Shown here: piece after piece, positions 1 to 64,000 of the stretch | Layout of the letters: every line of letters begins with the position of its first letter | Numbering within the stretch: the first letter of the stretch is position 1 | DNA from: Candidatus Methanoplasma termitum | Lineage (GTDB): Archaea > Thermoplasmatota > Thermoplasmata > Methanomassiliicoccales > Methanomethylophilaceae | Direction of reading: 5' to 3' | DNA length: 64,000 bases | NCBI RefSeq assembly: GCF_000800805.1 | Contig: NZ_CP010070.1 | Coordinates: 1-64,000, forward strand | Notes under the pieces: model-generated | Told to the model about the DNA's origin: nothing | Databases searched by the model: none | Seen by the model: only the letters and a program-made list of their open reading frames with translations | Made by a program: the position numbers and the translations under genes

Positions 1-100
1 TCTTATAAAACTAATATCATTGTTTTTCTCTATTACAAAAAAAGAAACCATTATAACAGTCTTAAAGCTACATAGTCGGGCTTAGTAACGGAGGAATGAA

Positions 101-1348
101 ATGGGGATATTTGATGAGTCGAAACAAAAAAGAAAACAGCTCATTAAAAATAGGAATATCCTCCAAACAACATATATTCCGGATCAACTCCCTCACAGAG
201 AAAATGAGATCAGGAATATTGTTGAAATAATCACTCCTTCTCTCTACAAGAACAAACCATCAAATATACTTGTTACCGGGAAGACAGGAACAGGAAAGAC
301 CGCAGTTCTGAATTATATAGGAAAAGAACTAAAAAAAGAAGATCCAAAAGAAGAGAACTGCAGTTTTATTTATGTTAATTGTGAGATCGTAGATAATCCA
401 TATGGAATTCTTTTTAACATTTCAAATCAAATAATCATAGATCAGAACAGAATACCTCCCACAGGTTGGAGTCTTGATAGAGTTTATGATACAATGATAA
501 GTTATATCGATAAAGAGAACAAGGTATTCATCATTGTTCTGGATGAGATAGACAGAATACTTCAGAAGAATGGTGACGATATATTCTATTTCTTGACAAC
601 GATGAATGAAATCTTAAAACAATCAAAGATATCTATAATCGGAGTAACAAATAATGCAAAATTCACTGAACTCCTATCCACAAAGATTAAAAGCAGATTG
701 GGTGAAGAGAAAGTTATTTTTTCACCTTATAATGCAGAACAGCTTCAGAATATATTAAGGGGAAGAGCAGAACTCGCATTTGATACTGAAATAATAGGTG
801 ACGGAGTAATATCGCGTTGTGCGGCAATATCCGCACAGGATTCAGGCGATGCGAGGAAAGCACTGGATCTTCTAAGAGTATCGGCCGAGATCGCAGAAAG
901 AAACGGAGACACGTCGGTAACAGAGGCTCATGTTATAGCGGCGAGGAATAAGATAGAAATCGATGCCGTAATTGAAGTTATAAGAACTATAACCGTTCAA
1001 TCAAAGATAGTTCTCAGAAGTATAATAGAACTTCATGAAAAAAAAGACATAATCACAACCGGAAATGTTTATTCTATCTATAAGGAAAATTGTGACATTC
1101 TCAGCGCTAATCTCTTGAAGGAAAAAAGAGTGGCTGATCTGATATCAGAGTTGGATATGTTGGGAATAATTCATGCAAGGGTGAAATCATTCGGGAGAAA
1201 TGGAAGAACAAGGGAAATAGAACTCAATATTAACAAAGACATAATTGATTTTGTTAAGAAAGATGAACTTTTTGAACCTCTTCAAAAGCACAAATCAAAA
1301 AAGCAGACAACACTGTGGAAAGAACAGGAAGATAATAAAAAGGTCTGA
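101..1348 (+). CDS. cdc6: Orc1/Cdc6-family replication initiator
   Basis: The protein (415 aa) is an AAA+ ATPase of the archaeal Orc1/Cdc6 family, which binds origin recognition boxes and loads MCM at replication origins. Visible are a Walker A motif (GKTGTGKTA, about residues 60-68), a Walker B motif (VLDEIDRI, about 146-153), a sensor-1-like stretch (IIGVTNNAKF) and a sensor-2 region (DSGDARKALDLL). The C-terminal ~120 residues fit the winged-helix DNA-binding domain. Length is normal for the family. The ATG follows a GGAGGA ribosome-binding site by a few bases. The gene is clearly AT-richer than the housekeeping genes further along. An ORB-like element lies 40 bp past its stop, so a replication origin here is likely. 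A role at this origin is inferred. Confidence 0.95.
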   Translation: MGIFDESKQKRKQLIKNRNILQTTYIPDQLPHRENEIRNIVEIITPSLYKNKPSNILVTGKTGTGKTAVLNYIGKELKKEDPKEENCSFIYVNCEIVDNPYGILFNISNQIIIDQNRIPPTGWSLDRVYDTMISYIDKENKVFIIVLDEIDRILQKNGDDIFYFLTTMNEILKQSKISIIGVTNNAKFTELLSTKIKSRLGEEKVIFSPYNAEQLQNILRGRAELAFDTEIIGDGVISRCAAISAQDSGDARKALDLLRVSAEIAERNGDTSVTEAHVIAARNKIEIDAVIEVIRTITVQSKIVLRSIIELHEKKDIITTGNVYSIYKENCDILSANLLKEKRVADLISELDMLGIIHARVKSFGRNGRTREIELNINKDIIDFVKKDELFEPLQKHKSKKQTTLWKEQEDNKKV

Positions 1349-1387
1349 TCCATAGTGAATCTGATAACATCATTCATTATTTTCTTT

Positions 1388-1409
1388 TTCCACTGGAAAT
1401 GAAGGGGGG
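1388..1409 (+). other. Origin recognition box (ORB), probable oriC element
   Basis: The sequence TTCCACTGGAAATGAAGGGG followed by two more Gs matches the archaeal ORB pattern: a short dyad around TTCCA..TGGAA followed by a G-string. It lies 40 bp downstream of cdc6, and archaeal origins commonly sit beside their cdc6 gene. I found only one clear copy. The rest of the origin may have been separated by the insertion sequence that begins 18 bp further on. Confidence 0.75.
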
Positions 1410-1427
1410 AGGGCGTTCATTTATTCC

Positions 1428-1444
1428 ATTAAAAGTTGGTCTGT
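1428..1444 (+). repeat. Inverted repeat of the insertion sequence, transposase-downstream end
   Basis: ATTAAAAGTTGGTCTGT is the exact reverse complement of 3014-3030. It marks the end of the element that carries the long non-coding segment. Confidence 0.9.
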
Positions 1445-1758
1445 CACCACTATAGCCACTCGTTTTTGATAAAGGTTGTTACCGCATCCGCTGATCCTAC
1501 CCATAAAAACAACCTAAGGTCGTCCCCATGTTCCGATGCCGACCGTGGAGGCATCGGTCTGTGATATCCATTAACCCATGCGGTCGGGTCCCCCGCAGTT
1601 CCGCATCATCGATTTATTGCCCGGCCCCGAAGGCCATTTCCGCGTTCCCGATATGCCCGACGATACTGTATCGATTTTCTAAGCGACCACGAAGGCCAAA
1701 AAGAAGCCGACATCCTTTCCCGTCCGGCTGTGCTTCACCGCATCCCGATCGTTCATGA
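1445..1758 (-). ncRNA. Candidate bridge/seek RNA region of the insertion sequence
   Basis: This 314-nt segment between the transposase stop and the inverted repeat holds no convincing gene but is rich in hairpins. There is an 8-bp perfect stem at 1533-1540/1550-1557 (CCGATGCC / GGCATCGG), a 4-bp stem at 1623-1626/1632-1635, a small hairpin at 1661-1673, and a longer-range pairing ATGCGG / CCGCAT at 1578-1583/1601-1606. IS110-family elements encode a non-coding RNA that pairs with target and donor DNA and guides the recombinase; in the IS1111 branch it lies downstream of the transposase, as here. Transcription and exact ends are inferred. Confidence 0.6.
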
Positions 1759-2892
1759 TCATTCTGTCTGCGCTGCCTCCATCTCATCCTCTATCTCGTC
1801 GGAATCGGCGAGATATCTTGTCACAGCCATCACTGTCGGGTCTGCGGAATACTTCCTGTCCCGGGTCACCATGGCCCAGATCATACGGGCCATGGAATTC
1901 GCACATGCCACCAACGCCTCGTTGTGATGTTTGCCGTTGGCCTTCAGACGTTTGTATTTCTCGGATATGAACGAGTCCGCATGGTTTATGTGAACGAACG
2001 TTGCCTGGCACAACAGCCTCCTGAGTTCTGGGTCCCCTCTGCGGCTGATCCCGCAGTTCTTCGGTCTGTCGGCGGATTCGTCAAGTTTGGGAGTTATACC
2101 GGCAGATGCGGCGAATGCCCGCCCATCCACGAAACGTGTCATATCATCGGCCATGCACGTGACATACGCCGCAGACAGGATACCGAATCCGGGGACCGAC
2201 CAAACGATATCGAACATCCTGTTGCCTTCCATCCTGTATCGGATCATCTTCTCCGTCTGAGACTTCCTCGCTTTGATACTCTCGGCCTTCGCCGCATCCA
2301 GAATGAGAATGTGGTCCCCCGTTGCCTTCAGCTCCCTGAGGGCAAGAACACAGGTGATGTCGGAGTAATCGCGGGACAGCTTCATTCCTCTTATCAGAAG
2401 ATGGGATCTGATCTGTTTTTTCAAAGCGGTCAGATCGTTCCTGTCGTTGATATCGAACCTGCACAATTCCCTCTGCACCAGCACCTCCCGCGAAGGCATA
2501 TGGGCGACGGCGAACTCGATCTCCCCCATCAGCCGCCTGCGCATATACCCCGCCAGTTCAGCAGCGTCGTTATCATCGTTCTTTGTTTTGGACCTGGTTA
2601 TCCTGTACAGGTCGGCGGCATGGGCCACCGTCACTCTGAACCCGAGATTGGTCAGCATCCAATAGACGTCGTGAGACTTGGTCGAATTCTCTATCAGAAT
2701 ATACGCATCCTGACCGTGAAGACGGTTCGTCAGTCCTACCATTCCCGCAGCGTCCGAAGGGAACCTCCGGAAATCGGCGTTGAATCTTTCCAAAAAATCC
2801 AGGTTCTTCTTTCTCGGCTCTTCTTTGCCTGCGTACACTGCAAACGCCGCACATTTTTCCTTATGCACATCTATCCCGATCGCTATTTTCAT
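1759..2892 (-). CDS. IS110/IS1111-family DEDD transposase
   Basis: The protein (377 aa) has the two-domain layout of IS110-family recombinases. The N-terminal RuvC-like DEDD domain begins with IGIDVHKEKCAAFAV and continues with an acidic region KTKNDDNDAAELAGYM. The C-terminal Transposase_20 domain contains GFGILSAAYV, a catalytic-serine region around AFAASAGITPKLDESA, and the conserved stretch HNEALVACANSMARMIWAM. Length is typical and no frameshift is visible, so the enzyme may be active. The ATG is preceded by a strong GGAGGAGG site. These recombinases act with a guide RNA encoded in the same element; the candidate RNA lies directly downstream. Confidence 0.93.
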   Translation of the reverse strand: MKIAIGIDVHKEKCAAFAVYAGKEEPRKKNLDFLERFNADFRRFPSDAAGMVGLTNRLHGQDAYILIENSTKSHDVYWMLTNLGFRVTVAHAADLYRITRSKTKNDDNDAAELAGYMRRRLMGEIEFAVAHMPSREVLVQRELCRFDINDRNDLTALKKQIRSHLLIRGMKLSRDYSDITCVLALRELKATGDHILILDAAKAESIKARKSQTEKMIRYRMEGNRMFDIVWSVPGFGILSAAYVTCMADDMTRFVDGRAFAASAGITPKLDESADRPKNCGISRRGDPELRRLLCQATFVHINHADSFISEKYKRLKANGKHHNEALVACANSMARMIWAMVTRDRKYSADPTVMAVTRYLADSDEIEDEMEAAQTE

Positions 2893-3013
2893 CTATGCGT
2901 TCCTCCTCCAAAACAGAGGACCGCTTCCGTACGCACCGGAAATCGGTTATTTTATAACCTTGCCGCCCATCATACATACGGTCTGTGGTTTTCTGTTGTG
3001 GTAAACTAATATC

Positions 3014-3030
3014 ACAGACCAACTTTTAAT
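3014..3030 (+). repeat. Inverted repeat of the insertion sequence, transposase-upstream end
   Basis: ACAGACCAACTTTTAAT is the exact reverse complement of 1428-1444. It marks the element end on the side of the transposase start. Confidence 0.9.
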
Positions 3031-3160
3031 GAGGGCGGATTTTTGGTTCTGTAATCAAAAGAATTTAGCCGAAGAAACAAGACATGCCAAGGAATATCAT
3101 ATCTCGGAAGACGGATATTGGATCCCTTTAACCGAGCAGTATGCAGGGTTGCTTTTGTGA
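3029..3160 (+). other. Short open frame across the insertion-sequence junction
   Basis: A 43-codon frame starts at an ATG whose first two bases belong to the insertion sequence. It runs to a TGA at 3158-3160 and contains stretches such as NLAEETRHAKEYHISEDGYW. The same frame can be followed back through the flank left of the element only as far as a stop near 1370. It could be the truncated end of a small gene or chance. No ribosome-binding site is seen. Confidence 0.2.
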
Positions 3161-3200
3161 CAATATATATCAATTTAGAAAAATATACAAGTGGTAAAAT

Positions 3201-3210
3201 CTTTTAAAGA
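3201..3210 (+). promoter_or_regulatory. Probable TATA box of the 2725-aa surface protein gene
   Basis: CTTTTAAAGA lies about 50 bp before the GTG start and would place the transcript start near 3230. That leaves a short leader containing the purine-rich TGGGGGAGA ribosome-binding site at 3244-3252. Confidence 0.4.
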
Positions 3211-3257
3211 GAACGCCATACTGTGTTTACTTTATCAGTTAAAGTGGGGGAGAAACA

Positions 3258-6200
3258 GTGGCGGGTGTTAAATCAAAGGATATTTTAAAGCCTAAAAGCA
3301 AGTTGATAATGACAGCGATAGTTGCGTTGGCGGTATTGGCGATGGTTGCGGCCGTATACAGTCCGACAAGTGATGCAGCTGCGCGTTGGTACTGTGTTGA
3401 AAATGGTAGTATGACGCAATCGCCTGCATCAACAACAGAATACAGCAGCGATCAAGCTGCCATGACTATAAATGCAAACGGTTGGCATTATTTTATTCCA
3501 AGTAATACCACGGCAACAGCCCCGGTTACAGCAAGAAACATAAATGTAGATTCAATCACAGTCAGTGGTGGGAGTACTGCAAATATTATTCTCTGGAGCA
3601 GCTCAGTATGGACATTTACGTTGACAGTTACAAATGGGATAACTGTGGCAAATGGAAGCACATTAAATATTTACGTTCAACCCATCGATAGAACCGCTTC
3701 TACCGTTAGAATAGGTGATGCCAAAATTATCACTCCCTCGATACAACTCAACGGTACCGCCAAACTGAAGAACGTAGGTACCATCGAGGTTGGCAATCTT
3801 TTCTTCAGCGACAACAACAATGCTGCGATCACCGCCAACGGTACGCTTAATAATTATGGTATAATCACAAACACTTCATCGGGTAATGGCGTAACTCTCA
3901 CAGGGGACAAAGGTGGCATAGCCACTGTCAACAACTACGGCATATTTGGAACAAATGTTGCTAGTACTTCCATTTCCACTCTCGGTGGTCAGATTTACGC
4001 TAGCACCAATGGCATCAATGTGATGGCTTCCGGTGGCAACATTACTAACGACGGAGTAATACAGGGAGGCACCTATGGTATTAATGCCACTCCCAACGTG
4101 ACAGTTATAAATAACGCAGCCGGAACGATACAAGGCAACACGACAGGTATAAATCTTGCTGCCGGCGGAACGGTAACAAACAGTGGGTTAATCACAGGCG
4201 TCAGTGATATTGGAATATATACAAACGGACCCAACACCCAAATAACAAATAACAATTCACCCGGCGGTGGTGTAATATCGGGCGGAACCAAAGGGATCAG
4301 TGTGACAGCTGCGGCCGCAGGAACCACGATCACCAACACCGGTAACATTGGCGGCAGTCAAATCGGTATCGACGCCCAGGCCAATGTGACCGTTACCAAT
4401 ACCGATGGTGAGATACACGGCGACAGTACGGCCGGGATCAATCTTGCGGTCGGCGGAACTGTAACGAATACAGGCGTCATTGCGAGTCTCAACGGCAACG
4501 GCATATATTCAAACGGAGCCAATACCAATATCACCAACAATGTAGGGTCAACGGTACCTCTGGGAAGCATTCAGGGAGGCAACAGCGGAATATATCTCAA
4601 CGCAGGGGGAGACGTCAATAATTATGCATTAATAACGGGTGTTAGCCAGGGGGTATATCTGCCGGTTGGAGGAAATGTCAATAACCAAACCAGCGGTTTA
4701 ATATATGCAGCAGGAGGCACAATGCCGGCATCGGTGGGAGTCAGCTACGGCGTAAATGAGACGATCGTAAACTACGGTACCATCATGGGTGACGAAAACG
4801 GCATAAGATTCGCAAGGGGCGGAACAGTGACCAACTACGGCAGCATAACCGGGACAATCGGCTATGGCATATTCTCTCCTATGAGCATTGTGGAGACTAT
4901 GACGGTCACCAATTATAATACGATAACAGGCAAGTCCATAGGAATATACCTCAGTGCAGGCGGAACGGTAACCAATAAACCCGGTGGCACGATCACCGGA
5001 ACCGATAACTATGGTATAGTTTCAGACAAGGATGTCTGGGTAATCAACGATGGCACCATCGACGGATCATCCGGCATCATTCTGACAGGAGGCTCCGTAA
5101 ATAAAATCGATAATACAGGAGATATTATCGCAACCGGTAAGCAGGGCATTTCTGTTATCAACAGCACCACCAACGTCGAGATAACGAACAGCGGTCAGAT
5201 AAAAGGTGCGTCTGAGGGTATATCTATCAATGGGGACGGAATCATAAACAACAACTCCGGGACAATAATCGGAGGAACCGCTGCTATTTCCACGGCCGCT
5301 ACCAGCAACAGCATCAATATTCTCAATGACGGCCTGATAGAAGGCAACAACAGCGGCATATATCTTTTAGGTACCCAAAGCACGATAGAGAATCGCGACA
5401 CCATAAATGGCATCGGCGGCATAGGTATATCGTCCGCCGGCGGCCCGACCGTCCTTCTCAACGACGGCACGATCACAGGCGATGTCACTCTTCTCTCCGG
5501 CGTTGTGAACAACGTAACGTTCATTACCGGCAGCGAGATAGACGGCAACTTTGACATAGGTGACGGCAACTCGACGCTCGATTTCCCAGGCGCACCCGAC
5601 ATCAACCTGAAGTATTCCACGGTCACAGGGACGACCAAGATCTATCTCAATACGACTGTGACCTTCGGGAATGGGTGGACATCCCCGCCCGCCATTGGGT
5701 TGGATGACAAGATCATTCTCATCAAGGGAACCACCGGAGGCTCGATGGCAACTTATCGTTACGTCAGCTATACTTTCAATGGCGAGGAGTTCACGATACT
5801 TGCGGCAAATTCAAAAACGGATCTGATCGCAAAGCTCACATATGTAACAGCGGACTATGTCCTTATCGACGGAAGTCAGGAACAGGCCCCGAATCAGGTG
5901 TTTACATTAAGCCAGGCTGATTTTGACAACATGGGTACTTTCATCCTTGACAACACAGGCAGCCCGAACAACGGCTGGTACTATATAACGGAAAATGTCA
6001 CGCTTAGCAATTCAATAACGATGTCCGGTGATGTCAGCCTGATCGTAAGGGACAGTTGCACAGTGACCGTGACAAGCGGCAACGGTGTCGAAGTTCCAGC
6101 CGGAAGCTCCGCCGCGGTATATGCGAACACACGCGCAGGTGTCGATGCAGGAGACATTGGTGTAGTGACATCTACGGCCGCAGGCGCATATGGAGTGAAT

Positions 6201-9200
6201 GCCGCAGGCAACGTGATCAACACGGCGAGCATAAACATCCCAAGCAGCACCAACGGAGCCGTAGTAAGCATGGGCATCAATGCAAGCAGTCAGATCGATA
6301 TTATCAATGGTGTCACCGGTATAATTCAGGGTAGAGGGGGCATAAACCTTACCGTCGGCGGCATGGTCGATAACTACGGAATAATAAAGGCTGATATGGG
6401 AGCAGGTACGGGAGCAGGTATCCAGATCGGAGGCAATGCCACAGTGACGAACGAAGAGGGCGGCAAGATCCTTGGTAGTACGGGCATATACTGCATTAGC
6501 GGTAACGTCGAAATTGATAACTCTGGTACGATAGACGGAACAGACGGAATAAGGCTTATCACAACAAGCGTATGTACCATCACCAACAACAAGACCGGGA
6601 TCATCAAACAGAGTGCAGGCACCGGTACAAGCAATGCCATATGTTACTCTCAATCTGCGACAGGCAATATCTATAACTACGGTCAGATATTGGCCGAAAA
6701 AGGCCCGGCGATCTTTATCGATACGTCATATGCCACCACGGCCGTGAACACATTCAACTACGTCAACGCCGACGGGACCAGGGCGCTGATAAAGGGCCCG
6801 TATGCCATCCAATACATCAACTCCTCGCGCGGAGATATCTATAACGAGGCCGATGTCCAGTCATCGACAGGCTATGCGATACAGAGCAGCTATTCCGGTT
6901 CCAAAATAACGAATGCTCTCGGCGGCAAGCTCACAGGCACCGGCGGTATATCAACGTCGGGTGTATCGGTCATCAACGCCGGCGACATCATCGCTAACGG
7001 GACCCCTGGCGGGAATCCGTCGATAGGAATAATCTCTTTGGGCAATGTAAGCATCGAGAACAGCGGCAATATAACCGCAGGACTCTATGGGATAACTCTC
7101 AGCGGGGGCACCGTTAAGAACACCTCTGCCGGTAACATCACGGTCTCCGGAGCATATAATTCCAACATGATAGGTATCCGCGGCACCAACGGCGAGACGA
7201 TAATCAACGACGGCCGGATAGATGTAACGACCACCGGCTCGGTCAATGCCATCGGCATCCGTCTCCAGGCGGGAGGAAACATTACCAACAACAATGTCAT
7301 ATCAGGCGGTAACTATGGAGTATGGTCGGTAGGAACGGTCAAATTATCCAACTATGATTCAATCATCGGTAACGTTACATTAGATAACGTTGCTAACGAT
7401 GTTGTTTTCGGAGCCGGCAGCTCTATCACAGGCAATTTCACTATGGGTACAGGCGGCGGTACGCTGAAGTTCACAGACCCGAGCGGATCTTTGACCACAA
7501 GTGCACTCAAATATTCCACTGTCAGCGGTGTTGCGAACATAGGCAGCGCCCTGGTAAGCTTTGACGGATTACCGTCTGATTACGATCTTAGGACTATAGT
7601 CCTTATCGATGCCAACACTGTCGTAAACACCGCTAACGCATACAGATATGGCACATACAGCACGGTATCCCCCGACCCAGTATATGACTTTGTAGTACTT
7701 TCGCAGCCGGAACGGCTGATCGCGGTCATAGAAGAAGAAATCCCATATGTTGATGTGGACGGGAACACGCAAACACACACAGCTATCTATATTGACAATA
7801 TCTTCTTCGAAAGAAGCTCCGGCAACGGCATATTGTATGATACCAATACAGGCGGCACCGACGGCACATGGTATTATGTGCCGGAAGGAACGGAGATAGA
7901 CCTCACAGGGCTCGCTATCAGGGATCTTGCAGCAAGCAACAGTGTCAGCATAATCATCGGGAACGATGGCGTTCTGTCGTTGGCAGATTTCGTCAACGTG
8001 TTCACCGACACATTCTCGATATACTCACAACCGGAAGGGACCGGTGCGATAGGTATTCTGAACAACAACATAAACAGCAGAATCAATCTTCCCAACGGCT
8101 GCGAATTTACCAACACAGCATATATCTATCGCCAGCCAATTGGTAGTGCTCAAACTGAAAGTGTGATCGGCAACGGCGTCGTCACCGTCACGAACGGTGT
8201 CACCGGCGTGATCAAAGGCGGGCAGGCCATCAGCCTTACGGGAGGAGGCAGCGTTTATAATTATGGTGACATAATAGGCGATCTTTATGATGGCGTTTAT
8301 GTCGGTTACGGAATCACTAATATAATTAACAGCCAGACCTCCCCCGGAGGCGGCAGCGGCCCCGGAACGATCTCAGGTAAAAACAGCGGTATTAGTATTA
8401 TCGCCAACGGAAACTCCAGCGTAATAAATGATGGTACGATCGTCGGTCTCGGAACAAGCGGAATAGCATTTATGGGTTATTCCGATTCGATCATCGAGAT
8501 CACCAATAAGGGAACGATAGAAGGAGAATCCTCCGGCATAAATATGAATACGGGAACAGTCCACAATTCTAACACGATCAGCGGGACCGGCCTCGGCAGT
8601 ACGGGGATAATATGTAACGGGACACTTACAGCTCTCGGCTCAGAGATCTTTAATGAGACAGGATCATCCGTAATCAGCGGCGTAGGCGCCGGCGTCATCA
8701 TGTACAACGGCGGAACGGCTGTGAACAATGGCTCAATAATAGGCACAGCGAACGGGCTCTTTGCAACCGCCTATGTTGATCTCTCTAACTATGGCTCAAT
8801 CAAGGGCAATGTATCACTTGCAAACGTAGCAAACGATGTCACATTCGGCGTAGGCAGCAGTATCGAAGGCAATTTCAATATGGGCACAGCCGGAGGCACG
8901 TTGGACTTCGTCGGCCAGCTTGTGGACGGCGTTCTGACATATGCTACGGTCACGGGTGCATCAAACATCCCTCAGTCAACCACCGTATCTTTCGGCAATG
9001 ACTGGGACAACGGTACCGTGACGGCTCCAACACTAAATGCGAAAGAAGTGATAATCCTCATAGATGGAAGTCCTTCCGGTACAGTGTCCGATTACTCCTC
9101 GACATACACTCCTAATGGGTCGCCAATTGATTATCAGATCTTCACAAGAGCATATCCTGCGGGAACGACCATTCTTGATCAGTTGATCGCATACCCAGGA

Positions 9201-11435
9201 ACAATGATCATATTGATCATTGACGGGGAGGGCTCTGTACAGATAACCGGGGGAACAGACTTTGATGAGACATATAACGGGGCTGGAACCTATCAGATAC
9301 TCGTTCCGTTCGGCATCGATGAGCTGACCTTCACTGCGATTGCAACCGTATCGGGATGGAACTTCGTCAGCTTTGACCAGAACGGCGCTGCGGACACCTT
9401 CAGCCCCGTCACATACACCATAGCTCAGGATGACACCGTAACGGCGACATTCGACGAGACCGACGGAACGAACGACGTGCTCAACTACACCCTGACGATA
9501 GTCGGAGAGGGAGACGTCATCGTTGGAACGGCGACATTCACAGGCCCCGGAACATGGCTCATGTCGGTGCCGATCGCCACCCCGGACGTCACCTTCGAGG
9601 CGGATGCCAACGTCACCGGATGGAACTTCGTCAGCTTTGACCAGAACGGCGCTGCGGACACCTTCAGCCCCGTCACATACACCATAGCCGACGGAGACAC
9701 CGTAACAGCAACATTCGACGAGACCGACGGAACGAACGACGTGCTCAACTACACCCTGACGATAGTCGGAGAGGGAGACGTCATCGTTGGAACGGCGACA
9801 TTCACAGGCCCCGGAACATGGCTCATGTCGGTGCCGATCGCCACCCCGGACGTCACCTTCGAGGCGGATGCCAACGTCACCGGATGGAACTTCTTCAGCT
9901 TCGACCAGAACGGCGGAACGGCGTCCAGGTACAGTCCGATGACTTACACCGTGGCCCAGGGCGATACGATCACAGCGACCTTCGAGGACACCACCGACAC
10001 GACCGACGGAATGAACACCATCAACTACACCCTGACCATCGTAGGGAAGGGAGACGTTGACAACGGAACCGACACCTTCACCGGAGACGGTTCCTGGCTG
10101 ATCTCAATGGACGTGGTCTCACCGGCCACCACCGCGGACATCACATTCACCGCCGACCCCAACGTAGCGGGATGGAACTTCTTCAGCTTCGACCAGAACG
10201 GCGGAACGGCGTCCAGGTACAGTCCGATGACTTACACCGTGGTCCAGAATGACACCATAACCGCAACATTCGACGAGAAGGATGGAGTAAATGATGTGAA
10301 GAACATCACACTCACCGTCACCGGAAACGGCAGTGTCGCGGTTGATGGATTCCCTGACCCGTTCGTAGGCCCCGGAACATGGTTGCTGTCAGTTCCTGAC
10401 ACTGTAACCAATCTGAAGTTTACAGGAACTCCCACTGTGCCCAATGGCACCGTGACCTTCCTGCAGAACGGAGTAGGCGACAACACCAACCCGAAGACCT
10501 TCACCATAGCTGATGGCGACATCATATCTGCGGTGTTCGGATCATCTGGTGGACCGACCGAACCCAAGATATACACTATCACCGCGACCGCCGACTCAGG
10601 TTCCACCATTAACCCGAGCGGAAGAATCACTGTGCAGGCGGGTGACAGCAAGACGTTCACTTTCGCCGCGAAAGATGGCTATACAATAGTTGAGGTATGG
10701 ATAGATGGCGTGTACTCCCTCTCACAGGCAGAGATCGACAGCGGATCATACACCTTCTCTAATGTTATGTCAAACCATACCATTCAGATGAAGAGTGTAG
10801 TGGGCTCAAGGACCAGCGACATAACTTTGACGATTAACATCAAGGAAGGAGACGGATATGCAGAATACAGCATAAACGGCGGAAGCTTCACCAGATACAC
10901 TGGCCCAGTGACCTTACAGGTCGGCGACAATGTTGCGGTGAGGGCGTTCGCAGCGGACGGCTATCAATTTGCTAAGTGGGAGACACCGAGCGTAGAGACA
11001 AACTCTTCGCTTTCCTTCAACGATGTCAGAGCATCTATGCACCTCGACCTGTACTTCACGGTCGCCGTGACCGGCGCAGTCGACAACAAAGACGGATCAG
11101 CATTGTGGATCATTGGCCTACTGATCCTTGTGATTTTGTTGGCGTTGTTCTTGCTGTTCTTGCTGTGGATAAGGGCCGGTCTGTTCCTATCCATAACCAT
11201 GGGAGGAGAGGCAGTGAACGGCGCGGCCGTGACCTATGTCGTAGTCAACGACGACGGCAAGACAAAGAATGGGGTCAAGTCTTCGAGCTCCAGAGGAAAG
11301 CTCAGGATACCCGCGAAGAAGAACGCTACGGTCACCATAACCATGGCGGCAAAGGATGGACACATCGCTACAGGTCTGCCTCTGATCGTCTCAATGGAGA
11401 ACAGGAGAGAGCACAGAGAGATGATTCTCAAGTAA
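3258..11435 (+). CDS. Giant beta-helix surface adhesin with membrane anchor
   Basis: This 2725-aa protein is secreted and membrane-anchored. The first ~42 residues form a signal peptide with a hydrophobic core (IVALAVLAMVAAV) and a plausible cleavage site after SDAAA. Residues ~100-1990 are hundreds of short degenerate units of the type GGTVTN.G.I.G...GI, typical of right-handed beta-helix adhesins. They fall into three modules, each ending in a recognisable block (NVANDVTFGVGSSIEGNF and variants). Residues ~2030-2350 are tandem ~88-aa repeats containing GWNF.SFDQNG. The last ~290 residues are shared with the 1564-aa protein at 11725: a GY..VEV.IDG module, one transmembrane helix (~2615-2646) and a basic ~79-residue tail. 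It starts with GTG after a TGGGGGAGA site. Attachment to host or partner cells is inferred. Confidence 0.85.
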   Translation: MAGVKSKDILKPKSKLIMTAIVALAVLAMVAAVYSPTSDAAARWYCVENGSMTQSPASTTEYSSDQAAMTINANGWHYFIPSNTTATAPVTARNINVDSITVSGGSTANIILWSSSVWTFTLTVTNGITVANGSTLNIYVQPIDRTASTVRIGDAKIITPSIQLNGTAKLKNVGTIEVGNLFFSDNNNAAITANGTLNNYGIITNTSSGNGVTLTGDKGGIATVNNYGIFGTNVASTSISTLGGQIYASTNGINVMASGGNITNDGVIQGGTYGINATPNVTVINNAAGTIQGNTTGINLAAGGTVTNSGLITGVSDIGIYTNGPNTQITNNNSPGGGVISGGTKGISVTAAAAGTTITNTGNIGGSQIGIDAQANVTVTNTDGEIHGDSTAGINLAVGGTVTNTGVIASLNGNGIYSNGANTNITNNVGSTVPLGSIQGGNSGIYLNAGGDVNNYALITGVSQGVYLPVGGNVNNQTSGLIYAAGGTMPASVGVSYGVNETIVNYGTIMGDENGIRFARGGTVTNYGSITGTIGYGIFSPMSIVETMTVTNYNTITGKSIGIYLSAGGTVTNKPGGTITGTDNYGIVSDKDVWVINDGTIDGSSGIILTGGSVNKIDNTGDIIATGKQGISVINSTTNVEITNSGQIKGASEGISINGDGIINNNSGTIIGGTAAISTAATSNSINILNDGLIEGNNSGIYLLGTQSTIENRDTINGIGGIGISSAGGPTVLLNDGTITGDVTLLSGVVNNVTFITGSEIDGNFDIGDGNSTLDFPGAPDINLKYSTVTGTTKIYLNTTVTFGNGWTSPPAIGLDDKIILIKGTTGGSMATYRYVSYTFNGEEFTILAANSKTDLIAKLTYVTADYVLIDGSQEQAPNQVFTLSQADFDNMGTFILDNTGSPNNGWYYITENVTLSNSITMSGDVSLIVRDSCTVTVTSGNGVEVPAGSSAAVYANTRAGVDAGDIGVVTSTAAGAYGVNAAGNVINTASINIPSSTNGAVVSMGINASSQIDIINGVTGIIQGRGGINLTVGGMVDNYGIIKADMGAGTGAGIQIGGNATVTNEEGGKILGSTGIYCISGNVEIDNSGTIDGTDGIRLITTSVCTITNNKTGIIKQSAGTGTSNAICYSQSATGNIYNYGQILAEKGPAIFIDTSYATTAVNTFNYVNADGTRALIKGPYAIQYINSSRGDIYNEADVQSSTGYAIQSSYSGSKITNALGGKLTGTGGISTSGVSVINAGDIIANGTPGGNPSIGIISLGNVSIENSGNITAGLYGITLSGGTVKNTSAGNITVSGAYNSNMIGIRGTNGETIINDGRIDVTTTGSVNAIGIRLQAGGNITNNNVISGGNYGVWSVGTVKLSNYDSIIGNVTLDNVANDVVFGAGSSITGNFTMGTGGGTLKFTDPSGSLTTSALKYSTVSGVANIGSALVSFDGLPSDYDLRTIVLIDANTVVNTANAYRYGTYSTVSPDPVYDFVVLSQPERLIAVIEEEIPYVDVDGNTQTHTAIYIDNIFFERSSGNGILYDTNTGGTDGTWYYVPEGTEIDLTGLAIRDLAASNSVSIIIGNDGVLSLADFVNVFTDTFSIYSQPEGTGAIGILNNNINSRINLPNGCEFTNTAYIYRQPIGSAQTESVIGNGVVTVTNGVTGVIKGGQAISLTGGGSVYNYGDIIGDLYDGVYVGYGITNIINSQTSPGGGSGPGTISGKNSGISIIANGNSSVINDGTIVGLGTSGIAFMGYSDSIIEITNKGTIEGESSGINMNTGTVHNSNTISGTGLGSTGIICNGTLTALGSEIFNETGSSVISGVGAGVIMYNGGTAVNNGSIIGTANGLFATAYVDLSNYGSIKGNVSLANVANDVTFGVGSSIEGNFNMGTAGGTLDFVGQLVDGVLTYATVTGASNIPQSTTVSFGNDWDNGTVTAPTLNAKEVIILIDGSPSGTVSDYSSTYTPNGSPIDYQIFTRAYPAGTTILDQLIAYPGTMIILIIDGEGSVQITGGTDFDETYNGAGTYQILVPFGIDELTFTAIATVSGWNFVSFDQNGAADTFSPVTYTIAQDDTVTATFDETDGTNDVLNYTLTIVGEGDVIVGTATFTGPGTWLMSVPIATPDVTFEADANVTGWNFVSFDQNGAADTFSPVTYTIADGDTVTATFDETDGTNDVLNYTLTIVGEGDVIVGTATFTGPGTWLMSVPIATPDVTFEADANVTGWNFFSFDQNGGTASRYSPMTYTVAQGDTITATFEDTTDTTDGMNTINYTLTIVGKGDVDNGTDTFTGDGSWLISMDVVSPATTADITFTADPNVAGWNFFSFDQNGGTASRYSPMTYTVVQNDTITATFDEKDGVNDVKNITLTVTGNGSVAVDGFPDPFVGPGTWLLSVPDTVTNLKFTGTPTVPNGTVTFLQNGVGDNTNPKTFTIADGDIISAVFGSSGGPTEPKIYTITATADSGSTINPSGRITVQAGDSKTFTFAAKDGYTIVEVWIDGVYSLSQAEIDSGSYTFSNVMSNHTIQMKSVVGSRTSDITLTINIKEGDGYAEYSINGGSFTRYTGPVTLQVGDNVAVRAFAADGYQFAKWETPSVETNSSLSFNDVRASMHLDLYFTVAVTGAVDNKDGSALWIIGLLILVILLALFLLFLLWIRAGLFLSITMGGEAVNGAAVTYVVVNDDGKTKNGVKSSSSRGKLRIPAKKNATVTITMAAKDGHIATGLPLIVSMENRREHREMILK
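9354..10240 (+). repeat. Tandem ~264-bp repeats inside the giant adhesin gene
   Basis: Copies beginning GGATGGAACTTC start at 9354, 9618, 9882 and 10170, giving spacings of 264, 264 and 288 bp. Long stretches of copies one to three are identical at the DNA level, which points to recent duplication or gene conversion. The units encode ~88-aa Ig-like repeats. Confidence 0.9.
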
Positions 11436-11501
11436 GACGCCCGGAAACAACAGCCTAAACTTTTTATAAACTCTCTTTTAATTTACTCTGTATCTCATTT
11501 T

Positions 11502-11630
11502 ATGCTTAGAAACAGAATGCTTTCGATCCATCTGGCAGTTAAAGTTCCCATCAAGGGAGCAGTGGATGTGTGCTTTCAAAAAGTTTCAGGTGCTTGCTCT
11601 TCTTTTGTTTACAACGATATGTTTTTTTAA
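11502..11630 (+). pseudogene. Short relic resembling the adhesin C-terminal tail
   Basis: A 42-codon frame in the spacer between the two giant genes contains LSIHLAVKVPIKGAVDVCF. This lines up loosely with the start of the shared tails (LTITTAKEAVEGAVVTY in the downstream protein, LSITMGGEAVNGAAVTY upstream). It lacks a signal peptide, an anchor and the rest of the tail. I read it as a degraded fragment of a family member, but it is short enough to be chance. Confidence 0.3.
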
Positions 11631-11724
11631 CTAAATTTTTTGTAAAAATTTTTTTGGTAAAGGTATCTAATATAAATAATACCTATAATATATATCAGAA
11701 TATACACGGGGGGCATTCGAAATA

Positions 11725-14700
11725 ATGTTAAAGTACATAATCGGAGAGCAGAGCAGAATAGCTTTAATTGTAATGATACTAACTTTGTTGGTTGTGACCA
11801 TCGTACCGATCGGTCTGATGGAATACGGCAGCACAAGTGAAGGTGTGCCTTCAGGCACACCGATAAGCACGCCACAGGAACTACAAGATATTGTCGTAAA
11901 CGATCCTACTGCACAATACTATCTTGCAAATGACATATTTTTTGGCACCGAGGATCTGAACGGTGGCATAGACATAGGAATACTTGCGGTATTCGACGGA
12001 ACAAAGGGCATGACCGTGACGCTCACGCTGCCCGCCGGCATCTCGATCGTAATGGGAAGCGCGGGAGTGAACTCACAAATGGTCGGCTTCAATAACAGTA
12101 CCGCTACCGCGACGTTTAACGATGTCATGTTGGGAAATTACACTCTTATGATAGGAGGTACGCTGAGCAACGGGGACACGTTCGCACTCGCAAGATTGTC
12201 GAACTTCGTCGCAGGCCCGTCCGATCCATCGGATCCCGCATACCCATACCACACAATACTGAACACTACCTTCAACAGCAACGGTAACTTCACTCCGATA
12301 GGTACGGCTTCCACGCCTTTCAAGGGAACCCTTGACGGAAACGGTCATGCCATATACGGGATGAACTCCGCAGTGTTCGATATGACCCTTGCGGTCAGTG
12401 GTCTCTTCGCATACGCCCAAGGCGCAACGATAATTAATCTTGGAAATGTTCTGGACAGGAACGGAGCGGGCTGGTCATTCGCGGCATCGATGGAAGAGTC
12501 GTACTCTGGCGGCATAGTGGGCGTTTCGCTCGGATCGACCATAAGGAACTGCTACAATTCCATCTACGTTTCGGCGGCAGATAACGGTTCCACGGACATG
12601 GGTAGCGCCGGAGGAATAATAGGAACTGACAGTACCGGCACTACTGGGACGCCCTCTATTATTGAAGATAATTGGAACGGCGGAAGGGTCGTCGGTCTGA
12701 CAGCCAACGGAAGGAATGTTGCCGGAGGAGGGATAATAGGATGCAGCCGTTTCTCGTCCATACGCGGATGCAATAACTCCGGTGCGATCTTCGCTGTAGC
12801 GAACGTGCCGGGAACCGGTAGCGATGCGATATTTGTCGGAGGCATCGCAGGTTACGTAAATCCATTGATATCTTCATTCCAAATATCTGATTCCTTTAAT
12901 ACCGGTGTTATCACAGGCAAGTCCACATACCGTGACATACGCGTTGGCGGAATAGTGGGATTCTTTGAAACAGACAATGCGGTCATGGCCTCACCGGCGA
13001 TCGTCAGGTGTTACAACTCCGGCACTCTGGATAATCAATTCTATTATCTTACCGGCAGCAACGGCTCGACCCAAGTGGGCGGCATAGTCGGTGAGATAAA
13101 TTCAACGAGCCACGGCGGGAGACCCGCACCGCTGATCCAACAGTGTTACAATACCGGGAACATCAAAGCGAATTCGCAATTCAACATCTTCTCAGGCGGC
13201 ATCGTCGGAGAAGTGGATTATGCATCATGCAGAATATTTGACTGTTATAACACGGGGCTTATGACCTCTACGGGTACCGGTGCGGCTAACATGAGGGCAA
13301 CGGGAGGAATAGTGGGCTTAGCCTCTGTCTACGCACGGAATGTCATCTTGTCCAACTGCTACAACAACGGCACGCTGGATGCGACCGGGCCGGCTACGAC
13401 GAAGGGAGGCATGATCGGACTCAACAATGCTCCCGCCGATAACACGGGTACGTCGTTCTTCAACTGTTATTCTCTCGATACGGTCTCTGCTTTGCTGTTT
13501 GACGGAGGCGCCAACAACCCGCTCCGCGACCAAGGGACAGCTACGCCGGCAAGGGGCACCAATCAAGCTTCCGGCAGATACACATCAACTCTGATGACCC
13601 AACCAACACTAGCAAATGCTCAAGCCAACACCAACTCGATATACTATACCGGAACAATGACGGGTACAGGGTTGGGCGCGATTGGATTAGCTACAATAAC
13701 GGGATGGAATTTCAACACCACATGGACGATAGACAAGAACATAAACGGCGGATACCCCACACTCAGGGCGTTCGTCCAAATGGTCTCTCTGGATGCTAAC
13801 ACAGAGAGTACAGTTTCAGATATGAACATCTTCATAGGTTCGAATTATTATAGTCAGACGGACCCGCAATACCCACAGTACCAGCTTGTTGGCGGTCGGG
13901 TGACATTCTGGGTCGAGCCGACCCTGAATCCCGACATGGGGCAGACGCCGCAGTACCAATGGCAGATAAGCACCGATGGGGGATCCACATGGAACCCCAT
14001 ACTCGGGGCGGTAGGTCAGAGCTTCACTCTGGCACCGGTGATCGGCACCGACAGCGGTACGATGTATCGTGCGGCTGTGACATCGCCAGGACTCAGCGGG
14101 TCCGAGATATCTGAACCGAACACACTGTATGTGCTTGCGACAGTAACTGCGAATGGGACAGGACTTACAAGAGATACGGGATTTGAACCCATAGGCGAGA
14201 CAGACCCAGATCCAGAAGTGTTGGTCTATTGGGACATTCCTTCGTTGCCGATCATCCTCACGACGGCAGCCGGCAATGATGTTCCTACAGACGTTGTAGT
14301 GACAATGGGCGGTGCGATCCTCGACCCGACATCTGATTACACATATGATATGGCCGGCGGAGAAGTATCGCTACTCATCCCGACAGACGGCGACATAGTG
14401 ATAACGGCCGTCTACACAGTGACATCAGACATACTCCATGTGGAACCAGACCCGGAAACAGCTGAATACGATTCCAAGCCGACAATAACCATCAACGAGG
14501 ACACAGGATACGCCCTGCCGTCCGAGATAATCGTGACAATGGCAGGCTCGGTCGTTGCGGCGTCTGATTACACATATGATGACAGTACCGGAGAGATCGT
14601 GTTCGGTGTTCCGGTAACCGGCAACATAGTCATATCGACTGCACCTTGCACTGTGACCTATGACGCCAACGGCGGAGACACATCATCGGTACCTCCGCAA

Positions 14701-16419
14701 GCCACCGACCTACTCTTCAATGATACATACACCCTGTCCTCGACGGAGCCGACCCACGCCGACGTCTCCGGATCGCCTGTGCTGTTCATGGGATGGACCC
14801 TCACACAGATAGCCGGCGTCCTCGCATACGGGGACGCCGACCCAACATCCTCGCTGGTCACCTCGGTAACGATAACCAGCGCCGATGTGACGGTTTACGC
14901 TGTATGGGGAATCGACACGAACAACAACGGAATCCCGGATGTTCTCGAAGATGAATATTCGGTGATCTACAACGTCAACGGCGGCAACGCCGACGGACCC
15001 GCGACACAGTCCAATCTCCTCCCGGACACATACACCCTGTCCTCGACGGAGCCGACCCACGCCGACGTCTCCGGATCGCCTGTGCTGTTCATGGGATGGA
15101 CCCTCACACAGATAGCCGGCGTCCTCGCATACGGGGACGCCGACCCAACATCCTCGCTGGTCACCTCGGTAACGATAACCAGCGCCGATGTGACGGTTTA
15201 CGCTGTATGGGGAATCGACACGAACAACAACGGAATCCCGGATGTTCTCGAGAGTGTTTACACTGTGACCTATAACGCCAACGGTGGGAATGGTTCATCA
15301 GTGCCAGCACCGGAAACGGGTCTGCTTTCCGGCGACATATGCACCCTGTCCTCGACGGTGCCCACTCACACCAATGCAGTTGACGGCAGGGCGATAGTCT
15401 TTATAGGATGGACCCTGACCAAGGACACCAAGATATACGCCGTAGGAGACACACTTCCCACGACGAGAACGACCGTTACAGTGTCAAGCAACGTTACTGT
15501 ATACGCCGTATGGAAGTATAATTCCGAACCTGTCATTCCACCGACACCCGAACCCAAGCAATATACCATTACAGCGATGGCCGACTCGGGATCCACCATA
15601 ACCCCGAACGGAAAGGTCTCTGTGCACCAGGGTGACAGTCAGACATTCACTTTCAAGGCTAAGGAAGGCTGTAAGATAACAGAGGTAGTTATAGACGGCC
15701 TCTACAGTTTGACTCAATCTCAGATAGATGCCGGTTCATATGCATTCACCAATGTGATGTCTAACCATACCATAAAGGTGAAGAGCGTTGCAGTCAGCAC
15801 AGAGCTGGGAGACATAACCCTGACGATAGATATTGTGGAAGGAGAAGGTCACGCCGAATACAGCATAGACAACGGAACCCCCATCGTATATACGACGACG
15901 GTGACCCTCTATGCAGGCGAGAATGTCTCTGTGGCCGCTTTCGCAGACGATGGCTACTACTTTGCCGAGTGGGATATTCCAAGCGTGCAGACATCGCCGA
16001 CACTGTCCTTCGACGACGTCAGAAGCTCCCTGCATCTGGATCTGCACCTTGAACCCAACGACAATGTCGTCGGGGACACCAACAACCACGGATCCATATG
16101 GTGGGTCATCGCACTGCTGGCGATCTTGGCAATATTGTTCTTCATCCTGCTTTGGATAAGATCCGGTCTGTTCTTGACGATAACAACGGCAAAGGAGGCG
16201 GTCGAGGGTGCGGTCGTGACCTACAGGATAGACAAGGACGATAAGACAGAGAGCGGCGTAAAGTCATCGAACTCGAAGGGCAAGCTCAGAATATCTGCGA
16301 AGAAGAACTCCGTGGTCACCATATCCGCGGTGGCCAAGGACGGACACACAGCGGTTGGCTTACCCCTCATTGTGGTTATGGAACACAGGAGAGAGCACAG
16401 AGAGATAATCCTCAAGTAA
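11725..16419 (+). CDS. Large surface protein with GLUG and Listeria-Bacteroides repeats
   Basis: This 1564-aa protein begins with a hydrophobic signal or anchor helix (about residues 10-32). Residues ~200-640 carry repeated GGIVG...NCYNTG units of the GLUG type. Residues ~920-1270 include three Listeria-Bacteroides (InlB B-type) repeats with the pattern VTYNANGG...FMGWTL...VTVYAVW; two are nearly identical. The C-terminal ~290 residues match the 2725-aa protein upstream: a GC.ITEVVIDG module, then a single transmembrane helix (IWWVIALLAILAILFFILLW), then a basic tail ending RREHREIILK. Such repeats are common in adhesins of gut archaea and bacteria. An adhesive or cell-contact role is inferred. 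Confidence 0.85.
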   Translation: MLKYIIGEQSRIALIVMILTLLVVTIVPIGLMEYGSTSEGVPSGTPISTPQELQDIVVNDPTAQYYLANDIFFGTEDLNGGIDIGILAVFDGTKGMTVTLTLPAGISIVMGSAGVNSQMVGFNNSTATATFNDVMLGNYTLMIGGTLSNGDTFALARLSNFVAGPSDPSDPAYPYHTILNTTFNSNGNFTPIGTASTPFKGTLDGNGHAIYGMNSAVFDMTLAVSGLFAYAQGATIINLGNVLDRNGAGWSFAASMEESYSGGIVGVSLGSTIRNCYNSIYVSAADNGSTDMGSAGGIIGTDSTGTTGTPSIIEDNWNGGRVVGLTANGRNVAGGGIIGCSRFSSIRGCNNSGAIFAVANVPGTGSDAIFVGGIAGYVNPLISSFQISDSFNTGVITGKSTYRDIRVGGIVGFFETDNAVMASPAIVRCYNSGTLDNQFYYLTGSNGSTQVGGIVGEINSTSHGGRPAPLIQQCYNTGNIKANSQFNIFSGGIVGEVDYASCRIFDCYNTGLMTSTGTGAANMRATGGIVGLASVYARNVILSNCYNNGTLDATGPATTKGGMIGLNNAPADNTGTSFFNCYSLDTVSALLFDGGANNPLRDQGTATPARGTNQASGRYTSTLMTQPTLANAQANTNSIYYTGTMTGTGLGAIGLATITGWNFNTTWTIDKNINGGYPTLRAFVQMVSLDANTESTVSDMNIFIGSNYYSQTDPQYPQYQLVGGRVTFWVEPTLNPDMGQTPQYQWQISTDGGSTWNPILGAVGQSFTLAPVIGTDSGTMYRAAVTSPGLSGSEISEPNTLYVLATVTANGTGLTRDTGFEPIGETDPDPEVLVYWDIPSLPIILTTAAGNDVPTDVVVTMGGAILDPTSDYTYDMAGGEVSLLIPTDGDIVITAVYTVTSDILHVEPDPETAEYDSKPTITINEDTGYALPSEIIVTMAGSVVAASDYTYDDSTGEIVFGVPVTGNIVISTAPCTVTYDANGGDTSSVPPQATDLLFNDTYTLSSTEPTHADVSGSPVLFMGWTLTQIAGVLAYGDADPTSSLVTSVTITSADVTVYAVWGIDTNNNGIPDVLEDEYSVIYNVNGGNADGPATQSNLLPDTYTLSSTEPTHADVSGSPVLFMGWTLTQIAGVLAYGDADPTSSLVTSVTITSADVTVYAVWGIDTNNNGIPDVLESVYTVTYNANGGNGSSVPAPETGLLSGDICTLSSTVPTHTNAVDGRAIVFIGWTLTKDTKIYAVGDTLPTTRTTVTVSSNVTVYAVWKYNSEPVIPPTPEPKQYTITAMADSGSTITPNGKVSVHQGDSQTFTFKAKEGCKITEVVIDGLYSLTQSQIDAGSYAFTNVMSNHTIKVKSVAVSTELGDITLTIDIVEGEGHAEYSIDNGTPIVYTTTVTLYAGENVSVAAFADDGYYFAEWDIPSVQTSPTLSFDDVRSSLHLDLHLEPNDNVVGDTNNHGSIWWVIALLAILAILFFILLWIRSGLFLTITTAKEAVEGAVVTYRIDKDDKTESGVKSSNSKGKLRISAKKNSVVTISAVAKDGHTAVGLPLIVVMEHRREHREIILK
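14725..14948 (+). repeat. 224-bp exact direct repeat, copy 1
   Basis: This stretch appears identical to 15028-15251, offset by 303 bp. It encodes one Listeria-Bacteroides-type repeat ending GIDTNNNGIPDVLE. Confidence 0.9.
15028..15251 (+). repeat. 224-bp exact direct repeat, copy 2
   Basis: This is the second copy of 14725-14948. Identity at synonymous positions implies recent duplication or ongoing conversion, and the repeat could expand or contract by recombination in frame, because the 303-bp offset is 101 codons. Confidence 0.9.
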
Positions 16420-16465
16420 CAATGAAAAAGACCTCCTAAACTGCCCGCAAACCTCTTTTAAACCA

Positions 16466-16490
16466 TTTTTCATTTTTTCATTTTTTTATT
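16466..16490 (+). terminator. Oligo-T terminator after the 1564-aa surface protein gene
   Basis: Three runs of five to seven T, interrupted by CA, follow 46 bp after the stop codon. Archaeal RNA polymerase terminates at such T tracts without needing a hairpin. Confidence 0.5.
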
Positions 16491-16561
16491 AAAGAAGATA
16501 CTTCTGACCGGCCGCTCAAAAGCAAAATAATCTATTAAGAAGAAACACATACTGCGGCCGT

Positions 16562-17287
16562 ATGATAACAATGATCGGAGTAAGACATGTCGTCAGTATA
16601 TCTGAACAGGTCTCTTTCATTGTGAAACATACTTGGCCGGATGCCGTGCTCGTGGAGTTGGATGAGAGAAGATACGCTTCACTGATGAACGGCAAAAGAG
16701 AAGATAAAGTACCGGACAATACCCGTAAACACCGTCGCGGTCTTCTCGGCGATATCTCGGCACATCAGAACAAAGCATCGGAAAAGAACGACGCAGGAGG
16801 CGCCGATGAGATGCTCGCCGCGATATATGCGGGAAAAACGGCCGGTGCGGATATAATATGCATCGATAAGGATGCGGAGCAGGTAATGAAAGAGATCGAA
16901 GAGAACATGTCCTTTTCTGAAAGGATGAGATTCTCTTTTTCCCTTAAAACAGATGAGCTCTTCGGAAAGAGTAAAAAAAAGATCACACGAAAGCGTTTCA
17001 TTGTCGACGAAGAGAGCTATGTACAAAACATGCGTAAGAAGTTCCCCACAATAGTTGAGAAACTCGTGGATGAAAGAAACGCATTCATGGCGGAAAAGAT
17101 CAGGACCTCATCGGAAAAATACAAGAATATGGTTGTTGTGGTGGGAGATGTGCACGTCAAAGGTATATGCGATATTCTGGATGGTATCGAGATCGACACG
17201 ATCAGGCTGGCAGAGATGATGGATCCGGAAAGCATGGATAATATCAGGTCTCGCATCTGGAACAGAAGAGCGGAGGCATCAGAATGA
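16562..17287 (+). CDS. TraB/PrgY-family protein, short form
   Basis: The protein (241 aa) resembles the TraB/PrgY family, a fold of proposed metal-dependent hydrolases of uncertain role. Family features are the N-terminal GVRHVVSISEQV followed by PDAVLVELDERRYASL, and near the C-terminus VVVGDVHVKGI, the second conserved His region. It lacks the membrane segments found after this domain in longer archaeal members, so it is the soluble core only. The start could be the first ATG or the in-frame ATG at 16571. The stop overlaps the thyX start by 4 bp, so the two are probably translationally coupled. No functional link to thymidylate synthesis is known to me. Confidence 0.75.
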   Translation: MITMIGVRHVVSISEQVSFIVKHTWPDAVLVELDERRYASLMNGKREDKVPDNTRKHRRGLLGDISAHQNKASEKNDAGGADEMLAAIYAGKTAGADIICIDKDAEQVMKEIEENMSFSERMRFSFSLKTDELFGKSKKKITRKRFIVDEESYVQNMRKKFPTIVEKLVDERNAFMAEKIRTSSEKYKNMVVVVGDVHVKGICDILDGIEIDTIRLAEMMDPESMDNIRSRIWNRRAEASE

Positions 17288-17946
17288 ATGTAAGGCTGCT
17301 TGCATATACACAGGGTGCAGATATTATATGCGCCGCGGCGGGCAGGTCGTGTTATTCGGAGAAACCGTCCGCCGACCTTTTAGAAATGAAAGATCCGGAA
17401 AAAACACTTGCGAACATAGTGGGTCTGGGTCATCATTCCGTGGTGGAACATGCCGTGTTCACTTTCTCTGTCGACGGCGTGTCCAGAGCACTGACGCATC
17501 AATTGGTGAGGCACAGGATAGCATCGTTCTCGCAGCAGAGTCAGAGATATGTTCCTCTGAAAGAACCCACATATGTCATACCTGGAACGATCAAGGCCGA
17601 CCCCGACTCCCTCGCTCTGTATGAAGAGATGATGGAAAAGATATGGGACGCCTACAGAAGATTGGCAGAGACCATACCTGCGGAAGATGCGAGGTATCTG
17701 CTACCGAACGGATGCACCACAAATATCACGATAACAATGAATGCGAGAGAATTGCTTCACTTCTTTACAATGAGGTGTTGCGAGCGCGCTCAATGGGAGA
17801 TAAGAGAGATGGCAGAGAGGATGCTGGCACTATGCAAAGAGGTGTCACCGGTGATCTTCAAGGACGCCGGGCCGCCATGTGTGAGGGGCCCTTGCCCGGA
17901 AGGAAAACTGTCATGCGGTCATCCTCGGAGACCAAATAAAGCTTAA
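17284..17946 (+). CDS. thyX: Flavin-dependent thymidylate synthase ThyX
   Basis: ThyX converts dUMP to dTMP using methylenetetrahydrofolate and reduced FAD. The signature RHR-x7-S is present as RHRIASFSQQS (R76, H77, R78, S86), followed by QRY. The protein (220 aa) has normal length and the expected GLGHHSVVEHA helix. It overlaps the TraB-like gene by 4 bp and precedes rps17e by about 40 bp. A C-terminal extension with several cysteines (CVRGPCPEGKLSCGHP) may bind a metal; I have no family knowledge to interpret it. Confidence 0.95.
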   Translation: MNVRLLAYTQGADIICAAAGRSCYSEKPSADLLEMKDPEKTLANIVGLGHHSVVEHAVFTFSVDGVSRALTHQLVRHRIASFSQQSQRYVPLKEPTYVIPGTIKADPDSLALYEEMMEKIWDAYRRLAETIPAEDARYLLPNGCTTNITITMNARELLHFFTMRCCERAQWEIREMAERMLALCKEVSPVIFKDAGPPCVRGPCPEGKLSCGHPRRPNKA

Positions 17947-17987
17947 ATAGGGAATCTCCTTAATCGGATTCAGTAACGGTGAATAAA

Positions 17988-18179
17988 ATGGGAAGAATAA
18001 GGCCCACATACATCAAGAGAGTTGCCATCGAGCTTCTCAACAAATACCCTCAGGCGTTCAACAGGGATTTCGAGAACAACAAAGTGATGGTAAACAACCT
18101 CACAGACGTTTACTCCGTAACGATGAGGAACAGGATAGCCGGATACATAACCCGCTACTTGTCCCGTCCGGAAGTCTGA
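17988..18179 (+). CDS. rps17e: Small ribosomal subunit protein eS17 (S17e)
   Basis: This 63-aa protein is the archaeal/eukaryotic S17e of the 30S subunit, recognisable from MGRIRPTYIKR and RNRIAGYITRYL. Length is normal for archaea. An in-frame GTG nine bases upstream would add three residues, but GGTGA at 17978-17982 is well placed for the ATG at 17988, and family members start with MGxIR. A TATA-like GCTTAAATA lies at about 17941. Confidence 0.95.
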   Translation: MGRIRPTYIKRVAIELLNKYPQAFNRDFENNKVMVNNLTDVYSVTMRNRIAGYITRYLSRPEV

Positions 18180-18218
18180 AACCATTTAACTGAAGTCAGT
18201 TTTTCCGCAGAATGATAC

Positions 18219-18292
18219 GCCCGCATGGGGTAGCTAGGATATCCTGAGAGATTGCGGATCTTTTGACCCGGATTCGAATTCCGGTGCGGGCA
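18219..18292 (+). tRNA. tRNA-Arg (anticodon GCG)
   Basis: The acceptor stem GCCCGCA/TGCGGGC and T-arm CCGGA-TTCGAAT-TCCGG are perfect. The anticodon stem AGAGA/TCTTT encloses the loop TTGCGGA, giving anticodon GCG for CGC/CGU codons. The discriminator base is A and CCA is not encoded. An alternative register reading TGC (Ala) leaves a mismatch and lacks the G3-U70 pair of tRNA-Ala. Confidence 0.88.
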
Positions 18293-18296
18293 CCTA

Positions 18297-20219
18297 TCAT
18301 TCTTCTTTCCATACGCGCCGAACGATCTCAACATCGCCGGGCGGCAATATTCTGGAGATCTCTTCTTCGGGCACTTTGAAATCCCTTGCTATATCTCCTG
18401 CCTTTCTTCCGCTTTTTCCTCTTCCCGGGATCAGTACCATGTATCTTTCCGAATCTTTGAACAGTTCAACAGGCCCGCACATTACTTTTCGTGTGCCCTG
18501 ATACATTATCTCTCCGATGCCCAACTCTATCTTCAGATGGTGTTCGTAGTTCCTTTTTCCTCTGACTATGAACGCTCCCCTCGGAACGAATTCTCCTGGG
18601 TTAGGGGTCTTGCTCACCTGATCCGGATAAGCCCAGAACGCGGCGCCTTCCGTCAGCGCAGCCACCCATGCTTTGGACTGGGTCAATGCAAAGACGCAAG
18701 CCTCCCTCAATTCCTCGGGAGTAGCTCCCGTGCCTTCCTTCAATATCACCGACGGGGCGCCGTGCACTTCCGCATGCACGAACACATCCTTCTCTTTCAG
18801 ATGCTTCTTCACGACATTATCGTTGGAGTGCGCATCCCTTCCGGCGATGACCAGCTTCCCGGAAGAAGTGATGAACCATTTATACCTCTCGAACCAGAAC
18901 TGTTTGGTAGGCTGAACTTTGCCGGCGGCAAGCGCTTTTGCTTTATCAATCCCTTTCTGTTTCTTATCTAGCTCGGTCATGCTTTCTCTCAAAGCATCCT
19001 CCGCTCTCTTTGCCTTCTCATAGATATCCTTGCTTTTTTGATATATATCGGAAGCGTTGGCATCAATGTTCTTTGTGTAGTCCATGGTGACCTTCAGGCC
19101 GGCCACGCTAGCCGTGACGATGTTCTTTGATGGATCGATGTTCATCACATAAGGGATCTTCCTCGCCCCTTCCGCAAGCTTCTCCCAGGTAAGTTCCTTT
19201 GATTTTTTCCCAAGAACGTTGAGCAGGTCGTTCACTTTCTGATATTCGATGTAAATTGCGTCGGCCCTCTTCTTCAGATCCTCGGATTCCATCTTGTATT
19301 CATCCACTGTTTCGGTTTGTTTTTGGATCCTTTTCTTGAGCTTCTCCATCTCCGGGTCTACGTAAGCTTCCTCTTCGGCCACGATCATTTCCTTCAGAAG
19401 AGCGTCTATAGCCAGAGACATACTTTGGACCTTTTCCGGCTCAGTGTCTTCATATATCTTCAGGTTAATGGGGGCGACATCCACTATCTCCCCATCCTTT
19501 CTGAAAACGGTCGGTTCGCCGTTTTTGATGACCCGATCGACGATCTCTCTCAAGGAAGAATACATCTTTGCGAGGTCATCATCACCGACCTCCGGAGAAG
19601 GCTTGCTTTTGTCAATACCAGAACGCTTGCACAACTCTTCCGAGTATTGGCCTCCCAGGTTGACCACTGTCGCCAAGGTCCTTACGGTATCCGATTGCGA
19701 TGTTCTGAATACGCCCTTGAAATCATCTAAAGAAGAGATAACCGGATCGAACCTGCTTTTCGGCATGATATATTCCTCGCCGGGGCGGGTGGCACGGTCC
19801 CTGAACGTTTTATGGGTGAGGCAATTTACGATCTTTCCGTCCTGCACCAGCAGTACGTTACCACCGCCGAACATCTCGAAGATCAATCTGTACTCGCCGT
19901 CCGACTTGAATACTTCTGTGACGGTCACACGATCGAAACCCGCCTGGGTCGTCTTTCCGATCCTGGCGTTCGTAATGTATTTTCTGAGGAATGTAGCAAA
20001 GGAGGTCGGAGTTTCCGGTGTCTCGGGTCTGGTGGGAGAAAGATACAGCCACTTTTTGTCTCTGAAGAACAACTCTCTTTTCCCGTCCCCCTGTACGTTA
20101 AGGCGGAAAAGGACGTTCCCCGCACCCCAGTGGAATATCTTGTCAATGTGAGCACCTTCCAGCGATGCCATCTCCGAAACGATTGAACGGACATCGAAGG
20201 AACTCATCTCCTTCTTCAT
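18297..20219 (-). CDS. rqcH: RqcH/Rqc2 (NFACT family) ribosome quality-control factor
   Basis: This 640-aa NFACT protein binds 50S subunits with stalled peptidyl-tRNA and, in bacteria, directs alanine tailing. The order is NFACT-N (1-~200), a middle helix-hairpin and coiled-coil region (~290-460) and NFACT-R (~475-600). The DR dyad needed for tailing is present at residues 96-97 (QAGFDRVTV). NFACT-R shows the conserved DVFVHAEVHGAPSVI and a YPDQVSKTPNPGEF segment. Length is typical for archaeal members. The stop lies 5 bp from the 3' end of tRNA-Arg(GCG) on the other strand. Confidence 0.93.
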   Translation of the reverse strand: MKKEMSSFDVRSIVSEMASLEGAHIDKIFHWGAGNVLFRLNVQGDGKRELFFRDKKWLYLSPTRPETPETPTSFATFLRKYITNARIGKTTQAGFDRVTVTEVFKSDGEYRLIFEMFGGGNVLLVQDGKIVNCLTHKTFRDRATRPGEEYIMPKSRFDPVISSLDDFKGVFRTSQSDTVRTLATVVNLGGQYSEELCKRSGIDKSKPSPEVGDDDLAKMYSSLREIVDRVIKNGEPTVFRKDGEIVDVAPINLKIYEDTEPEKVQSMSLAIDALLKEMIVAEEEAYVDPEMEKLKKRIQKQTETVDEYKMESEDLKKRADAIYIEYQKVNDLLNVLGKKSKELTWEKLAEGARKIPYVMNIDPSKNIVTASVAGLKVTMDYTKNIDANASDIYQKSKDIYEKAKRAEDALRESMTELDKKQKGIDKAKALAAGKVQPTKQFWFERYKWFITSSGKLVIAGRDAHSNDNVVKKHLKEKDVFVHAEVHGAPSVILKEGTGATPEELREACVFALTQSKAWVAALTEGAAFWAYPDQVSKTPNPGEFVPRGAFIVRGKRNYEHHLKIELGIGEIMYQGTRKVMCGPVELFKDSERYMVLIPGRGKSGRKAGDIARDFKVPEEEISRILPPGDVEIVRRVWKEE

Positions 20220-20302
20220 GCGGTGTGTTATGCCGGTTATAAAGATAAAGTTTCAGATGAAAACTCTGAAAACATTACCTCCTCTTGTTCAAACCCAGAA
20301 AG

Positions 20303-20310
20303 TTTTATAT
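20303..20310 (+). promoter_or_regulatory. TATA box of tRNA-Thr
   Basis: TTTTATATC begins about 35 bp before the mature tRNA and is preceded by a purine-rich BRE-like AGAAAG. Confidence 0.5.
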
Positions 20311-20337
20311 CAATGCCGCACTTGACTAACCCTACAG

Positions 20338-20409
20338 GCCGCTGTGGCTAAGGGGTATAGCGACGCCTTGGTAAGGCGTAGGTCGTGGGTTCGATTCCCA
20401 TCAGCGGCT
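20338..20409 (+). tRNA. tRNA-Thr (anticodon GGT)
   Basis: Acceptor stem GCCGCTG/CAGCGGC, D-stem GCTA/TAGC, anticodon stem ACGCC/GGCGT with loop TTGGTAA (anticodon GGT), and T-arm GTGGG-TTCGATT-CCCAT. The discriminator is T, as expected for archaeal tRNA-Thr. CCA is not encoded. Confidence 0.95.
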
Positions 20410-20437
20410 CCATACTTTCTCAAAACGGAGTTCTTGA

Positions 20438-21625
20438 TCAGTTCATTCTGTAGAACACGAAGCCCGACCATATCTTGGGGAAGAAGAATGTTGTCTTCTT
20501 TGGCATCCTTACTCCTTTCATTGAAAGATCCCAGATGGTCTTTAGGCTGGGGTCGTTAAGAACAACGGCAAGATCGAATTTCTTTTCGTCCATCATCTTC
20601 TTGACCTTATGGAACTCCGCCTCGTAATCGACGGTCGATCTTCCTTCGTCGTAGCCGTAGATCTTCTTCAGGATCATCTCCTGCACAACGTACGTATCGA
20701 GTTTCCAGATCTCTTTTTCTTCGTTCTCGTATGTTGCCAGAAAACGTTTTCCGTCCTTGAACATGAGCCCCATCATCCAGCCGTTCATCCCGGACACCAT
20801 CTGATCCTCCGGGACCTCTTTGACCCTCATCGTCTTTTTTATTGCCTTCTCGGCCTCCTGAATGGTCACATTCGAAGAATTGACAAGCCTGTGCGTCGGC
20901 CAGACCACCAACCCTTTATCGTCTGCTGCGACCAGCGTCGCAAGGACATAACTCTTCTTTTCATTGCCGGGGTTCTCGAGCGAGTAGTTGAGTGCGGTCT
21001 CATACCTGTGGTGGCCGTCCGCGATCAGCATCTTCTGATCCTTCAACTCAGAGGTGATGCGCTTTTGGATGTTGACATCGTCTATTATGTGGAAACGGTG
21101 TTCTACGCCCATTTCGTCCATGTATCTGTAGATCAGCCTCGCGGAATCGTATGCCTTCCTGTCCAGTTCCGGGCTCAATCCTTCGAATATCCCGAATATG
21201 GATTCTAAATGAGCTTCCATGTCCCGAAGAAGGTTGAGACGGTCCTCCTTTATCTTTGAGAATGTCTCCTCATGAGGTATTACATTGCCATCCTCATAAC
21301 TCTCGGTCTTGAGGATGCCCATGAACCCTCTCCTTGTTTTCTTTATGCCATGGTCATCGAATATCTGCTCATAGAGATAGAACGACGGGGGGTCCTGCCT
21401 CAGGCTTCCGTCGGACGCCATCCTGTCAAGCTCTTTCCTGGAACTCCTGTATCTTCGATCCAGGTCTGGATCGAGAGTAAGATGGGTGACGTTGTTCCTG
21501 TTCTCATGAAGGATCCTGAGATATTCCTTACCGATCACGTCATACGGCGGAGAAATGCGGTCCTCGATACTCTCGCCGTTTTTCAGAACCGGCCTGTACC
21601 CCGGGAAAGGAAGAAAGGTAACCAT
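20438..21625 (-). CDS. DUF1015-family protein
   Basis: This 395-aa protein belongs to the widespread DUF1015 family. It shows the usual N-terminal PFPGYRPV...ISPPYDVI, the middle stretch IPHEETFSKIKEDRLNLL, and the hallmark LIADGHHRYETAL. The biochemical role is not established to my knowledge; some bacterial relatives sit next to serine biosynthesis genes. It is convergent with tRNA-Thr, with 28 bp between them, and lies 73 bp downstream of hypE, so the two may be co-transcribed. The sequence gives no further clue to substrate. Confidence 0.85.
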   Translation of the reverse strand: MVTFLPFPGYRPVLKNGESIEDRISPPYDVIGKEYLRILHENRNNVTHLTLDPDLDRRYRSSRKELDRMASDGSLRQDPPSFYLYEQIFDDHGIKKTRRGFMGILKTESYEDGNVIPHEETFSKIKEDRLNLLRDMEAHLESIFGIFEGLSPELDRKAYDSARLIYRYMDEMGVEHRFHIIDDVNIQKRITSELKDQKMLIADGHHRYETALNYSLENPGNEKKSYVLATLVAADDKGLVVWPTHRLVNSSNVTIQEAEKAIKKTMRVKEVPEDQMVSGMNGWMMGLMFKDGKRFLATYENEEKEIWKLDTYVVQEMILKKIYGYDEGRSTVDYEAEFHKVKKMMDEKKFDLAVVLNDPSLKTIWDLSMKGVRMPKKTTFFFPKIWSGFVFYRMN

Positions 21626-21698
21626 TTTTTTGCCTGGACCGACGTTATACTTTGTGCCTTATATCCCTTTCTATCGATATCAGGAGAATCCTGATACA

Positions 21699-22745
21699 TC
21701 AGCATATTCTGGGTACGGGGTCACCCGACGGAGGCTCCAATATCCTCTTCCCGCCAACTTCCGTTCTCATTATGACCCTTTCTTTTCCTTCTTTGACGGT
21801 GCCTATAATCGCCGCATTCCTGCCTTCCGGAGTTCTTTTTATGGCTTTCAGTACATGATCGGCCATGCTTGGGACGCAGCCGATTATGACCTTCCCCTCA
21901 TTCCCTATGCTGAGAGGGTCTATACCCAGAAGGTCGCATGCGCTTATCACCCCGGCTCTCAGAGGTATAGAGGCCTGCTCTATTTCTATCTCAACGTGAG
22001 ACTTCGAGCACCATTCGTTCAGGGTGTTGGCAAGACCTCCTCTGGTAGGATCTTTCATGGTAACGATCCCGCCGGCCTTCAGTCCCTCGGCGATCATCTT
22101 GTTCAGCGGGGTGACATCGCTTTGAATCTCGCTCTCGAAACCGTATCCTTCTCTGAAAGAGAGCAGGGCCACGCCGTGGTCTCCGAGCGTACCGGATGCG
22201 ATTATCACATCTCCCGGAGCAAGATTCGAGTCGGTACACCATCTGTCCTTCACTTTCCTGTACCGGGAGGCGACCTTCAGGTCATCATCCAAAAGCTTGG
22301 ATCTTTTCCCGATCGCAGATGTGGATATCACCATCTTGTCCAACGCACCGGATTCCATGACCTTTGTATCGCCGGTTACGATGGGAACGCCGCATTCTCT
22401 CGATGTACGGCCCATGCTTTCCATTATCTTGTCCACGATCTCAATATCCAGTCCCTCTTCCAGAATGACGGAACAAGCTATTGCTATAGGCGTGGCGCCC
22501 ATTACGGAGATGTCGTTCACCGTTCCCGCAACGGATATCTTACCTATGTCGCCGCCGGGGAATATCAACGGATTGACCGTGTGCCCGTCGATCGTGAACA
22601 CGATATCCTCAATAACGGCTGAATCATCCATGGCCTCCAACGGAACATCGGCTCCCGCCTTGGGAAAATGAGATACGATGTGCTTAGCTAGGAACTCCTG
22701 CATGATCTCCCCGCCCGCACCGTGGTTCATGATTATCTTGGACAT
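21699..22745 (-). CDS. hypE: Hydrogenase maturation factor HypE
   Basis: HypE dehydrates the thiocarboxamide on its own C-terminal cysteine to the cyanide ligand of [NiFe] hydrogenases. The protein (348 aa) ends in PRIC, the conserved cysteine tail. The N-terminus MNHGAGGEIMQEF and the PurM/AIR-synthase-like core are typical, with DDSAVI, FPGGDIGKISVAGTVND, SGTLGDHG and DPTRGGLA visible. No other hyp gene lies nearby. The presence of the gene implies that the organism makes a [NiFe] hydrogenase, as hydrogen-dependent methanogens do. Confidence 0.95.
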   Translation of the reverse strand: MSKIIMNHGAGGEIMQEFLAKHIVSHFPKAGADVPLEAMDDSAVIEDIVFTIDGHTVNPLIFPGGDIGKISVAGTVNDISVMGATPIAIACSVILEEGLDIEIVDKIMESMGRTSRECGVPIVTGDTKVMESGALDKMVISTSAIGKRSKLLDDDLKVASRYRKVKDRWCTDSNLAPGDVIIASGTLGDHGVALLSFREGYGFESEIQSDVTPLNKMIAEGLKAGGIVTMKDPTRGGLANTLNEWCSKSHVEIEIEQASIPLRAGVISACDLLGIDPLSIGNEGKVIIGCVPSMADHVLKAIKRTPEGRNAAIIGTVKEGKERVIMRTEVGGKRILEPPSGDPVPRIC

Positions 22746-22824
22746 TATGTTGTGAATAGAGGAACCAATATAGGTTTTTATCTTTAATCAGGACTAAATA
22801 ATCAATACGCATACTATTAAAAAC

Positions 22825-22897
22825 GGGCCCGTGGGGTAGTGGATCATCCTTTTAGCCTTCGGAGCTGAAGACCCGTGTTCGAATCACGGCGGGCTCA
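22825..22897 (+). tRNA. tRNA-Arg (anticodon TCG)
   Basis: Acceptor stem GGGCCCG/CGGGCTC, anticodon stem TTAGC/GCTGA with loop CTTCGGA (anticodon TCG), and T-arm CCGTG-TTCGAAT-CACGG. The discriminator is A. Reading the loop one base earlier would suggest Glu (TTC), but that register breaks the stem and puts C at position 33. A degenerate copy lies 230 bp downstream. Confidence 0.87.
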
Positions 22898-23127
22898 CTC
22901 AATTTTACTCTGAAAAGTGCGACGGATCTTATAAAGATAATACAGAGTACATTCCTCTGTAGTGCGTTCTCACTCTGATTATGTGGACCACACCTTTGTA
23001 CTCTGGGTCATCGCTGCCCCTTACATCATACACTCACTCAATGAAGGTCCCGGCATAATACAATTCCCAGTTTTTTCTAATAACTATTCTCAGTTTTTCG
23101 ATTCTTTGACAATGGAACAGCCGCCCC
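22898..23127 (+). other. Spacer between tRNA-Arg(TCG) and its decayed copy
   Basis: I see no credible gene in this stretch. AATTTTACTCTGAAAAGT just after the tRNA resembles AATTTTACAGTGAAAAAT after the decayed copy, so the duplicated unit included 3' flanking sequence. Confidence 0.5.
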
Positions 23128-23199
23128 TGGATCCCTTGGTAGCGGATCAAACTTTAGCATTCGGAGCCGAAGACACGTATTCGAATTACGGTGGGCTTA
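23128..23199 (+). pseudogene. Degenerate copy of tRNA-Arg(TCG)
   Basis: This region follows tRNA-Arg(TCG) base by base from the D-loop (AGCGGATC versus AGTGGATC) through the anticodon arm (TTCGGAGC kept, stem altered) to the acceptor (GGGCTTA versus GGGCTCA). The 5' acceptor strand no longer pairs and the T-stem is CGTAT/TTACG, so it cannot fold well. It looks like an old duplicated or attachment-site tRNA copy. The Fic gene starts 36 bp further on. Confidence 0.7.
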
Positions 23200-23235
23200 C
23201 CAGACAACTTTCAAAATTTTACAGTGAAAAATAAC

Positions 23236-24327
23236 ATGAATAATACAGTGACAAATACAGTGACAATTCAGGGTACACCGGGATCCCCCCCCCCCACATC
23301 AACGCAACAGCACCGAGACATATTATTAAAATATGGTTTTGATGTATGTAGGAATGTGATTCACGATCCTAGGTTCGATTCTATAAATGAAATATCTTCG
23401 CTGGTATCCGAGATATCTTTGTTAATAGATCAGATCTCGGATGAAGATGTTCCACCAATCGACTTGAAATTGAGGCGCGCCAACACGATCAGATCCATAC
23501 AATCCTCATTAGCAATAGAAGGCAACACTCTCAGTTTGGAAAAGGTGACAGATATTGTCGAAGGAAAAAGGGTCCTTGGCAATCCGCGAGAGATACAAGA
23601 GGTAAAAGGGGCTTTGAAAGCCTATGACAATATGGATAGTTACGACCCATATTCCATAAAGGACCTGCTTGCAGCTCACAAAGAAATGATGTATCTGTTA
23701 GTGGATGAAGAGGGTAAATTCAGAAAATGCGGCGTTGGCGTTTTCAAGGGAAATGTTCCCGTGCATATCGCACCGGAACATAAGGAGGTCCCGACACTAA
23801 TGAATGAACTGATAGAATGGGTGAGAACAACAGATTATCACCCACTGATAAAAAGTTGCATCTTTCATTATAGATTTGAATACATACATCCATTTGTTGA
23901 CGGTAATGGGAGAATGGGAAGGTTCTGGCAATCTCTGATCCTTTCAAAATGGAAACATGTTTTTGCTTACCTTCCTGTGGAAACATGGGTAAAAAAAGAA
24001 CAACAAAATTACTATTCTGCTCTCCAGAACTCCAGTCCCGACAATGTTACTCCGTTTGTTGTTTTTATGCTCCGAATGATCAGAAATTCAGTCAGAGAAT
24101 TTGTTGAGCATAATCATTCTCTTACTGCCGAGTCATTATCAAAAAAAGAGAAAGAGATATTTGGGATCATTTCGGATAATCCAAAGAACACGGCGGGTGA
24201 AATCGCCGAACTGGTAGGCCTTAGCGAGAGAATGGTTAGAAGCCATATCTCTGCATTGGTCAGAAAGGAATATATCCGGAGAGTTGGCAGCGACAAGGCC
24301 GGGCAATGGGAAATATTGCGCAAGTAA
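23236..24327 (+). CDS. Fic-family protein with winged-helix C-terminus
   Basis: Fic proteins usually transfer AMP from ATP to hydroxyl side chains of target proteins. The catalytic motif is intact (HPFVDGNGRMGR, about residues 212-223). An inhibitory-helix motif of the (S/T)xxxE(G/N) type lies N-terminal to the Fic core (SSLAIEGN), which marks it as class II. The last ~65 residues (KKEKEIFGIISDN...GLSERMVRSHISALVRKEYI) form a winged helix, so it may bind DNA. I chose the ATG at 23236 (363 aa); an upstream in-frame GTG lies inside the decayed tRNA. A run of eleven C near codon 19 could switch the frame by slippage. The gene is AT-rich and isolated, which suggests acquisition. The target is unknown. 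Confidence 0.9.
   Translation: MNNTVTNTVTIQGTPGSPPPTSTQQHRDILLKYGFDVCRNVIHDPRFDSINEISSLVSEISLLIDQISDEDVPPIDLKLRRANTIRSIQSSLAIEGNTLSLEKVTDIVEGKRVLGNPREIQEVKGALKAYDNMDSYDPYSIKDLLAAHKEMMYLLVDEEGKFRKCGVGVFKGNVPVHIAPEHKEVPTLMNELIEWVRTTDYHPLIKSCIFHYRFEYIHPFVDGNGRMGRFWQSLILSKWKHVFAYLPVETWVKKEQQNYYSALQNSSPDNVTPFVVFMLRMIRNSVREFVEHNHSLTAESLSKKEKEIFGIISDNPKNTAGEIAELVGLSERMVRSHISALVRKEYIRRVGSDKAGQWEILRK
23285..23295 (+). repeat. C11 homopolymer inside the fic coding sequence
   Basis: Eleven consecutive C encode Ser-Pro-Pro-Pro near the N-terminus. Gain or loss of one C would truncate the protein. It could be a contingency tract or a sequencing-length artefact. Confidence 0.85.
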
Positions 24328-24328
24328 T

Positions 24329-24364
24329 TTCATTGTAAACTTCATTGTAAACTTCATGGTAAAT
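24329..24364 (+). repeat. Three tandem 12-bp repeats after fic
   Basis: TTCATTGTAAAC occurs twice, followed by TTCATGGTAAAT, directly after the fic stop codon. Function unknown; it lies between the fic and apt 3' ends. Confidence 0.8.
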
Positions 24365-24408
24365 CTTTATTGAAACGATCTGATGCTGAAAGAAAACACA
24401 CTTTGAAA

Positions 24409-24933
24409 TTAATTCCCCTCATAAATTATCAGGGATTCCACATCATATCCTTTGAGCGCCTTTCTTCCTTCTAGGCCCGCAAGTTCCATCACGAAGCATA
24501 TTTTGACGACCTTTCCGCCCAGCCTCTCGACCATTTTGATCACGGCGCCCGTAGTGCCGCCCGTAGCGATCAGGTCATCGATTATCACTATTTTCTGCCC
24601 TTTCTTAATGCTGTCCGCATGCATTTCAAGCGTGGCACTCCCGTACTCAAGATCGTAGCTTTCCGAGATCGTCTCTCTCGGAAGCTTCCCTTTTTTCCTT
24701 GCGAGAATAAACCCTTTTCCCATTGCATAAGCGACAGGTGCACCGAACACGAAACCTCTTGATTCCGAACCGACGACAAGATCGAAATCCACGCCTTTGA
24801 GCAAAGCCTTCAGACCGTCCACGGCCAATTTGAAACCCCTCGGATCCTCTATGACGGAAGTGATATCTCTGAACATTATGCCCTCTTTCGGAAAGTCGGG
24901 TATGGTCTTGACGTAATCTTTCAGCTCTTTCAT
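24409..24933 (-). CDS. apt: Adenine phosphoribosyltransferase
   Basis: Apt salvages adenine to AMP using PRPP. The protein (174 aa) has the family N-terminus IPDFPKEGIMFRDIT and the PRPP-binding motif IVIIDDLIATGGTT (about residues 114-127). The loop VGSESRGFVFGAPVAY, which contacts adenine and PRPP, is also present. Length is normal. It converges on fic across an ~80-bp AT-rich gap and is divergent from the copper genes. Archaeal Apt-like proteins can prefer other purines, so strict adenine specificity is inferred. Confidence 0.93.
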   Translation of the reverse strand: MKELKDYVKTIPDFPKEGIMFRDITSVIEDPRGFKLAVDGLKALLKGVDFDLVVGSESRGFVFGAPVAYAMGKGFILARKKGKLPRETISESYDLEYGSATLEMHADSIKKGQKIVIIDDLIATGGTTGAVIKMVERLGGKVVKICFVMELAGLEGRKALKGYDVESLIIYEGN

Positions 24934-25027
24934 GCGATCTTATTGCTTATGCAGTTACCAGTTTAAATTATATTCATTTTCGAAGTAAAAGGCAAACGAT
25001 GTTATATCCCCAAGAGAATCATTAATT

Positions 25028-25246
25028 ATGGCAAAGACCGTTTTAAAAATAGAGGGAATGTCGTGCGGGATGTGTTCAAACAAGGTCGATCAATTCCTTA
25101 AGAAAGTGAACAAAGTAACGGCAGTGACGGTCGATCTTAAAAAGGGGACCGCCGAGGTAATCCATGACGGGGCGAAGGACGAGGATCTGATCCGAGCGGT
25201 AGTGGATGCCGGTTATAAGGCGAAAGTGAAGAAAGGACTCTTTTAA
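25028..25246 (+). CDS. copZ: Copper chaperone with HMA domain (CopZ-like)
   Basis: This 72-aa protein is a single heavy-metal-associated domain with the metal-binding GMSCGMCSNKV motif (Cys15 and Cys18). Such chaperones carry Cu(I) to P-type ATPases. Its TAA overlaps the ATG of copA (TAATG), so the two are coupled and the pairing supports copper as the metal. It starts at an ATG 94 bp from the apt start on the other strand. I see no repressor gene next to it. Confidence 0.9.
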   Translation: MAKTVLKIEGMSCGMCSNKVDQFLKKVNKVTAVTVDLKKGTAEVIHDGAKDEDLIRAVVDAGYKAKVKKGLF

Positions 25247-27477
25247 TGAATACGGATGTCGAAAGAGTTAATCTCAGAACGGATGGGATGACATGCGCCG
25301 CATGCTCCGCTTCAATTGAAAAAGCGATTCGGAAGTTAGATGGGATAGAGGAGGCCAACGCAAACTTCTCCAACAATGTGGTATCTGTGCTGTACGATCC
25401 GTCAAAGACGGGAAGGGAGCAGATAGCCGATGCGATAAGGAAGGCCGGTTATTTTGTTCTGGAGGATGATCCGGATGCCGTTGCGGAAAGAGAGCGTCTA
25501 AACGCAATAAGGACGAAAAAAGAACTGATAGTCGCAGTGGTTTTTGCGGTCCCTCTGTCCGTACTTGCGATGGGTCCGATGATCGGATTGAAAATCCCGC
25601 TGAGCGACGAGCCCGAGATATATTCGATCATACAACTCATATTGTGTATCCCGGTTCTGGTTGCGGGGAGCCGCTTCTATACTAAAGGATATCCAGCTCT
25701 GGCTATGGGGGCCCCCACCATGGACACGCTGATCGCATTGGGCACCACGGCCGCTGTGATCTACAGTTTGTACGGCACGGTACAGATTTTCTCGGGGGAA
25801 CCTCACTATCTGCATTCTCTGGTCTATGATTCCGCCGCAATGATCATCGCGTTAGTTTCCGTAGGGAAATATATCGAATCAAGATCGAAGGTCAAGACCA
25901 ATGACACTGTAAGAGGATTGCTTGACCTTGCGCCAGCCACCGCAAATGTGATCAGGGATGGAAAGGAAGTTTCCATTCCCGCAGATAAGGTTCTTCTCGG
26001 AGAAATAGTGATCATCAGACCTGGGGAGAGAATACCCGCAGACGGGATGATAATCGACGGTTCGTCGTCTATCGATGAGTCCATGCTCACCGGAGAGAGC
26101 ATGCCTATAAGCAGAGTGTCAGGCGATATGATTTACAGCGGCACAATGAACATCAACGGCAGTCTCAAGATGACCGCGGAGAAAACAGGCAGCGACACAG
26201 CGCTCTTCAAGATAGTCAGGATGATACAGGATGCCCAAGGTACCAAGGCGCCGGTGGCAAGGGTCGCCGACAAGGTGGCTGCCGTCTTTGTTCCGATTGT
26301 GATGTCCACTGCGGTGGCGGCGTGCCTGCTATGGATGCTTGGAGGCAGAAGTGTTGAGTTCTCTGTGTTGGTGTTGATCTCTGTGTTGGTGATCGCATGC
26401 CCCTGTGCGCTGGGACTTGCTACACCCCTTGCGGTGACGGTAGGGACAGGCAAGGCTGCCGAACACGGCATATTGTTCAAGAACGCGTCTGTGCTCGAAA
26501 GGTCAGGGAACATAACATCCGTTATTCTGGATAAGACCGGGACGCTGACCGAAGGAAGGCCCAGCGTCACCGGCATTGTGTCGAAGATCCCCGAAGCGGA
26601 GATGATAATGTTGGCAGCCTCGGCGGAAGCGAGGTCGGAGCATCCTCTGGCGAAGGCGATAGTCTCCTACGCCGAAGAGAAAGGAGTTGCCGTTTCAGTT
26701 GCATCGGATTTTACATCTGAGCCGGGAAGTGGCGTCAGATGCACAGTGGACGGAAAAGAGGTATCTGTTGGAAATGAAAGATTCACAGGCATCGATCTTG
26801 TCAGAGAAGGGATCCCGGACCTCTTTGCAGAAGAAAAGACCGTCATCGTCGTCGCCGTGAACGGAATATTCGCAGGAAGTTTTGCGATATCGGATAAGAT
26901 AAGGAATTCAGCATTGTCCGGTGTGACATCCCTAAAAGACATGGGAGTAAGGCCGATCATGGTAACTGGCGATTCGGAAGGCACTGCAAAAGCTATCTCA
27001 GGGGTCGCTGGAATTGAAGAGATACATGCAAGGGCCTTGCCCGAAGATAAACTGAACATCATCAAAGATCTGCAGGTCAAAGGAGAGAATGTCGCGATGG
27101 TCGGCGACGGGATCAACGATGCTCCCGCGCTTACTCAGGCGGACATCGGGATAGCGATCGGCTCCGGAACTGACATAGCCATCGGCGCAGCTGATGTTGT
27201 TATAATGGGCGACGATGTAAGGGGCGTGCCTGCAGCCGTGGAGATAGGAAGGGCAACACTCAAGAACGTAAAACAAAATCTTTTCTTAGCATTTTGTTAC
27301 AATGCGGTATGCATTCCGTTGGTGGCGGTGATTCTCCCATTCATGCTCGGTTCGGGGTCTGATGTGTTGATGCAGATGCCGATGCTTGCGGCAGCGGCGA
27401 TGTCGCTTTCCTCGATATCGGTAGTGACAAACGCACTGAGACTGAGAAGATTCAGACCTTTGAGCATGAAAGTGTGA
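25246..27477 (+). CDS. copA: Copper-exporting P1B-type ATPase CopA
   Basis: This 743-aa pump has one N-terminal HMA domain (GMTCAACSASIEKA), then the P1B membrane core. The transmembrane metal site is CPC (VIACPCALGLATPLA), the phosphorylation motif is LDKTGTLTEG, the actuator motif is DESMLTGESMP, and the hinge is GDGINDAPAL. The HP pair of the N-domain is present (SEHPLAKAI). CPC together with the C-terminal membrane motifs (YNAVCIPLVA...MAAAAMSLSSISV) fits Cu(I) export, subgroup P1B-1. It is co-transcribed with copZ. Confidence 0.95.
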   Translation: MNTDVERVNLRTDGMTCAACSASIEKAIRKLDGIEEANANFSNNVVSVLYDPSKTGREQIADAIRKAGYFVLEDDPDAVAERERLNAIRTKKELIVAVVFAVPLSVLAMGPMIGLKIPLSDEPEIYSIIQLILCIPVLVAGSRFYTKGYPALAMGAPTMDTLIALGTTAAVIYSLYGTVQIFSGEPHYLHSLVYDSAAMIIALVSVGKYIESRSKVKTNDTVRGLLDLAPATANVIRDGKEVSIPADKVLLGEIVIIRPGERIPADGMIIDGSSSIDESMLTGESMPISRVSGDMIYSGTMNINGSLKMTAEKTGSDTALFKIVRMIQDAQGTKAPVARVADKVAAVFVPIVMSTAVAACLLWMLGGRSVEFSVLVLISVLVIACPCALGLATPLAVTVGTGKAAEHGILFKNASVLERSGNITSVILDKTGTLTEGRPSVTGIVSKIPEAEMIMLAASAEARSEHPLAKAIVSYAEEKGVAVSVASDFTSEPGSGVRCTVDGKEVSVGNERFTGIDLVREGIPDLFAEEKTVIVVAVNGIFAGSFAISDKIRNSALSGVTSLKDMGVRPIMVTGDSEGTAKAISGVAGIEEIHARALPEDKLNIIKDLQVKGENVAMVGDGINDAPALTQADIGIAIGSGTDIAIGAADVVIMGDDVRGVPAAVEIGRATLKNVKQNLFLAFCYNAVCIPLVAVILPFMLGSGSDVLMQMPMLAAAAMSLSSISVVTNALRLRRFRPLSMKV

Positions 27478-27993
27478 GAAGAAGCAAGGGGAGTTGTAAA
27501 GGTCCCGGCCGAGGCCGGATTGTTGCGGTCATCCGTTGAGTCTTGCAAATGATCCGAAAACATCCTTAGGACGTACAGCGGAAAGTGTCAATCGACCAGA
27601 TTTTCTCTTTGACGCCTATCTCCGTTATTACAGGATCATTTTCGCCGCAGGGTTTTAACGCATTACTTTTTGCGATCTTCACTTACCTCCGAATATACAT
27701 GGCATTTCTACTATTTATAGTAAGGCTTTCGACAATTAACGTATTATTCGTACGAAATCATACGAATAACGTAGTTATGATAACCGTGGACATAGATTTT
27801 TGTGTAAAACGCTGATTTAACTGCAAAAAAGCAGATTCCACGGCAATGAGGGATTTGACAAACTCTCGCCGCCACGATGCTGACTGCTTAACATGACCGA
27901 ATTACATGCGGTAACGGATAAAAAAGCACTTCCGCAAATTGCTCTGAAAAGATATATCATCATAGTGAGCCCATAAGCAGGCAGGGCGATCCT
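27478..27993 (+). other. Gene-poor spacer with inverted repeats
   Basis: I find no credible coding region here. A GC-rich palindrome CCGGCCGAGGCCGG lies just after copA near 27504. A longer imperfect inverted repeat, which includes TTCGTACGAA at 27747-27756, spans 27739-27772. A TATA-like AGATATATCA near 27947 probably serves the QueG-like gene. Confidence 0.5.
27739..27772 (+). repeat. Inverted repeat, possible operator or hairpin
   Basis: ACGTATTATTCGTA and TACGAATAACGT face each other across 8 bp, with a 2-base bulge. No T-run follows, so a terminator is less likely. No adjacent gene is close enough to assign a role. Confidence 0.45.
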
Positions 27994-29046
27994 TTGGATT
28001 ATGCAGCGAGCATCAAAGAGCGGGCACTTCAGCTGGGGTTCAGTAAATGCGGTATTATTTCCGTTGATTCGGTAAGGGGATACAAAGAGAAGCTGGACGA
28101 AAGGATCGCCGAGTTCCCGGAATCTTCTGCGTTCTACAACAAATTCTATTCATTTGCGGACGTGCGTGAAAAGTTCTCTTGGGCAAGGTCCCTTGTCGTG
28201 TGTGTTTTTGATTATAATAATTACAAGATCCCGGAGAACGTTAGGGGGAGGATCGGGGCGATATATCTCTTCGACGGCCGGAGAGACAAGAATTCGGACG
28301 CATATCAGGCAAGAAATGAACTGACCGCATACATGGAAAGCATAGGGATCAGAGTTGCGGGCAAAGACGATCGGGACGTCACCGCCCTCCGATTCGCGGC
28401 GGAAAAGGCGGGACTCGGGAAGATAAGAAGGAATAATTTCTTCTATACCGAAAAAGGCTCGTGGAATTATATCGATGTGTTCGTCATCGATAAAGAGCTC
28501 GAACTGATTGAACAGTCATATCTGAAACAATGTCCGAAGGATTGCGACAAATGTATTCTCGCCTGTCCCACCCGGTCTTTGACGAGACCTTTAACGATGA
28601 ATCCTCTCAGGTGCGTGTCATATCTGACGGCAAGGGGAGGCGGTACGGTGGATCTTGTGGGAAATCCCGTTTCAAAAGAGATAGGGAAATGGATCTACGG
28701 ATGTGACGCCTGTCAGAGCGCATGCCCCTTCAACAAGAACCGCTTTACCGAAGATGCGGAATATCCGGGCTTGGCGGAAATGGCAGGCGATCTTTCGCCG
28801 GAGAAGATAATCGATATGGACGATGAGTATCTCCTGAACGTTGTTTTTCCTAAATTCAGGTATTTGGGGCCCGATAAAAAATGGGTCTGGAAAGTGAATG
28901 CATTGAATGCAATGAACAATGATTATCAAAAGATGTATGACGCACACATCATCAAATGTCTTGACGACCCGGATGAAAGAGTAAGGCGGATGGCGGAGTG
29001 GGTACGGTCAATACACAAAGATAAGAACGAATCGCCGTCCCCCTGA
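27994..29046 (+). CDS. QueG-like double [4Fe-4S] protein
   Basis: This 350-aa protein resembles the core of epoxyqueuosine reductase QueG, a cobalamin- and iron-sulfur-dependent enzyme. Two cluster motifs are visible: CPKDCDKCILACPTRSL (about 183-199) and GCDACQSACPFN (about 232-243), with the partner cysteine at NPLRCVSYL between them. The C-terminal HEAT-type segment is short. Archaea generally make archaeosine rather than queuosine, so the substrate is open. Salvage, or a different corrinoid-linked reduction, is possible. The start is TTG, because no in-frame ATG or GTG precedes a stop upstream. Confidence 0.75.
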   Translation: MDYAASIKERALQLGFSKCGIISVDSVRGYKEKLDERIAEFPESSAFYNKFYSFADVREKFSWARSLVVCVFDYNNYKIPENVRGRIGAIYLFDGRRDKNSDAYQARNELTAYMESIGIRVAGKDDRDVTALRFAAEKAGLGKIRRNNFFYTEKGSWNYIDVFVIDKELELIEQSYLKQCPKDCDKCILACPTRSLTRPLTMNPLRCVSYLTARGGGTVDLVGNPVSKEIGKWIYGCDACQSACPFNKNRFTEDAEYPGLAEMAGDLSPEKIIDMDDEYLLNVVFPKFRYLGPDKKWVWKVNALNAMNNDYQKMYDAHIIKCLDDPDERVRRMAEWVRSIHKDKNESPSP

Positions 29047-29096
29047 CCATTCCTCTGTTTTGGAAATGGGAAGTTTAAGGTCCGGCTTTCGCCGGC

Positions 29097-30179
29097 TCAG
29101 TTTAGTTGCTCGGAGCAGTACGGGCAGAACTTCGGTGTCTTCGGGAGACCGCCGAGATCCTCTCCGCAGTACGGGCAGTTCTTGAATGCTTTTCCGTTGC
29201 TTTTTCCGGCAGCTGCGGTCACAGGTGCTGCCTGCTGTCTCACCATCGGCGACGGCTGTCCGCAGGAGTTGCAGTATTTGTACGGATATTCATTCAATCC
29301 GCCGCATGTGGGGCACATGACCTTCGTAGGCTGCTGTCCCGGCTGCACGCCCTGAACAGGCTGCTGCTGAAGCTGCTGGTACATCTGTGGGAACAATAAC
29401 ATCCCCGCGCCCATTGCCGCACCTCCCGTTGAGTTCCCTATGGCATCCGCCATGCTCTCCATCACCTGGTACTTTCTGAAGGCCTCTCCGTTCTTGCTGC
29501 TGAACTGTAGGTAGTTGAACACTTTCGTTCTATCCTCGTCGGTGGTATCCACGGCGTTGATCTTCAGCGCGAGAAGCTCGATCCCTCTCTGTGCAAAGTA
29601 CGGTTCGATCAATATCTTGGTGTTGGTCGACGCCTTCTCCAAGTTGTTCATGATCGACATATAATACTGCGAGTTCAGCTGCTGGATTATCTGTTCGTTG
29701 ATGAAGCTCTTCATGAACGAATTGACGTCGCTGGTGGTGAAAGCGTTAAGTCCGCCTATGATCTGGGTGTAGAACACGGCAACGTCGTTCACCCTGAATT
29801 GGAAGTCTCCGTTTGCCATAAGGACGATGGGAACCTCGTACTCTTCGGCCGCTTTTATCATACCTCTGATGCCCCACTTGCCGTTGAACATCTTCAATGA
29901 TACGAAGACGATCCAAACTTTGAACGGGGTCTCCTTGAACCCAAGTGCCAGATTGTATAGTTTCGTCAGCCATGGGATGTTCGCCGATGTTACTACATGT
30001 CTTCCGGGTTCGAGGACCCCCATTAACTGGCCGTCCCTTATGAACAATGCCACCGCATGCTCCGGAACGGTGACGGAGGTGATGGTCCTGAGGTCATCCT
30101 GCTCCGATCTGTAAATAATGTCGTCAGGCCCCTGGTTGGCCCAGAATACTACGTTTGTTTTTTTGTCTGCCATTCTCAT
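29097..30179 (-). CDS. SPFH-domain protein with C-terminal zinc ribbons (YdjI-like)
   Basis: This 360-aa protein has an SPFH/Band 7-type domain of the virion-core/YdjI kind (about residues 30-240), a Gln/Pro-rich linker (QQLQQQPVQGVQPGQQP) and two zinc ribbons. The ribbons are CPTCG...YCNSCG and CPYCG...CPYCSEQL, the second at the extreme C-terminus. The N-terminus lacks a membrane helix. It is the last gene of a five-gene operon; its first ATG overlaps the previous stop (ATGA). The second ATG (30173) is better spaced from GAAGGTGA. Bacterial relatives sit with PspA-type membrane-stress genes, so a role at the membrane is inferred. Confidence 0.85.
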   Translation of the reverse strand: MRMADKKTNVVFWANQGPDDIIYRSEQDDLRTITSVTVPEHAVALFIRDGQLMGVLEPGRHVVTSANIPWLTKLYNLALGFKETPFKVWIVFVSLKMFNGKWGIRGMIKAAEEYEVPIVLMANGDFQFRVNDVAVFYTQIIGGLNAFTTSDVNSFMKSFINEQIIQQLNSQYYMSIMNNLEKASTNTKILIEPYFAQRGIELLALKINAVDTTDEDRTKVFNYLQFSSKNGEAFRKYQVMESMADAIGNSTGGAAMGAGMLLFPQMYQQLQQQPVQGVQPGQQPTKVMCPTCGGLNEYPYKYCNSCGQPSPMVRQQAAPVTAAAGKSNGKAFKNCPYCGEDLGGLPKTPKFCPYCSEQLN

Positions 30180-30712
30180 TCACCTTCTTTGAATCCTCTC
30201 ATTACTGTCTCGCGGCCGTTGTAGTCCTCTATGAGTTCGTCGAAGGTCATCTCTAATTCTCTCAGCGGGACCTTGATCTTAGTCTCGCCCGCATCGATCC
30301 TCTTGACCAGCGCTTTGGTCTCTTTTTTGAGCAGAGCGGCATTATCCATCAGCTTGGCGTCCCACTCGATCAATTCGTCGAGTTCGGACTCCATTATCTT
30401 GATCGCCGCATGGAATGCGCTGTAACCGTTGACGGCCTTCTTCACGTCTATGTAGTAGCGGTCGGCCTTCGCTCTGATCCTTTCGGTATCCCTCATAAGG
30501 TCCAGGTCGTTAACGGTCGCTCTCTGTATCGTGACAAGGTCGAGTTTCACTCTCTCAAGCACTCTCGCTACTTCCGTTCTTACCGCTCTGTCTTCCTCTC
30601 TGCGGAGGTTCTTGTCCTTATATCCTCTGTAAATGGGGATGTAATGGCCTATTCTCTCCACAAGGGACTGATTCTTTTTCATCTGACTTTCTATTGTATC
30701 ATCGATTGACAT
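30176..30712 (-). CDS. Coiled-coil protein of the SPFH operon
   Basis: This 178-aa soluble protein is highly charged and predicted to be mostly helical. Its motif IPIYRGYKDKNLRREEDR (about residues 24-41) recalls a family with P.Y.GY..K..RRE.D that occurs in bacteria beside SPFH and zinc-ribbon genes; I know of no assigned function. No membrane helix or metal motif is visible. It abuts the membrane-protein gene upstream (30713) and overlaps the SPFH gene by 4 bp, so it is part of the operon. It is not an obvious PspA/Snf7 homologue. Confidence 0.7.
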   Translation of the reverse strand: MSIDDTIESQMKKNQSLVERIGHYIPIYRGYKDKNLRREEDRAVRTEVARVLERVKLDLVTIQRATVNDLDLMRDTERIRAKADRYYIDVKKAVNGYSAFHAAIKIMESELDELIEWDAKLMDNAALLKKETKALVKRIDAGETKIKVPLRELEMTFDELIEDYNGRETVMRGFKEGE

Positions 30713-31078
30713 TTACTTTCCCCCTTTCTTTCCGTTCATCAGTGCGACCGCTATGATCACGACCGCCAAAACTATCAGGAATATCGCAATGAGTATTATA
30801 GGATCGATGTCCGTAAGCGTGAACAGCATTCCCATCAGGCCCACCATGGCAACGATTATTCCCACGACCAATTTGTAAGCGAATTCAGAAGGGCCGAATT
30901 TACTTTCGACCTTCGGATACATGAACGAAAAGGCAAATAGTGCGATGCCGAATATCAGCAGGGTCACCCACAATACGATCGATATGCCGTAATCTGTCAC
31001 GGCAAATATTATCAGTCCGACCGCCAGTGCGATAATGAAAGCACCCAGCAACGACGCCGACAATGTTCTGTTGTTCAT
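30713..31078 (-). CDS. Four-helix membrane protein of the SPFH operon
   Basis: This 121-aa protein is almost entirely hydrophobic, with four likely transmembrane helices (about 10-30, 33-54, 67-88 and 93-115), a short loop MYPKVESKFGPSEFA between the second and third, and a basic C-terminus NGKKGGK. I do not recognise the family. Its position directly before the coiled-coil and SPFH genes, with no gap, suggests that it is the membrane component of the system. Confidence 0.75.
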   Translation of the reverse strand: MNNRTLSASLLGAFIIALAVGLIIFAVTDYGISIVLWVTLLIFGIALFAFSFMYPKVESKFGPSEFAYKLVVGIIVAMVGLMGMLFTLTDIDPIILIAIFLIVLAVVIIAVALMNGKKGGK

Positions 31079-31096
31079 TTTTCTCCCTTCTTTTGT

Positions 31097-32650
31097 TTAT
31101 ATTATAACCATTTGTGATATATCCATTCTTCTGACGCGTTCAGGCACCAGTTTGCCGAATCCGCTTGGGACCTCGACGCGGCCGTTCCTGACATCGCAAG
31201 GTATGTAGATGAGTGATTTCACAATCGGATTGCTAAGCTTTAATTTATTGTCTTGGCTGGTCATAACGGCAAGATACTCGCTGACCAGCTTCTTTGCTTC
31301 TTTTTCCGTGCTCAACGGGACGACGACCTTTCTCGACCCAGGAGAGTTCTTCGCTACGCTCCCGGTAAGCTTCCCTATTCCTTCTCCGCCGCTGATGCTG
31401 GTCTCGGTCCCTTTTATACCAGAAAGTATACTGGATTCGGGTCTTATCGAGAATATGTCCGTGACCCCGCTCCTGGGATTGTTCAGGCATTGCTGGTCGA
31501 TAACGAAATCCGCGGGTATCAAAAGGTCCTCGGTGACCTCCACGCTCTTTTTCGCAAACAGAGCTCCAGTCTGGAAGCTGTACCTCAGGTCCACTTCCCA
31601 GAACGGGATAAGGTATTCTCCGGCGCCTGCGATTATAGGAAGCGTGCCGCCACCCTTTGCGTTGAGGACCTCTGCGAGATGACCCAGTATCTCATCGAAC
31701 CTGTCTTTGTTGCCAAGCAAGAATCCCCACTTCCCGGTCTTCTGGTAATCGAAACCGAATATCTTTTTGATGCTGTTCAGCACCTGCATGGGATCCTTTG
31801 ACACGCCTTTGGTGAGGAAACTTGCGATATCCGTGAGGATCTTGGCCTGTGTTATCTCCATGTCCAATGCCTGATACATTACGCCCAGCGTAAGGTCGGT
31901 ATTGATCGATGTTTTTACTTTCTCCAGCTGAGCACGGCCGTTCTCGAAGTACGAGATGCTGCCCATGCTGTCCCCGTTCAGCAGTTTCTCGCACCCGGTG
32001 CACATTCCAGCCAGCGCCTGGAAGCGATCAGCGGCGGGACCGTATCCTTTGATCTTCTTGAACGAAGCTGCAGCCTCGTTGAAATTGTTCGCCATCAGAA
32101 GGTATCTTCCCGGCTTGTCCTCCTGAAGCAGTTTCGTGTTGTTAATGAGCATCGCATACCCCGATGCCAACCCGTTCGCCGAGTCGATCAGAGCTTTTGA
32201 GGACTCATCCACAGCCAGAGGAGAAACGCTTTTCACCCTCGCATCGAATTCGAACGCTTTTGTCGAAGTATGGGAGGGGACAATGCCGCTGTCTGTCATG
32301 AATGGGAGCACGATGAGAGGGCTTGAAAGAAGCGAACTCACACCGAACTTATATTCTGAAAATTCAGCCTCCACTCTGGGCCTGATGTTGTTGTTGAAGA
32401 TGTTGTACCTTGCAACAGAGTCAACATTCTCGCTCTGTGCCATCGAGAAACCGCCCGGCAGGGTCCTGCTGATCCATGACTGTATCTGCCCCATCATCTG
32501 TTCCAGATATGCTTTCGAATCGACCCTTTGCTGGGACGTGCCGCAGCTTGAACATGTTATGTACGGGGAGTCCGACTCCAGCGCCTTTCTGTCCAGCGGG
32601 GCGCCGCAGTATTTACACCTCAACATAACGATATCGTCCAATCGGTTCAC
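31097..32650 (-). CDS. Zinc-ribbon protein of the SPFH operon
   Basis: This 517-aa protein begins with a TFIIB-type zinc ribbon (LRCKYCGAPL...YITCSSCG, about residues 10-37). The remaining ~480 residues are a mixed alpha/beta region I do not recognise, without a transmembrane helix. It resembles in layout the N-terminal zinc-ribbon partner of bacterial YdjI-type clusters. The GTG start overlaps the previous stop (GTGA). An ATG at 32626, directly before the ribbon, is the alternative start. A scaffold or sensor role is a guess. Confidence 0.7.
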   Translation of the reverse strand: MNRLDDIVMLRCKYCGAPLDRKALESDSPYITCSSCGTSQQRVDSKAYLEQMMGQIQSWISRTLPGGFSMAQSENVDSVARYNIFNNNIRPRVEAEFSEYKFGVSSLLSSPLIVLPFMTDSGIVPSHTSTKAFEFDARVKSVSPLAVDESSKALIDSANGLASGYAMLINNTKLLQEDKPGRYLLMANNFNEAAASFKKIKGYGPAADRFQALAGMCTGCEKLLNGDSMGSISYFENGRAQLEKVKTSINTDLTLGVMYQALDMEITQAKILTDIASFLTKGVSKDPMQVLNSIKKIFGFDYQKTGKWGFLLGNKDRFDEILGHLAEVLNAKGGGTLPIIAGAGEYLIPFWEVDLRYSFQTGALFAKKSVEVTEDLLIPADFVIDQQCLNNPRSGVTDIFSIRPESSILSGIKGTETSISGGEGIGKLTGSVAKNSPGSRKVVVPLSTEKEAKKLVSEYLAVMTSQDNKLKLSNPIVKSLIYIPCDVRNGRVEVPSGFGKLVPERVRRMDISQMVII

Positions 32651-33570
32651 CGTCTCATTACCATCATTGTCGCATTCATGCTTCTGATCTCCGCCTGCAG
32701 TCTGGCCTCCATTGCCCTCATCTCCTGCATGGCCTGCTCATGATAGCGTCTCGCTATCTCGTCGGATCTCCTTGAAATGGAAGAGTAGCAAGGCTTGCAA
32801 ACATAGACCGAATTATAGTCTGCCGGCGCTGATTTTAGGATATCATCATCAGACTGTCTCATGAACGGCGAGATCTCGCTCGACATAGCAAGGAAGTGGA
32901 CGCCTTCTCCGGTAGAAGGCCTTCCGCATATCCAGCATTTGACGGATTTGGAGTAGGCTTTCATGAGGTTCATGTCCTGCTGCCCGTCCTCTCCAAGCTG
33001 TTTGCGGCAGGTATATGCGTTCTGAAGCAGCTCAGCGGCCTTTTTCGGGTCCGACATAACAGCTCCGGCAGCAAGACTCTCGTACCCCCAGGCCTGCAGA
33101 TACAGGGCCTCTTTGATCCCCGTGTTGACCTGCAGTCCGACGATCTCGTTTATTTGTATCGAGTCGTTCCCTATCTTAGCCTGGTACCTTCTGGCTATGT
33201 CGAGGAATTTATTTCCTTTCTGCTCCAGGATCTCAGATGTATTTCCCTGTATCCTCCCCACTTGCATACGTTCCGCAAGCAGACTGCATTCCAGTGCGAC
33301 CCTTTCCGGATTTATCTCCGTCAATCCGAATTCGAACGGGCCGTTCGCTTTACCGAGGGTCGATGCAAGCCTCTCGTACCTGGCGGGATTATTATTGTCT
33401 AGACACGCATCTATCATGTCTATGTATATCCCCGCAAGGTTCGCATTCTTGCCGCCTTTCGCTATTGTCTTTTCGAAATTGCTCCTGGCCTTAGCGAACT
33501 CTTTCCTCTTTATCAGGTCCACGCCTTGGTCGAACAACTCGTCGCCGGATTTGAAAACACCGATTGCCAT
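32647..33570 (-). CDS. TPR-like protein with cysteine motifs, first gene of the SPFH operon
   Basis: From the ATG at 33570 this protein is 307 aa. Its N-terminal ~200 residues look like helical repeats (DELFDQGVDLIKRKEFAKARSNF is TPR-like). A CWICG...CKPC pair (about residues 219 to 264) could bind zinc, and the C-terminus is a charged helix (EQAMQEMRAMEARLQAEI). The frame stays open further upstream, but those residues are unlike coding sequence. A TATA-like TTTAATA about 35 bp before this ATG supports the shorter start. It is coupled to the zinc-ribbon gene by overlap. Function unknown. Confidence 0.7.
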   Translation of the reverse strand: MAIGVFKSGDELFDQGVDLIKRKEFAKARSNFEKTIAKGGKNANLAGIYIDMIDACLDNNNPARYERLASTLGKANGPFEFGLTEINPERVALECSLLAERMQVGRIQGNTSEILEQKGNKFLDIARRYQAKIGNDSIQINEIVGLQVNTGIKEALYLQAWGYESLAAGAVMSDPKKAAELLQNAYTCRKQLGEDGQQDMNLMKAYSKSVKCWICGRPSTGEGVHFLAMSSEISPFMRQSDDDILKSAPADYNSVYVCKPCYSSISRRSDEIARRYHEQAMQEMRAMEARLQAEIRSMNATMMVMRR

Positions 33571-33654
33571 TCTTATGCCTACGGGTGTATAAGTGGTGGT
33601 ATTAAATGTTCTTTTGTTCTGTCCCGCATCAATATGCGGTCGGATGGTTTGAGG
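33571..33654 (-). promoter_or_regulatory. Promoter region of the SPFH operon
   Basis: On the minus strand CATTTAATACC (around 33600-33608) could be the TATA element, giving a very short leader or a leaderless transcript for the gene starting at 33570. Confidence 0.35.
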
Positions 33655-33930
33655 GGAGGCAGCGTGACCTACGTATTCACTGTATCCAAGGGTACAAGCT
33701 ATCATCGGTCGTTGTGGACGAAACGGAGATGAGCCACGAGCAGGTAAGCTTAGAAGGTACACCGTCCGACCACACCACAGCGGTGAAGAGCGAGGTCTCG
33801 ACAGACGACGGCAACGACATCCTGTTGTGCATACTCGTGCTGGTCCCGATGCGGATCATCGCGGCCATGCCGGTATGGTTCGTATTCTTCTGCGGGAAGA
33901 AGCGAGTGCAGGTAAGCATTATAAAGCCAT
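33655..33930 (+). pseudogene. Frameshifted relic of a surface-protein C-terminus
   Basis: One frame reads GGSVTYVFTVSKG and, after a shift near 33693, the next reads GYKLSSVVVDE...PSDHTTAVKSEV. This follows the C-terminal module of the two giant surface proteins (GDSKTFTFAAKDGYTIVEVWIDG...MSNHTIQMKSVV), with G, Y, V, D and the S.HT...KS.V positions kept. A hydrophobic helix (NDILLCILVLV...VWFVFFCGKKR) follows, as in the intact proteins. No signal peptide or upstream part remains. I read it as a truncated, decayed member of that family. Confidence 0.6.
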
Positions 33931-34087
33931 TTCAGGAGGCACACCGCACCCCTCCTTTCAAACAAAAGTGCGATTACACGACTTACAATGATCGTGTATA
34001 CACCCGTCGCTAAAAGTTTGTCCGCGGCAGCTGTAAAGCGACAGAAAACATACACAACGTGCTCTTTTTTTACAGCACATTATGTGA

Positions 34088-34120
34088 TATTTCGATTATT
34101 ATGAGATAAATATCGAAATA
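34088..34120 (+). promoter_or_regulatory. Inverted repeat upstream of glnN, possible operator
   Basis: TATTTCGAT and ATCGAAATA form perfect 9-bp arms separated by 15 bp, about 100 bp before the glnN start and upstream of its TATA box. It is a candidate binding site for a nitrogen regulator; the regulator is not identified. Confidence 0.5.
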
Positions 34121-34190
34121 ACTCAAATAATTTCCAAATTTATTAGATATTTGTCTAATGAACATTTGAATTTATAATCATTTAGAAAGA

Positions 34191-34199
34191 TTTATTAAT
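34191..34199 (+). promoter_or_regulatory. TATA box of glnN
   Basis: TTTATTAAT is centred 26 bp before the ATG at 34221, preceded by a purine-rich BRE-like AGAAAGA. This spacing predicts a leaderless mRNA, and no ribosome-binding site precedes the ATG. Confidence 0.6.
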
Positions 34200-34220
34200 A
34201 TGAAATAGCACTCACCGCCT

Positions 34221-36401
34221 ATGGTAAACGGCAGATTCGTTGCTGTGGAGCAGGCTTTTCAAAGAGAACCGGTGGTGGCTACGCCCCCGGCGGCCGAGAC
34301 ATCATCGTACTATGGATGCAATGTGTTCAACAGAGAGACGATGAGAAAATATCTCTCATCCGAGACAAGGAAGGTCGTTTACGAGTCTATCGAAAAAGGT
34401 GCGACGCTTGACATGTCGGTGGCGGAGCATGTTGCCGCCGGAATGAAACGCTGGGCGATGGACAAGGGTGCGACCCACTATACTCATTGGTTCCAGCCGC
34501 TTACGGGAGGGACGGCGGAGAAGCACGATTCCTTTGCGGAACCGCACAAGTACGGCACATCGCTGGAGCATTTCAGCGGGGACAGACTTTGCCAACAGGA
34601 GCCGGACGCTTCCTCTTTCCCGAACGGAGGCCTCAGGAACACTTTCGAAGCAAGAGGATACACTGCATGGGACCCGTCATCGCCGTCGTTCATCCTCGGG
34701 GACTGCCTATGCATACCCACAGTATTCATTTCGTATACAGGCGACGCGCTTGACTACAAAACACCGCTCATGAGGTCCGTGTCCGCCGTAAGGAAAGCGG
34801 CATCCGATGTATTGAAATATTTCGGGTTTGAAGGTCAGGATGTACAGGCATATTTGGGATGGGAGCAGGAGTTCTTCCTCGTGGACAGTGCGCTTTACGC
34901 ACAGCGTCCGGACATGATGCTTTCGGACAGGACGCTGCTCGGCCACGACAGCGCAAGGAACCAGCAGCTCGAGGACCACTATCTTGGATCGATACCTCCG
35001 AGGGTCATGGAATTCATGAAGGACCTGGAATTCGAGGGGTACAAGCTGGGCATACCCATCAAGACAAGGCATAACGAGGTTGCGCCCAATCAGTTCGAGA
35101 TCGCGCCGGTGTATGAGGAGATGAATCTAGCCGTGGATCACAACCTTTTACTGATGTCATTGATGAGATCGGTCGCCGGCCGCCATAAATTCAAAGTTCT
35201 TTTCCACGAGAAACCGTTCAAAGGCATCAACGGTTCCGGCAAGCACTGCAACTGGTCATTAGGGATAACCGACGGCGCCGGACTTCTCTCTCCGGGAAAG
35301 ACGGACGAGGAGAACCTGAGGTTCCTTATGTTCATGGCCAATGTCCTCAAAGCGCTCCACGATAACAACGGGCTTTTCAAAGCTTCTATAGCATCATCAT
35401 CCAACGAATACAGGCTGGGGGCCAACGAAGCGCCGCCCGCCATCATCTCGTCGTTCCTCGGTAAGCAGATGACCGCCGTGTTCGACGAACTGCTGAATAC
35501 AAAGGACATGGTGAAGATCAAAGGCAAGAAGGGGCGCAGCACAGGCATACCTCAGGTACCCGAACTCCTTGTCGACAACACTGACAGGAACAGGACCTCG
35601 CCCTTTGCGTTCACGGGGAACAGGTTCGAGTTCAGAGCTGTGGGTGCATCAGCGAACTGCGCGCTGCCTATGACGGTCCTTAACACGACTGTCGCTTACC
35701 AACTTGCACAATTCAAGAAAGCCGTGGACAACAGGATAGCGGCTGGCGAACCGGTCATGAAAGCGATCCTCGATGAGACACGCGAAACATACAGATCATG
35801 CAAGGACATATGCTTCGACGGCAATGGTTATTCCGATGAATGGAAAAAGGAAGCGAAACGCCGCGGCCTGAACGTGGAAAATTCGGTCCCCATCGTATAT
35901 GATCAATTCACAACGAAGGAGACCGTCAGGATCTACAAAGAAACGGGGGTCCTCTCCGAAGCCGAGCTGAAAGCCAGGAATGAGGTGGCTTGGGAACACT
36001 ACGCCAACAAGATCGAGATAGAATCCAGGGTTCTGAGCGACATTGCGTACAATCACATCGTACCCGTGGCCACGGTCTACCAGAATGTGCTCTTGGACAA
36101 TGTTCTGAAATGCAAACAGCTGTACACGGAAGAGGAATTCGAAAAATACTCTTATCAGGAGGTCGGGCAGATCAAGGAGATAGCCATGCACATAAACGAA
36201 CTCAGGATCATGGGCGACAGCATGGACAAGATGTGCGACAAGTTCTCAAAGCTCGAAGGGCGCGACAGGGCGGTCGCATATCATGATAGAGTGGTGCCGA
36301 ACATCGAAAAGATAAGGAAATATCTGGACGACCTTGAGATGATAGTGGACGATCAGATGTGGCCCCTTCCGAAATACAGGGAGCTCCTCTTCATCCGCTG
36401 A
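34221..36401 (+). CDS. glnN: Type III glutamine synthetase
   Basis: The enzyme makes glutamine from glutamate, ammonia and ATP. At 726 aa it is the GSIII (GlnN) type, much longer than the ~450-aa GSI typical of archaea. Recognisable are the GSIII N-terminus (NVFNRETMRKYLS), the specific stretch THWFQPLTGGTAEKHDSF, the metal and substrate sites around LGWEQEFFLVD and KTRHNEVAPNQFEIAPVYEE, and the ATP-binding and catalytic region GINGSGKHCNWSLG. GSIII is common in Bacteroidetes and other anaerobes, so ancient transfer is plausible. It has its own promoter and probably a leaderless transcript. It sits directly upstream of the str operon but has a separate regulatory region. Confidence 0.95.
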   Translation: MVNGRFVAVEQAFQREPVVATPPAAETSSYYGCNVFNRETMRKYLSSETRKVVYESIEKGATLDMSVAEHVAAGMKRWAMDKGATHYTHWFQPLTGGTAEKHDSFAEPHKYGTSLEHFSGDRLCQQEPDASSFPNGGLRNTFEARGYTAWDPSSPSFILGDCLCIPTVFISYTGDALDYKTPLMRSVSAVRKAASDVLKYFGFEGQDVQAYLGWEQEFFLVDSALYAQRPDMMLSDRTLLGHDSARNQQLEDHYLGSIPPRVMEFMKDLEFEGYKLGIPIKTRHNEVAPNQFEIAPVYEEMNLAVDHNLLLMSLMRSVAGRHKFKVLFHEKPFKGINGSGKHCNWSLGITDGAGLLSPGKTDEENLRFLMFMANVLKALHDNNGLFKASIASSSNEYRLGANEAPPAIISSFLGKQMTAVFDELLNTKDMVKIKGKKGRSTGIPQVPELLVDNTDRNRTSPFAFTGNRFEFRAVGASANCALPMTVLNTTVAYQLAQFKKAVDNRIAAGEPVMKAILDETRETYRSCKDICFDGNGYSDEWKKEAKRRGLNVENSVPIVYDQFTTKETVRIYKETGVLSEAELKARNEVAWEHYANKIEIESRVLSDIAYNHIVPVATVYQNVLLDNVLKCKQLYTEEEFEKYSYQEVGQIKEIAMHINELRIMGDSMDKMCDKFSKLEGRDRAVAYHDRVVPNIEKIRKYLDDLEMIVDDQMWPLPKYRELLFIR

Positions 36402-36512
36402 AGATCCCTGTCGATGCCCCATGCGCACGCGAAAAATCATTGACACTGTAAAAGGTGTTATATATCCAATCGAGTTAGCCAACTCTACAAAAAGTTCGCA
36501 TCAATGCATGAG

Positions 36513-36543
36513 CTTTAAATACGATAATAATTATCGCACAAAA
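36513..36543 (+). promoter_or_regulatory. Promoter of the str operon with shared start-site motif
   Basis: CTTTAAATA (36513-36521) is followed 18 bp after its first base by TTATCGCACAAAA (36531-36543). The same pair with nearly the same spacing precedes the EF-1alpha gene. The second element lies where transcription should begin. Confidence 0.55.
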
Positions 36544-36568
36544 TACTTCAAAGAATGAGGTGAAACGT

Positions 36569-36997
36569 TTGGGTAGAGGTCTATACACCGCAAGAAAGAT
36601 GAGAGAGGACCGGCAGAAATTCCGCTGGCTGGATCGTGGATACAAGAAAAGAGTACTGAAACTTAGGGAGAAATCCGACCCTCTGGAGGGATCGGCCCAG
36701 GCACGCGGCATCGTGCTGGAGAAGGTAGGGGTCGAGGCTAAGCAGCCCAACTCCGCCATCCGTAAGTGCGTAAAGGTCCAGTTGATAAAGAACGGACGTC
36801 AGATCACGGCTTTCGCGGTAGGGGACGGAGCTATCAACTTCATAGACGAGCACGACGAAGTACTCGTAGAAGGTATCGGCGGAAGGATGGGCCGTTCATA
36901 CGGAGACATTCCCGGGGTCCGTTACAAAGTGATCAAAGTCAACAACGTCTCTCTCAATGAAATGGTCAGAGGAAGGACCGAGAAACCCGTAAGGTGA
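36569..36997 (+). CDS. rps12: Small ribosomal subunit protein uS12
   Basis: The 30S decoding-centre protein S12 (142 aa from this start) shows [19 protein letters not shown] and the [13 protein letters not shown] loop. The start is decided by GAGGTGA at 36557-36563, which is placed for the TTG at 36569. Family members begin MGxGLxxARK, which fits. A GTG nine bases upstream overlaps the ribosome-binding site and is unlikely. It is the first gene of the S12-S7-EF2 cluster. Its stop overlaps the AAGGTGA site of rps7. Confidence 0.96.
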
Positions 36998-37002
36998 ATA
37001 AA

Positions 37003-37584
37003 ATGTCAGAGATCGTTGCTCAGAAAGCACTTATATTCGGAAAATACGACACGTCCGAGGTCGTCATCAATGATGGCGGATTGGCCAAATACATAGACCT
37101 CACACCCACAAATGTGCCTCACTCGGGCGGTAAGCACGCGAACAGATGGTTCGGCAAATCCAAACTCAGCATTGTCGAGAGACTGATAAACAACATCATG
37201 AGGACTGAAAAGTACACCGGAAAGAAAATGAAGGCGTACAAGACCGTCTCCAGAGCATTCGACATTGTCGCACAGAAGACCAAGAAGAACCCTCTCCAGG
37301 TATTGGTAGAGGGGCTGGAGAACGCGGCACCCCGCGAAGAAGTAACGAGACTGCAGTTCGGCGGAATATCCGTACCGAAAGCGGTGGACATATCCCCTCA
37401 AAGGAGACTGGACATCGCCCTGCGCAATGTTTGTACAGGTGTGGTCAAAGCATCCTCAAAAAGCAAGAAACCCATTTACGAGTGCCTTGCCGATGAATTA
37501 ATGCTGGCGGCAAAAGGCGACATGACCTCGTTCGCAGTCGCTAAAAAAGAAGAGATCGAGAGGGTCGCACAGTCGGCCAGGTAA
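37003..37584 (+). CDS. rps7: Small ribosomal subunit protein uS7
   Basis: S7 (193 aa) nucleates the 30S head. Typical are TPTNVPHSGGKHANR, RTEKYTGKKMKAYK, GGISVPKAVDISPQRRLD and the C-terminal SFAVAKKEEIERVAQSAR. An in-frame GTG at 36994 would overlap rps12, but AAGGTGA at 36990-36996 is ideally spaced for the ATG at 37003. It precedes fusA by 21 bp and is co-transcribed with it. Confidence 0.97.
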   Translation: MSEIVAQKALIFGKYDTSEVVINDGGLAKYIDLTPTNVPHSGGKHANRWFGKSKLSIVERLINNIMRTEKYTGKKMKAYKTVSRAFDIVAQKTKKNPLQVLVEGLENAAPREEVTRLQFGGISVPKAVDISPQRRLDIALRNVCTGVVKASSKSKKPIYECLADELMLAAKGDMTSFAVAKKEEIERVAQSAR

Positions 37585-37605
37585 TGATCTGTAAGGTGAA
37601 GGCAA

Positions 37606-39813
37606 ATGGGACGTAAAGAGGATAATATCAAAAGAGCAACAGAATTGATGATACAGCCCGAGTTCATCAGGAACATAGGAACAGCGGCGCATATCGACCA
37701 TGGTAAGACAACATTCTCCGACAACCTTATCGCAGGTGCGGGAATGATGTCGGCCGACCTTGCAGGAAAACAGTGTGTTCTCGACTTTGATGAGCAGGAG
37801 GCCGCAAGAGGGATCACTATCAACGCCGCAAGCGCGTCAATGGTGCACAAATTCGAAGGTAAGGAATATCTTATCAACCTTATCGATACACCCGGCCACG
37901 TTGACTTCGGAGGAGACGTTACAAGGGCGATGAGAGCACTCGACGGAGTGTTCATTCTCTGCTGCGCAGTGGAAGGTATAATGCCTCAGACGGAAACTGT
38001 CATAAGGCAGGCCCTGAAAGAGAGGGTCAGGCCGCTTCTGTTCATAAACAAAGTGGACAGGATGATCGTCGAGCAGCAGGTAACAAAAGAGATGATGATC
38101 GCTAAGTTCTCAAAGATCGTGGCGGAATTCAACCATAAGATAGCGGACATCCTTCCCGCACCGCTCAACAAGCAGTGGCAGGTCAGCATCCAGGACGGGA
38201 CAGTCGCGTTCGGATCGGCATACAATAACTGGGCGATATCATCGACATTCATGCAGAAATCAAAGATCACATTCAGCGATGTGTTCGAGTACTGCGGAAG
38301 GGAAGGCGGACAGAAAGAGCTCGCCAAGAAATCCCCCATCCACGAGGTAGTCCTGGAAATGGCGATCAAGCACATCCAGAACCCCAGAGATGCGCAGAGG
38401 CTCCGTATACCAGTAATATGGAAAGGAGACCTCGACTCCGAGATCGGTAAAGAGATGATGCACTGCGATCACGACGGAGCCACAGCATTGATGGTGAACA
38501 AGATAATCATGGACCCACACGCAGGCGAGGTAGCTATCGGAAGACTGTTCGCAGGCACCGTTAAGAAAGGAGATGTTCTTCACATCGCCGGTATGCCGAA
38601 CCCCCAAAGGGTCCAGACCGTGGCGTTGATGGTAGGGGCCGACAGGATAACCACCGACAGCGTCGTCGCGGGGAACATCGCAGCGATCACGGGTCTGAAG
38701 GACGCCATCGCAGGTTCGACCGTATCATCACTGAATGATATGGATCCCTTCGAGAAGATGGCCCACTACTCCGAGCCGGTGGTCACAAAAGCCATTGAAG
38801 CAAAGAACATGAAGGACCTTCCGAAGCTGGTCGAGGTGCTGAGATCGGTCGCAAAAGCGGACCCGTCCCTGAACATCGAGATCAACAACGAAACGGGAGA
38901 GCACCTTCTGTCCGGTATGGGAGAGCTCCACTTGGAGATCACAGAGTACAGGATCGTCAAAGAGCAGGGCGTGGACATCGTAGCGTCGCCGCCCATAGTC
39001 GTTTACCAGGAAGGTATAAAAGGATCCAACCAGAACACCTTCGAAGGTAAATCACCGAACAAGCACAACAAATTCTACTTCTTGGTGGAGCCGCTTGAGC
39101 AGACGATCACAGATGCCATCCGCAAAGGGGAGATCGACCCGGACGCAAAGATCAAGGACCCGAAAGCGCTCGCAAAACAGCTGGAAGAACTCGGTCTCAG
39201 CAAAGAAGAGGCAAAATGCGTTGTAATGTTCAAGAACAACAACATGCTTGAGGACTGCACAAAAGGTATCCAGTATCTCCATGAGACAATGGAATTGATA
39301 AAACAGTCATTCGAGGAGGCAATGATGAAAGGCCCCCTCGCAGCCGAGAAGGTCGCCGGAGTGAAAGTAAAACTGATGGATGCCAAACTCCACGAGGACA
39401 CCATCCACAGAGGACCCGCACAGGTGATCCCGGCCGTCAGGGACGGTATATACGGTGCGATGTGCGAGGCTGGAAGGACAATAAGAGAACCAATGACAAA
39501 AGTGTTCATCAGCGTTCCCCCGGACTACATGGGAGGGGCGATCAATCTGATAAACCAGCGCCGCGGAACGATCCTGGAGATGGGTCAGGATGGGTCGGAC
39601 GCAACTGTTTCGGCCGAGTGCCCCATTGCGGACATGTTCGGATTCGCATCCGACATACGCGGATCGACGCAGGGACGCGCTCTCTGGTCCACAGAGAACG
39701 CAGGATTCAAACAATTGCCGCCTGAGCTGCAGAAGAAGGTCGTAACGGAGATCAGGACCCGTAAGGGACTCAACCCCGAGCCGTATGACGCCCGCTACTA
39801 CTCAGGTCTGTAA
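37606..39813 (+). CDS. fusA: Translation elongation factor 2 (aEF-2)
   Basis: This 735-aa GTPase translocates the ribosome. G motifs are AHIDHGKTT, DTPGHVDF and NKVD. The diphthamide site is present: LHEDTIHRGPAQVIP, with the modified histidine at about residue 601. Domain order and length match archaeal EF-2 and not bacterial EF-G. It follows rps7 by 21 bp. EF-1alpha has its own TATA box just after the stop, so it can be transcribed separately. Confidence 0.97.
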   Translation: MGRKEDNIKRATELMIQPEFIRNIGTAAHIDHGKTTFSDNLIAGAGMMSADLAGKQCVLDFDEQEAARGITINAASASMVHKFEGKEYLINLIDTPGHVDFGGDVTRAMRALDGVFILCCAVEGIMPQTETVIRQALKERVRPLLFINKVDRMIVEQQVTKEMMIAKFSKIVAEFNHKIADILPAPLNKQWQVSIQDGTVAFGSAYNNWAISSTFMQKSKITFSDVFEYCGREGGQKELAKKSPIHEVVLEMAIKHIQNPRDAQRLRIPVIWKGDLDSEIGKEMMHCDHDGATALMVNKIIMDPHAGEVAIGRLFAGTVKKGDVLHIAGMPNPQRVQTVALMVGADRITTDSVVAGNIAAITGLKDAIAGSTVSSLNDMDPFEKMAHYSEPVVTKAIEAKNMKDLPKLVEVLRSVAKADPSLNIEINNETGEHLLSGMGELHLEITEYRIVKEQGVDIVASPPIVVYQEGIKGSNQNTFEGKSPNKHNKFYFLVEPLEQTITDAIRKGEIDPDAKIKDPKALAKQLEELGLSKEEAKCVVMFKNNNMLEDCTKGIQYLHETMELIKQSFEEAMMKGPLAAEKVAGVKVKLMDAKLHEDTIHRGPAQVIPAVRDGIYGAMCEAGRTIREPMTKVFISVPPDYMGGAINLINQRRGTILEMGQDGSDATVSAECPIADMFGFASDIRGSTQGRALWSTENAGFKQLPPELQKKVVTEIRTRKGLNPEPYDARYYSGL

Positions 39814-39814
39814 A

Positions 39815-39844
39815 CTTTAAATATAAACACCTTATCGCACAAAA
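39815..39844 (+). promoter_or_regulatory. Promoter of the EF-1alpha gene with shared start-site motif
   Basis: CTTTAAATA (39815-39823) is followed 17 bp after its first base by TTATCGCACAAAA (39832-39844), matching the element in front of rps12. GGAGGT precedes the ATG at 39873. Confidence 0.55.
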
Positions 39845-39872
39845 CAGACCTATAAAGTAGGAGGTATGAAAA

Positions 39873-41141
39873 ATGGCAGACAAAGAGCACATGAACCTGG
39901 TCATCATCGGCCACGTCGACCACGGGAAATCCACCCTTACGGGAAGGATCCTCCTCGAGACCGGCGCGATCGAGCCACACCTGATAGAGAAATACAAAAA
40001 AGAGGCGGAGGAGAAAGGAAAAGGATCCTTCTACTTCGCATGGGTCATGGACGGCCTGAAAGAAGAGAGGGAGAGAGGAGTTACCATCGATGTAGCACAC
40101 AAGAAATTCTACACCGACAAATACTACTTCACAGTCATAGACGCCCCCGGCCACCGCGACTTCGTTAAGAACATGATTACGGGAACCTCGCAGGCAGACG
40201 CGGCGATCATAACATGCTCTGCGATCGAGGGACCGCAGGCACAGACAAAAGAGCACGTCTTCCTTGCAACCACACTCGGCGTAAGACAGATCATCGTTGC
40301 CATCAACAAGATGGATGCGGTGAAATACGACGAAGCCAAATACAAAGACACGGTCGCTGCAATGTCCAAACTCATGCAGATGGTCGGTATCAAAACCGAT
40401 GTCGTTCCGTTCGTCCCCGTATCCGCAATGGCAGGCGACAACATAAAAGTACTGTCGGCAAAAATGCCGTGGTACAAAGGATTGACCCTTATCCAGGCCC
40501 TCAACAACCTGACAGTTCCGCCCAAGCAGACAGACAAACCCCTCAGGATGCCTATCCAGGATGTCTACACGATCACCGGTATCGGAACCGTTCCCGTAGG
40601 AAGGATCGAGACCGGTATACTGAAACCGAACATGAAGATCATGTTCGAGCCGTCGCACGTACCCGGAGAGGTAAAATCGATAGAGATGCACCACGAACAG
40701 CTGCCCCAGGCAGGCCCCGGCGACAACGTCGGATTCAACGTTCGTGGAGTAGCTAAGAACGACGTGAAGAGAGGAGATGTAGCAGGCCCCGTGGACAACC
40801 CGCCCTCGGTCGCAAAGACATTCACCGCACAGATCGTCGTTCTGAACCACCCGTCGGTCATAACGGTCGGATACACACCCGTGTTCCACTGCCACACGGC
40901 CCAGACGGCATGCAGGTTCGTCGAGCTCATTAAAACCATCGACCCCAAGACAGGTCAGGCAAAGGCCGAGCACCCGGACTTCCTGAAAACGGGAGACATC
41001 GCGGTCGTCAAGGTCGAGCCCACAAAACCGATGGTCATCGAGACTGCAAAAGAATTCCCGCCGCTCGGAAGGTTCGCCATCCGTGACATGGGACAAACCG
41101 TCGCTGCCGGTATGTGCATCGAGGTCCAGAAGGCCAACTGA
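39873..41141 (+). CDS. tuf: Translation elongation factor 1-alpha
   Basis: This 422-aa GTPase delivers aminoacyl-tRNA to the ribosome. G motifs are [17 protein letters not shown] and NKMD. The switch I region ([15 protein letters not shown]) and the domain 2/3 stretches ([28 protein letters not shown]) are typical of archaeal and eukaryotic EF-1alpha. It has its own promoter, although it is also downstream of fusA, and it is followed by rps10 32 bp later. Confidence 0.97.
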
Positions 41142-41172
41142 GGCCTTCTTTCCTTAACACAAGGGATAACAC

Positions 41173-41487
41173 ATGTCACAGCGCGCAAGAATCTCTCTCA
41201 GCGGTACAGACCCGGCAAAGGTCGACAGCGTATGCGCCCAGATCAAAGGGATATCCCAGAGAACCGGTGTCGACATACGCGGCCCTGTGCCTCTTCCTAC
41301 GAAGAAGCTCAAGGTTCCCTGCAGGAAAAGTCCTGACGGAGAGGGGAGCGAGACATGGGACCGCTGGGAGATGCGCATCCACAAGAGACTCATCGATTTG
41401 GACGCCGACGAGCGTGCCCTCAGGCAGCTCATGAGGATCCAGGTGCCGGATGGCGTCAATATTGAGATCGTTCTTCGCAGCACGTAA
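41173..41487 (+). CDS. rps10: Small ribosomal subunit protein uS10
   Basis: S10 (104 aa) of the 30S head, with [38 protein letters not shown] and VPDGVNIEI. Its place after EF-1alpha is conserved across archaea. The ATG follows the EF-1alpha stop by 31 bp. Length is normal. Confidence 0.96.
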
Positions 41488-41611
41488 ACCTCTTCATTAA
41501 AACACCTTACAACCCCACCCTTTTGCAAAAAACGAATTTCTGTTAGCAGATTTCTATTTTCAAGACAAATAATAATTAATATACATCAAACAATTCCGAA
41601 GTTTGGTCTTA

Positions 41612-43954
41612 ATGAAAGTAGATATCAAATACGGTAAGGATGGGGTCCAAAAGATAGACATCCCGGATAAGAACTATATCGGGACTTTCTTCCCGAAGGA
41701 TGTTCAATGCAGAGATCCGGACGAAGTGATAAACGAATCTATAGATGCCCCCATAGGGTACGATTCGCTGGCCAAATTCCTGGAGGGAGGAAAGGATATC
41801 GTTTTCATTGTCAACGACGGTACGAGGCCCACCCCCACGGCAAAGGTCTTGGATGCACTCTCCAAACGTATGGATCTCCGCAAAGCCAGATATCTTATCG
41901 CAACCGGGACGCACAGGGACATGACCCAAGAAGAATACAACTTCGTATTCGGAAAACACTACGCGTCCCTAAAGGACAGGATAATATCTCATGATGCGAA
42001 GAAATCCGAGTGTGTGAACCTTGGCAGATCGAAGAACGGAACTCCCATGGAGGTCAACAAGATCGCAGTGGATGCCGACCGCCTCGTGATAATAACAAGC
42101 GTCGAACCGCATTATTTTGCCGGATACACAGGAGGAAGGAAATCGTTCCTTCCTGGAGTAGCGTCGTACCGCACAGTAGAAACGAACCACAAACTTGCGA
42201 TGAGGAAGGAGGCTCAGTCGCTGGTCCTCAAAGGCAACCCCGTCCATGAAGATATGATGGACGCATTGGAAGTTGTCAAGGGCAAGAAGATATTCTCCAT
42301 CCAGATGGTTTTGGACCGCCATCAGCACATATATAAGGTGGCCTCCGGAAGCCTGAACCCGGCCTTTGACAAGGCAGTAGAATGGGCGAACAAAGTGTTC
42401 TCTGTCCCCATACCGGAGAAAGCGGATGTTGTGATATCCGTCGCGCCGTACCCGATGGATGTGGATCTCTATCAATCGCAGAAAGCGCTGGACAACGGAA
42501 AATGGGCACTCAAGGAAGGCGGCAAGATCGTAATGGTCTCGAAATGCAGGGAAGGTGTCGGCCATCCGACTTTCCTTACGCAGCTCTCTTCTTCAAAGGA
42601 TCCTAAAATAGTACTTGAGAACCTCAGCAAAGAATACAAGCTCGGGTACCACAAGGCCGCCAAGATGGCGGAGATAGCTGTTTGGGCGGACATATGGGCG
42701 GTCACCGATCTGGACCCGAAGATGATCGAGGCGGCGAACATCAAGCCGTTCCCGACGGTCGAAGCGGCAGTAAGAGAAGCACTCAGGCTTAACCCTAATG
42801 CGAAATTCATTGTTTTGGCGGACGGAAGCGTCACAATACCCAAGGTAGAGGATAAGATGTCAGATTTCAAGGCAGAACAGATAAAAGAAGTGAAAGAGGC
42901 TCTGAACACCTGCACCATGTGCGGTTTCTGTAAGGCGGTATGTCCGTCATTCAAAGCGATAGGCTGGGACTCGGCGTTATCGAGAGGAAGGATAATCCTG
43001 ACCTACGGTCTGCTTGTGGGCGACATAGAGCCGGACGCATCTGTCATGGAGAACATTTACACCTGCACGACCTGTGCGGACTGCAACAGGCGCTGCCCGT
43101 CGAATGTGGACATCGTCGAGATAATAGAGACCTGCCGCCGCGACCTCGTGGCGAACGGCCACATACTGCCGAAGCACAAGTCAGTGACAGAGAGCGTAAA
43201 GAAGTACAACAACCCATATTCCGAGAAGAGGTCCGTCGCCGAGACCCTCGGAGAGAAGCCTCATAAGGCGAAGGTGGGATACTTCTCCGGATGTACGGCG
43301 ACATACAGGGAGAAAGAGATCTCTAAGGCTACACTCTCGATCCTAAAGAAGCTCAAAGTGGACTATACAACGGTGAACGAGGTATGCTGCGGATCGGTCC
43401 TTCAGAGGATAGGTATCGACGAGAACGAAGTTTATAGGCTGATGAATAAGAACATAGAGGCCATCAAAGCACTCGGCATCGAGACCCTGGTATTCTCTTG
43501 TTCCGGATGCTACAGGATGTTCAAGCAGGAGTACCCAAAGCATGTGAAAGTTCCGTTCGAGGTGCTTCATATGTCGGAGTTCCTGGCCAAACAGGACCTT
43601 AAGCTGAAGTCCCTGGGCGATGTTAAGATCACATATCATGACCCCTGCCACTTGGGAAGGCACTGCGGTATATACGAGCCGCCGAGAGATGTGCTGAAGA
43701 AGTTCCCCAACGTCAATTTCAAAGAGATGAAATACAGCAAGGCGGGAAGCCACTGCTGCGGAGGCGGCGGAGGTGTCAGATCGGCATTCCCCGCGGAATC
43801 CAAAACGATCGCCTCGACAAGGCTGGACGAAGCGGACTTTGCCAATATCATAGTGACGACATGCCCGTTCTGCGTAGGGAACCTTTCGGCTGCAGTAGGG
43901 GACCGTAAGCTGAAAGTGATCGACCTGGTCGAGCTTGTCGACAAGAATCTATGA
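41612..43954 (+). CDS. LarA-family racemase fused to an HdrD/GlpC-like iron-sulfur CCG module
   Basis: About 780 aa in three parts. Residues 1-~420 are a LarA-type (nickel-pincer racemase family) domain with its catalytic positions kept: ATGTHR, EPHYFAGYTGGRKSFLPG and ETNHKLA supply the two general-base histidines and the cofactor lysine. Next comes a ferredoxin pair (CTMCGFCKAVCPS and CTTCADCNRRCPS). The C-terminus has two CCG units (VCCGS...CSGC and DPCHLGRHCG...HCCGGGGG), as in HdrD and GlpC. A redox step coupled to 2-hydroxyacid chemistry is inferred. I chose the ATG at 41612; TATA-like TTAATATA about 30 bp upstream suggests a leaderless mRNA, whereas the TTG at 41603 has no support. It overlaps folP by 4 bp. 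Confidence 0.85.
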   Translation: MKVDIKYGKDGVQKIDIPDKNYIGTFFPKDVQCRDPDEVINESIDAPIGYDSLAKFLEGGKDIVFIVNDGTRPTPTAKVLDALSKRMDLRKARYLIATGTHRDMTQEEYNFVFGKHYASLKDRIISHDAKKSECVNLGRSKNGTPMEVNKIAVDADRLVIITSVEPHYFAGYTGGRKSFLPGVASYRTVETNHKLAMRKEAQSLVLKGNPVHEDMMDALEVVKGKKIFSIQMVLDRHQHIYKVASGSLNPAFDKAVEWANKVFSVPIPEKADVVISVAPYPMDVDLYQSQKALDNGKWALKEGGKIVMVSKCREGVGHPTFLTQLSSSKDPKIVLENLSKEYKLGYHKAAKMAEIAVWADIWAVTDLDPKMIEAANIKPFPTVEAAVREALRLNPNAKFIVLADGSVTIPKVEDKMSDFKAEQIKEVKEALNTCTMCGFCKAVCPSFKAIGWDSALSRGRIILTYGLLVGDIEPDASVMENIYTCTTCADCNRRCPSNVDIVEIIETCRRDLVANGHILPKHKSVTESVKKYNNPYSEKRSVAETLGEKPHKAKVGYFSGCTATYREKEISKATLSILKKLKVDYTTVNEVCCGSVLQRIGIDENEVYRLMNKNIEAIKALGIETLVFSCSGCYRMFKQEYPKHVKVPFEVLHMSEFLAKQDLKLKSLGDVKITYHDPCHLGRHCGIYEPPRDVLKKFPNVNFKEMKYSKAGSHCCGGGGGVRSAFPAESKTIASTRLDEADFANIIVTTCPFCVGNLSAAVGDRKLKVIDLVELVDKNL

Positions 43955-44796
43955 GTACATTTCCCGATCTTTGGAAAAGGCCGAGAAGCCGTCCGTTGAT
44001 AGTTGGGATACTAAACCTTACCCCCGATTCCTTTTCGGACGGGGGTAAATATCTTTCAAAAAAAGATGCGCTTGAGCATGCACATTTCCTTATAAGGTCT
44101 GGCGCCGACATCATTGATATCGGAGGCGAATCCACAAGACCCGGCTCCGATGCTGTTACCGTCGAGGAAGAGCTGAGCAGGGTCATTGACGTGATCGAAG
44201 AGCTCGCATCGACTACCGACGTACCATTATCGATAGACACAACGAAACCCGTCGTTGCGGAAGCATCATTGAACGCAGGCGCGGTGATGATAAACGACAT
44301 AAGCGGGCTTAGAGAAGAAGCAATGATCAGGACGGCGATCGAATATGACGCCGCAGTCGTCATCACGCATATGCACGGAACACCTAAGACATTTCTCTTC
44401 GATACGATGAGAGGCGATGCCAACGGAGAGATCAAAAGATTCCTCGGGGACAGAGCGGAATACGCAACAGGCAAAGGGATGAAGGAAGGGAATATTATCA
44501 TAGACCCAGGCATCGGATTCGGCAAGACCGCCGAACAGGACATGAGCATAATAGAGAACAGCGGATGGTTCAGTGATAGGTATCCGATACTAATTGCCCC
44601 ATCCAGAAAAAAGTTCCTCTCAAAATACTGTCCGGATATGGATAAAGACCAGGCCACCGCGGTCGTATCGGGCATTGCAGCCGAGAATGGAGCAGGTCTT
44701 TTGAGAGTGCACAATGTTCCATTGGTCTTATCTTATCTCGAAAACAAAAAACCTGAGAAAATCAACCATTCCTTAGGAAGAAGCCAGCTACGATGA
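43951..44796 (+). CDS. folP: Dihydropteroate synthase
   Basis: This 281-aa enzyme joins p-aminobenzoate to the pterin in folate synthesis. The three hallmark stretches are present: GILNLTPDSFSDGG, DIGGESTRPGSDAV and SIDTTKP, with IAPSRKKFLSKYC near the C-terminus. Many methanogens make methanopterin by another route, so a classical DHPS fits an organism using tetrahydrofolate. It overlaps the LarA fusion by 4 bp and, convergently, the zinc-ribbon gene by 35 bp. Confidence 0.93.
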   Translation: MSTFPDLWKRPRSRPLIVGILNLTPDSFSDGGKYLSKKDALEHAHFLIRSGADIIDIGGESTRPGSDAVTVEEELSRVIDVIEELASTTDVPLSIDTTKPVVAEASLNAGAVMINDISGLREEAMIRTAIEYDAAVVITHMHGTPKTFLFDTMRGDANGEIKRFLGDRAEYATGKGMKEGNIIIDPGIGFGKTAEQDMSIIENSGWFSDRYPILIAPSRKKFLSKYCPDMDKDQATAVVSGIAAENGAGLLRVHNVPLVLSYLENKKPEKINHSLGRSQLR

Positions 44797-44968
44797 TGAT
44801 CGCGACGCTCACCGCCGTTATCACGGCAAATCGAATATTGCTATTCTTATCCTTTTTGATCCTGGCCTGTTCCTTCCAGTAACAGTCCTCTGAGCAAAAT
44901 GCCCTGTCAAACGGCACAGGATCCCCGCAGAACTTACAATGATCATGTTCGGGCAGTCTTATCGACAT
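44762..44968 (-). CDS. Small zinc-ribbon membrane protein (DUF2116-like)
   Basis: This 68-aa protein has an N-terminal zinc-binding motif (HCKFCGDPVPFDRAFCSEDCY) and one C-terminal transmembrane helix (about 47-66). This layout is typical of the archaeal DUF2116 family. Function unknown. Its last 35 bp overlap the end of folP on the other strand. Confidence 0.8.
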   Translation of the reverse strand: MSIRLPEHDHCKFCGDPVPFDRAFCSEDCYWKEQARIKKDKNSNIRFAVITAVSVAIIIVAGFFLRNG

Positions 44969-45037
44969 TGACCGATTATGGCGGTCATAGTTTAAATCTC
45001 TCTTGCCGGTTTAAGCTGAAAGCTGGCAGCCCAACCG

Positions 45038-45043
45038 TTTTAT
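45038..45043 (+). promoter_or_regulatory. TATA box of the ubiquitin-like operon
   Basis: TTTATA is centred about 26 bp before the GTG at 45066, and no ribosome-binding site precedes that codon. This predicts a leaderless transcript that starts at the E1 gene. Confidence 0.55.
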
Positions 45044-45065
45044 ACCGAAAGAAAATGGTCGGTCT

Positions 45066-45833
45066 GTGAAAGTGCGGGAATATGACGCCGACAGATTCGA
45101 CAGGATGAGAAGGATCGATTGGTTGGACATGGTGAGGATACAGAGTGCAAGGTGCCTCGTGGTCGGCGCCGGCGCGCTCGGGAATGAGGTAATGAAATGC
45201 ATGCTGCTGGCAGGTTTCAGGGATATTACAATAGTAGATATGGACGAGGTCGTTGTCTCTAACCTAAGCAGGTGCGTGTTCTTCAGAGAAAGCGATAACG
45301 GGAAAAAGAAAGCGGAAGTTGTTGCCGAAAGGGCGGCAGACCTCTATCCGGGGTCAAAGATAACTCCGATCACAGCGAAGATACAGGATCTGGATGATTG
45401 GGAATTCGATCTCGTATTCGGGTGTTTGGACAACATCACGGCAAGGTTGCATGTGAACTCCCATGCAAGGTACAATAAGATACCCTACATCGATGGCGCC
45501 ACCGACGGGTTCAGAGGGAAAGTGCAAGTTGTGTTGGAAACAGGTCCCTGTTTGGAGTGCGGGATGAACAGCAGCCATATGAAGGTCATGGACGAAAGGT
45601 TCTCATGTACGGGAGAGGGGTCCGTCTTCATTCCGAAGTTCGCAGCAGAGATAACGACCACATCGATAATCGCAGCTACTCAGGTAAGAGAAGCAATAAA
45701 ACTATTATCAGGGAGAAGAGATTCCTGCGTCAGGAATGTCATGTATTATGACGGGCTGTCGGGGGCTATGGCGGATCTTGAGATCTCTGAGGACAGCAGC
45801 TGTCCGAACCACTTTACAGAGGGATCAAAATGA
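45066..45833 (+). CDS. E1-like ubiquitin-activating enzyme
   Basis: This 255-aa ThiF/MoeB/E1-fold protein would adenylate the C-terminal glycine of the ubiquitin-like protein encoded next. Visible are the nucleotide loop VVGAGALGNE (32-41), IVDMDEVVVSNLSR (56-69) with the ribose-binding acid and conserved Asn/Arg, and FGCLDN (118-123). A zinc site has CLEC (162-165) paired with SCPNH near the C-terminus. C181 in FSCTGEG is placed like the catalytic Cys of Uba2/Uba3, so a thioester-forming E1 is likely, not a MoeB. It is a minimal single-domain E1. The stop overlaps the ubiquitin-like gene (ATGA). No rhodanese domain or MoaD/ThiS partner is visible. Confidence 0.9.
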   Translation: MKVREYDADRFDRMRRIDWLDMVRIQSARCLVVGAGALGNEVMKCMLLAGFRDITIVDMDEVVVSNLSRCVFFRESDNGKKKAEVVAERAADLYPGSKITPITAKIQDLDDWEFDLVFGCLDNITARLHVNSHARYNKIPYIDGATDGFRGKVQVVLETGPCLECGMNSSHMKVMDERFSCTGEGSVFIPKFAAEITTTSIIAATQVREAIKLLSGRRDSCVRNVMYYDGLSGAMADLEISEDSSCPNHFTEGSK

Positions 45834-46072
45834 CCGTAAGAGTCACCGTAGTGAACACAATGAATGGTTCATCCATAAGGATGGAATTGGAATCTTATGA
45901 GTCCGTCGAGGACATAATAGACACCGCCGCAGAATACTGGGGCAAGGCCGCGGGAGCTTATGTTCTCAGAAAAGGGTCCAAGCTTCTGAACAAGAAACAG
46001 AAGATCGGGGATATCAATCTCAAAGATGATGACAAGATCGAAATGATCCCAGACCCGGAAGGCGGTAGCTGA
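45830..46072 (+). CDS. Ubiquitin-like modifier with C-terminal GG
   Basis: This 80-aa protein fits a beta-grasp fold: an N-terminal hairpin (TVRVTVVN..SSIRMELE), a central helix (VEDIIDTAAEYWG), then strands YVLRKGSKLL and DKIEMIP. It ends PEGGS, so the diglycine at 78-79 is followed by one serine that must be removed before activation, presumably by the JAMM peptidase in the same operon. It overlaps the E1 gene and abuts the E2 gene with one base between. The similarity is to the fold and the context, not to a named modifier. Confidence 0.87.
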   Translation: MTVRVTVVNTMNGSSIRMELESYESVEDIIDTAAEYWGKAAGAYVLRKGSKLLNKKQKIGDINLKDDDKIEMIPDPEGGS

Positions 46073-46073
46073 G

Positions 46074-46559
46074 ATGGGTCTGGTGAGACAGGTACTGATA
46101 AAAAGGATCAACAACGAGATCCTCGGTCTGAAATCTCACCTTAATGTCAGGATAAAAGAAGTGCCCGATGATGTAGAGTTCCCGATCGAAATAAGGATCG
46201 CACTGAAGAACATCCCCGCAAGAATATCAAAGGATCAGGTGAGCGGCGAACACATCCTGTCCATTATTGTTACCGAGAACTATCCGTACGAAAGGCCCAG
46301 AGCCAAATGGATGACGCCGATATTCCATCCGAACATAATGATGCCGGAGGACGGCGGATATGTCTGCGTCAAAATGTTGGACGATTGGTCATTCGGTTCA
46401 TCTTTGTTATCATTCGTGAGAGGCGTGGAACAGCTGATATCGGAACCGAACCCGAAGAATCCCTTTGGTACGGACTCATGCCTGGAGGCGGCGAAGTGGT
46501 ACTCGGCGAATAAACCCAGGATCGAAGCCGAGGTCAATTACGGTGGGCGCAATGCCTAA
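46074..46559 (+). CDS. E2-like ubiquitin-conjugating enzyme
   Basis: This 161-aa protein has a canonical UBC fold. Diagnostic stretches are NYPYERPRAKWMTPIFHPN (69-87, containing the HPN tripeptide), then GGYVCVKMLDDWSF with the catalytic Cys98 and the conserved Trp, and SFVRGVEQLISEPNPKNP (113-130), which closely follows eukaryotic E2 enzymes. It would accept the modifier from the E1 as a thioester and pass it to lysines. Its 3' end overlaps the JAMM gene by 8 bp. Canonical E2 enzymes are rare in archaea outside Asgard and Caldiarchaeum-type lineages, so this is a strong call with an unusual distribution. Confidence 0.93.
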   Translation: MGLVRQVLIKRINNEILGLKSHLNVRIKEVPDDVEFPIEIRIALKNIPARISKDQVSGEHILSIIVTENYPYERPRAKWMTPIFHPNIMMPEDGGYVCVKMLDDWSFGSSLLSFVRGVEQLISEPNPKNPFGTDSCLEAAKWYSANKPRIEAEVNYGGRNA

Positions 46560-47052
46560 GATAATCTCTTCCGATACCCCGGAGATAGAATTCAGGAAAA
46601 GACCGGTAAAGGGTGTTAATCTGTTTGTAAGCGAGAGTGTGATAACAGCGATGACAGAACACGCCGAATCCGGATATGCGGAGAACAAAGAGGTCATGGG
46701 GCTGTTGGCAGGTTATATTTTCAAAGACGATGAGGGGATGTATGTCCGCATCGAGGATGCCGTGACGTCGGAACTCGAAGCGGACGAGGTGAGCGTGAGA
46801 TTCAAAAAAGAAAATCTTGAAGAACTTTTTGACTCTATTGACAATTGCGAGGGCGACGCGGTTGTCGGATGGTACCATTCTCATCTCGGTATCGGATGTT
46901 ATCTTTCGGAAGTTGACATAAGGACGCACATGGGATTATTCGGAGGGGAGATAGGGTTTGCGGTCGTAATAGACCCTTCCGATTCGACCCTTGCTGTTTT
47001 CTCATGCGATGACTACAAACCAAAAATCGTCTCGATGATAGTGTTCAACTGA
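46552..47052 (+). CDS. JAMM (MPN+) deubiquitinase-like metalloprotease
   Basis: This 166-aa protein (ATG at 46552; upstream in-frame codons lie inside the E2 gene) carries a full JAMM zinc site: Glu47 in KEVMGLL and HxH-x7-S-x2-D at H109, H111, S119 and D122. The active-site stretch VVGWYHSHLGIGCYLSEVD closely resembles proteasomal Rpn11 rather than bacterial RadC or Mec+. It probably trims the GGS tail of the modifier and removes it from targets. It is the last gene of the four-gene cluster and abuts the convergent hexuloisomerase gene with no gap. Confidence 0.93.
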   Translation: MPKIISSDTPEIEFRKRPVKGVNLFVSESVITAMTEHAESGYAENKEVMGLLAGYIFKDDEGMYVRIEDAVTSELEADEVSVRFKKENLEELFDSIDNCEGDAVVGWYHSHLGIGCYLSEVDIRTHMGLFGGEIGFAVVIDPSDSTLAVFSCDDYKPKIVSMIVFN

Positions 47053-47592
47053 TCATACCCAGATGGCATGTCTTTTCCGCATGTCCTCTTCCGTGACATT
47101 AAGTCTCCGCATCAGTTCCGGTACGATGCAGTCGAAGAAGAAAAGAACGGTATCCTCGAAGATCGTACCCAGCGGTGCCAATTTGGAATCGGCCTCGTAC
47201 TTTGTGATATTAAAGATGATTGTAGTGTTGGAGGCGGCGGCAAGTTTGCTTGTCCCGGACGATGTCAGCGATACTACATGTGACCCGACGCGCCTGGCTA
47301 TTTCGGCCGTTTGAACAACGGACATAGTCCGCCCGGTGTTAGAGATCAATAGTGTAAGATCGTTCTTTCCGATGATCGGGGTGGTCATGTCTCCGACGAA
47401 ATGTACGTTCAATCCCAGCTGCACCATCCTCACGGAAAACAACTGTCCGATGAGACCGGACCTTCCGGAACCGTAAACAAAGATCTTTTCCTTTGAGATT
47501 ATGAGGTCGATCAGAACATTCCATTCGCTCTCCGGGATGGAATAAACTACCGCCTTACAGCGCTCTTTGAGATAATCCATCGTCTCCCGCAA
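47053..47592 (-). CDS. hxlB: 6-phospho-3-hexuloisomerase (SIS domain)
   Basis: This 179-aa SIS-fold protein matches the Phi/HxlB family, which interconverts 3-hexulose-6-phosphate and fructose-6-phosphate. Features are FVYGSGRSGLIGQLFSVRMVQLG, the sugar-phosphate loop ISNTGRTMSVV, and the conserved PLGTIFEDTVLFFFD. In many archaea this pathway run in reverse makes ribulose-5-phosphate. It converges on the JAMM gene and follows the TIM-barrel gene by 4 bp, so those two form an operon. Confidence 0.87.
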   Translation of the reverse strand: MRETMDYLKERCKAVVYSIPESEWNVLIDLIISKEKIFVYGSGRSGLIGQLFSVRMVQLGLNVHFVGDMTTPIIGKNDLTLLISNTGRTMSVVQTAEIARRVGSHVVSLTSSGTSKLAAASNTTIIFNITKYEADSKLAPLGTIFEDTVLFFFDCIVPELMRRLNVTEEDMRKRHAIWV

Positions 47593-47596
47593 GGTT

Positions 47597-48637
47597 TCAT
47601 TCCTCTGCCGCTGCGGCCAGTTCGGCCTTTTTCTTCTCTTTAAGTGCTTTGGCCACTCTTTTGCTCAGTACCCTTTCATTAATGATCCTCATATACATCG
47701 CATCATGTTCCAGCAAGGGGGAGGACGATATTATCGTCGCATCCGGATTGAGGGTGCAGAGTGCTTCCGCCAATGGTTCGAATTTCAAATCCCCTTTCTT
47801 GATAGGGGTGAGCCTCTTCTCATTTCCGTCGCTGTATTCAACACCTGCAAATGCGGCGTGAATACTGCTTTTACAATACGGCTCCACCTGCTGAATCAGG
47901 TCAATAAAATCCTCCGGTTCTGTAAGCGAACCGTTGGTCCTTGAGTGGTGGTGCGGGAAGTTTATGACCGGAACAATGCCGTCAATCGAATCGCATAGAT
48001 CCAATATCTGATCCAATGACCCGTATGCGGACTGGTGGCCGGTGATCTCCACTCCGAGCTTAGGGCGGATCTTGTTGTCTTTCCACCATTCCATAATGGT
48101 TGCCACATTTTCCTCGATGTTCGCATCCGTTTCTTCTCTGGACATCTTTCCTGTGTACAGACCGAGGCCTGTCACCACGATATCTCCGTCTAGGGCATTA
48201 ACAATGGTTGCCGCTCTTCTGATGTTGTCGATGCACGACTCGGTGATCTCGGTGTTCATACCCAGATCCATGTAATAGGGAGTATGCAGTGAAACACTTA
48301 CATCCAATCTTTTTGCGATCTCTCCGATACCGTAGAGTTCGCCGAAGCTGTTGGTTATTCCGGACGGCATATAGATAAGGACATCATCCTCTTCGACGAT
48401 CTCCTCCGGGTCAGATATTATCTCGCCGTCCCTGTCCACTTCAACGACGAATCCCTCTTCAATGTCCATGATCCTGATGCCTATCTCTTCCTCATTGGGG
48501 ACCCTTCCGTAAACGCCCGCCCTCACCATCTGGATGCCGAGTGCGTTCAGACTGAGGTTATGTACATCCTCGATCCCATCTTTCAATGTTCGTCCTTTAC
48601 AAGACAGGGGTATTCCGGCAGGTCCGAATCTTATCAT
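47597..48637 (-). CDS. Endonuclease IV-like TIM-barrel protein
   Basis: This 346-aa protein resembles the AP endonuclease family 2 / xylose-isomerase-like TIM barrel found in archaea. It shows FGPAGIPLSCKG at the start, SLHTPYYMDL, GVEITGHQSAYGSLDQILDLCD and INFPHHHSRTNG, with His, Glu and Asp positions suited to a trinuclear zinc site. An insert around residues 50-100 (acidic, EEGFVVEVDRDGEIISDPEE) departs from standard Nfo. DNA repair at abasic sites is plausible but not proven for this subgroup. The alanine-rich charged C-terminus is probably unstructured. Confidence 0.78.
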   Translation of the reverse strand: MIRFGPAGIPLSCKGRTLKDGIEDVHNLSLNALGIQMVRAGVYGRVPNEEEIGIRIMDIEEGFVVEVDRDGEIISDPEEIVEEDDVLIYMPSGITNSFGELYGIGEIAKRLDVSVSLHTPYYMDLGMNTEITESCIDNIRRAATIVNALDGDIVVTGLGLYTGKMSREETDANIEENVATIMEWWKDNKIRPKLGVEITGHQSAYGSLDQILDLCDSIDGIVPVINFPHHHSRTNGSLTEPEDFIDLIQQVEPYCKSSIHAAFAGVEYSDGNEKRLTPIKKGDLKFEPLAEALCTLNPDATIISSSPLLEHDAMYMRIINERVLSKRVAKALKEKKKAELAAAAEE

Positions 48638-48782
48638 GGCATCACCGATAATAACATGGGAATGCAGGAAGGTATTAAAACATGTGTACGCACATAATAG
48701 GGAAAAAAGATAAAAGGAATTCAGGATAGTTTTATAAACAACCTATTCATACGACGGTTACCCGTGTCGGGAGAGTCAGAAT

Positions 48783-49142
48783 ATGAGTGGAATCAAAACA
48801 AACCCCCAGCTCGTTGCCTTGATCTTCGATCTTAAGGCAAAGACAAGGGAGAACGAGGCCGCTATCTGGCGAGACATAGCGCTTAGGCTTGAAAAACCGA
48901 AAAGGAACTGGGCCGAAGCGAACCTCAGCAAACTGGAAAGGTATGCACAGGACGGAGAGACGATACTTGTCCCCGGAAAAGTTCTCGCAGCAGGAAGCGT
49001 AACCAAAAAATTAACAGTGGCAGCATACGATTTCTCGGATGCGGCAGCAGCAGGTATCAAAGCTGCCGGAGGAGAGACGATGACAATAAGAGAGCTCATG
49101 GAGAACAACCCCAAAGGCTCCGGCGTGAGGATCATGAGGTGA
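48783..49142 (+). CDS. rpl18e: Large ribosomal subunit protein eL18 (L18e)
   Basis: This 119-aa archaeal/eukaryotic 50S protein is recognised from TNPQLVALIFDLK, WRDIALRLEKPKRNWAEANLSKLE and VPGKVLAAGSVTKKLTVAAYDFS. It opens the conserved L18e-L13-S9-RpoN operon. TTTTATAAA at about 48730 is a likely TATA box. Its stop overlaps the ribosome-binding site of rpl13. Confidence 0.96.
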   Translation: MSGIKTNPQLVALIFDLKAKTRENEAAIWRDIALRLEKPKRNWAEANLSKLERYAQDGETILVPGKVLAAGSVTKKLTVAAYDFSDAAAAGIKAAGGETMTIRELMENNPKGSGVRIMR

Positions 49143-49147
49143 TATGT

Positions 49148-49573
49148 ATGGTTACAGTCATTGATGCAAAAGGATTGGTCTACGGAAGGCTTGCAAGCAA
49201 CATCGCAGAGATGGTCCTGGCAGGAGAGGAAGTAGTGGTCCTCAACGCTGAACAGATAATCATAACGGGGAACAGAGATGTGGTCTTTGCTTACTTCAAA
49301 CAGAAAGTTGACCACGGAGACACCACAAAGAGAAAGGGGCCATTCTACCCCCGCAGAGCGGATCTGCTCTTCAAACGCTGCGTAAGAGGAATGATACACT
49401 TCCAGAACACAACCGGAAGGGAAGCATACAGGAGGCTCCACGTTTACGTCGGAACTCCCAAACAGTTCGAGTCATGCGAGAAACTGAGGCCCGAAGAGGC
49501 GATCAGAGAGATCACCGGCAAATATACGACCCTGGGAGCCGTTTCAAAATTCCTGGGATCCAATGTGAGATGA
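49148..49573 (+). CDS. rpl13: Large ribosomal subunit protein uL13
   Basis: L13 (141 aa) with VIDAKGLVYGRLAS, GPFYPRRADLLFKRCVRGM and FLGSNVR. The in-frame GTG at 49139 overlaps the L18e stop; GAGGTGA at 49136-49142 fixes the start at the ATG at 49148. It is the second gene of the operon. Confidence 0.96.
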   Translation: MVTVIDAKGLVYGRLASNIAEMVLAGEEVVVLNAEQIIITGNRDVVFAYFKQKVDHGDTTKRKGPFYPRRADLLFKRCVRGMIHFQNTTGREAYRRLHVYVGTPKQFESCEKLRPEEAIREITGKYTTLGAVSKFLGSNVR

Positions 49574-49577
49574 TCCT

Positions 49578-49976
49578 ATGGAGCACGTAAACACAAGCGG
49601 AAAAAGAAAGACGGCTATCGCAAGGGCAACCGTCAAAGAAGGTACCGGAAAGGTAACGATCAACAAGACGCCGCTGGAGATATACAGCCCCGAGCTTGCA
49701 AAGCTCAAGATCCTGGAGCCCCTCGGCCTCGTGCCGGAGAAGGCTGAAAAAGTGGATATATCTGTATTGGTCAACGGCGGAGGGGTCATGGGTCAGGCGG
49801 CGGCAGCAAGAACAGCTATCGCAAGAGGACTCGTAGACTTCTACAAGGACGAGGAGCTTGAGGCAGTGTTCAGAGCGTATGACAGGACACTGATCATCAA
49901 CGACACAAGAAGGAAACTTCCGAAAAACCCCCTCGGACACGGTGCTCGTGCCAAGAAGCAGAAGTCATACCGTTAA
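49578..49976 (+). CDS. rps9: Small ribosomal subunit protein uS9
   Basis: S9 (132 aa) with the N-terminal SGKRKTAIARATVKEGTG and the C-terminal tail GHGARAKKQKSYR, which reaches the P-site tRNA in other ribosomes. It lies 4 bp after rpl13 and is followed by rpoN. Length is normal. Confidence 0.96.
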   Translation: MEHVNTSGKRKTAIARATVKEGTGKVTINKTPLEIYSPELAKLKILEPLGLVPEKAEKVDISVLVNGGGVMGQAAAARTAIARGLVDFYKDEELEAVFRAYDRTLIINDTRRKLPKNPLGHGARAKKQKSYR

Positions 49977-49985
49977 GGTGATATC

Positions 49986-50177
49986 ATGATAATACCGGTG
50001 AGATGTTTCACATGCGGAAAGGTGGTTGGAAGCGCCTACCCCGAGTACGTTAAACGCGTAGGAATGGGAGAGAACCCCAAGGATGTCCTGGACAGCCTGG
50101 GGTTCGAGAGATACTGCTGCCGCAGGATGATCGTATCCCACGCAGACCTCATCGGAGAGATAGCACCTCTCGGATAA
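49986..50177 (+). CDS. rpoN: RNA polymerase subunit N (Rpb10 homologue)
   Basis: This 63-aa zinc-bundle subunit has the atypical zinc motif CFTCG (7-11) and CCRRM (44-48), which is the Rpb10 signature. It is the last gene of the L18e-L13-S9 operon, a conserved archaeal order. The ATG follows an AAGGTGA site. Confidence 0.96.
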
Positions 50178-50201
50178 ACCTCTTAAAACAAACTAATTTA
50201 T

Positions 50202-50274
50202 GGGCCCGTGGGGTAGCTTGGTATCCTTGCAGCTTGGGGTGCTGTTGACTCCAGTTCAAATCTGGACGGGCTCA
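50202..50274 (+). tRNA. tRNA-Pro (anticodon GGG)
   Basis: Acceptor stem GGGCCCG/CGGGCTC, anticodon stem GCAGC/GCTGT with loop TTGGGGT (anticodon GGG), and T-arm TCCAG-TTCAAAT-CTGGA. The discriminator is A. The alternative register (TGG) leaves a broken stem. Confidence 0.88.
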
Positions 50275-50819
50275 CCTATTTTCACAGCCAGCACTTAAAT
50301 GTATTGGATCAATAACTTTCATCTGCAAAAATAAGAGATTGTAAAAATCGGTTATTTATTTCTTTTTTGTTTAACTTTTTAACTTTTTGAATACTTTAAA
50401 TGATAGGTCATCATTAGAAAAAACTAAAAGTTAAATTCAAGTCAAAAGTCAAATCAACATGAAAGTTACAAAGTAAATACAGAATTACAGCAGGGTCGAG
50501 ACATAAAAAGCAATTGAGGGCACAATGGCCGTTATTGATTGAGATATTATCTACTGCTTTCAATTTACATTCGTTTGTTATCATTATAGCAAACCATAGA
50601 CAAAAATGAGCGCATGAATTTATCTAAACAACAATTGTAATGTGCTTTAATACATTTATGGAATTATGCTCCGTTCGCCTTTTTTAGCGGTAGCCAGCAA
50701 AACGATCCAATGATGACAGGCATTATAGAGTGAATTATACGACAGATTAAATGTCCCGAATGAGTACATGTGAATGCTATGTCCTTTCAAAGAAGGGCAA
50801 AAAAAGAGAGGTTGTGAAA
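50275..50819 (+). other. AT-rich spacer without a visible gene
   Basis: T-rich runs at about 50352-50388 could terminate the upstream operon or the tRNA. I see no coding frame or tRNA. ATTATACGA at about 50731 may be the TATA region of the acidic protein gene downstream. Confidence 0.5.
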
Positions 50820-51164
50820 ATGACTAAAAAGAAGGACACAAAGGTAAAAGAGATCGAACCGACCGAAGAACAGATCAAAGCCACAGAGATCCTCATGATG
50901 ATAGACGGCATGGGTACCGCCGGCCGCGAAATACTCAGAAAAGAGCTTGAAATAAACAGAAAAGGCCTAATAGATATCAAGATCAAACTCGGCGAGATCC
51001 TGGAAGGAAAAGGAGCGATGGATAAGAACGAGTTCTTCTGGTTGCGCGAGATAACACTGGATATATTCCTTGATGTGCTTGAGGATGAAGAAGATGAATG
51101 GGAAGACGATGACTTTGAGATAGACATCGAGGAAGACGATGAAGAGGATGATGAAGAGGACTGA
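50820..51164 (+). CDS. Small acidic protein, unrecognised
   Basis: This 114-aa protein has a lysine-rich start (MTKKKDTKVKEIEP), a helical middle (EEQIKATEILMMIDGMGTAGREILRKELE) and a strongly acidic C-terminal tail of almost only D and E from about residue 90. I do not recognise a family. The ATG at 50820 is preceded by GAGAGG at suitable distance; the frame is open 23 codons further upstream without a comparable site. The acidic tail suggests binding to a basic partner, but this is a guess. It is followed by a hairpin terminator. Confidence 0.6.
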   Translation: MTKKKDTKVKEIEPTEEQIKATEILMMIDGMGTAGREILRKELEINRKGLIDIKIKLGEILEGKGAMDKNEFFWLREITLDIFLDVLEDEEDEWEDDDFEIDIEEDDEEDDEED

Positions 51165-51201
51165 TCAGCACCAGCCCCGAAACATGTGACCGATCCATCT
51201 A

Positions 51202-51225
51202 AACGAGGCTTTTTACAGCCTCGTT
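51202..51225. terminator. Hairpin between convergent genes, likely bidirectional terminator
   Basis: A perfect 9-bp stem AACGAGGCT/AGCCTCGTT with a 6-base loop (TTTTAC) lies between the 3' ends of two convergent genes and is followed by TTTTCTTT on the plus strand. Confidence 0.65.
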
Positions 51226-51251
51226 GAAACTTTTCTTTGAGAAACAAACAC

Positions 51252-51965
51252 TCAGGGCAAGGTCATCGCCCATGCAGCCATCCTTTTATTTCGTGCTTTT
51301 GTGAAATCAGAAGCGTTTTTCATATATTCTTTGTATTCGGTCACACTGTTAGGCAGCGGCGGCGTCGAACCGAAGTCTCTGAACGGGAGCCAAAAACGTA
51401 CATTTTCATCTTCGTCGACAATGTCGTCAAGAAGGAAGAACTCCACATACCCGCGGAAGTCAGTGAACAGTCTGAAGAAATCGGTATATCTGTCAAAACA
51501 ATCCCGCAATGGATTTTTTTCTCCGATATACCAGCGCCTTATACACTCAAGTGTAAAGTCGAAACGGTCCTTTATGAGGCCGTTGAACCCGCGCTCTACA
51601 TTTATTGTGGCTTTGTTGTCTATTTTGTTCGATGGGAACACCAAATATGCTCCGATGGTGCAGACAAGATCGTAGAAAGCATCTATATCATGCTTAGGTA
51701 ATGAACCGACCACTTCCGTCATATGCCCATTCTTCAGGCGGGAATATGTGTGGACGATCGAATCGCTGGAAAGTGAAAAAGTACCGATTTCCGAACTATG
51801 GAACAGCCTGTAAGGCGGTGCCGAGCTGACTGTGAGATCGAACATCCTGCCGTCAGGCAGCGGCTTGCTCCAAAGCAATTTGTGATAATCGCGCAAGATA
51901 GGATCGGTCATGTCAGCATCCTTGCCGCCGGTCCAATCTGCTTTGTATGAGGTATCGATCTTCAT
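51252..51965 (-). CDS. Conserved-looking protein of unknown function
   Basis: This 237-aa soluble protein has an even amino-acid composition and good coding character. Landmarks are DYHKLLWSKPLPDGRMFDLTVS near the N-terminus, AYLVFPSNKIDNKATINVERG in the middle and FWLPFRDFGSTPPLP near the C-terminus. I recall similar bacterial proteins built around LLWSKPLP..., possibly DUF6994, but I am not certain, and I know of no function. No signal peptide, membrane helix or metal motif is seen. It is flanked by a terminator hairpin and a 575-bp spacer. Confidence 0.7.
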   Translation of the reverse strand: MKIDTSYKADWTGGKDADMTDPILRDYHKLLWSKPLPDGRMFDLTVSSAPPYRLFHSSEIGTFSLSSDSIVHTYSRLKNGHMTEVVGSLPKHDIDAFYDLVCTIGAYLVFPSNKIDNKATINVERGFNGLIKDRFDFTLECIRRWYIGEKNPLRDCFDRYTDFFRLFTDFRGYVEFFLLDDIVDEDENVRFWLPFRDFGSTPPLPNSVTEYKEYMKNASDFTKARNKRMAAWAMTLP

Positions 51966-52541
51966 CTTATCGAACAGTAAGCGGTCTCAATACAAAAATA
52001 ACGATGCAATCCCGAAGCGGTAGGAGCGTGGGATGATCGGAAAGGGACATAATCATCGAACCCATTTCGGATGTAGAAAAAGCAACCTGCGAACAATGAT
52101 GATCCGAATGAAACGAATTTACGAACATATGGATCCGACAGATGGCTGTCGCGTGCGTGTTGATCGGTTGTAGCCGCGCGATATAAAGAAAGAGGACGCC
52201 GGTATTGACATATGGGAAAGGACATTGCGCCGACGAACGATCGTGAAAAGATCTTCACAGTCGGAATATATCCCGTTCGGAGTTCGGAGAAAGGTACAGA
52301 ACAGAATTATCGAACAACCCCGCTTAAGATGATTTTGTTGATAAGATAAAGTATAGAAAGAAACGACCCTGCTTTTTGCCGGGAGGGACACAGAGCATAC
52401 ACAAGCAAAGGTGATCCCGGAGATACTAAACAAAAAGGTCTGTTCTAATGATAAATAATTATTATAATGTATAATAATATACATCAATGTACTAATAATT
52501 AAATAGATGATTACAATAGTCCAATCAAAGGAAGGTATCAA
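51966..52541 (+). other. Spacer upstream of the trp operon
   Basis: No convincing gene is seen. The last ~90 bp are very AT-rich and hold a palindrome (52467-52484) and the probable trp promoter. Confidence 0.5.
52467..52484 (+). promoter_or_regulatory. Palindrome in the trp promoter, candidate operator
   Basis: ATGTAT-AATAAT-ATACAT is a perfect 6-6-6 palindrome about 60 bp before trpE, followed by ATGTAC at 52487-52492. TrpY-type archaeal repressors bind TGTACA-like boxes, so a tryptophan operator is plausible. The regulator gene is not in the window. Confidence 0.5.
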
Positions 52542-53999
52542 ATGATAAAACCATCTTTGGAAGACGCGAAGAGACTGTCTCAAGGCTATACGCTTGTGCC
52601 TATGGCATTAGAGATATTCTCCGACCAAAAAACGCCAATCGAAATAATCAGGAACATCCGGAGTCTGGGGGGTTCCTGTTTCATACTTGAGAGTGTAAAC
52701 GGCGGAGAAGGATGGGGACGTTATACTTTCCTTGGCTACAACCCGATAATCAACGTCTACGGCACGGGTAATACTGTCGTAATAAAGAGCGGCCGCGAAT
52801 CAAAGGAAGAGAAACGCAACCCGATAGAGGTTGTAAAAGAACTGATCGGAAAATACAAAAGCCCGAATGTTCCTGGACTTCCGCCGTTTACAGGTGGATT
52901 CGTGGGGTATTTCTCATACGACTTTGTGCAGAACTGCATCCCCGGTCTGAAACTGAGGTCCAAGAATGAAGAAGGGTTCAGGGACTTCCACCTGATGCTG
53001 ATCGACAAGGTAATAGCATTCGATCACCTGAAACAGAAGATGTATGTGATTGCGAACATCCCGGTGGAAGACATAGAGAACGGCTACTCCAAAGGATTCC
53101 AGGATCTTAACGATCTCGCAAGGACGATCCTATCAGGCTCCAAACCGCAAGACGAACACTGTTCATGCGGTGAGTTCACCTCGATGTTCACGGAAGGGGA
53201 CTTCAAAGAGATGGTATTGAAGATAAAATCTCACATCTTTGAAGGAGATATTTTCCAGGCGGTAGTTTCCAACAGGTTCAAAGCACCGTTCAAGGGAAGC
53301 CTGATCAACACGTACAGGATGCTGAGAACGATCAATCCGTCGCCGTACATGGTGTACATGCGTGCGGATGATGTCGAGATAGCATGCTCTTCCCCCGAAA
53401 CGTTGGCATCTTTACAGAATGGGGAGGTCAGTTCGTTTCCGCTCGCAGGAACATGCCCGCGCGGGAAGACGGAAGAAGAGGACAAAGCATTGATCGAAGC
53501 TCTTCTGAAAGACGAAAAAGAGCTGGCGGAGCATGATATGCTTGTAGATCTCGCTCGTAACGATATAGGGAAGGTATGCAAATTCGGCACGGTAAAGGTT
53601 CGCGATTATAGAGCCATCAAGAAATATTCGCATGTTAGTCATATATCCTCTCATGTGACAGGAGAGATCCGCGATGATGTCGACGCACTTGATGTGCTTA
53701 TGGCCTCGCTTCCCGCAGGAACGCTTTCTGGGGCGCCCAAGAAGCGCGCATGTGAGATAATCGATGAAGCGGAGGGAAGGAGGCGCGGAATTTACGGCGG
53801 CGCGATAGGATACATTGACTTCACGGGGAACATGGATATGTGCATCGGCATCAGAATGGCCGTGCTGAAGAAAGGTAATGTGTTCGTACAGGCAGGAGCG
53901 GGGATCGTGGCCGACAGCGTTCCAGAAAAGGAATATGCCGAGACTCGGAACAAAGCTCGCGCAGTAATGAAAGCGCTGAATGATGCGGGAGGGCTCTGA
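52542..53999 (+). CDS. trpE: Anthranilate synthase component I
   Basis: TrpE (485 aa) makes anthranilate from chorismate with ammonia supplied by TrpG. The chorismate-binding domain fills the C-terminal half, with LAGTCPRGKTEEEDKAL, LVDLARNDIGKVCKFG and GGAIGYIDFTGNMDM. The N-terminal ILESVNGGEGWGRYTFLG corresponds to the tryptophan feedback region. It is the first gene of a full trpEGDCFBA operon. AAGGAAGGT precedes the ATG. Its TGA overlaps the trpG ATG by one base. Confidence 0.96.
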   Translation: MIKPSLEDAKRLSQGYTLVPMALEIFSDQKTPIEIIRNIRSLGGSCFILESVNGGEGWGRYTFLGYNPIINVYGTGNTVVIKSGRESKEEKRNPIEVVKELIGKYKSPNVPGLPPFTGGFVGYFSYDFVQNCIPGLKLRSKNEEGFRDFHLMLIDKVIAFDHLKQKMYVIANIPVEDIENGYSKGFQDLNDLARTILSGSKPQDEHCSCGEFTSMFTEGDFKEMVLKIKSHIFEGDIFQAVVSNRFKAPFKGSLINTYRMLRTINPSPYMVYMRADDVEIACSSPETLASLQNGEVSSFPLAGTCPRGKTEEEDKALIEALLKDEKELAEHDMLVDLARNDIGKVCKFGTVKVRDYRAIKKYSHVSHISSHVTGEIRDDVDALDVLMASLPAGTLSGAPKKRACEIIDEAEGRRRGIYGGAIGYIDFTGNMDMCIGIRMAVLKKGNVFVQAGAGIVADSVPEKEYAETRNKARAVMKALNDAGGL

Positions 54000-54580
54000 T
54001 GTTACTAATTATAGATAATTATGACAGTTTCACATACAATCTCTATCAGATTGCAGGATTGTTCACGGCGGACATAAAAGTGGTACTCAATGATAAGTTC
54101 ACAGTGAAGGAGATCGAGGAGATGGATCCGTCACACATCATCATCTCTCCCGGCCCGGGAAGACCGGAAGATGCAGGAATATGTGAGGAAGTGATCCTCG
54201 CATTCCAACGGAAGGTCCCGTTACTGGGGATATGTCTGGGACATCAGGCGATTTGCCAAGCATACGGGTCAGTGGTCACCTATGCAAAGGAACTTGTTCA
54301 TGGTAAGAGATGTGCGGTCCACATTGCGAACGGGAACCCGATATTCCGCCACCTCCCGCCGATGCTCGAGGCCGGTCGTTACCATTCGCTGGCGGTTGAT
54401 CGTTCTACTATCCCGGATGAATTGTTGGTTATAGCAGAGACGGATGACGGCGAAGTAATGGGAGTAAAACACCGCAGCTACGACGTGTTCGGGCTGCAGT
54501 TCCATCCCGAGTCGATACTTACCAAGGGCGGCGAGAAGATAATCGAGAACTTCCTGAAGATCGGAGGCGGTCTCCAATGA
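53999..54580 (+). CDS. trpG: Anthranilate synthase component II (glutamine amidotransferase)
   Basis: TrpG (193 aa) hydrolyses glutamine for TrpE. The class I amidotransferase triad is visible: Cys in LGICLGHQAIC and His-Glu in FHPESIL. The oxyanion-loop motif SPGPGRPEDAG is also present. It overlaps trpE by one base and trpD by four. Confidence 0.96.
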   Translation: MLLIIDNYDSFTYNLYQIAGLFTADIKVVLNDKFTVKEIEEMDPSHIIISPGPGRPEDAGICEEVILAFQRKVPLLGICLGHQAICQAYGSVVTYAKELVHGKRCAVHIANGNPIFRHLPPMLEAGRYHSLAVDRSTIPDELLVIAETDDGEVMGVKHRSYDVFGLQFHPESILTKGGEKIIENFLKIGGGLQ

Positions 54581-55593
54581 TCGAGCGTGCAATATATGAT
54601 ATTGTCGCGGGCAAGCACCTGAGTCTCGATGACACAAAAGAAGTGATGCTGCAGATAATGGACGGAAAGGCAACAGATGCTCAGATGGGAGCGTTCCTTG
54701 CGGCAATGCGCCTTAAAGGAGAGACGATCGAGGAGATCACGGCCTGTGCCGAAGTAATGAGGGAAAAGAGCATGAAACTGCACCCGAAAACAGATGTGCT
54801 GGATATAGTGGGTACGGGAGGTGACGAACTGTTCACTTTCAATATCTCGACAGTATCCTCGTTTGTTGTGGCTGCGGCGGGAGTGCCGGTCGCAAAGCAT
54901 GGCAACCGCAGTGTCTCCAGTAAATGCGGAAGCGCAGATGTGCTTGAGGCACTGGGTGCGAACATTACGTTGAACGCAGAGCAGAGCGAGCGCGTCCTGA
55001 ATAAAGTGGGGATGTGTTTCATGCTGTCTCAGGTCTACCATTCAGCGATGAAGCATGTCGCACACGTACGCAAGGAATTGGGCGTTCGAACGATATTCAA
55101 CATCCTTGGGCCCCTGGCCAATCCCGCCGGTGCGAACATGCAGCTCCTCGGAGTGTACGACGAGAATCTCGTTGAACCGCTGGCGAGAGTGCTGAGCAAC
55201 CTCGGCGTTAAACGCGCGATGGTCGTGCACGGCCATGACGGACTGGATGAGATCACTCTCACCAAAACATCGACGATATGCGAAGTATCGGACGGGATGC
55301 TGAACAGTTATTTCGTGACGCCCGAACAGTTCGGACTGACCAGATGCAAGATTGAAGACCTGGTCGGCGGTGGGCCGCCGGAGAACGCGGAGATAGCAAG
55401 GAACATCCTTTCCGGCGAAAAAGGGCCGAAGAGGGACATAGTTGTTATGAACGCGGCATGCTGCATATACATGGGGAAGAACAACATCACTATGAGAGAA
55501 TGCGTCCGGCTGGCGCAGGAACTGCTTGACAACGGAAGCGCAATGCGCAAATTGGAAGAGTTCGTCCGTGCCACCAACGAGGCAGGGAAATGA
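54577..55593 (+). CDS. trpD: Anthranilate phosphoribosyltransferase
   Basis: TrpD (338 aa) attaches phosphoribose from PRPP to anthranilate. Motifs are the PRPP loop VGTGGDE, KHGNRSVSSKCGSADVLEALG, the anthranilate-site stretch ILGPLANPAGA, and VHGHDGLDE. It overlaps both neighbours by 4 bp. Confidence 0.96.
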   Translation: MIERAIYDIVAGKHLSLDDTKEVMLQIMDGKATDAQMGAFLAAMRLKGETIEEITACAEVMREKSMKLHPKTDVLDIVGTGGDELFTFNISTVSSFVVAAAGVPVAKHGNRSVSSKCGSADVLEALGANITLNAEQSERVLNKVGMCFMLSQVYHSAMKHVAHVRKELGVRTIFNILGPLANPAGANMQLLGVYDENLVEPLARVLSNLGVKRAMVVHGHDGLDEITLTKTSTICEVSDGMLNSYFVTPEQFGLTRCKIEDLVGGGPPENAEIARNILSGEKGPKRDIVVMNAACCIYMGKNNITMRECVRLAQELLDNGSAMRKLEEFVRATNEAGK

Positions 55594-56357
55594 ACATTCT
55601 GGACAGGATCGTCGCTTCAACAAAGAAGAGGGTCGAGAGGGATAAGGCAGCGGGAATGCCTACAGGAAACTCGGTCAAAAGGCAGCATTTTATTTTCGAA
55701 AAGAGCCTCCGCGGTCCCGACATCTCATTCATATGCGAGGTGAAGAAAGCATCTCCTTCGAAGGGGGTGATCGCAGAAGATTTCCCATATCTGGATATAG
55801 CAAAAGAATATGAGGGGGCGGGAGCCTCGGCAATATCCGTTCTGACGGAACCGGAGTTCTTTCGGGGGGCGGACGAATATCTGAAGGAGATCAGGAAATC
55901 GGTTGACATACCCATACTCCGCAAGGACTTCGTCATCGACAAATTCCAGATCGAACAATCATTCCGCTTCGGTGCGGATGCGATATTGCTGATATGTTCA
56001 ATTCTCTCGGGGGAAGAGCTCTCCGAATTCATCAAGGAGGCCGACAAGTTCGGTCTATCATCTTTGGTGGAGGTCCATAACGAGGAAGAACTGAGAACGG
56101 CCGTCGAAGCCGGAGCAAGGATAATAGGGGTTAACAATAGGGACCTCAAAACGTTCGAAGTTGATACTCAGAACAGCATAAGACTGAGAAAACTCACTCC
56201 AGATGAGATAATATTCGTCTCAGAGAGCGGCATACGCACGGCAGAGGACGTAGAGGTCCTAAGGAAGAACGGCGTCGATGCCGTTCTGATCGGTGAAGCG
56301 CTTATGAGGTCGTCGGATAAGAAAGCGGCATTGGATGCCCTGAGAGGGAGACGATGA
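55590..56357 (+). CDS. trpC: Indole-3-glycerol-phosphate synthase
   Basis: TrpC (255 aa) is a TIM barrel that closes the indole ring. The catalytic lysine stretch FICEVKKASPSKG, then VLTEPEFFRG, ILRKDFVID, VNNRDLKTFEVD and SESGIRTAEDV are all present. It overlaps trpD and trpF by 4 bp each. Confidence 0.96.
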   Translation: MNILDRIVASTKKRVERDKAAGMPTGNSVKRQHFIFEKSLRGPDISFICEVKKASPSKGVIAEDFPYLDIAKEYEGAGASAISVLTEPEFFRGADEYLKEIRKSVDIPILRKDFVIDKFQIEQSFRFGADAILLICSILSGEELSEFIKEADKFGLSSLVEVHNEEELRTAVEAGARIIGVNNRDLKTFEVDTQNSIRLRKLTPDEIIFVSESGIRTAEDVEVLRKNGVDAVLIGEALMRSSDKKAALDALRGRR

Positions 56358-56959
56358 GCAAAGTGAAGATATGCGGACTCAGCCGTCCGGAGGACATCGA
56401 AGCGGCGAATTCCGTACTTCCGGATTATATCGGGTTCGTGTTCGCGGAAAGCCGCCGTCAAATAGATGAAAAGAAGGCAAAAAGCCTGAAAGGAAAACTC
56501 GACGGCCGCATCGAGGCAGTGGGAGTGTTCGTTAACGAAGATGCGGAAAAAGTATCGAAGCTATACAAAAACGGCACGATCGACATGGTGCAACTCCACG
56601 GTGACGAGGACTCAGAATATATCAAACAATTGAAAGAGGATTGCGGGTGCAGAGTGATAAAGTCCATCCCGATAGGAGGATCGATCCCACCGATACCAAA
56701 AGGCTCCGATTATCTTCTGTTCGATAACCTCTCCGCTCAGCGCGGAGGATCCGGGAAAACCTTCGATTGGCATATTTTGAAAGGATTCGACACGATGCCA
56801 TATTTTCTTGCCGGAGGACTGAATTCCTCTAATGTCTGGGAAGCGGTAAGAACTTTGTCCCCATACTGCATGGATGTGAGTGGCGGAGTGGAGACCGGCG
56901 GAGTGAAGGATCCCGCAAAAATAAAAGAATTTGTAAAGCTTGTAAGAGAGGCGGATTAA
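56354..56959 (+). CDS. trpF: Phosphoribosylanthranilate isomerase
   Basis: TrpF (201 aa) is a TIM barrel with the catalytic cysteine in KICGLSRPEDI and the acid in DVSGGVETGGVKD. Other family stretches are YIGFVFAESRRQ and VQLHGDED. trpB starts directly after the stop codon. Confidence 0.95.
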   Translation: MSKVKICGLSRPEDIEAANSVLPDYIGFVFAESRRQIDEKKAKSLKGKLDGRIEAVGVFVNEDAEKVSKLYKNGTIDMVQLHGDEDSEYIKQLKEDCGCRVIKSIPIGGSIPPIPKGSDYLLFDNLSAQRGGSGKTFDWHILKGFDTMPYFLAGGLNSSNVWEAVRTLSPYCMDVSGGVETGGVKDPAKIKEFVKLVREAD

Positions 56960-58144
56960 ATGGAAAAAGGAAGATTCGGCGAGTTCGGCGGAATGTACAT
57001 TCCCGAGACGCTTATGGGCGCATTGTATGAGCTGGAAGAGGCTTATTATCGTTACAAAAACGACATAGAATTCCAAACAGAGCTCACAGACCTGCTGAAG
57101 AACTATGCAGGCAGGCCGTCTCTGCTTTACTATGCCAAGAATCTGACCGAATATGCGGGCGGGGCCAAGATATACCTTAAGCGCGAAGACCTGAACCACA
57201 CGGGATCGCACAAGATCAACAATGTCCTCGGACAGGCATTGCTGGCTAAGCGCATGGGCAAAACTCGTTTGATAGCGGAGACCGGCGCCGGGCAGCACGG
57301 TGTCGCAGCGGCTACCGCAGCGGCGCTTCTGGGAATGGAGTGCGAGGTGTTCATGGGGAAAGAGGATACAGAAAGGCAGGCGCTGAATGTTTACAGGATG
57401 CGTATGCTCGGGGCCAGGGTACATTCTGTAACGTCTGGAACAATGACCCTTAAAGACGCAGTGAATGAGACAATGCGCGAGTGGTCAAAGCGTGTATATG
57501 ATACCCACTATGTTCTCGGTTCCGTCATGGGCCCCCATCCCTTCCCAATGATGGTCAGGGACTTCCAGAGTGTGATCGGGAAGGAGATACGCAAACAGAT
57601 TCTCGAGGCAGAAGGGCACCTCCCGGACGCGGTGATAGCATGTGTAGGCGGCGGTTCCAATGCAATAGGTTCATTCTATGATTTCATCGGCGACAGCTCC
57701 GTTCGTTTGATCGGATGCGAGGCCGCAGGCAGGGGAGTAGATACAGACAGAACGGCAGCGACAATTGCCACAGGTTCAACCGGGATATTCCACGGCATGA
57801 AGTCTCTGTTCTGCCAGGATGAATTCGGACAGATTGCGCCTGTGTATTCCATTTCCGCAGGATTGGATTATCCCGGAATAGGACCGGAGCATGCGCATCT
57901 GCACAAAACGGGCCGGGCCGAATATGTACCCGTCACAGATGACGAGGCTGTAGAGGCATTCGAACTTCTCACGCGCACGGAAGGCATAATCCCAGCAATA
58001 GAATCGGCGCACGCCGTCTCTTACGCAGTGAAGGTCGCAAAGGACCTTGGCAAAGGCAAGAGCATAGTTATCTGTCTCTCGGGCCGCGGAGATAAGGATG
58101 TGGCGGCCATTGCCAGATACAGAGGAGAAGATATCGATGATTAA
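56960..58144 (+). CDS. trpB: Tryptophan synthase beta subunit
   Basis: TrpB (394 aa) condenses indole and serine with PLP. The Schiff-base lysine lies in HTGSHKINN. The phosphate-binding loop is [11 protein letters not shown] and the substrate loop is [10 protein letters not shown]. Length and the N-terminal [15 protein letters not shown] mark the standard TrpB1 type, which pairs with TrpA. Its last 8 bp overlap the start of trpA. Confidence 0.97.
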
Positions 58145-58907
58145 GATCGCTGAAGCATTCAGGAACAAGAAAGCCTTCATTGCGTACTTAATGGCAGGGG
58201 ACCCAGACCTTAAGACATCTGCCGAACTCATACTTACCGCACAGGAAGCAGGGGCCGACCTGATAGAGATAGGCATACCATTTTCGGATCCCATTGCCGA
58301 GGGCGAGGTCATTCAGGCCGCCAGCGTACGCGCTCTGCAGGCTGGAACGAGGCTGGACGGAGTATTCGACATGGTTGCTTCGATAAAAGATAAAATGTAC
58401 GTGCCAATGGTGTTCATGACCTACGCCAACCCCGTGTTCGTTTATGGTTATGACAGGTTCTTTGCCAAATGCGCAGAGATAGGGATATGCGGGATAATAA
58501 TCCCCGACATGCCATTCGAAGAGCAGGCAGAAGCAAAGCGGCCTGCCAGGAAACACGGGATCGAGGTTGTCACATTAGTCGCTCCCACATCAAGCGAGGG
58601 TCGCATACGAAACATAGCGGCCGCCGCGGAGGGATTTGTATATGTGGTGTCCTCAATGGGGGTCACCGGTGTACGCAGCGATATAACGACGGATCTTCCC
58701 GCCATTGTTTCTAAGATAAAAGAAAATGCAAAGGTCCCTGTTGCGATCGGGTTCGGCATTTCGACACCGGAACAGGCCGAGGAGTTCTCAAGGTTCGCAG
58801 ACGGAGTGATAGTGGGGAGTGCCATTGTCCGTATCATCGCACAACATGGGACCAAAGCAAAACCGGCACTGTACAAATATGTCTCCGGTATGAAAAGAGC
58901 GCTATGA
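58137..58907 (+). CDS. trpA: Tryptophan synthase alpha subunit
   Basis: TrpA (256 aa from this ATG) releases indole from indoleglycerol phosphate. The catalytic Glu and Asp lie in [28 protein letters not shown] and [13 protein letters not shown] are also typical. GAGGAGAAG before 58137 and the start [21 protein letters not shown] support this ATG; a frame open further upstream overlaps trpB. It is the last gene of the operon. Confidence 0.95.
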
Positions 58908-58975
58908 ATTTATTCGGTCAAAAAGAAGGATAAAAAAAGCAGTATGTCCACATTGTTCATACTGCGTAGTTGTTT

Positions 58976-59977
58976 TTATTCCATTGATGCGCTGAATGAG
59001 AATTCAGAGATATATTTGCAGTATTCAGCTACTACAATCGTAAATAATTCCAGCACCGCATTCAAGCTGGAACGTTCGCTGCTTTTCAAATTACCTACCA
59101 TGGACCTTTCAGCATCTATGACCAGCTCGTCCGCCTCCTTGATCGCTTGATGGGCAAGCTCAATATCAAGATTGATCCAGCTCTTAATGGATAAATCGAG
59201 GTTTGCTATGATCCTTTCTCCGAGCTCGGCTACAAAGGGATCAAGCTTTATGGGACTGCCGCCGCCTTTTATTCCTAAGATGAATTTGGAAACACTCACA
59301 ACGTGATCGCCTATTCCTTCAAGCACTCTGCTCAGGAAAAGACATCCGGTGAATTTCAGCATCGACGGCCCATCCTTTGTCAAAGAGGTCAGGTTCTTTT
59401 GATACATGTTATACTGCCTGTGTGTAAGCCAGTATATTCTGTTAATCTCTGAATCCTTGACAGCCATGTTGCCGATCCTGCTATAATCGCCGGTCTGTAC
59501 AGCATGATACACATCCTTCACATTGTTTTTGACCAGAGATCCCATTCTCTCTACGATCTTCTTCATGTCAATGGCTTCATGTTCGATCAGGTTCGCAATA
59601 AGTATGTGCGACTCGTCTGCTTCGATCATTTCTAAGCCCATTGCGGTCTGTACAAAGCTAGAGACAACTGACGTTAATTCCTTTGACATAGGTTGCGCCG
59701 ACTTGACCATGATGGTCGTATGTCCGGCTATATATGCTCCGATAAGTTCTCTATAGATAAACTTTAGATCCGTAACATCGGTGACATCAATACTCTTTGA
59801 CGTACGCTTTTGCGCAAGAGGTTGCACCCCTCTCGGAAACAATAGCAAAGTACCATCTGGTTGTGCTTGTACATTTATTGTATCATTCTTGTTTAATCCT
59901 ACTGAATTCGCCCACTCCTTAGGCAAAGTAATCATAAACGAAGACCCCCCCGTGATCTGAACGTGTCTTACATCCAT
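58976..59977 (-). CDS. PhoU-domain regulator with AbrB-type N-terminus
   Basis: The protein (333 aa from the ATG at 59977) has an N-terminal SpoVT-AbrB-like DNA-binding strand (RHVQITGGSSFMITLPKEWA) followed by two PhoU-type helical bundles. This layout is that of archaeal phosphate-uptake regulators. A GTG at 59989 would add four residues. A TATA element centred about 26 bp upstream of the ATG favours the ATG and a leaderless mRNA. A perfect palindrome sits 40-57 bp upstream. No phosphate transporter gene lies in the window, so the regulated process is inferred from the family. Confidence 0.88.
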   Translation of the reverse strand: MDVRHVQITGGSSFMITLPKEWANSVGLNKNDTINVQAQPDGTLLLFPRGVQPLAQKRTSKSIDVTDVTDLKFIYRELIGAYIAGHTTIMVKSAQPMSKELTSVVSSFVQTAMGLEMIEADESHILIANLIEHEAIDMKKIVERMGSLVKNNVKDVYHAVQTGDYSRIGNMAVKDSEINRIYWLTHRQYNMYQKNLTSLTKDGPSMLKFTGCLFLSRVLEGIGDHVVSVSKFILGIKGGGSPIKLDPFVAELGERIIANLDLSIKSWINLDIELAHQAIKEADELVIDAERSMVGNLKSSERSSLNAVLELFTIVVAEYCKYISEFSFSASME

Positions 59978-60017
59978 AGTTTTTATCACGTATACATATT
60001 ATAAAACTCTTTTGCCA

Positions 60018-60034
60018 TTGGATATTATATCCAA
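60018..60034 (-). promoter_or_regulatory. Palindrome upstream of the PhoU-type regulator
   Basis: TTGGATAT-T-ATATCCAA has perfect 8-bp arms. It lies just upstream of the TATA element (59996-60007) of the regulator gene. Autoregulation through this site is plausible. Confidence 0.5.
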
Positions 60035-60144
60035 TATCTTTTTGATATCAATATTATATTTATTTGACACCCACTTGATGTATTTTTAATATATTTTAGA
60101 TATGATATTTTTTAGAATGCTGGCATACTCAATATTTGCAAAGT

Positions 60145-60155
60145 CCCCCCCCCCC
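60145..60155 (+). repeat. C11 homopolymer in a spacer
   Basis: This is the same length as the C11 tract in fic. It is non-coding as far as I can see. Confidence 0.85.
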
Positions 60156-60429
60156 ATACTGATGCAGCGGCGGCAGGGTGAGATACAGATCCATATGTTC
60201 AGAAGGGTTATTTTCTTCAGGCTTAGAAGTAAACGATGTTGATATATTAGGTATGTTTGTTAATATTATCTGTCAAAACACATAAGTTAAAAGGTTCTAG
60301 CGCGTTGCCCTGAAAAGTACAGATGGTTCCATCGCCGATCGCGATAAGGCTGAAGCAGGCAAAAGCATACGTTATGCGTTGGACAACAGTTATTAAATAT
60401 TTGTATAATTATATTATCTTGCTATAGGT

Positions 60430-60545
60430 GGGGGAGCTTAGGCAAGTTAAATATAAATAGCGAAAAAATGGGGACAGCCACGAACTGCTCACAGCCCCCC
60501 TGTGGTAACGTGACTGCCCCACCCGTCCTTGTTCTTCTTTGGTTA
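60430..60545 (+). ncRNA. Candidate structured small RNA
   Basis: A nested hairpin spans 60470-60520. The outer helices GGGG/CCCC (60470-60473/60517-60520), CAG/CTG (60475-60477/60514-60516) and CACG/CGTG (60479-60482/60509-60512) are interrupted by single unpaired bases. They enclose an inner CACAG/CTGTG hairpin (60490-60494/60500-60504). AT-rich TATA-like sequences lie upstream (about 60389-60417 and 60448-60459) and T-rich sequence follows (about 60527-60549). I do not recognise an RNA family. Ends are approximate. Confidence 0.35.
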
Positions 60546-60599
60546 TTTTGTCGGGAGGTCTATTGCATTAACAGATAGCAAAACCGAAGAGATATTTAG

Positions 60600-60672
60600 T
60601 GGGCCTATCCGGATTTGAACCGGAGTCAATGGCTCCCAAAGCCACAAGTATACCAAGCTAGCCCATAGGCCC
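60600..60672 (-). tRNA. tRNA-Pro (anticodon TGG)
   Basis: On the minus strand: acceptor stem GGGCCTA/TAGGCCC, anticodon stem GTGGC/GCCAT with loop TTTGGGA (anticodon TGG), T-arm TCCGG-TTCAAAT-CCGGA, discriminator A. CCA is not encoded. Confidence 0.95.
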
Positions 60673-60697
60673 CTAACGGCTGATAATACTAAAGATA

Positions 60698-61258
60698 TTA
60701 AGATTTGCCTAACAGGTCTTCTATTTCTTTTACTAACATCTTTATGGCGTTCCCTCTGTGCGAGACATCGTTCTTCTCGTCCAGCGATATCTCCGAGAAC
60801 GATCTCATTCCATCGTGGCTGAATATCGGGTCGTAACCGAAGCCTTCTTTTCCCCTTTCCTCAGTCAGGATCTCGCCGCCGCATGTTCCTGTGACCACAA
60901 TGTCCCGGCCTTTGATGTTGCAGCCGATGCAGCACTTGAACATTGCTTTTCGATCTTCAACATCGGTCATTAGCTTCAATATCCCCTCGTTGCCTATGGT
61001 CTTCTGAACGAATGCCGACCAGACACCGGGAAAACCTCCAAGGCAATTTATGAAAAGACCCGTATCATCAATTATGAAATCCCTTACTCCCTTTGATTTG
61101 ATCTCGACCATACCTTTTCTGACGACCTCTTCCAGATCCGATGTTTGGATCTCGTCGTATGGCAACTTGAGATGTACCATCTCTATCCCGAGCACATCGA
61201 AAGAACGCTGGTATTCCTTCACTTTACCGGGGTTTGATGTTATTACGTTGATCCTCAA
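60698..61258 (-). CDS. rdgB: XTP/dITP diphosphatase (RdgB/HAM1)
   Basis: This 186-aa house-cleaning enzyme hydrolyses non-canonical purine triphosphates such as ITP and XTP. Typical are the N-terminal ITSNPGKVKEYQ, the metal site FIIDDTGLFINCLGGFPG, GKEGFGYDPIF and the C-terminal SHRGNAIKML. It overlaps bud32 by 4 bp (ATGA), a pairing often seen in archaea. Confidence 0.95.
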   Translation of the reverse strand: MRINVITSNPGKVKEYQRSFDVLGIEMVHLKLPYDEIQTSDLEEVVRKGMVEIKSKGVRDFIIDDTGLFINCLGGFPGVWSAFVQKTIGNEGILKLMTDVEDRKAMFKCCIGCNIKGRDIVVTGTCGGEILTEERGKEGFGYDPIFSHDGMRSFSEISLDEKNDVSHRGNAIKMLVKEIEDLLGKS

Positions 61259-61878
61259 GTGTATCTTCCTCTGTTCTTTATCTCTTCTACTTTCCGGAGT
61301 ACAGAATTCGGGTCCTTTTTTATAGATAGGTATGAGTCCATCAGCGCAGAGAATGCTTCAGAGAGATCGGGGTGGGCAGAAGTGAAGGCTCTCTCCAGAA
61401 GACGCACATCCACTCCTATGTCCTCAAGTTCCGCCTTTGTTTTCCCCATCGAGAGATCGATAAGGCATATCGTTCCGTCATCGGTGATTATCATGTTGGA
61501 AGTTGTGAGATCACCGTGGCATATTCCCGAATTGTGGAGACGCGCAACCGCGGCACCGATAGCAATACATATCTCCGCCGCAGACCCCGGGTCGGAATCC
61601 AGCCTGTCTTTGACCTTGGTGCCTTTGATCTCTTCCATGGTGATGGAGCATTCTGCGAGATCGATGTCGTATATCATCGGGGTCCTGACACCGGCCCTTC
61701 TGGCCTCTTTCATCAGTCTTGCTTCGTTCTTTGTCCTGGACGATCTCAGTTGATAATCCAGCTCGCCCGCTCTATACCGTTTCGGAGACCTTTTTTTGAT
61801 TATCGAAGCTCTTCCCAAGAAGCTTGAGACGAACACCTCCGCCTCCGCCCCTTTGGCAATGCACACCGGATCGGTCAT
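61255..61878 (-). CDS. bud32: KEOPS complex kinase/ATPase Bud32
   Basis: This 207-aa minimal kinase is part of KEOPS, which makes the t6A base of tRNA with Kae1. Motifs are the glycine-poor loop KGAEAEVFVSSF, the lysine region SIIKKRSPKRYR, catalytic HGDLTTSNMI and metal-binding LIDLSMG. It is not fused to Kae1 here, and no kae1 gene is seen downstream. It is the first gene of the bud32-rdgB pair. Confidence 0.94.
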   Translation of the reverse strand: MTDPVCIAKGAEAEVFVSSFLGRASIIKKRSPKRYRAGELDYQLRSSRTKNEARLMKEARRAGVRTPMIYDIDLAECSITMEEIKGTKVKDRLDSDPGSAAEICIAIGAAVARLHNSGICHGDLTTSNMIITDDGTICLIDLSMGKTKAELEDIGVDVRLLERAFTSAHPDLSEAFSALMDSYLSIKKDPNSVLRKVEEIKNRGRYT

Positions 61879-61935
61879 ATGGGAGCCAATCGGATATCAT
61901 ATGTAAATAAATAGCCCCTTTTCGATTTGTTGCGT

Positions 61936-62613
61936 ATGAGATATACCATCACGGGAGACAATCTGCAGTTCGTCAATGTGCAGTTGGAAGAGAATGAGTT
62001 GTTCCAATCCGTCGCAGGAGGAATGGCATACATGACAGGCAATATGATCATGGAGGCCAAGTTGGAAGGGGGCCTGCTGAAGGGGATTGGAAGGTCGTTG
62101 TCGGGCGCATCCATGTTCCTCGTGCAGTACAGGTCCAAAGGGGGCACGGGCATAGTGGGCCTCGGGGGATCGGTTCCGGGGAAGATAGTCGATCTCGATA
62201 TAGGAAAAGGCAAGTGGATAGTTCAGAAGACAGGATACTTGGGGTCGCAGGAGACCGTCGATCTGAAGATGGCATTCCAAAAGAAGTTGGGCAGCATATT
62301 CTTCGGAGGAGAAGGCCTCATTCTTCAGGAACTGAGCGGGACAGGGATAGCTTTCGTTGCCGCATGCGGCGACTTCAACATCGTGGACCTCAGGCCCGGA
62401 GAGCAGTATAAAGTGGCAACGGCGAAAGCGGTCGCATGGCAGGACACAGTGACATATGATATCGCGGCGGCAGGCGGAATAAAAACGGCATTGTTCGGAG
62501 GGGAAGGATTGTTTGTAACGACCCTAACCGGCCCGGGTAAGATAATAATCCAATCAATGACGCTTCAGGATCTGGCATTTGCATTGGTGCCGTATCTTCC
62601 GTCCAACAAGTGA
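61936..62613 (+). CDS. AIM24/TIGR00266-family protein
   Basis: This 225-aa beta-rich protein belongs to the AIM24 family, seen as TIGR00266 in bacteria and archaea. Features are ELFQSVAGGMAYMTGNM, repeated GGEGL blocks (FFGGEGLILQELSGTG and LFGGEGLFVTTLTGPG), and the C-terminal IQSMTLQDLA. Its function is not well established; the yeast relative is a mitochondrial inner-membrane protein. I chose the ATG at 61936 over a TTG nine bases upstream. It precedes a two-helix membrane protein gene by 7 bp. Confidence 0.85.
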   Translation: MRYTITGDNLQFVNVQLEENELFQSVAGGMAYMTGNMIMEAKLEGGLLKGIGRSLSGASMFLVQYRSKGGTGIVGLGGSVPGKIVDLDIGKGKWIVQKTGYLGSQETVDLKMAFQKKLGSIFFGGEGLILQELSGTGIAFVAACGDFNIVDLRPGEQYKVATAKAVAWQDTVTYDIAAAGGIKTALFGGEGLFVTTLTGPGKIIIQSMTLQDLAFALVPYLPSNK

Positions 62614-62620
62614 GGCAGAG

Positions 62621-62938
62621 ATGGCAAACTCCGGGAACATAGAAAAGAAAAGTACGCTGGTCTCTGCGCTGTCACTGTTGCTTCTGGCGGTTGTGATAGT
62701 GGCGGTCGTAGTGTTCCTTGCTTTCAACCTCGACCTTTTGAGGAATCTGGCCGCGATCGCGGTCGTTGTGACAGTTGTGATCGTTGTCATTGTGATAATG
62801 ATCTATGTGGTCATGGCATTGCTGGCGCTTCCGTATTATGCGGCAAAGGGAGAGACCTATCAGACCGACGCCTCCTACGATCTTGATGATGTAAAACCTA
62901 TAAAAGAGAAGGATTCGGAGAAGAAGGAAGATCACTGA
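62621..62938 (+). CDS. Small two-helix membrane protein
   Basis: This 105-aa protein has two long hydrophobic helices rich in Val, Ile and Leu (about residues 13-35 and 42-72) and a charged C-terminal tail (DLDDVKPIKEKDSEKKEDH). I do not recognise a family. The ATG at 62621 follows GAGGCAGAG and lies just after the AIM24-family gene, so the two are probably co-transcribed; the product may tether that protein to the membrane. That link is inference. Confidence 0.65.
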   Translation: MANSGNIEKKSTLVSALSLLLLAVVIVAVVVFLAFNLDLLRNLAAIAVVVTVVIVVIVIMIYVVMALLALPYYAAKGETYQTDASYDLDDVKPIKEKDSEKKEDH

Positions 62939-62980
62939 GCATCTAAACAACTTTATCAATTCCTTTTACTTTTCATTGAC

Positions 62981-63640
62981 GTGAACAGAATACCCACCGG
63001 ATGTGTAGCGTTCGACAACCTTCTCGGAGGAGGGATAGAGAAAGGCAGCATAACACTCCTCTACGGTGAGGCGGGAGCGGGCAAGTCCAACGTATGTTTG
63101 CAGGCCGCCCGCAATGTGATAAGGAACGGGCAGAAGGTGGCATACATCGACTCCGAAGGGTTATCATATGATCGCGTAAACCAAATATTCGGGACTGAGG
63201 GGGAAAGTGCGAAAGACCTTTTGGTATCACAGGTACACAGTTTTGAGGAACAGTCGGACAAGGTGGATAAGACCGCAAACCTGGCAGATAAAGGAGTGGT
63301 CGTTCTGGCGATAGTGGATTCCATCAATATGTTCTACAGGATCAACCACGATGATACAAAGACAAGGAATGACTTTGTCAGGCAGATAGAGGTCCTCATG
63401 GGGATGGCAAGGAGGAACGATGTGGCCGTTCTGCTGACGTCGCAGGTCTACACCAACATCGCCACGGGAGGCATCGAGTTCATCGGGGGGCATGCGTTGA
63501 GCCACAACGCCAAGACAATACTCCGGTTAGATAAGAAGCTCAACAGCGTCAGGACAGCGGTAATAATAAAACACCGCAGTCTGCCGGAGGGCAGGTCTGC
63601 GAATTATAAGATAACGGCGACAGGCATCGAAGATCTATGA
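62981..63640 (+). CDS. radB: RadB, RadA/RecA-family paralogue
   Basis: This 219-aa protein is the short archaeal recombinase paralogue without the N-terminal HhH domain of RadA. It has Walker A (GEAGAGKSN, about 30-38), Walker B (VVLAIVDSI) and LLTSQVYTNI near the centre. It is thought to assist RadA and interact with Hjc. The start is GTG at 62981, directly before the family start RIPTGCVAFDNLLGGGIE. It converges on the prenyltransferase gene with no gap. Confidence 0.93.
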   Translation: MNRIPTGCVAFDNLLGGGIEKGSITLLYGEAGAGKSNVCLQAARNVIRNGQKVAYIDSEGLSYDRVNQIFGTEGESAKDLLVSQVHSFEEQSDKVDKTANLADKGVVVLAIVDSINMFYRINHDDTKTRNDFVRQIEVLMGMARRNDVAVLLTSQVYTNIATGGIEFIGGHALSHNAKTILRLDKKLNSVRTAVIIKHRSLPEGRSANYKITATGIEDL

Positions 63641-64000
63641 TCAGACGTCCCTGTCTATCGCATATTTTGCGAGTGCGATCATGAATTCTTTGTATTCGCT
63701 GGGAGGAAGGATGCTCAGCTTAGATATCGCCTCATCGACCTTCTTTTTGGCCATTCGTCTTCCGTAGGCGATGCTTCCCGCATTCTCCATGATGGATCTG
63801 GCCCTTGATACTTCTTCTTCCGTGGCGTCGCTCTTCCCGATGATGCCTTTGAATTCATCAAGCACCTTTGCGTCCTTGATGTTCCTGACGGCGTGAGTTA
63901 CCATCACCGTGCATTTTCCTTTACGGATGTCGTTGCCGACGGATTTTCCTGTTTTTGAGGGGTCACCCGCAATACCCAGATAGTCATCGAATATCTGGAA
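63641..64000 (-). CDS. idsA: Polyprenyl (geranylgeranyl) diphosphate synthase, 3' end only
   Basis: The window holds the last 119 residues; the gene continues past the right edge. The second aspartate-rich motif is visible (FQIFDDYLGIAGDPSKTGK), followed by GNDIRKGKCTVMVTHAV, both typical of trans-prenyl diphosphate synthases that make archaeal lipid precursors. The C-terminal helices are complete. Chain-length specificity cannot be judged because the first aspartate-rich motif lies outside the window. Confidence 0.85.
   Translation of the reverse strand, partial: FQIFDDYLGIAGDPSKTGKSVGNDIRKGKCTVMVTHAVRNIKDAKVLDEFKGIIGKSDATEEEVSRARSIMENAGSIAYGRRMAKKKVDEAISKLSILPPSEYKEFMIALAKYAIDRDV

Follow-up and report, generated by a model that had tools for sequence, protein, structure and literature searches.

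A vertically inherited ubiquitin-like E1, modifier, E2 and JAMM locus of Thermoplasmata and its candidate RING ligase encoded beside proteasome genes

The 64,000-nucleotide stretch of the Candidatus Methanoplasma termitum genome analysed here (the window) contains four tightly packed genes whose predicted products resemble those used to attach a ubiquitin-like protein (Ubl) to other proteins and to remove it again. To our knowledge, E2-bearing archaeal Ubl systems have been discussed almost solely for Caldiarchaeum and Asgard archaea. The locus raises the question of whether a full conjugation cycle is encoded in this lineage, and whether it serves protein turnover or defence. An initial annotation from the sequence alone had placed the DNA in a probable member of the Thermoplasmatota, in agreement with the position of the host in the order Methanomassiliicoccales of the class Thermoplasmata.

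Organisation of the locus

All four open reading frames were found as first described, overlapping or abutting on the forward strand at 45066-47052. In order, they encode an E1-like adenylating enzyme (45066..45833; 255 aa, GTG start), the modifier (45830..46072; 80 aa), an E2 conjugating enzyme with a predicted UBC fold (46074..46559; 161 aa) and an Rpn11/CSN5-like metalloprotease of the JAMM/MPN+ type (46552..47052; 166 aa). The E1 and Ubl genes overlap at an ATGA junction, the E2 gene starts one base past the end of the Ubl gene, and the E2 and JAMM genes share 8 nt. By direct reading, TTTTATAC on the same strand (45038..45045) forms a TATA-like element 21-28 nt 5' of the GTG start of the E1 gene; it is a candidate promoter element whose spacing would suit a leaderless transcript. 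The four-gene set with its conserved residues is not due to chance.

Two conserved flanking genes outside the system, found by neighbour clustering over 38 loci, lie on the reverse strand: a convergent SIS-domain sugar-phosphate isomerase-like gene (47053..47592) and an endonuclease IV-like gene (47597..48637). Housekeeping genes flank the operon in most of its bearers. The SIS-domain gene is still present in two loss genomes (G156 and G229), and the endonuclease IV-like gene served as the marker for locating the empty site in such genomes.

The three enzymes

The E1 matches Pfam ThiF (E=1.9e-50) and has the ATP loop GAGALGNE. The top matches to its profile are the adenylation domains of Uba1, Uba6 and Uba3, and the matches spanning its full length are MoeB, ThiF and UBA5. 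Cys181, the candidate catalytic cysteine, is invariant (53/53 relatives) and sits 16 residues past the second cysteine of the CxxC pair in a predicted zinc site (Cys162/Cys165/Cys246/His249). The initial annotation had likened the placement of this cysteine to that in Uba2/Uba3, which stands for its position, UBA3 having the same CxxC zinc pair ahead of its cysteine, but not for the remainder of the protein, from which a separate catalytic-Cys domain is absent and which is too short for a UFD. As judged from its sequence, the enzyme is minimal, comparable in size to ThiF, MoeB or UBA5.

The E2 passes the Pfam cut-off for UQ_con (PF00179; E=7e-14, 52 bits against 27), and its AlphaFold model (pLDDT 90.6) has the expected UBC fold, the Foldseek matches being E2 enzymes. 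Both features first read from this protein, HPN (residues 85-87) and Cys98, are found in 59/59 relatives, and Cys136 is a second invariant cysteine. Wherever the cascade is complete, HPN and the cysteine are invariant; the cysteine is lost only in Ubl-E2 fusions that occur without a JAMM. By modelled fold, HPN and predicted catalytic Cys98, this is a classical UBC-fold enzyme.

The fourth protein scores 61.6 bits with Pfam JAB (E=7.7e-17; cut-off 22.5). Its motif, EVMGLL...GWYHSHLGIGCYLSEVD, supplies Glu47, His109, His111, Ser119 and Asp122; the Glu, His and Asp residues had been correctly named at the outset, and the ligands are kept in 96-100% of relatives. With this predicted E...HxH...SxxD zinc site, the protein is nearest to Rpn11/CSN5, its best PDB matches being PSMD14/Rpn11, CSN5 and Caldiarchaeum Rpn11.

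The modifier and its decay

The modifier is the weakest of the four proteins by sequence, and its fold was settled by structure prediction. Its best profile match is ubiquitin, and it matches the Pfam ubiquitin model at E=6e-5, against 0.016 for MoaD, but at 23.2 bits it misses the Pfam gathering score of 25.4, and it is therefore named ubiquitin-like here, not ubiquitin. The AlphaFold model, built on an alignment of 41 homologues (pLDDT 87.3), was matched by Foldseek to ubiquitin, SUMO, ISG15 and NEDD8 with TM 0.8-0.87, which bears out the beta-grasp-like assignment. The C-terminus reads PDPEGG plus one residue, the serine of the GGS end noted earlier. The tail encoded in the window is ...K-IEMIPDPEGG, of which the PDPE/GG end is near-invariant. 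Conservation ends exactly at the GG, which is present in 57/57 relatives and universal among operon loci, and which is followed by 0-9 unconserved residues. On the evidence of the model, the modifier has a beta-grasp fold with a diglycine end.

Genomes that have lost the enzymes provide a natural control experiment: orphan modifiers in genomes without an E2 have lost the GG in 18 cases out of 18. The same decay series includes a state with a dead JAMM and a pre-matured modifier, and another in which Ubl-E2 fusions lack the catalytic cysteine and no JAMM is present. GG-less orphans belong to the same family, so the modifier may also act in a second way that involves no covalent attachment.

Distribution and inheritance

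A survey of related genomes found the set to be widespread. The E2 occurs in 121 of 400 genomes of the class Thermoplasmata, mostly as a single copy, and also in further families of the phylum Thermoplasmatota; all four genes were found together in 32 of 40 retrieved stretches, mostly in the order E1-Ubl-E2-JAMM. In a tree of E1 and E2, families were kept together, all nine of those with multiple members being monophyletic. The four-gene set is a vertically inherited locus of the Methanomassiliicoccales and many other Thermoplasmata. A viral origin was dropped, since none of the 21 pattern matches in a viral scan is a relative of the system.

An unlinked RING protein as candidate E3

None of the four operon genes encodes a RING protein, but the host has an unlinked RING gene (at about G000:C1:1084798-1085326) with the pattern C-x2-C...C-x-C-G-x2-F-H-x2-C-x6-C-P-Y-C. 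The profile of its family (A3) matches E3-ligase RINGs in the PDB, including RNF165 and Arkadia (E~1e-7). Pfam scores lie under the curated cut-offs in the proteins scanned (20.9 bits against 27.3 with zf-RING_2 for the host protein), and 3 of 41 genomes pass in a genome search; in one genus the second zinc site is missing one ligand. Most members have an N-terminal hydrophobic helix, a predicted membrane helix, together with zinc ribbons.

Within the host family, 35 genomes have both E2 and RING, one has the E2 without RING, three have a RING match (two of them weak) without E2, and at least 20 have neither. The association gives p~1e-11 by Fisher's test, which ignores shared ancestry, and the clean co-losses amount to about five independent events. 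The exceptions are G265, with a strong RING match and no E2, and G349, with an E2 and no RING. For the other families of the order the lists of E2 and RING bearers are identical (29/29), and among high-quality relatives the RING is found in 20/20 with the JAMM and in 0/4 without it. Outside the Methanomassiliicoccales the profile also matches multidomain proteins of about 1500 aa in E2-less genomes, so the co-occurrence argument is limited to this order. Once this co-occurrence had been found, the notion that the system lacks an E3 was abandoned.

In eight loci psmA lies downstream of the RING gene, separated from it by Pop5 or by FtsZ and Pop5, and in most of the eight psmA is followed by SBDS, Rrp4 and Rrp41. 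The psmA-SBDS-Rrp4-Rrp41 string is itself conserved in archaea with or without the conjugation system. In the psmA loci the RING gene is also flanked by HdrA/MvhD, and it is co-directional with psmA wherever psmA was called. Its co-occurrence with the operon and its place at the head of the string make the RING protein the likely E3 of the cascade.

Proposed pathway and alternatives

The locus and the RING gene probably specify a reversible, ubiquitin-like conjugation cascade that runs through E1, E2 and RING and is tied to the proteasome. Any residues that follow the GG would be trimmed off by the JAMM; the minimal E1 would adenylate the GG end of the modifier and probably load it onto Cys181; and Cys98 of the E2 would take it over and hand it to lysines of target proteins, with the RING protein from elsewhere in the genome probably serving as E3. 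The Rpn11-like JAMM would later strip the tag from the targets. The full cycle of charging, conjugation and removal proposed in the initial annotation holds at the level of the four folds, the catalytic residues and the operon. We infer the transfer reactions, RING ligase activity, targets and proteasome delivery; the folds, catalytic residues, operon, conservation, co-occurrence, co-loss and gene order are themselves read from sequence.

As the RING gene lies immediately ahead of the psmA/exosome string and is read in the same direction, the likeliest use would be to tag proteins, membrane proteins perhaps among them, as substrates of the proteasome; the proteasome link thus comes from gene neighbourhood. 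Of the two roles originally left side by side, turnover and defence, gene context points to turnover and speaks against defence. It is possible, though less likely than not, that the parts form an ERAD-like ubiquitin-proteasome pathway of Thermoplasmatota for membrane-protein quality control, with a membrane-anchored RING E3 encoded beside psmA, a minimal E1 of the UBA5 kind, a classical E2 and a JAMM resembling Rpn11, inherited vertically and leaving GG-less orphans and fused Ubl-E2 pseudoenzymes where it was lost.

The cascade could be real and yet non-proteolytic, regulating envelope or redox complexes, the RING gene having come to lie upstream of psmA by historical accident. The flanking HdrA/MvhD genes, the hydrophobic helix of most RING members and the long life of core-gene neighbourhoods would fit such a role, which we judge possible but rather unlikely given that the JAMM is nearest to the proteasomal Rpn11 and that RING and psmA run in the same direction at every locus with psmA called. 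It is improbable that the modifier is instead a sulfur carrier for tRNA thiolation or cofactor synthesis, with an E1 of the MoeB/ThiF type and the E2 and JAMM as accessories. Archaeal Ubls frequently do serve as sulfur carriers too (PMC2948915), and the E1 has the size of MoeB and ThiF and matches both over its full length; but a separate ThiF/ThiS pair (C1:332752-333581) and a second ThiS-like gene are present in the genome, the modifier is closer to ubiquitin than to MoaD, and a sulfur carrier has no need of the HPN/Cys E2 that is invariant here.

Phage-defence conjugation of the Bil or CBASS Cap2/Cap3 type, which we rate as more improbable still, would account for the presence of the same four functions as in bacterial type 6d/Bil operons and for the weak matches of PADLOC E1-E2 models to the E1. 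PADLOC gave no match for the Ubl or the E2, however, and in most bearers the system is one vertically inherited copy amid housekeeping genes, not in islands or viruses. Membership of the Bil, CBASS and 6A groups was rejected, the E2 and Ubl falling short of the PADLOC and NCBIfam models and the single Ubl, single-domain E1 and HPN E2 being unlike Bil. Least probable of all is an E2-independent modification of the SAMP type in which the UBC protein would be a partner devoid of catalytic activity: the conjugation of archaeal SAMPs involves no E2 and the UbaA model does score 88.7 bits on the E1, but this is far under its cut-off of 450, as is the desampylase score (36.8 against 130), and the E2 motif and cysteine are invariant in complete cascades. 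With an E2 present and the curated models this far out of reach, SAMP membership was rejected.

Comparison with known systems

A close parallel to the proposed proteasome-linked cascade is found in Caldiarchaeum subterraneum, whose operon encodes Ub, E1, E2, the RING protein srfp and Rpn11 (PMC5654768, PMC6043591). In both, a modifier with a short C-terminal extension, an E1, an E2 and an Rpn11-like JAMM are clustered and a RING protein exists; CsRpn11 is among the matches of the JAMM, and the modifier is structurally matched to CsUb. The JAMM gene lies inside the operon here. The two differ in that the 255-aa E1 lacks the distinct catalytic-Cys domain of the Caldiarchaeum enzyme and has no room for a UFD, and in that the RING protein is unlinked, mostly has a membrane helix with zinc ribbons, and is encoded beside proteasome genes. 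With its minimal E1 and different RING, the system is not of the Caldiarchaeum type.

To the earlier statement that E2-containing archaeal sets are known mainly from Caldiarchaeum-type and Asgard lineages, two sources add hints from beyond both. Fuchs et al. 2018 (PMC6043591), who describe a JAMM-3 group, report operons in which JAMMs nearer to Rpn11 are joined by homologues of Ub, E1 and E2; the present JAMM shares with JAMM-3 a closer relation to Rpn11/CSN5 than other prokaryotic JAMMs have, whereas organism, operon anatomy and function are not given in the portion of that work available to us. Likewise, WP_019177758 of Methanomassiliicoccus luminyensis has been treated as an Rpn11-like homologue of the proteasome lid (PMC4453063), and the available part of that account makes no mention of an operon, modifier, E2 or RING in this species. 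M. luminyensis is a cultured relative of the same order, and WP_019177758 is very likely the JAMM of its counterpart operon. Parts of the system had thus been glimpsed in 2015 and 2018; new are the unlinked RING co-occurring with the operon, the GG loss in orphans and the decay series.

UBA5, like the present enzyme, is a single-domain E1 with its cysteine within the adenylation unit. The eukaryotic UBA5-UFC1-UFM1 system is a minimal cascade, and the E1 profile matches UBA5 over its full length, but the present modifier ends in GG and best matches ubiquitin, and a JAMM takes the place of UFSP. With the SAMP/UbaA/HvJAMM1 system of haloarchaea the locus shares an archaeal Ubl, E1 and JAMM, but SAMP conjugation proceeds without an E2, and the scores of its curated models on the present proteins lie far below the cut-offs. 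BilABCD/type 6d operons also encode Ubl, E1, E2 and JAB together (PMC1779556, PMC11354881); these are sporadic in bacteria, and they combine a tandem Ubl and a two-domain E1 with an E2 that has neither the HPN arrangement nor the classical His (PMC11354881), whereas the present locus is a housekeeping one, inherited vertically, whose E2 is of the classical HPN kind.

Two questions have thereby become testable, in lineages for which such tagging systems have hardly been described: does E2-based archaeal conjugation deliver to the proteasome, and does the E1-E2-RING-JAMM core predate the Asgard/TACK lineages? The system can be regarded as the archaeal equivalent, ancient and handed down by descent, of ubiquitin tagging in eukaryotes. 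This version is simpler, combining a minimal E1 with a candidate RING E3 whose gene lies by those of the proteasome, and it has been passed on vertically within a large class of euryarchaea, gut methanogens among them.

The four-gene operon and its products

The initial annotation described four same-strand, overlapping or abutting genes in the order E1, ubiquitin-like modifier, E2 and JAMM protease, and coordinates and Pfam matches confirm this, the system proving larger than first reported. The genes lie on the plus strand of the window at 45066-45833 (E1; ThiF, 1.9e-50), 45830-46072 (modifier; ubiquitin, 6e-5, slightly below the cut-off), 46074-46559 (E2; UQ_con, 7e-14, over the cut-off) and 46552-47052 (JAMM; JAB, 7.7e-17, over the cut-off). 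The 161-residue protein proposed as an E2 is confidently predicted to adopt the UBC fold (pLDDT 90.6), and its listed Foldseek matches are E2s; the 80-residue protein is predicted, as had been suggested, to be a beta-grasp (pLDDT 87.3), its best Foldseek matches being Hub1, ubiquitin, SUMO, ISG15 and NEDD8, with Caldiarchaeum ubiquitin also listed. Ubiquitin is the top PDB match for a profile of 41 modifier sequences. The JAMM profile matches Rpn11, CSN5 and Caldiarchaeum Rpn11, and the E1 profile the adenylation domains of Uba1, Uba6 and Uba3, with full-length matches to MoeB, ThiF and UBA5.

The catalytic residues first picked out in the E2 and JAMM are kept among relatives (53-59 sequences per protein). 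In the E2 the HPN motif, Cys98 and a second cysteine, Cys136, are invariant; in the E1, Cys181 is kept, as are C162/C165/C246/H249, which probably bind zinc; and JAMM Glu47, His109, His111, Ser119 and Asp122 are retained in 96-100% of sequences. The modifier end PDPEGG is likewise retained (GG in 57/57), followed by mutually unrelated tails of 0 to 9 residues (0 in half of the loci), so that conservation ends exactly at the diglycine, as would be expected of a conjugated modifier.

It is with high confidence that we regard the four-gene system as a conjugation cascade, of which we infer all the chemical steps as follows. JAMM would mature the modifier where needed; E1 would adenylate it, form a thioester at Cys181 and pass it to Cys98 of E2; a RING protein would assist transfer from E2 to lysine; the tagged protein would meet a proteasomal or regulatory outcome; and JAMM would recycle the modifier.

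Distribution and descent

Among 400 genomes belonging to the class Thermoplasmata, 121 (from 43 of 105 genera) carry PF00179 (E2), almost always in single copy. It also occurs in additional families of the phylum; four genomes outside the class (G415, G426, G448, G476) carry two E2 genes of this family each. All four genes are present in 32 of the 40 segments (4-11.5 kb) retrieved around E2 matches; E1 is relocated behind JAMM in families f29 and f32, and separated by about a kilobase in f23. In f32 and f29 (L046, L051, L052) the modifier is the C-terminal part of a larger protein of 355-378 aa, which also contains zinc ribbons and an unassigned domain, and JAMM bears a long coiled-coil-like extension. 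The very large genomes G015 and G026 of family f20 (3.2 and 5.2 Mb; L056, L057, L058) encode a further E2 that is more like those of eukaryotes (84 bits to PF00179), together with an E1 of 410 aa and JAMMs extended by long additional regions; G026 has two different systems.

Descent of the operon is vertical, and it is a core locus rather than a mobile island. In an E1+E2 tree all nine multi-member families are monophyletic (support for f13 being weak), the flanks are housekeeping genes (DHPS, SIS isomerase, endonuclease IV, ribosomal proteins and, identified by eye, tryptophanyl-tRNA synthetase), and none of the viral contigs scanned encodes a relative. Divergent from the operon, on the minus strand at 44762-44968, lies a 68-aa protein with a zinc finger and membrane helix, which is not tied to the operon since some operon-loss genomes keep it. 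At 41603-43954 a single 783-aa ORF joins LarA-like and HdrD-like domains, which the relatives L205, L207 and L212 encode as two ORFs.

Loss and decay

Some Methanomassiliicoccales lack the operon, the syntenic gene string having closed up: DHPS directly adjoins endonuclease IV in G208, and G156 and G229 have SIS and endonuclease IV with the operon missing. The variants of genus g3 are a decay series. Three genomes (G018, G047, G232) keep E1, modifier and E2 with a JAMM devoid of the HxH site; in all three the modifier already stops exactly at GG, so that maturation is unnecessary. At this site G131 holds degenerate E1 and JAMM relics only, the former without Cys181, and G078 a JAMM relic.

Eighteen E2-less genomes retain an orphaned member of the modifier family: 16 of genus g5 (L217-L219, L221-L233), G131 (L220) and G229 (L216), together representing about three independent events. 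In all 18 the GG has been lost, the modifier ending for example in IPDPDSDP, IPDPEAFF or LVHER; since nearly all of genus g5 retains them, they may have a non-covalent role. Family f11 (L234-L241) encodes modifier-E2 fusions of 223-254 aa, the modifier part again without GG. Seven of the eight fusions have an HPN stretch that can be read, and none of these has a cysteine at the catalytic position; the remaining one lacks HPN. A search of ten f11 genomes found no JAMM; the fusion is a pseudo-E2~Ub. Thus GG is retained only alongside the enzymes.

A candidate E3 beside proteasome genes

A PF13639 search of 41 relatives gave weak matches in operon-bearing genomes and none in four high-quality operon-less ones; among high-quality genomes, 20 have both RING and JAB and four neither, without exception. 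The matches form one family, a compact RING (C-x2-C, then C-x-C-G-x2-F-H-x2-C-x6-C-P-Y-C) plus one or more zinc ribbons, mostly with an N-terminal hydrophobic helix (15/19 above 1.8 on the Kyte-Doolittle scale). The RING-only profile matches the E3 ligase RING domains of RNF165, Arkadia and AMFR in the PDB. Class-wide searching found, in the host's family Methanomethylophilaceae, E2 and RING together in 35 genomes, E2 only in one, RING only in three (two weak) and neither in at least 20 (Fisher 1e-11, a value that ignores shared ancestry). In families f2-f6 the two genome lists are identical (29/29), and genomes of g3 carry the two together or not at all; the absences in g5, g10, part of g3, G156 and G229 seem to have arisen by independent loss. 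On this comparative evidence the unlinked RING protein is the probable E3 of the cascade.

In the host itself, a termite-gut species, the RING gene, with an N-terminal membrane helix and co-occurring with the operon order-wide, lies at about G000:C1:1084798-1085326 (L170:4799-5327). Fifteen bases past it starts a Pop5-like ORF, named by similarity to the same-place ORF in relatives, then psmA, SBDS, Rrp4 and Rrp41. HdrA adjoins RING in nearly all of 15 loci examined; eight, from families f1-f4, show the co-directional order RING-(FtsZ)-(Pop5)-psmA, while in the other seven the stretch ends early or psmA is not called. The archaeal proteasome-exosome string occurs elsewhere without RING, so the argument is one of association, not proof. 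Taken with the Rpn11-like JAMM, the position of RING beside psmA makes proteasomal tagging the foremost candidate role, which we propose with moderate confidence.

Comparison with known systems

Sulfur-carrier functions have dedicated genes elsewhere in the host genome, a separate ThiF/ThiS pair (G000:C1:332752-333581) and a second ThiS-like gene (702723-702878). Among earlier work, Grau-Bove et al. 2014 (PMC4327156) list one marine group II euryarchaeote, and Fort et al. 2015 (PMC4453063) note that Methanomassiliicoccus luminyensis and Caldiarchaeum have an Rpn11-like protein. Archaeal clusters are surveyed by Hennell James et al. 2017 (PMC5654768), with Cluster III in the supplement only. 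Fuchs et al. 2018 (PMC6043591) describe JAMM-3 and state that genes for JAMMs nearer Rpn11 share operons with Ub, E1 and E2. Looking for ubiquitin-system terms together with Methanomassiliicoccales, Methanomassiliicoccus or Thermoplasmatota, in a full-text collection that has few subscription papers and no preprints, brought up no description of the system. We regard it as a form of ubiquitin-like conjugation in archaea whose E1 is minimal and whose RING is unlinked, encoded beside proteasome genes. The E1 is of MoeB/UBA5 size: where UBA3 follows the same CxxC with a catalytic-cysteine domain, the operon's enzyme has a short stretch bearing Cys181, 16 residues past the second cysteine of the CxxC. 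Uba1 and Uba3 recruit E2 through a UFD, whereas so minimal an E1 must do so differently.
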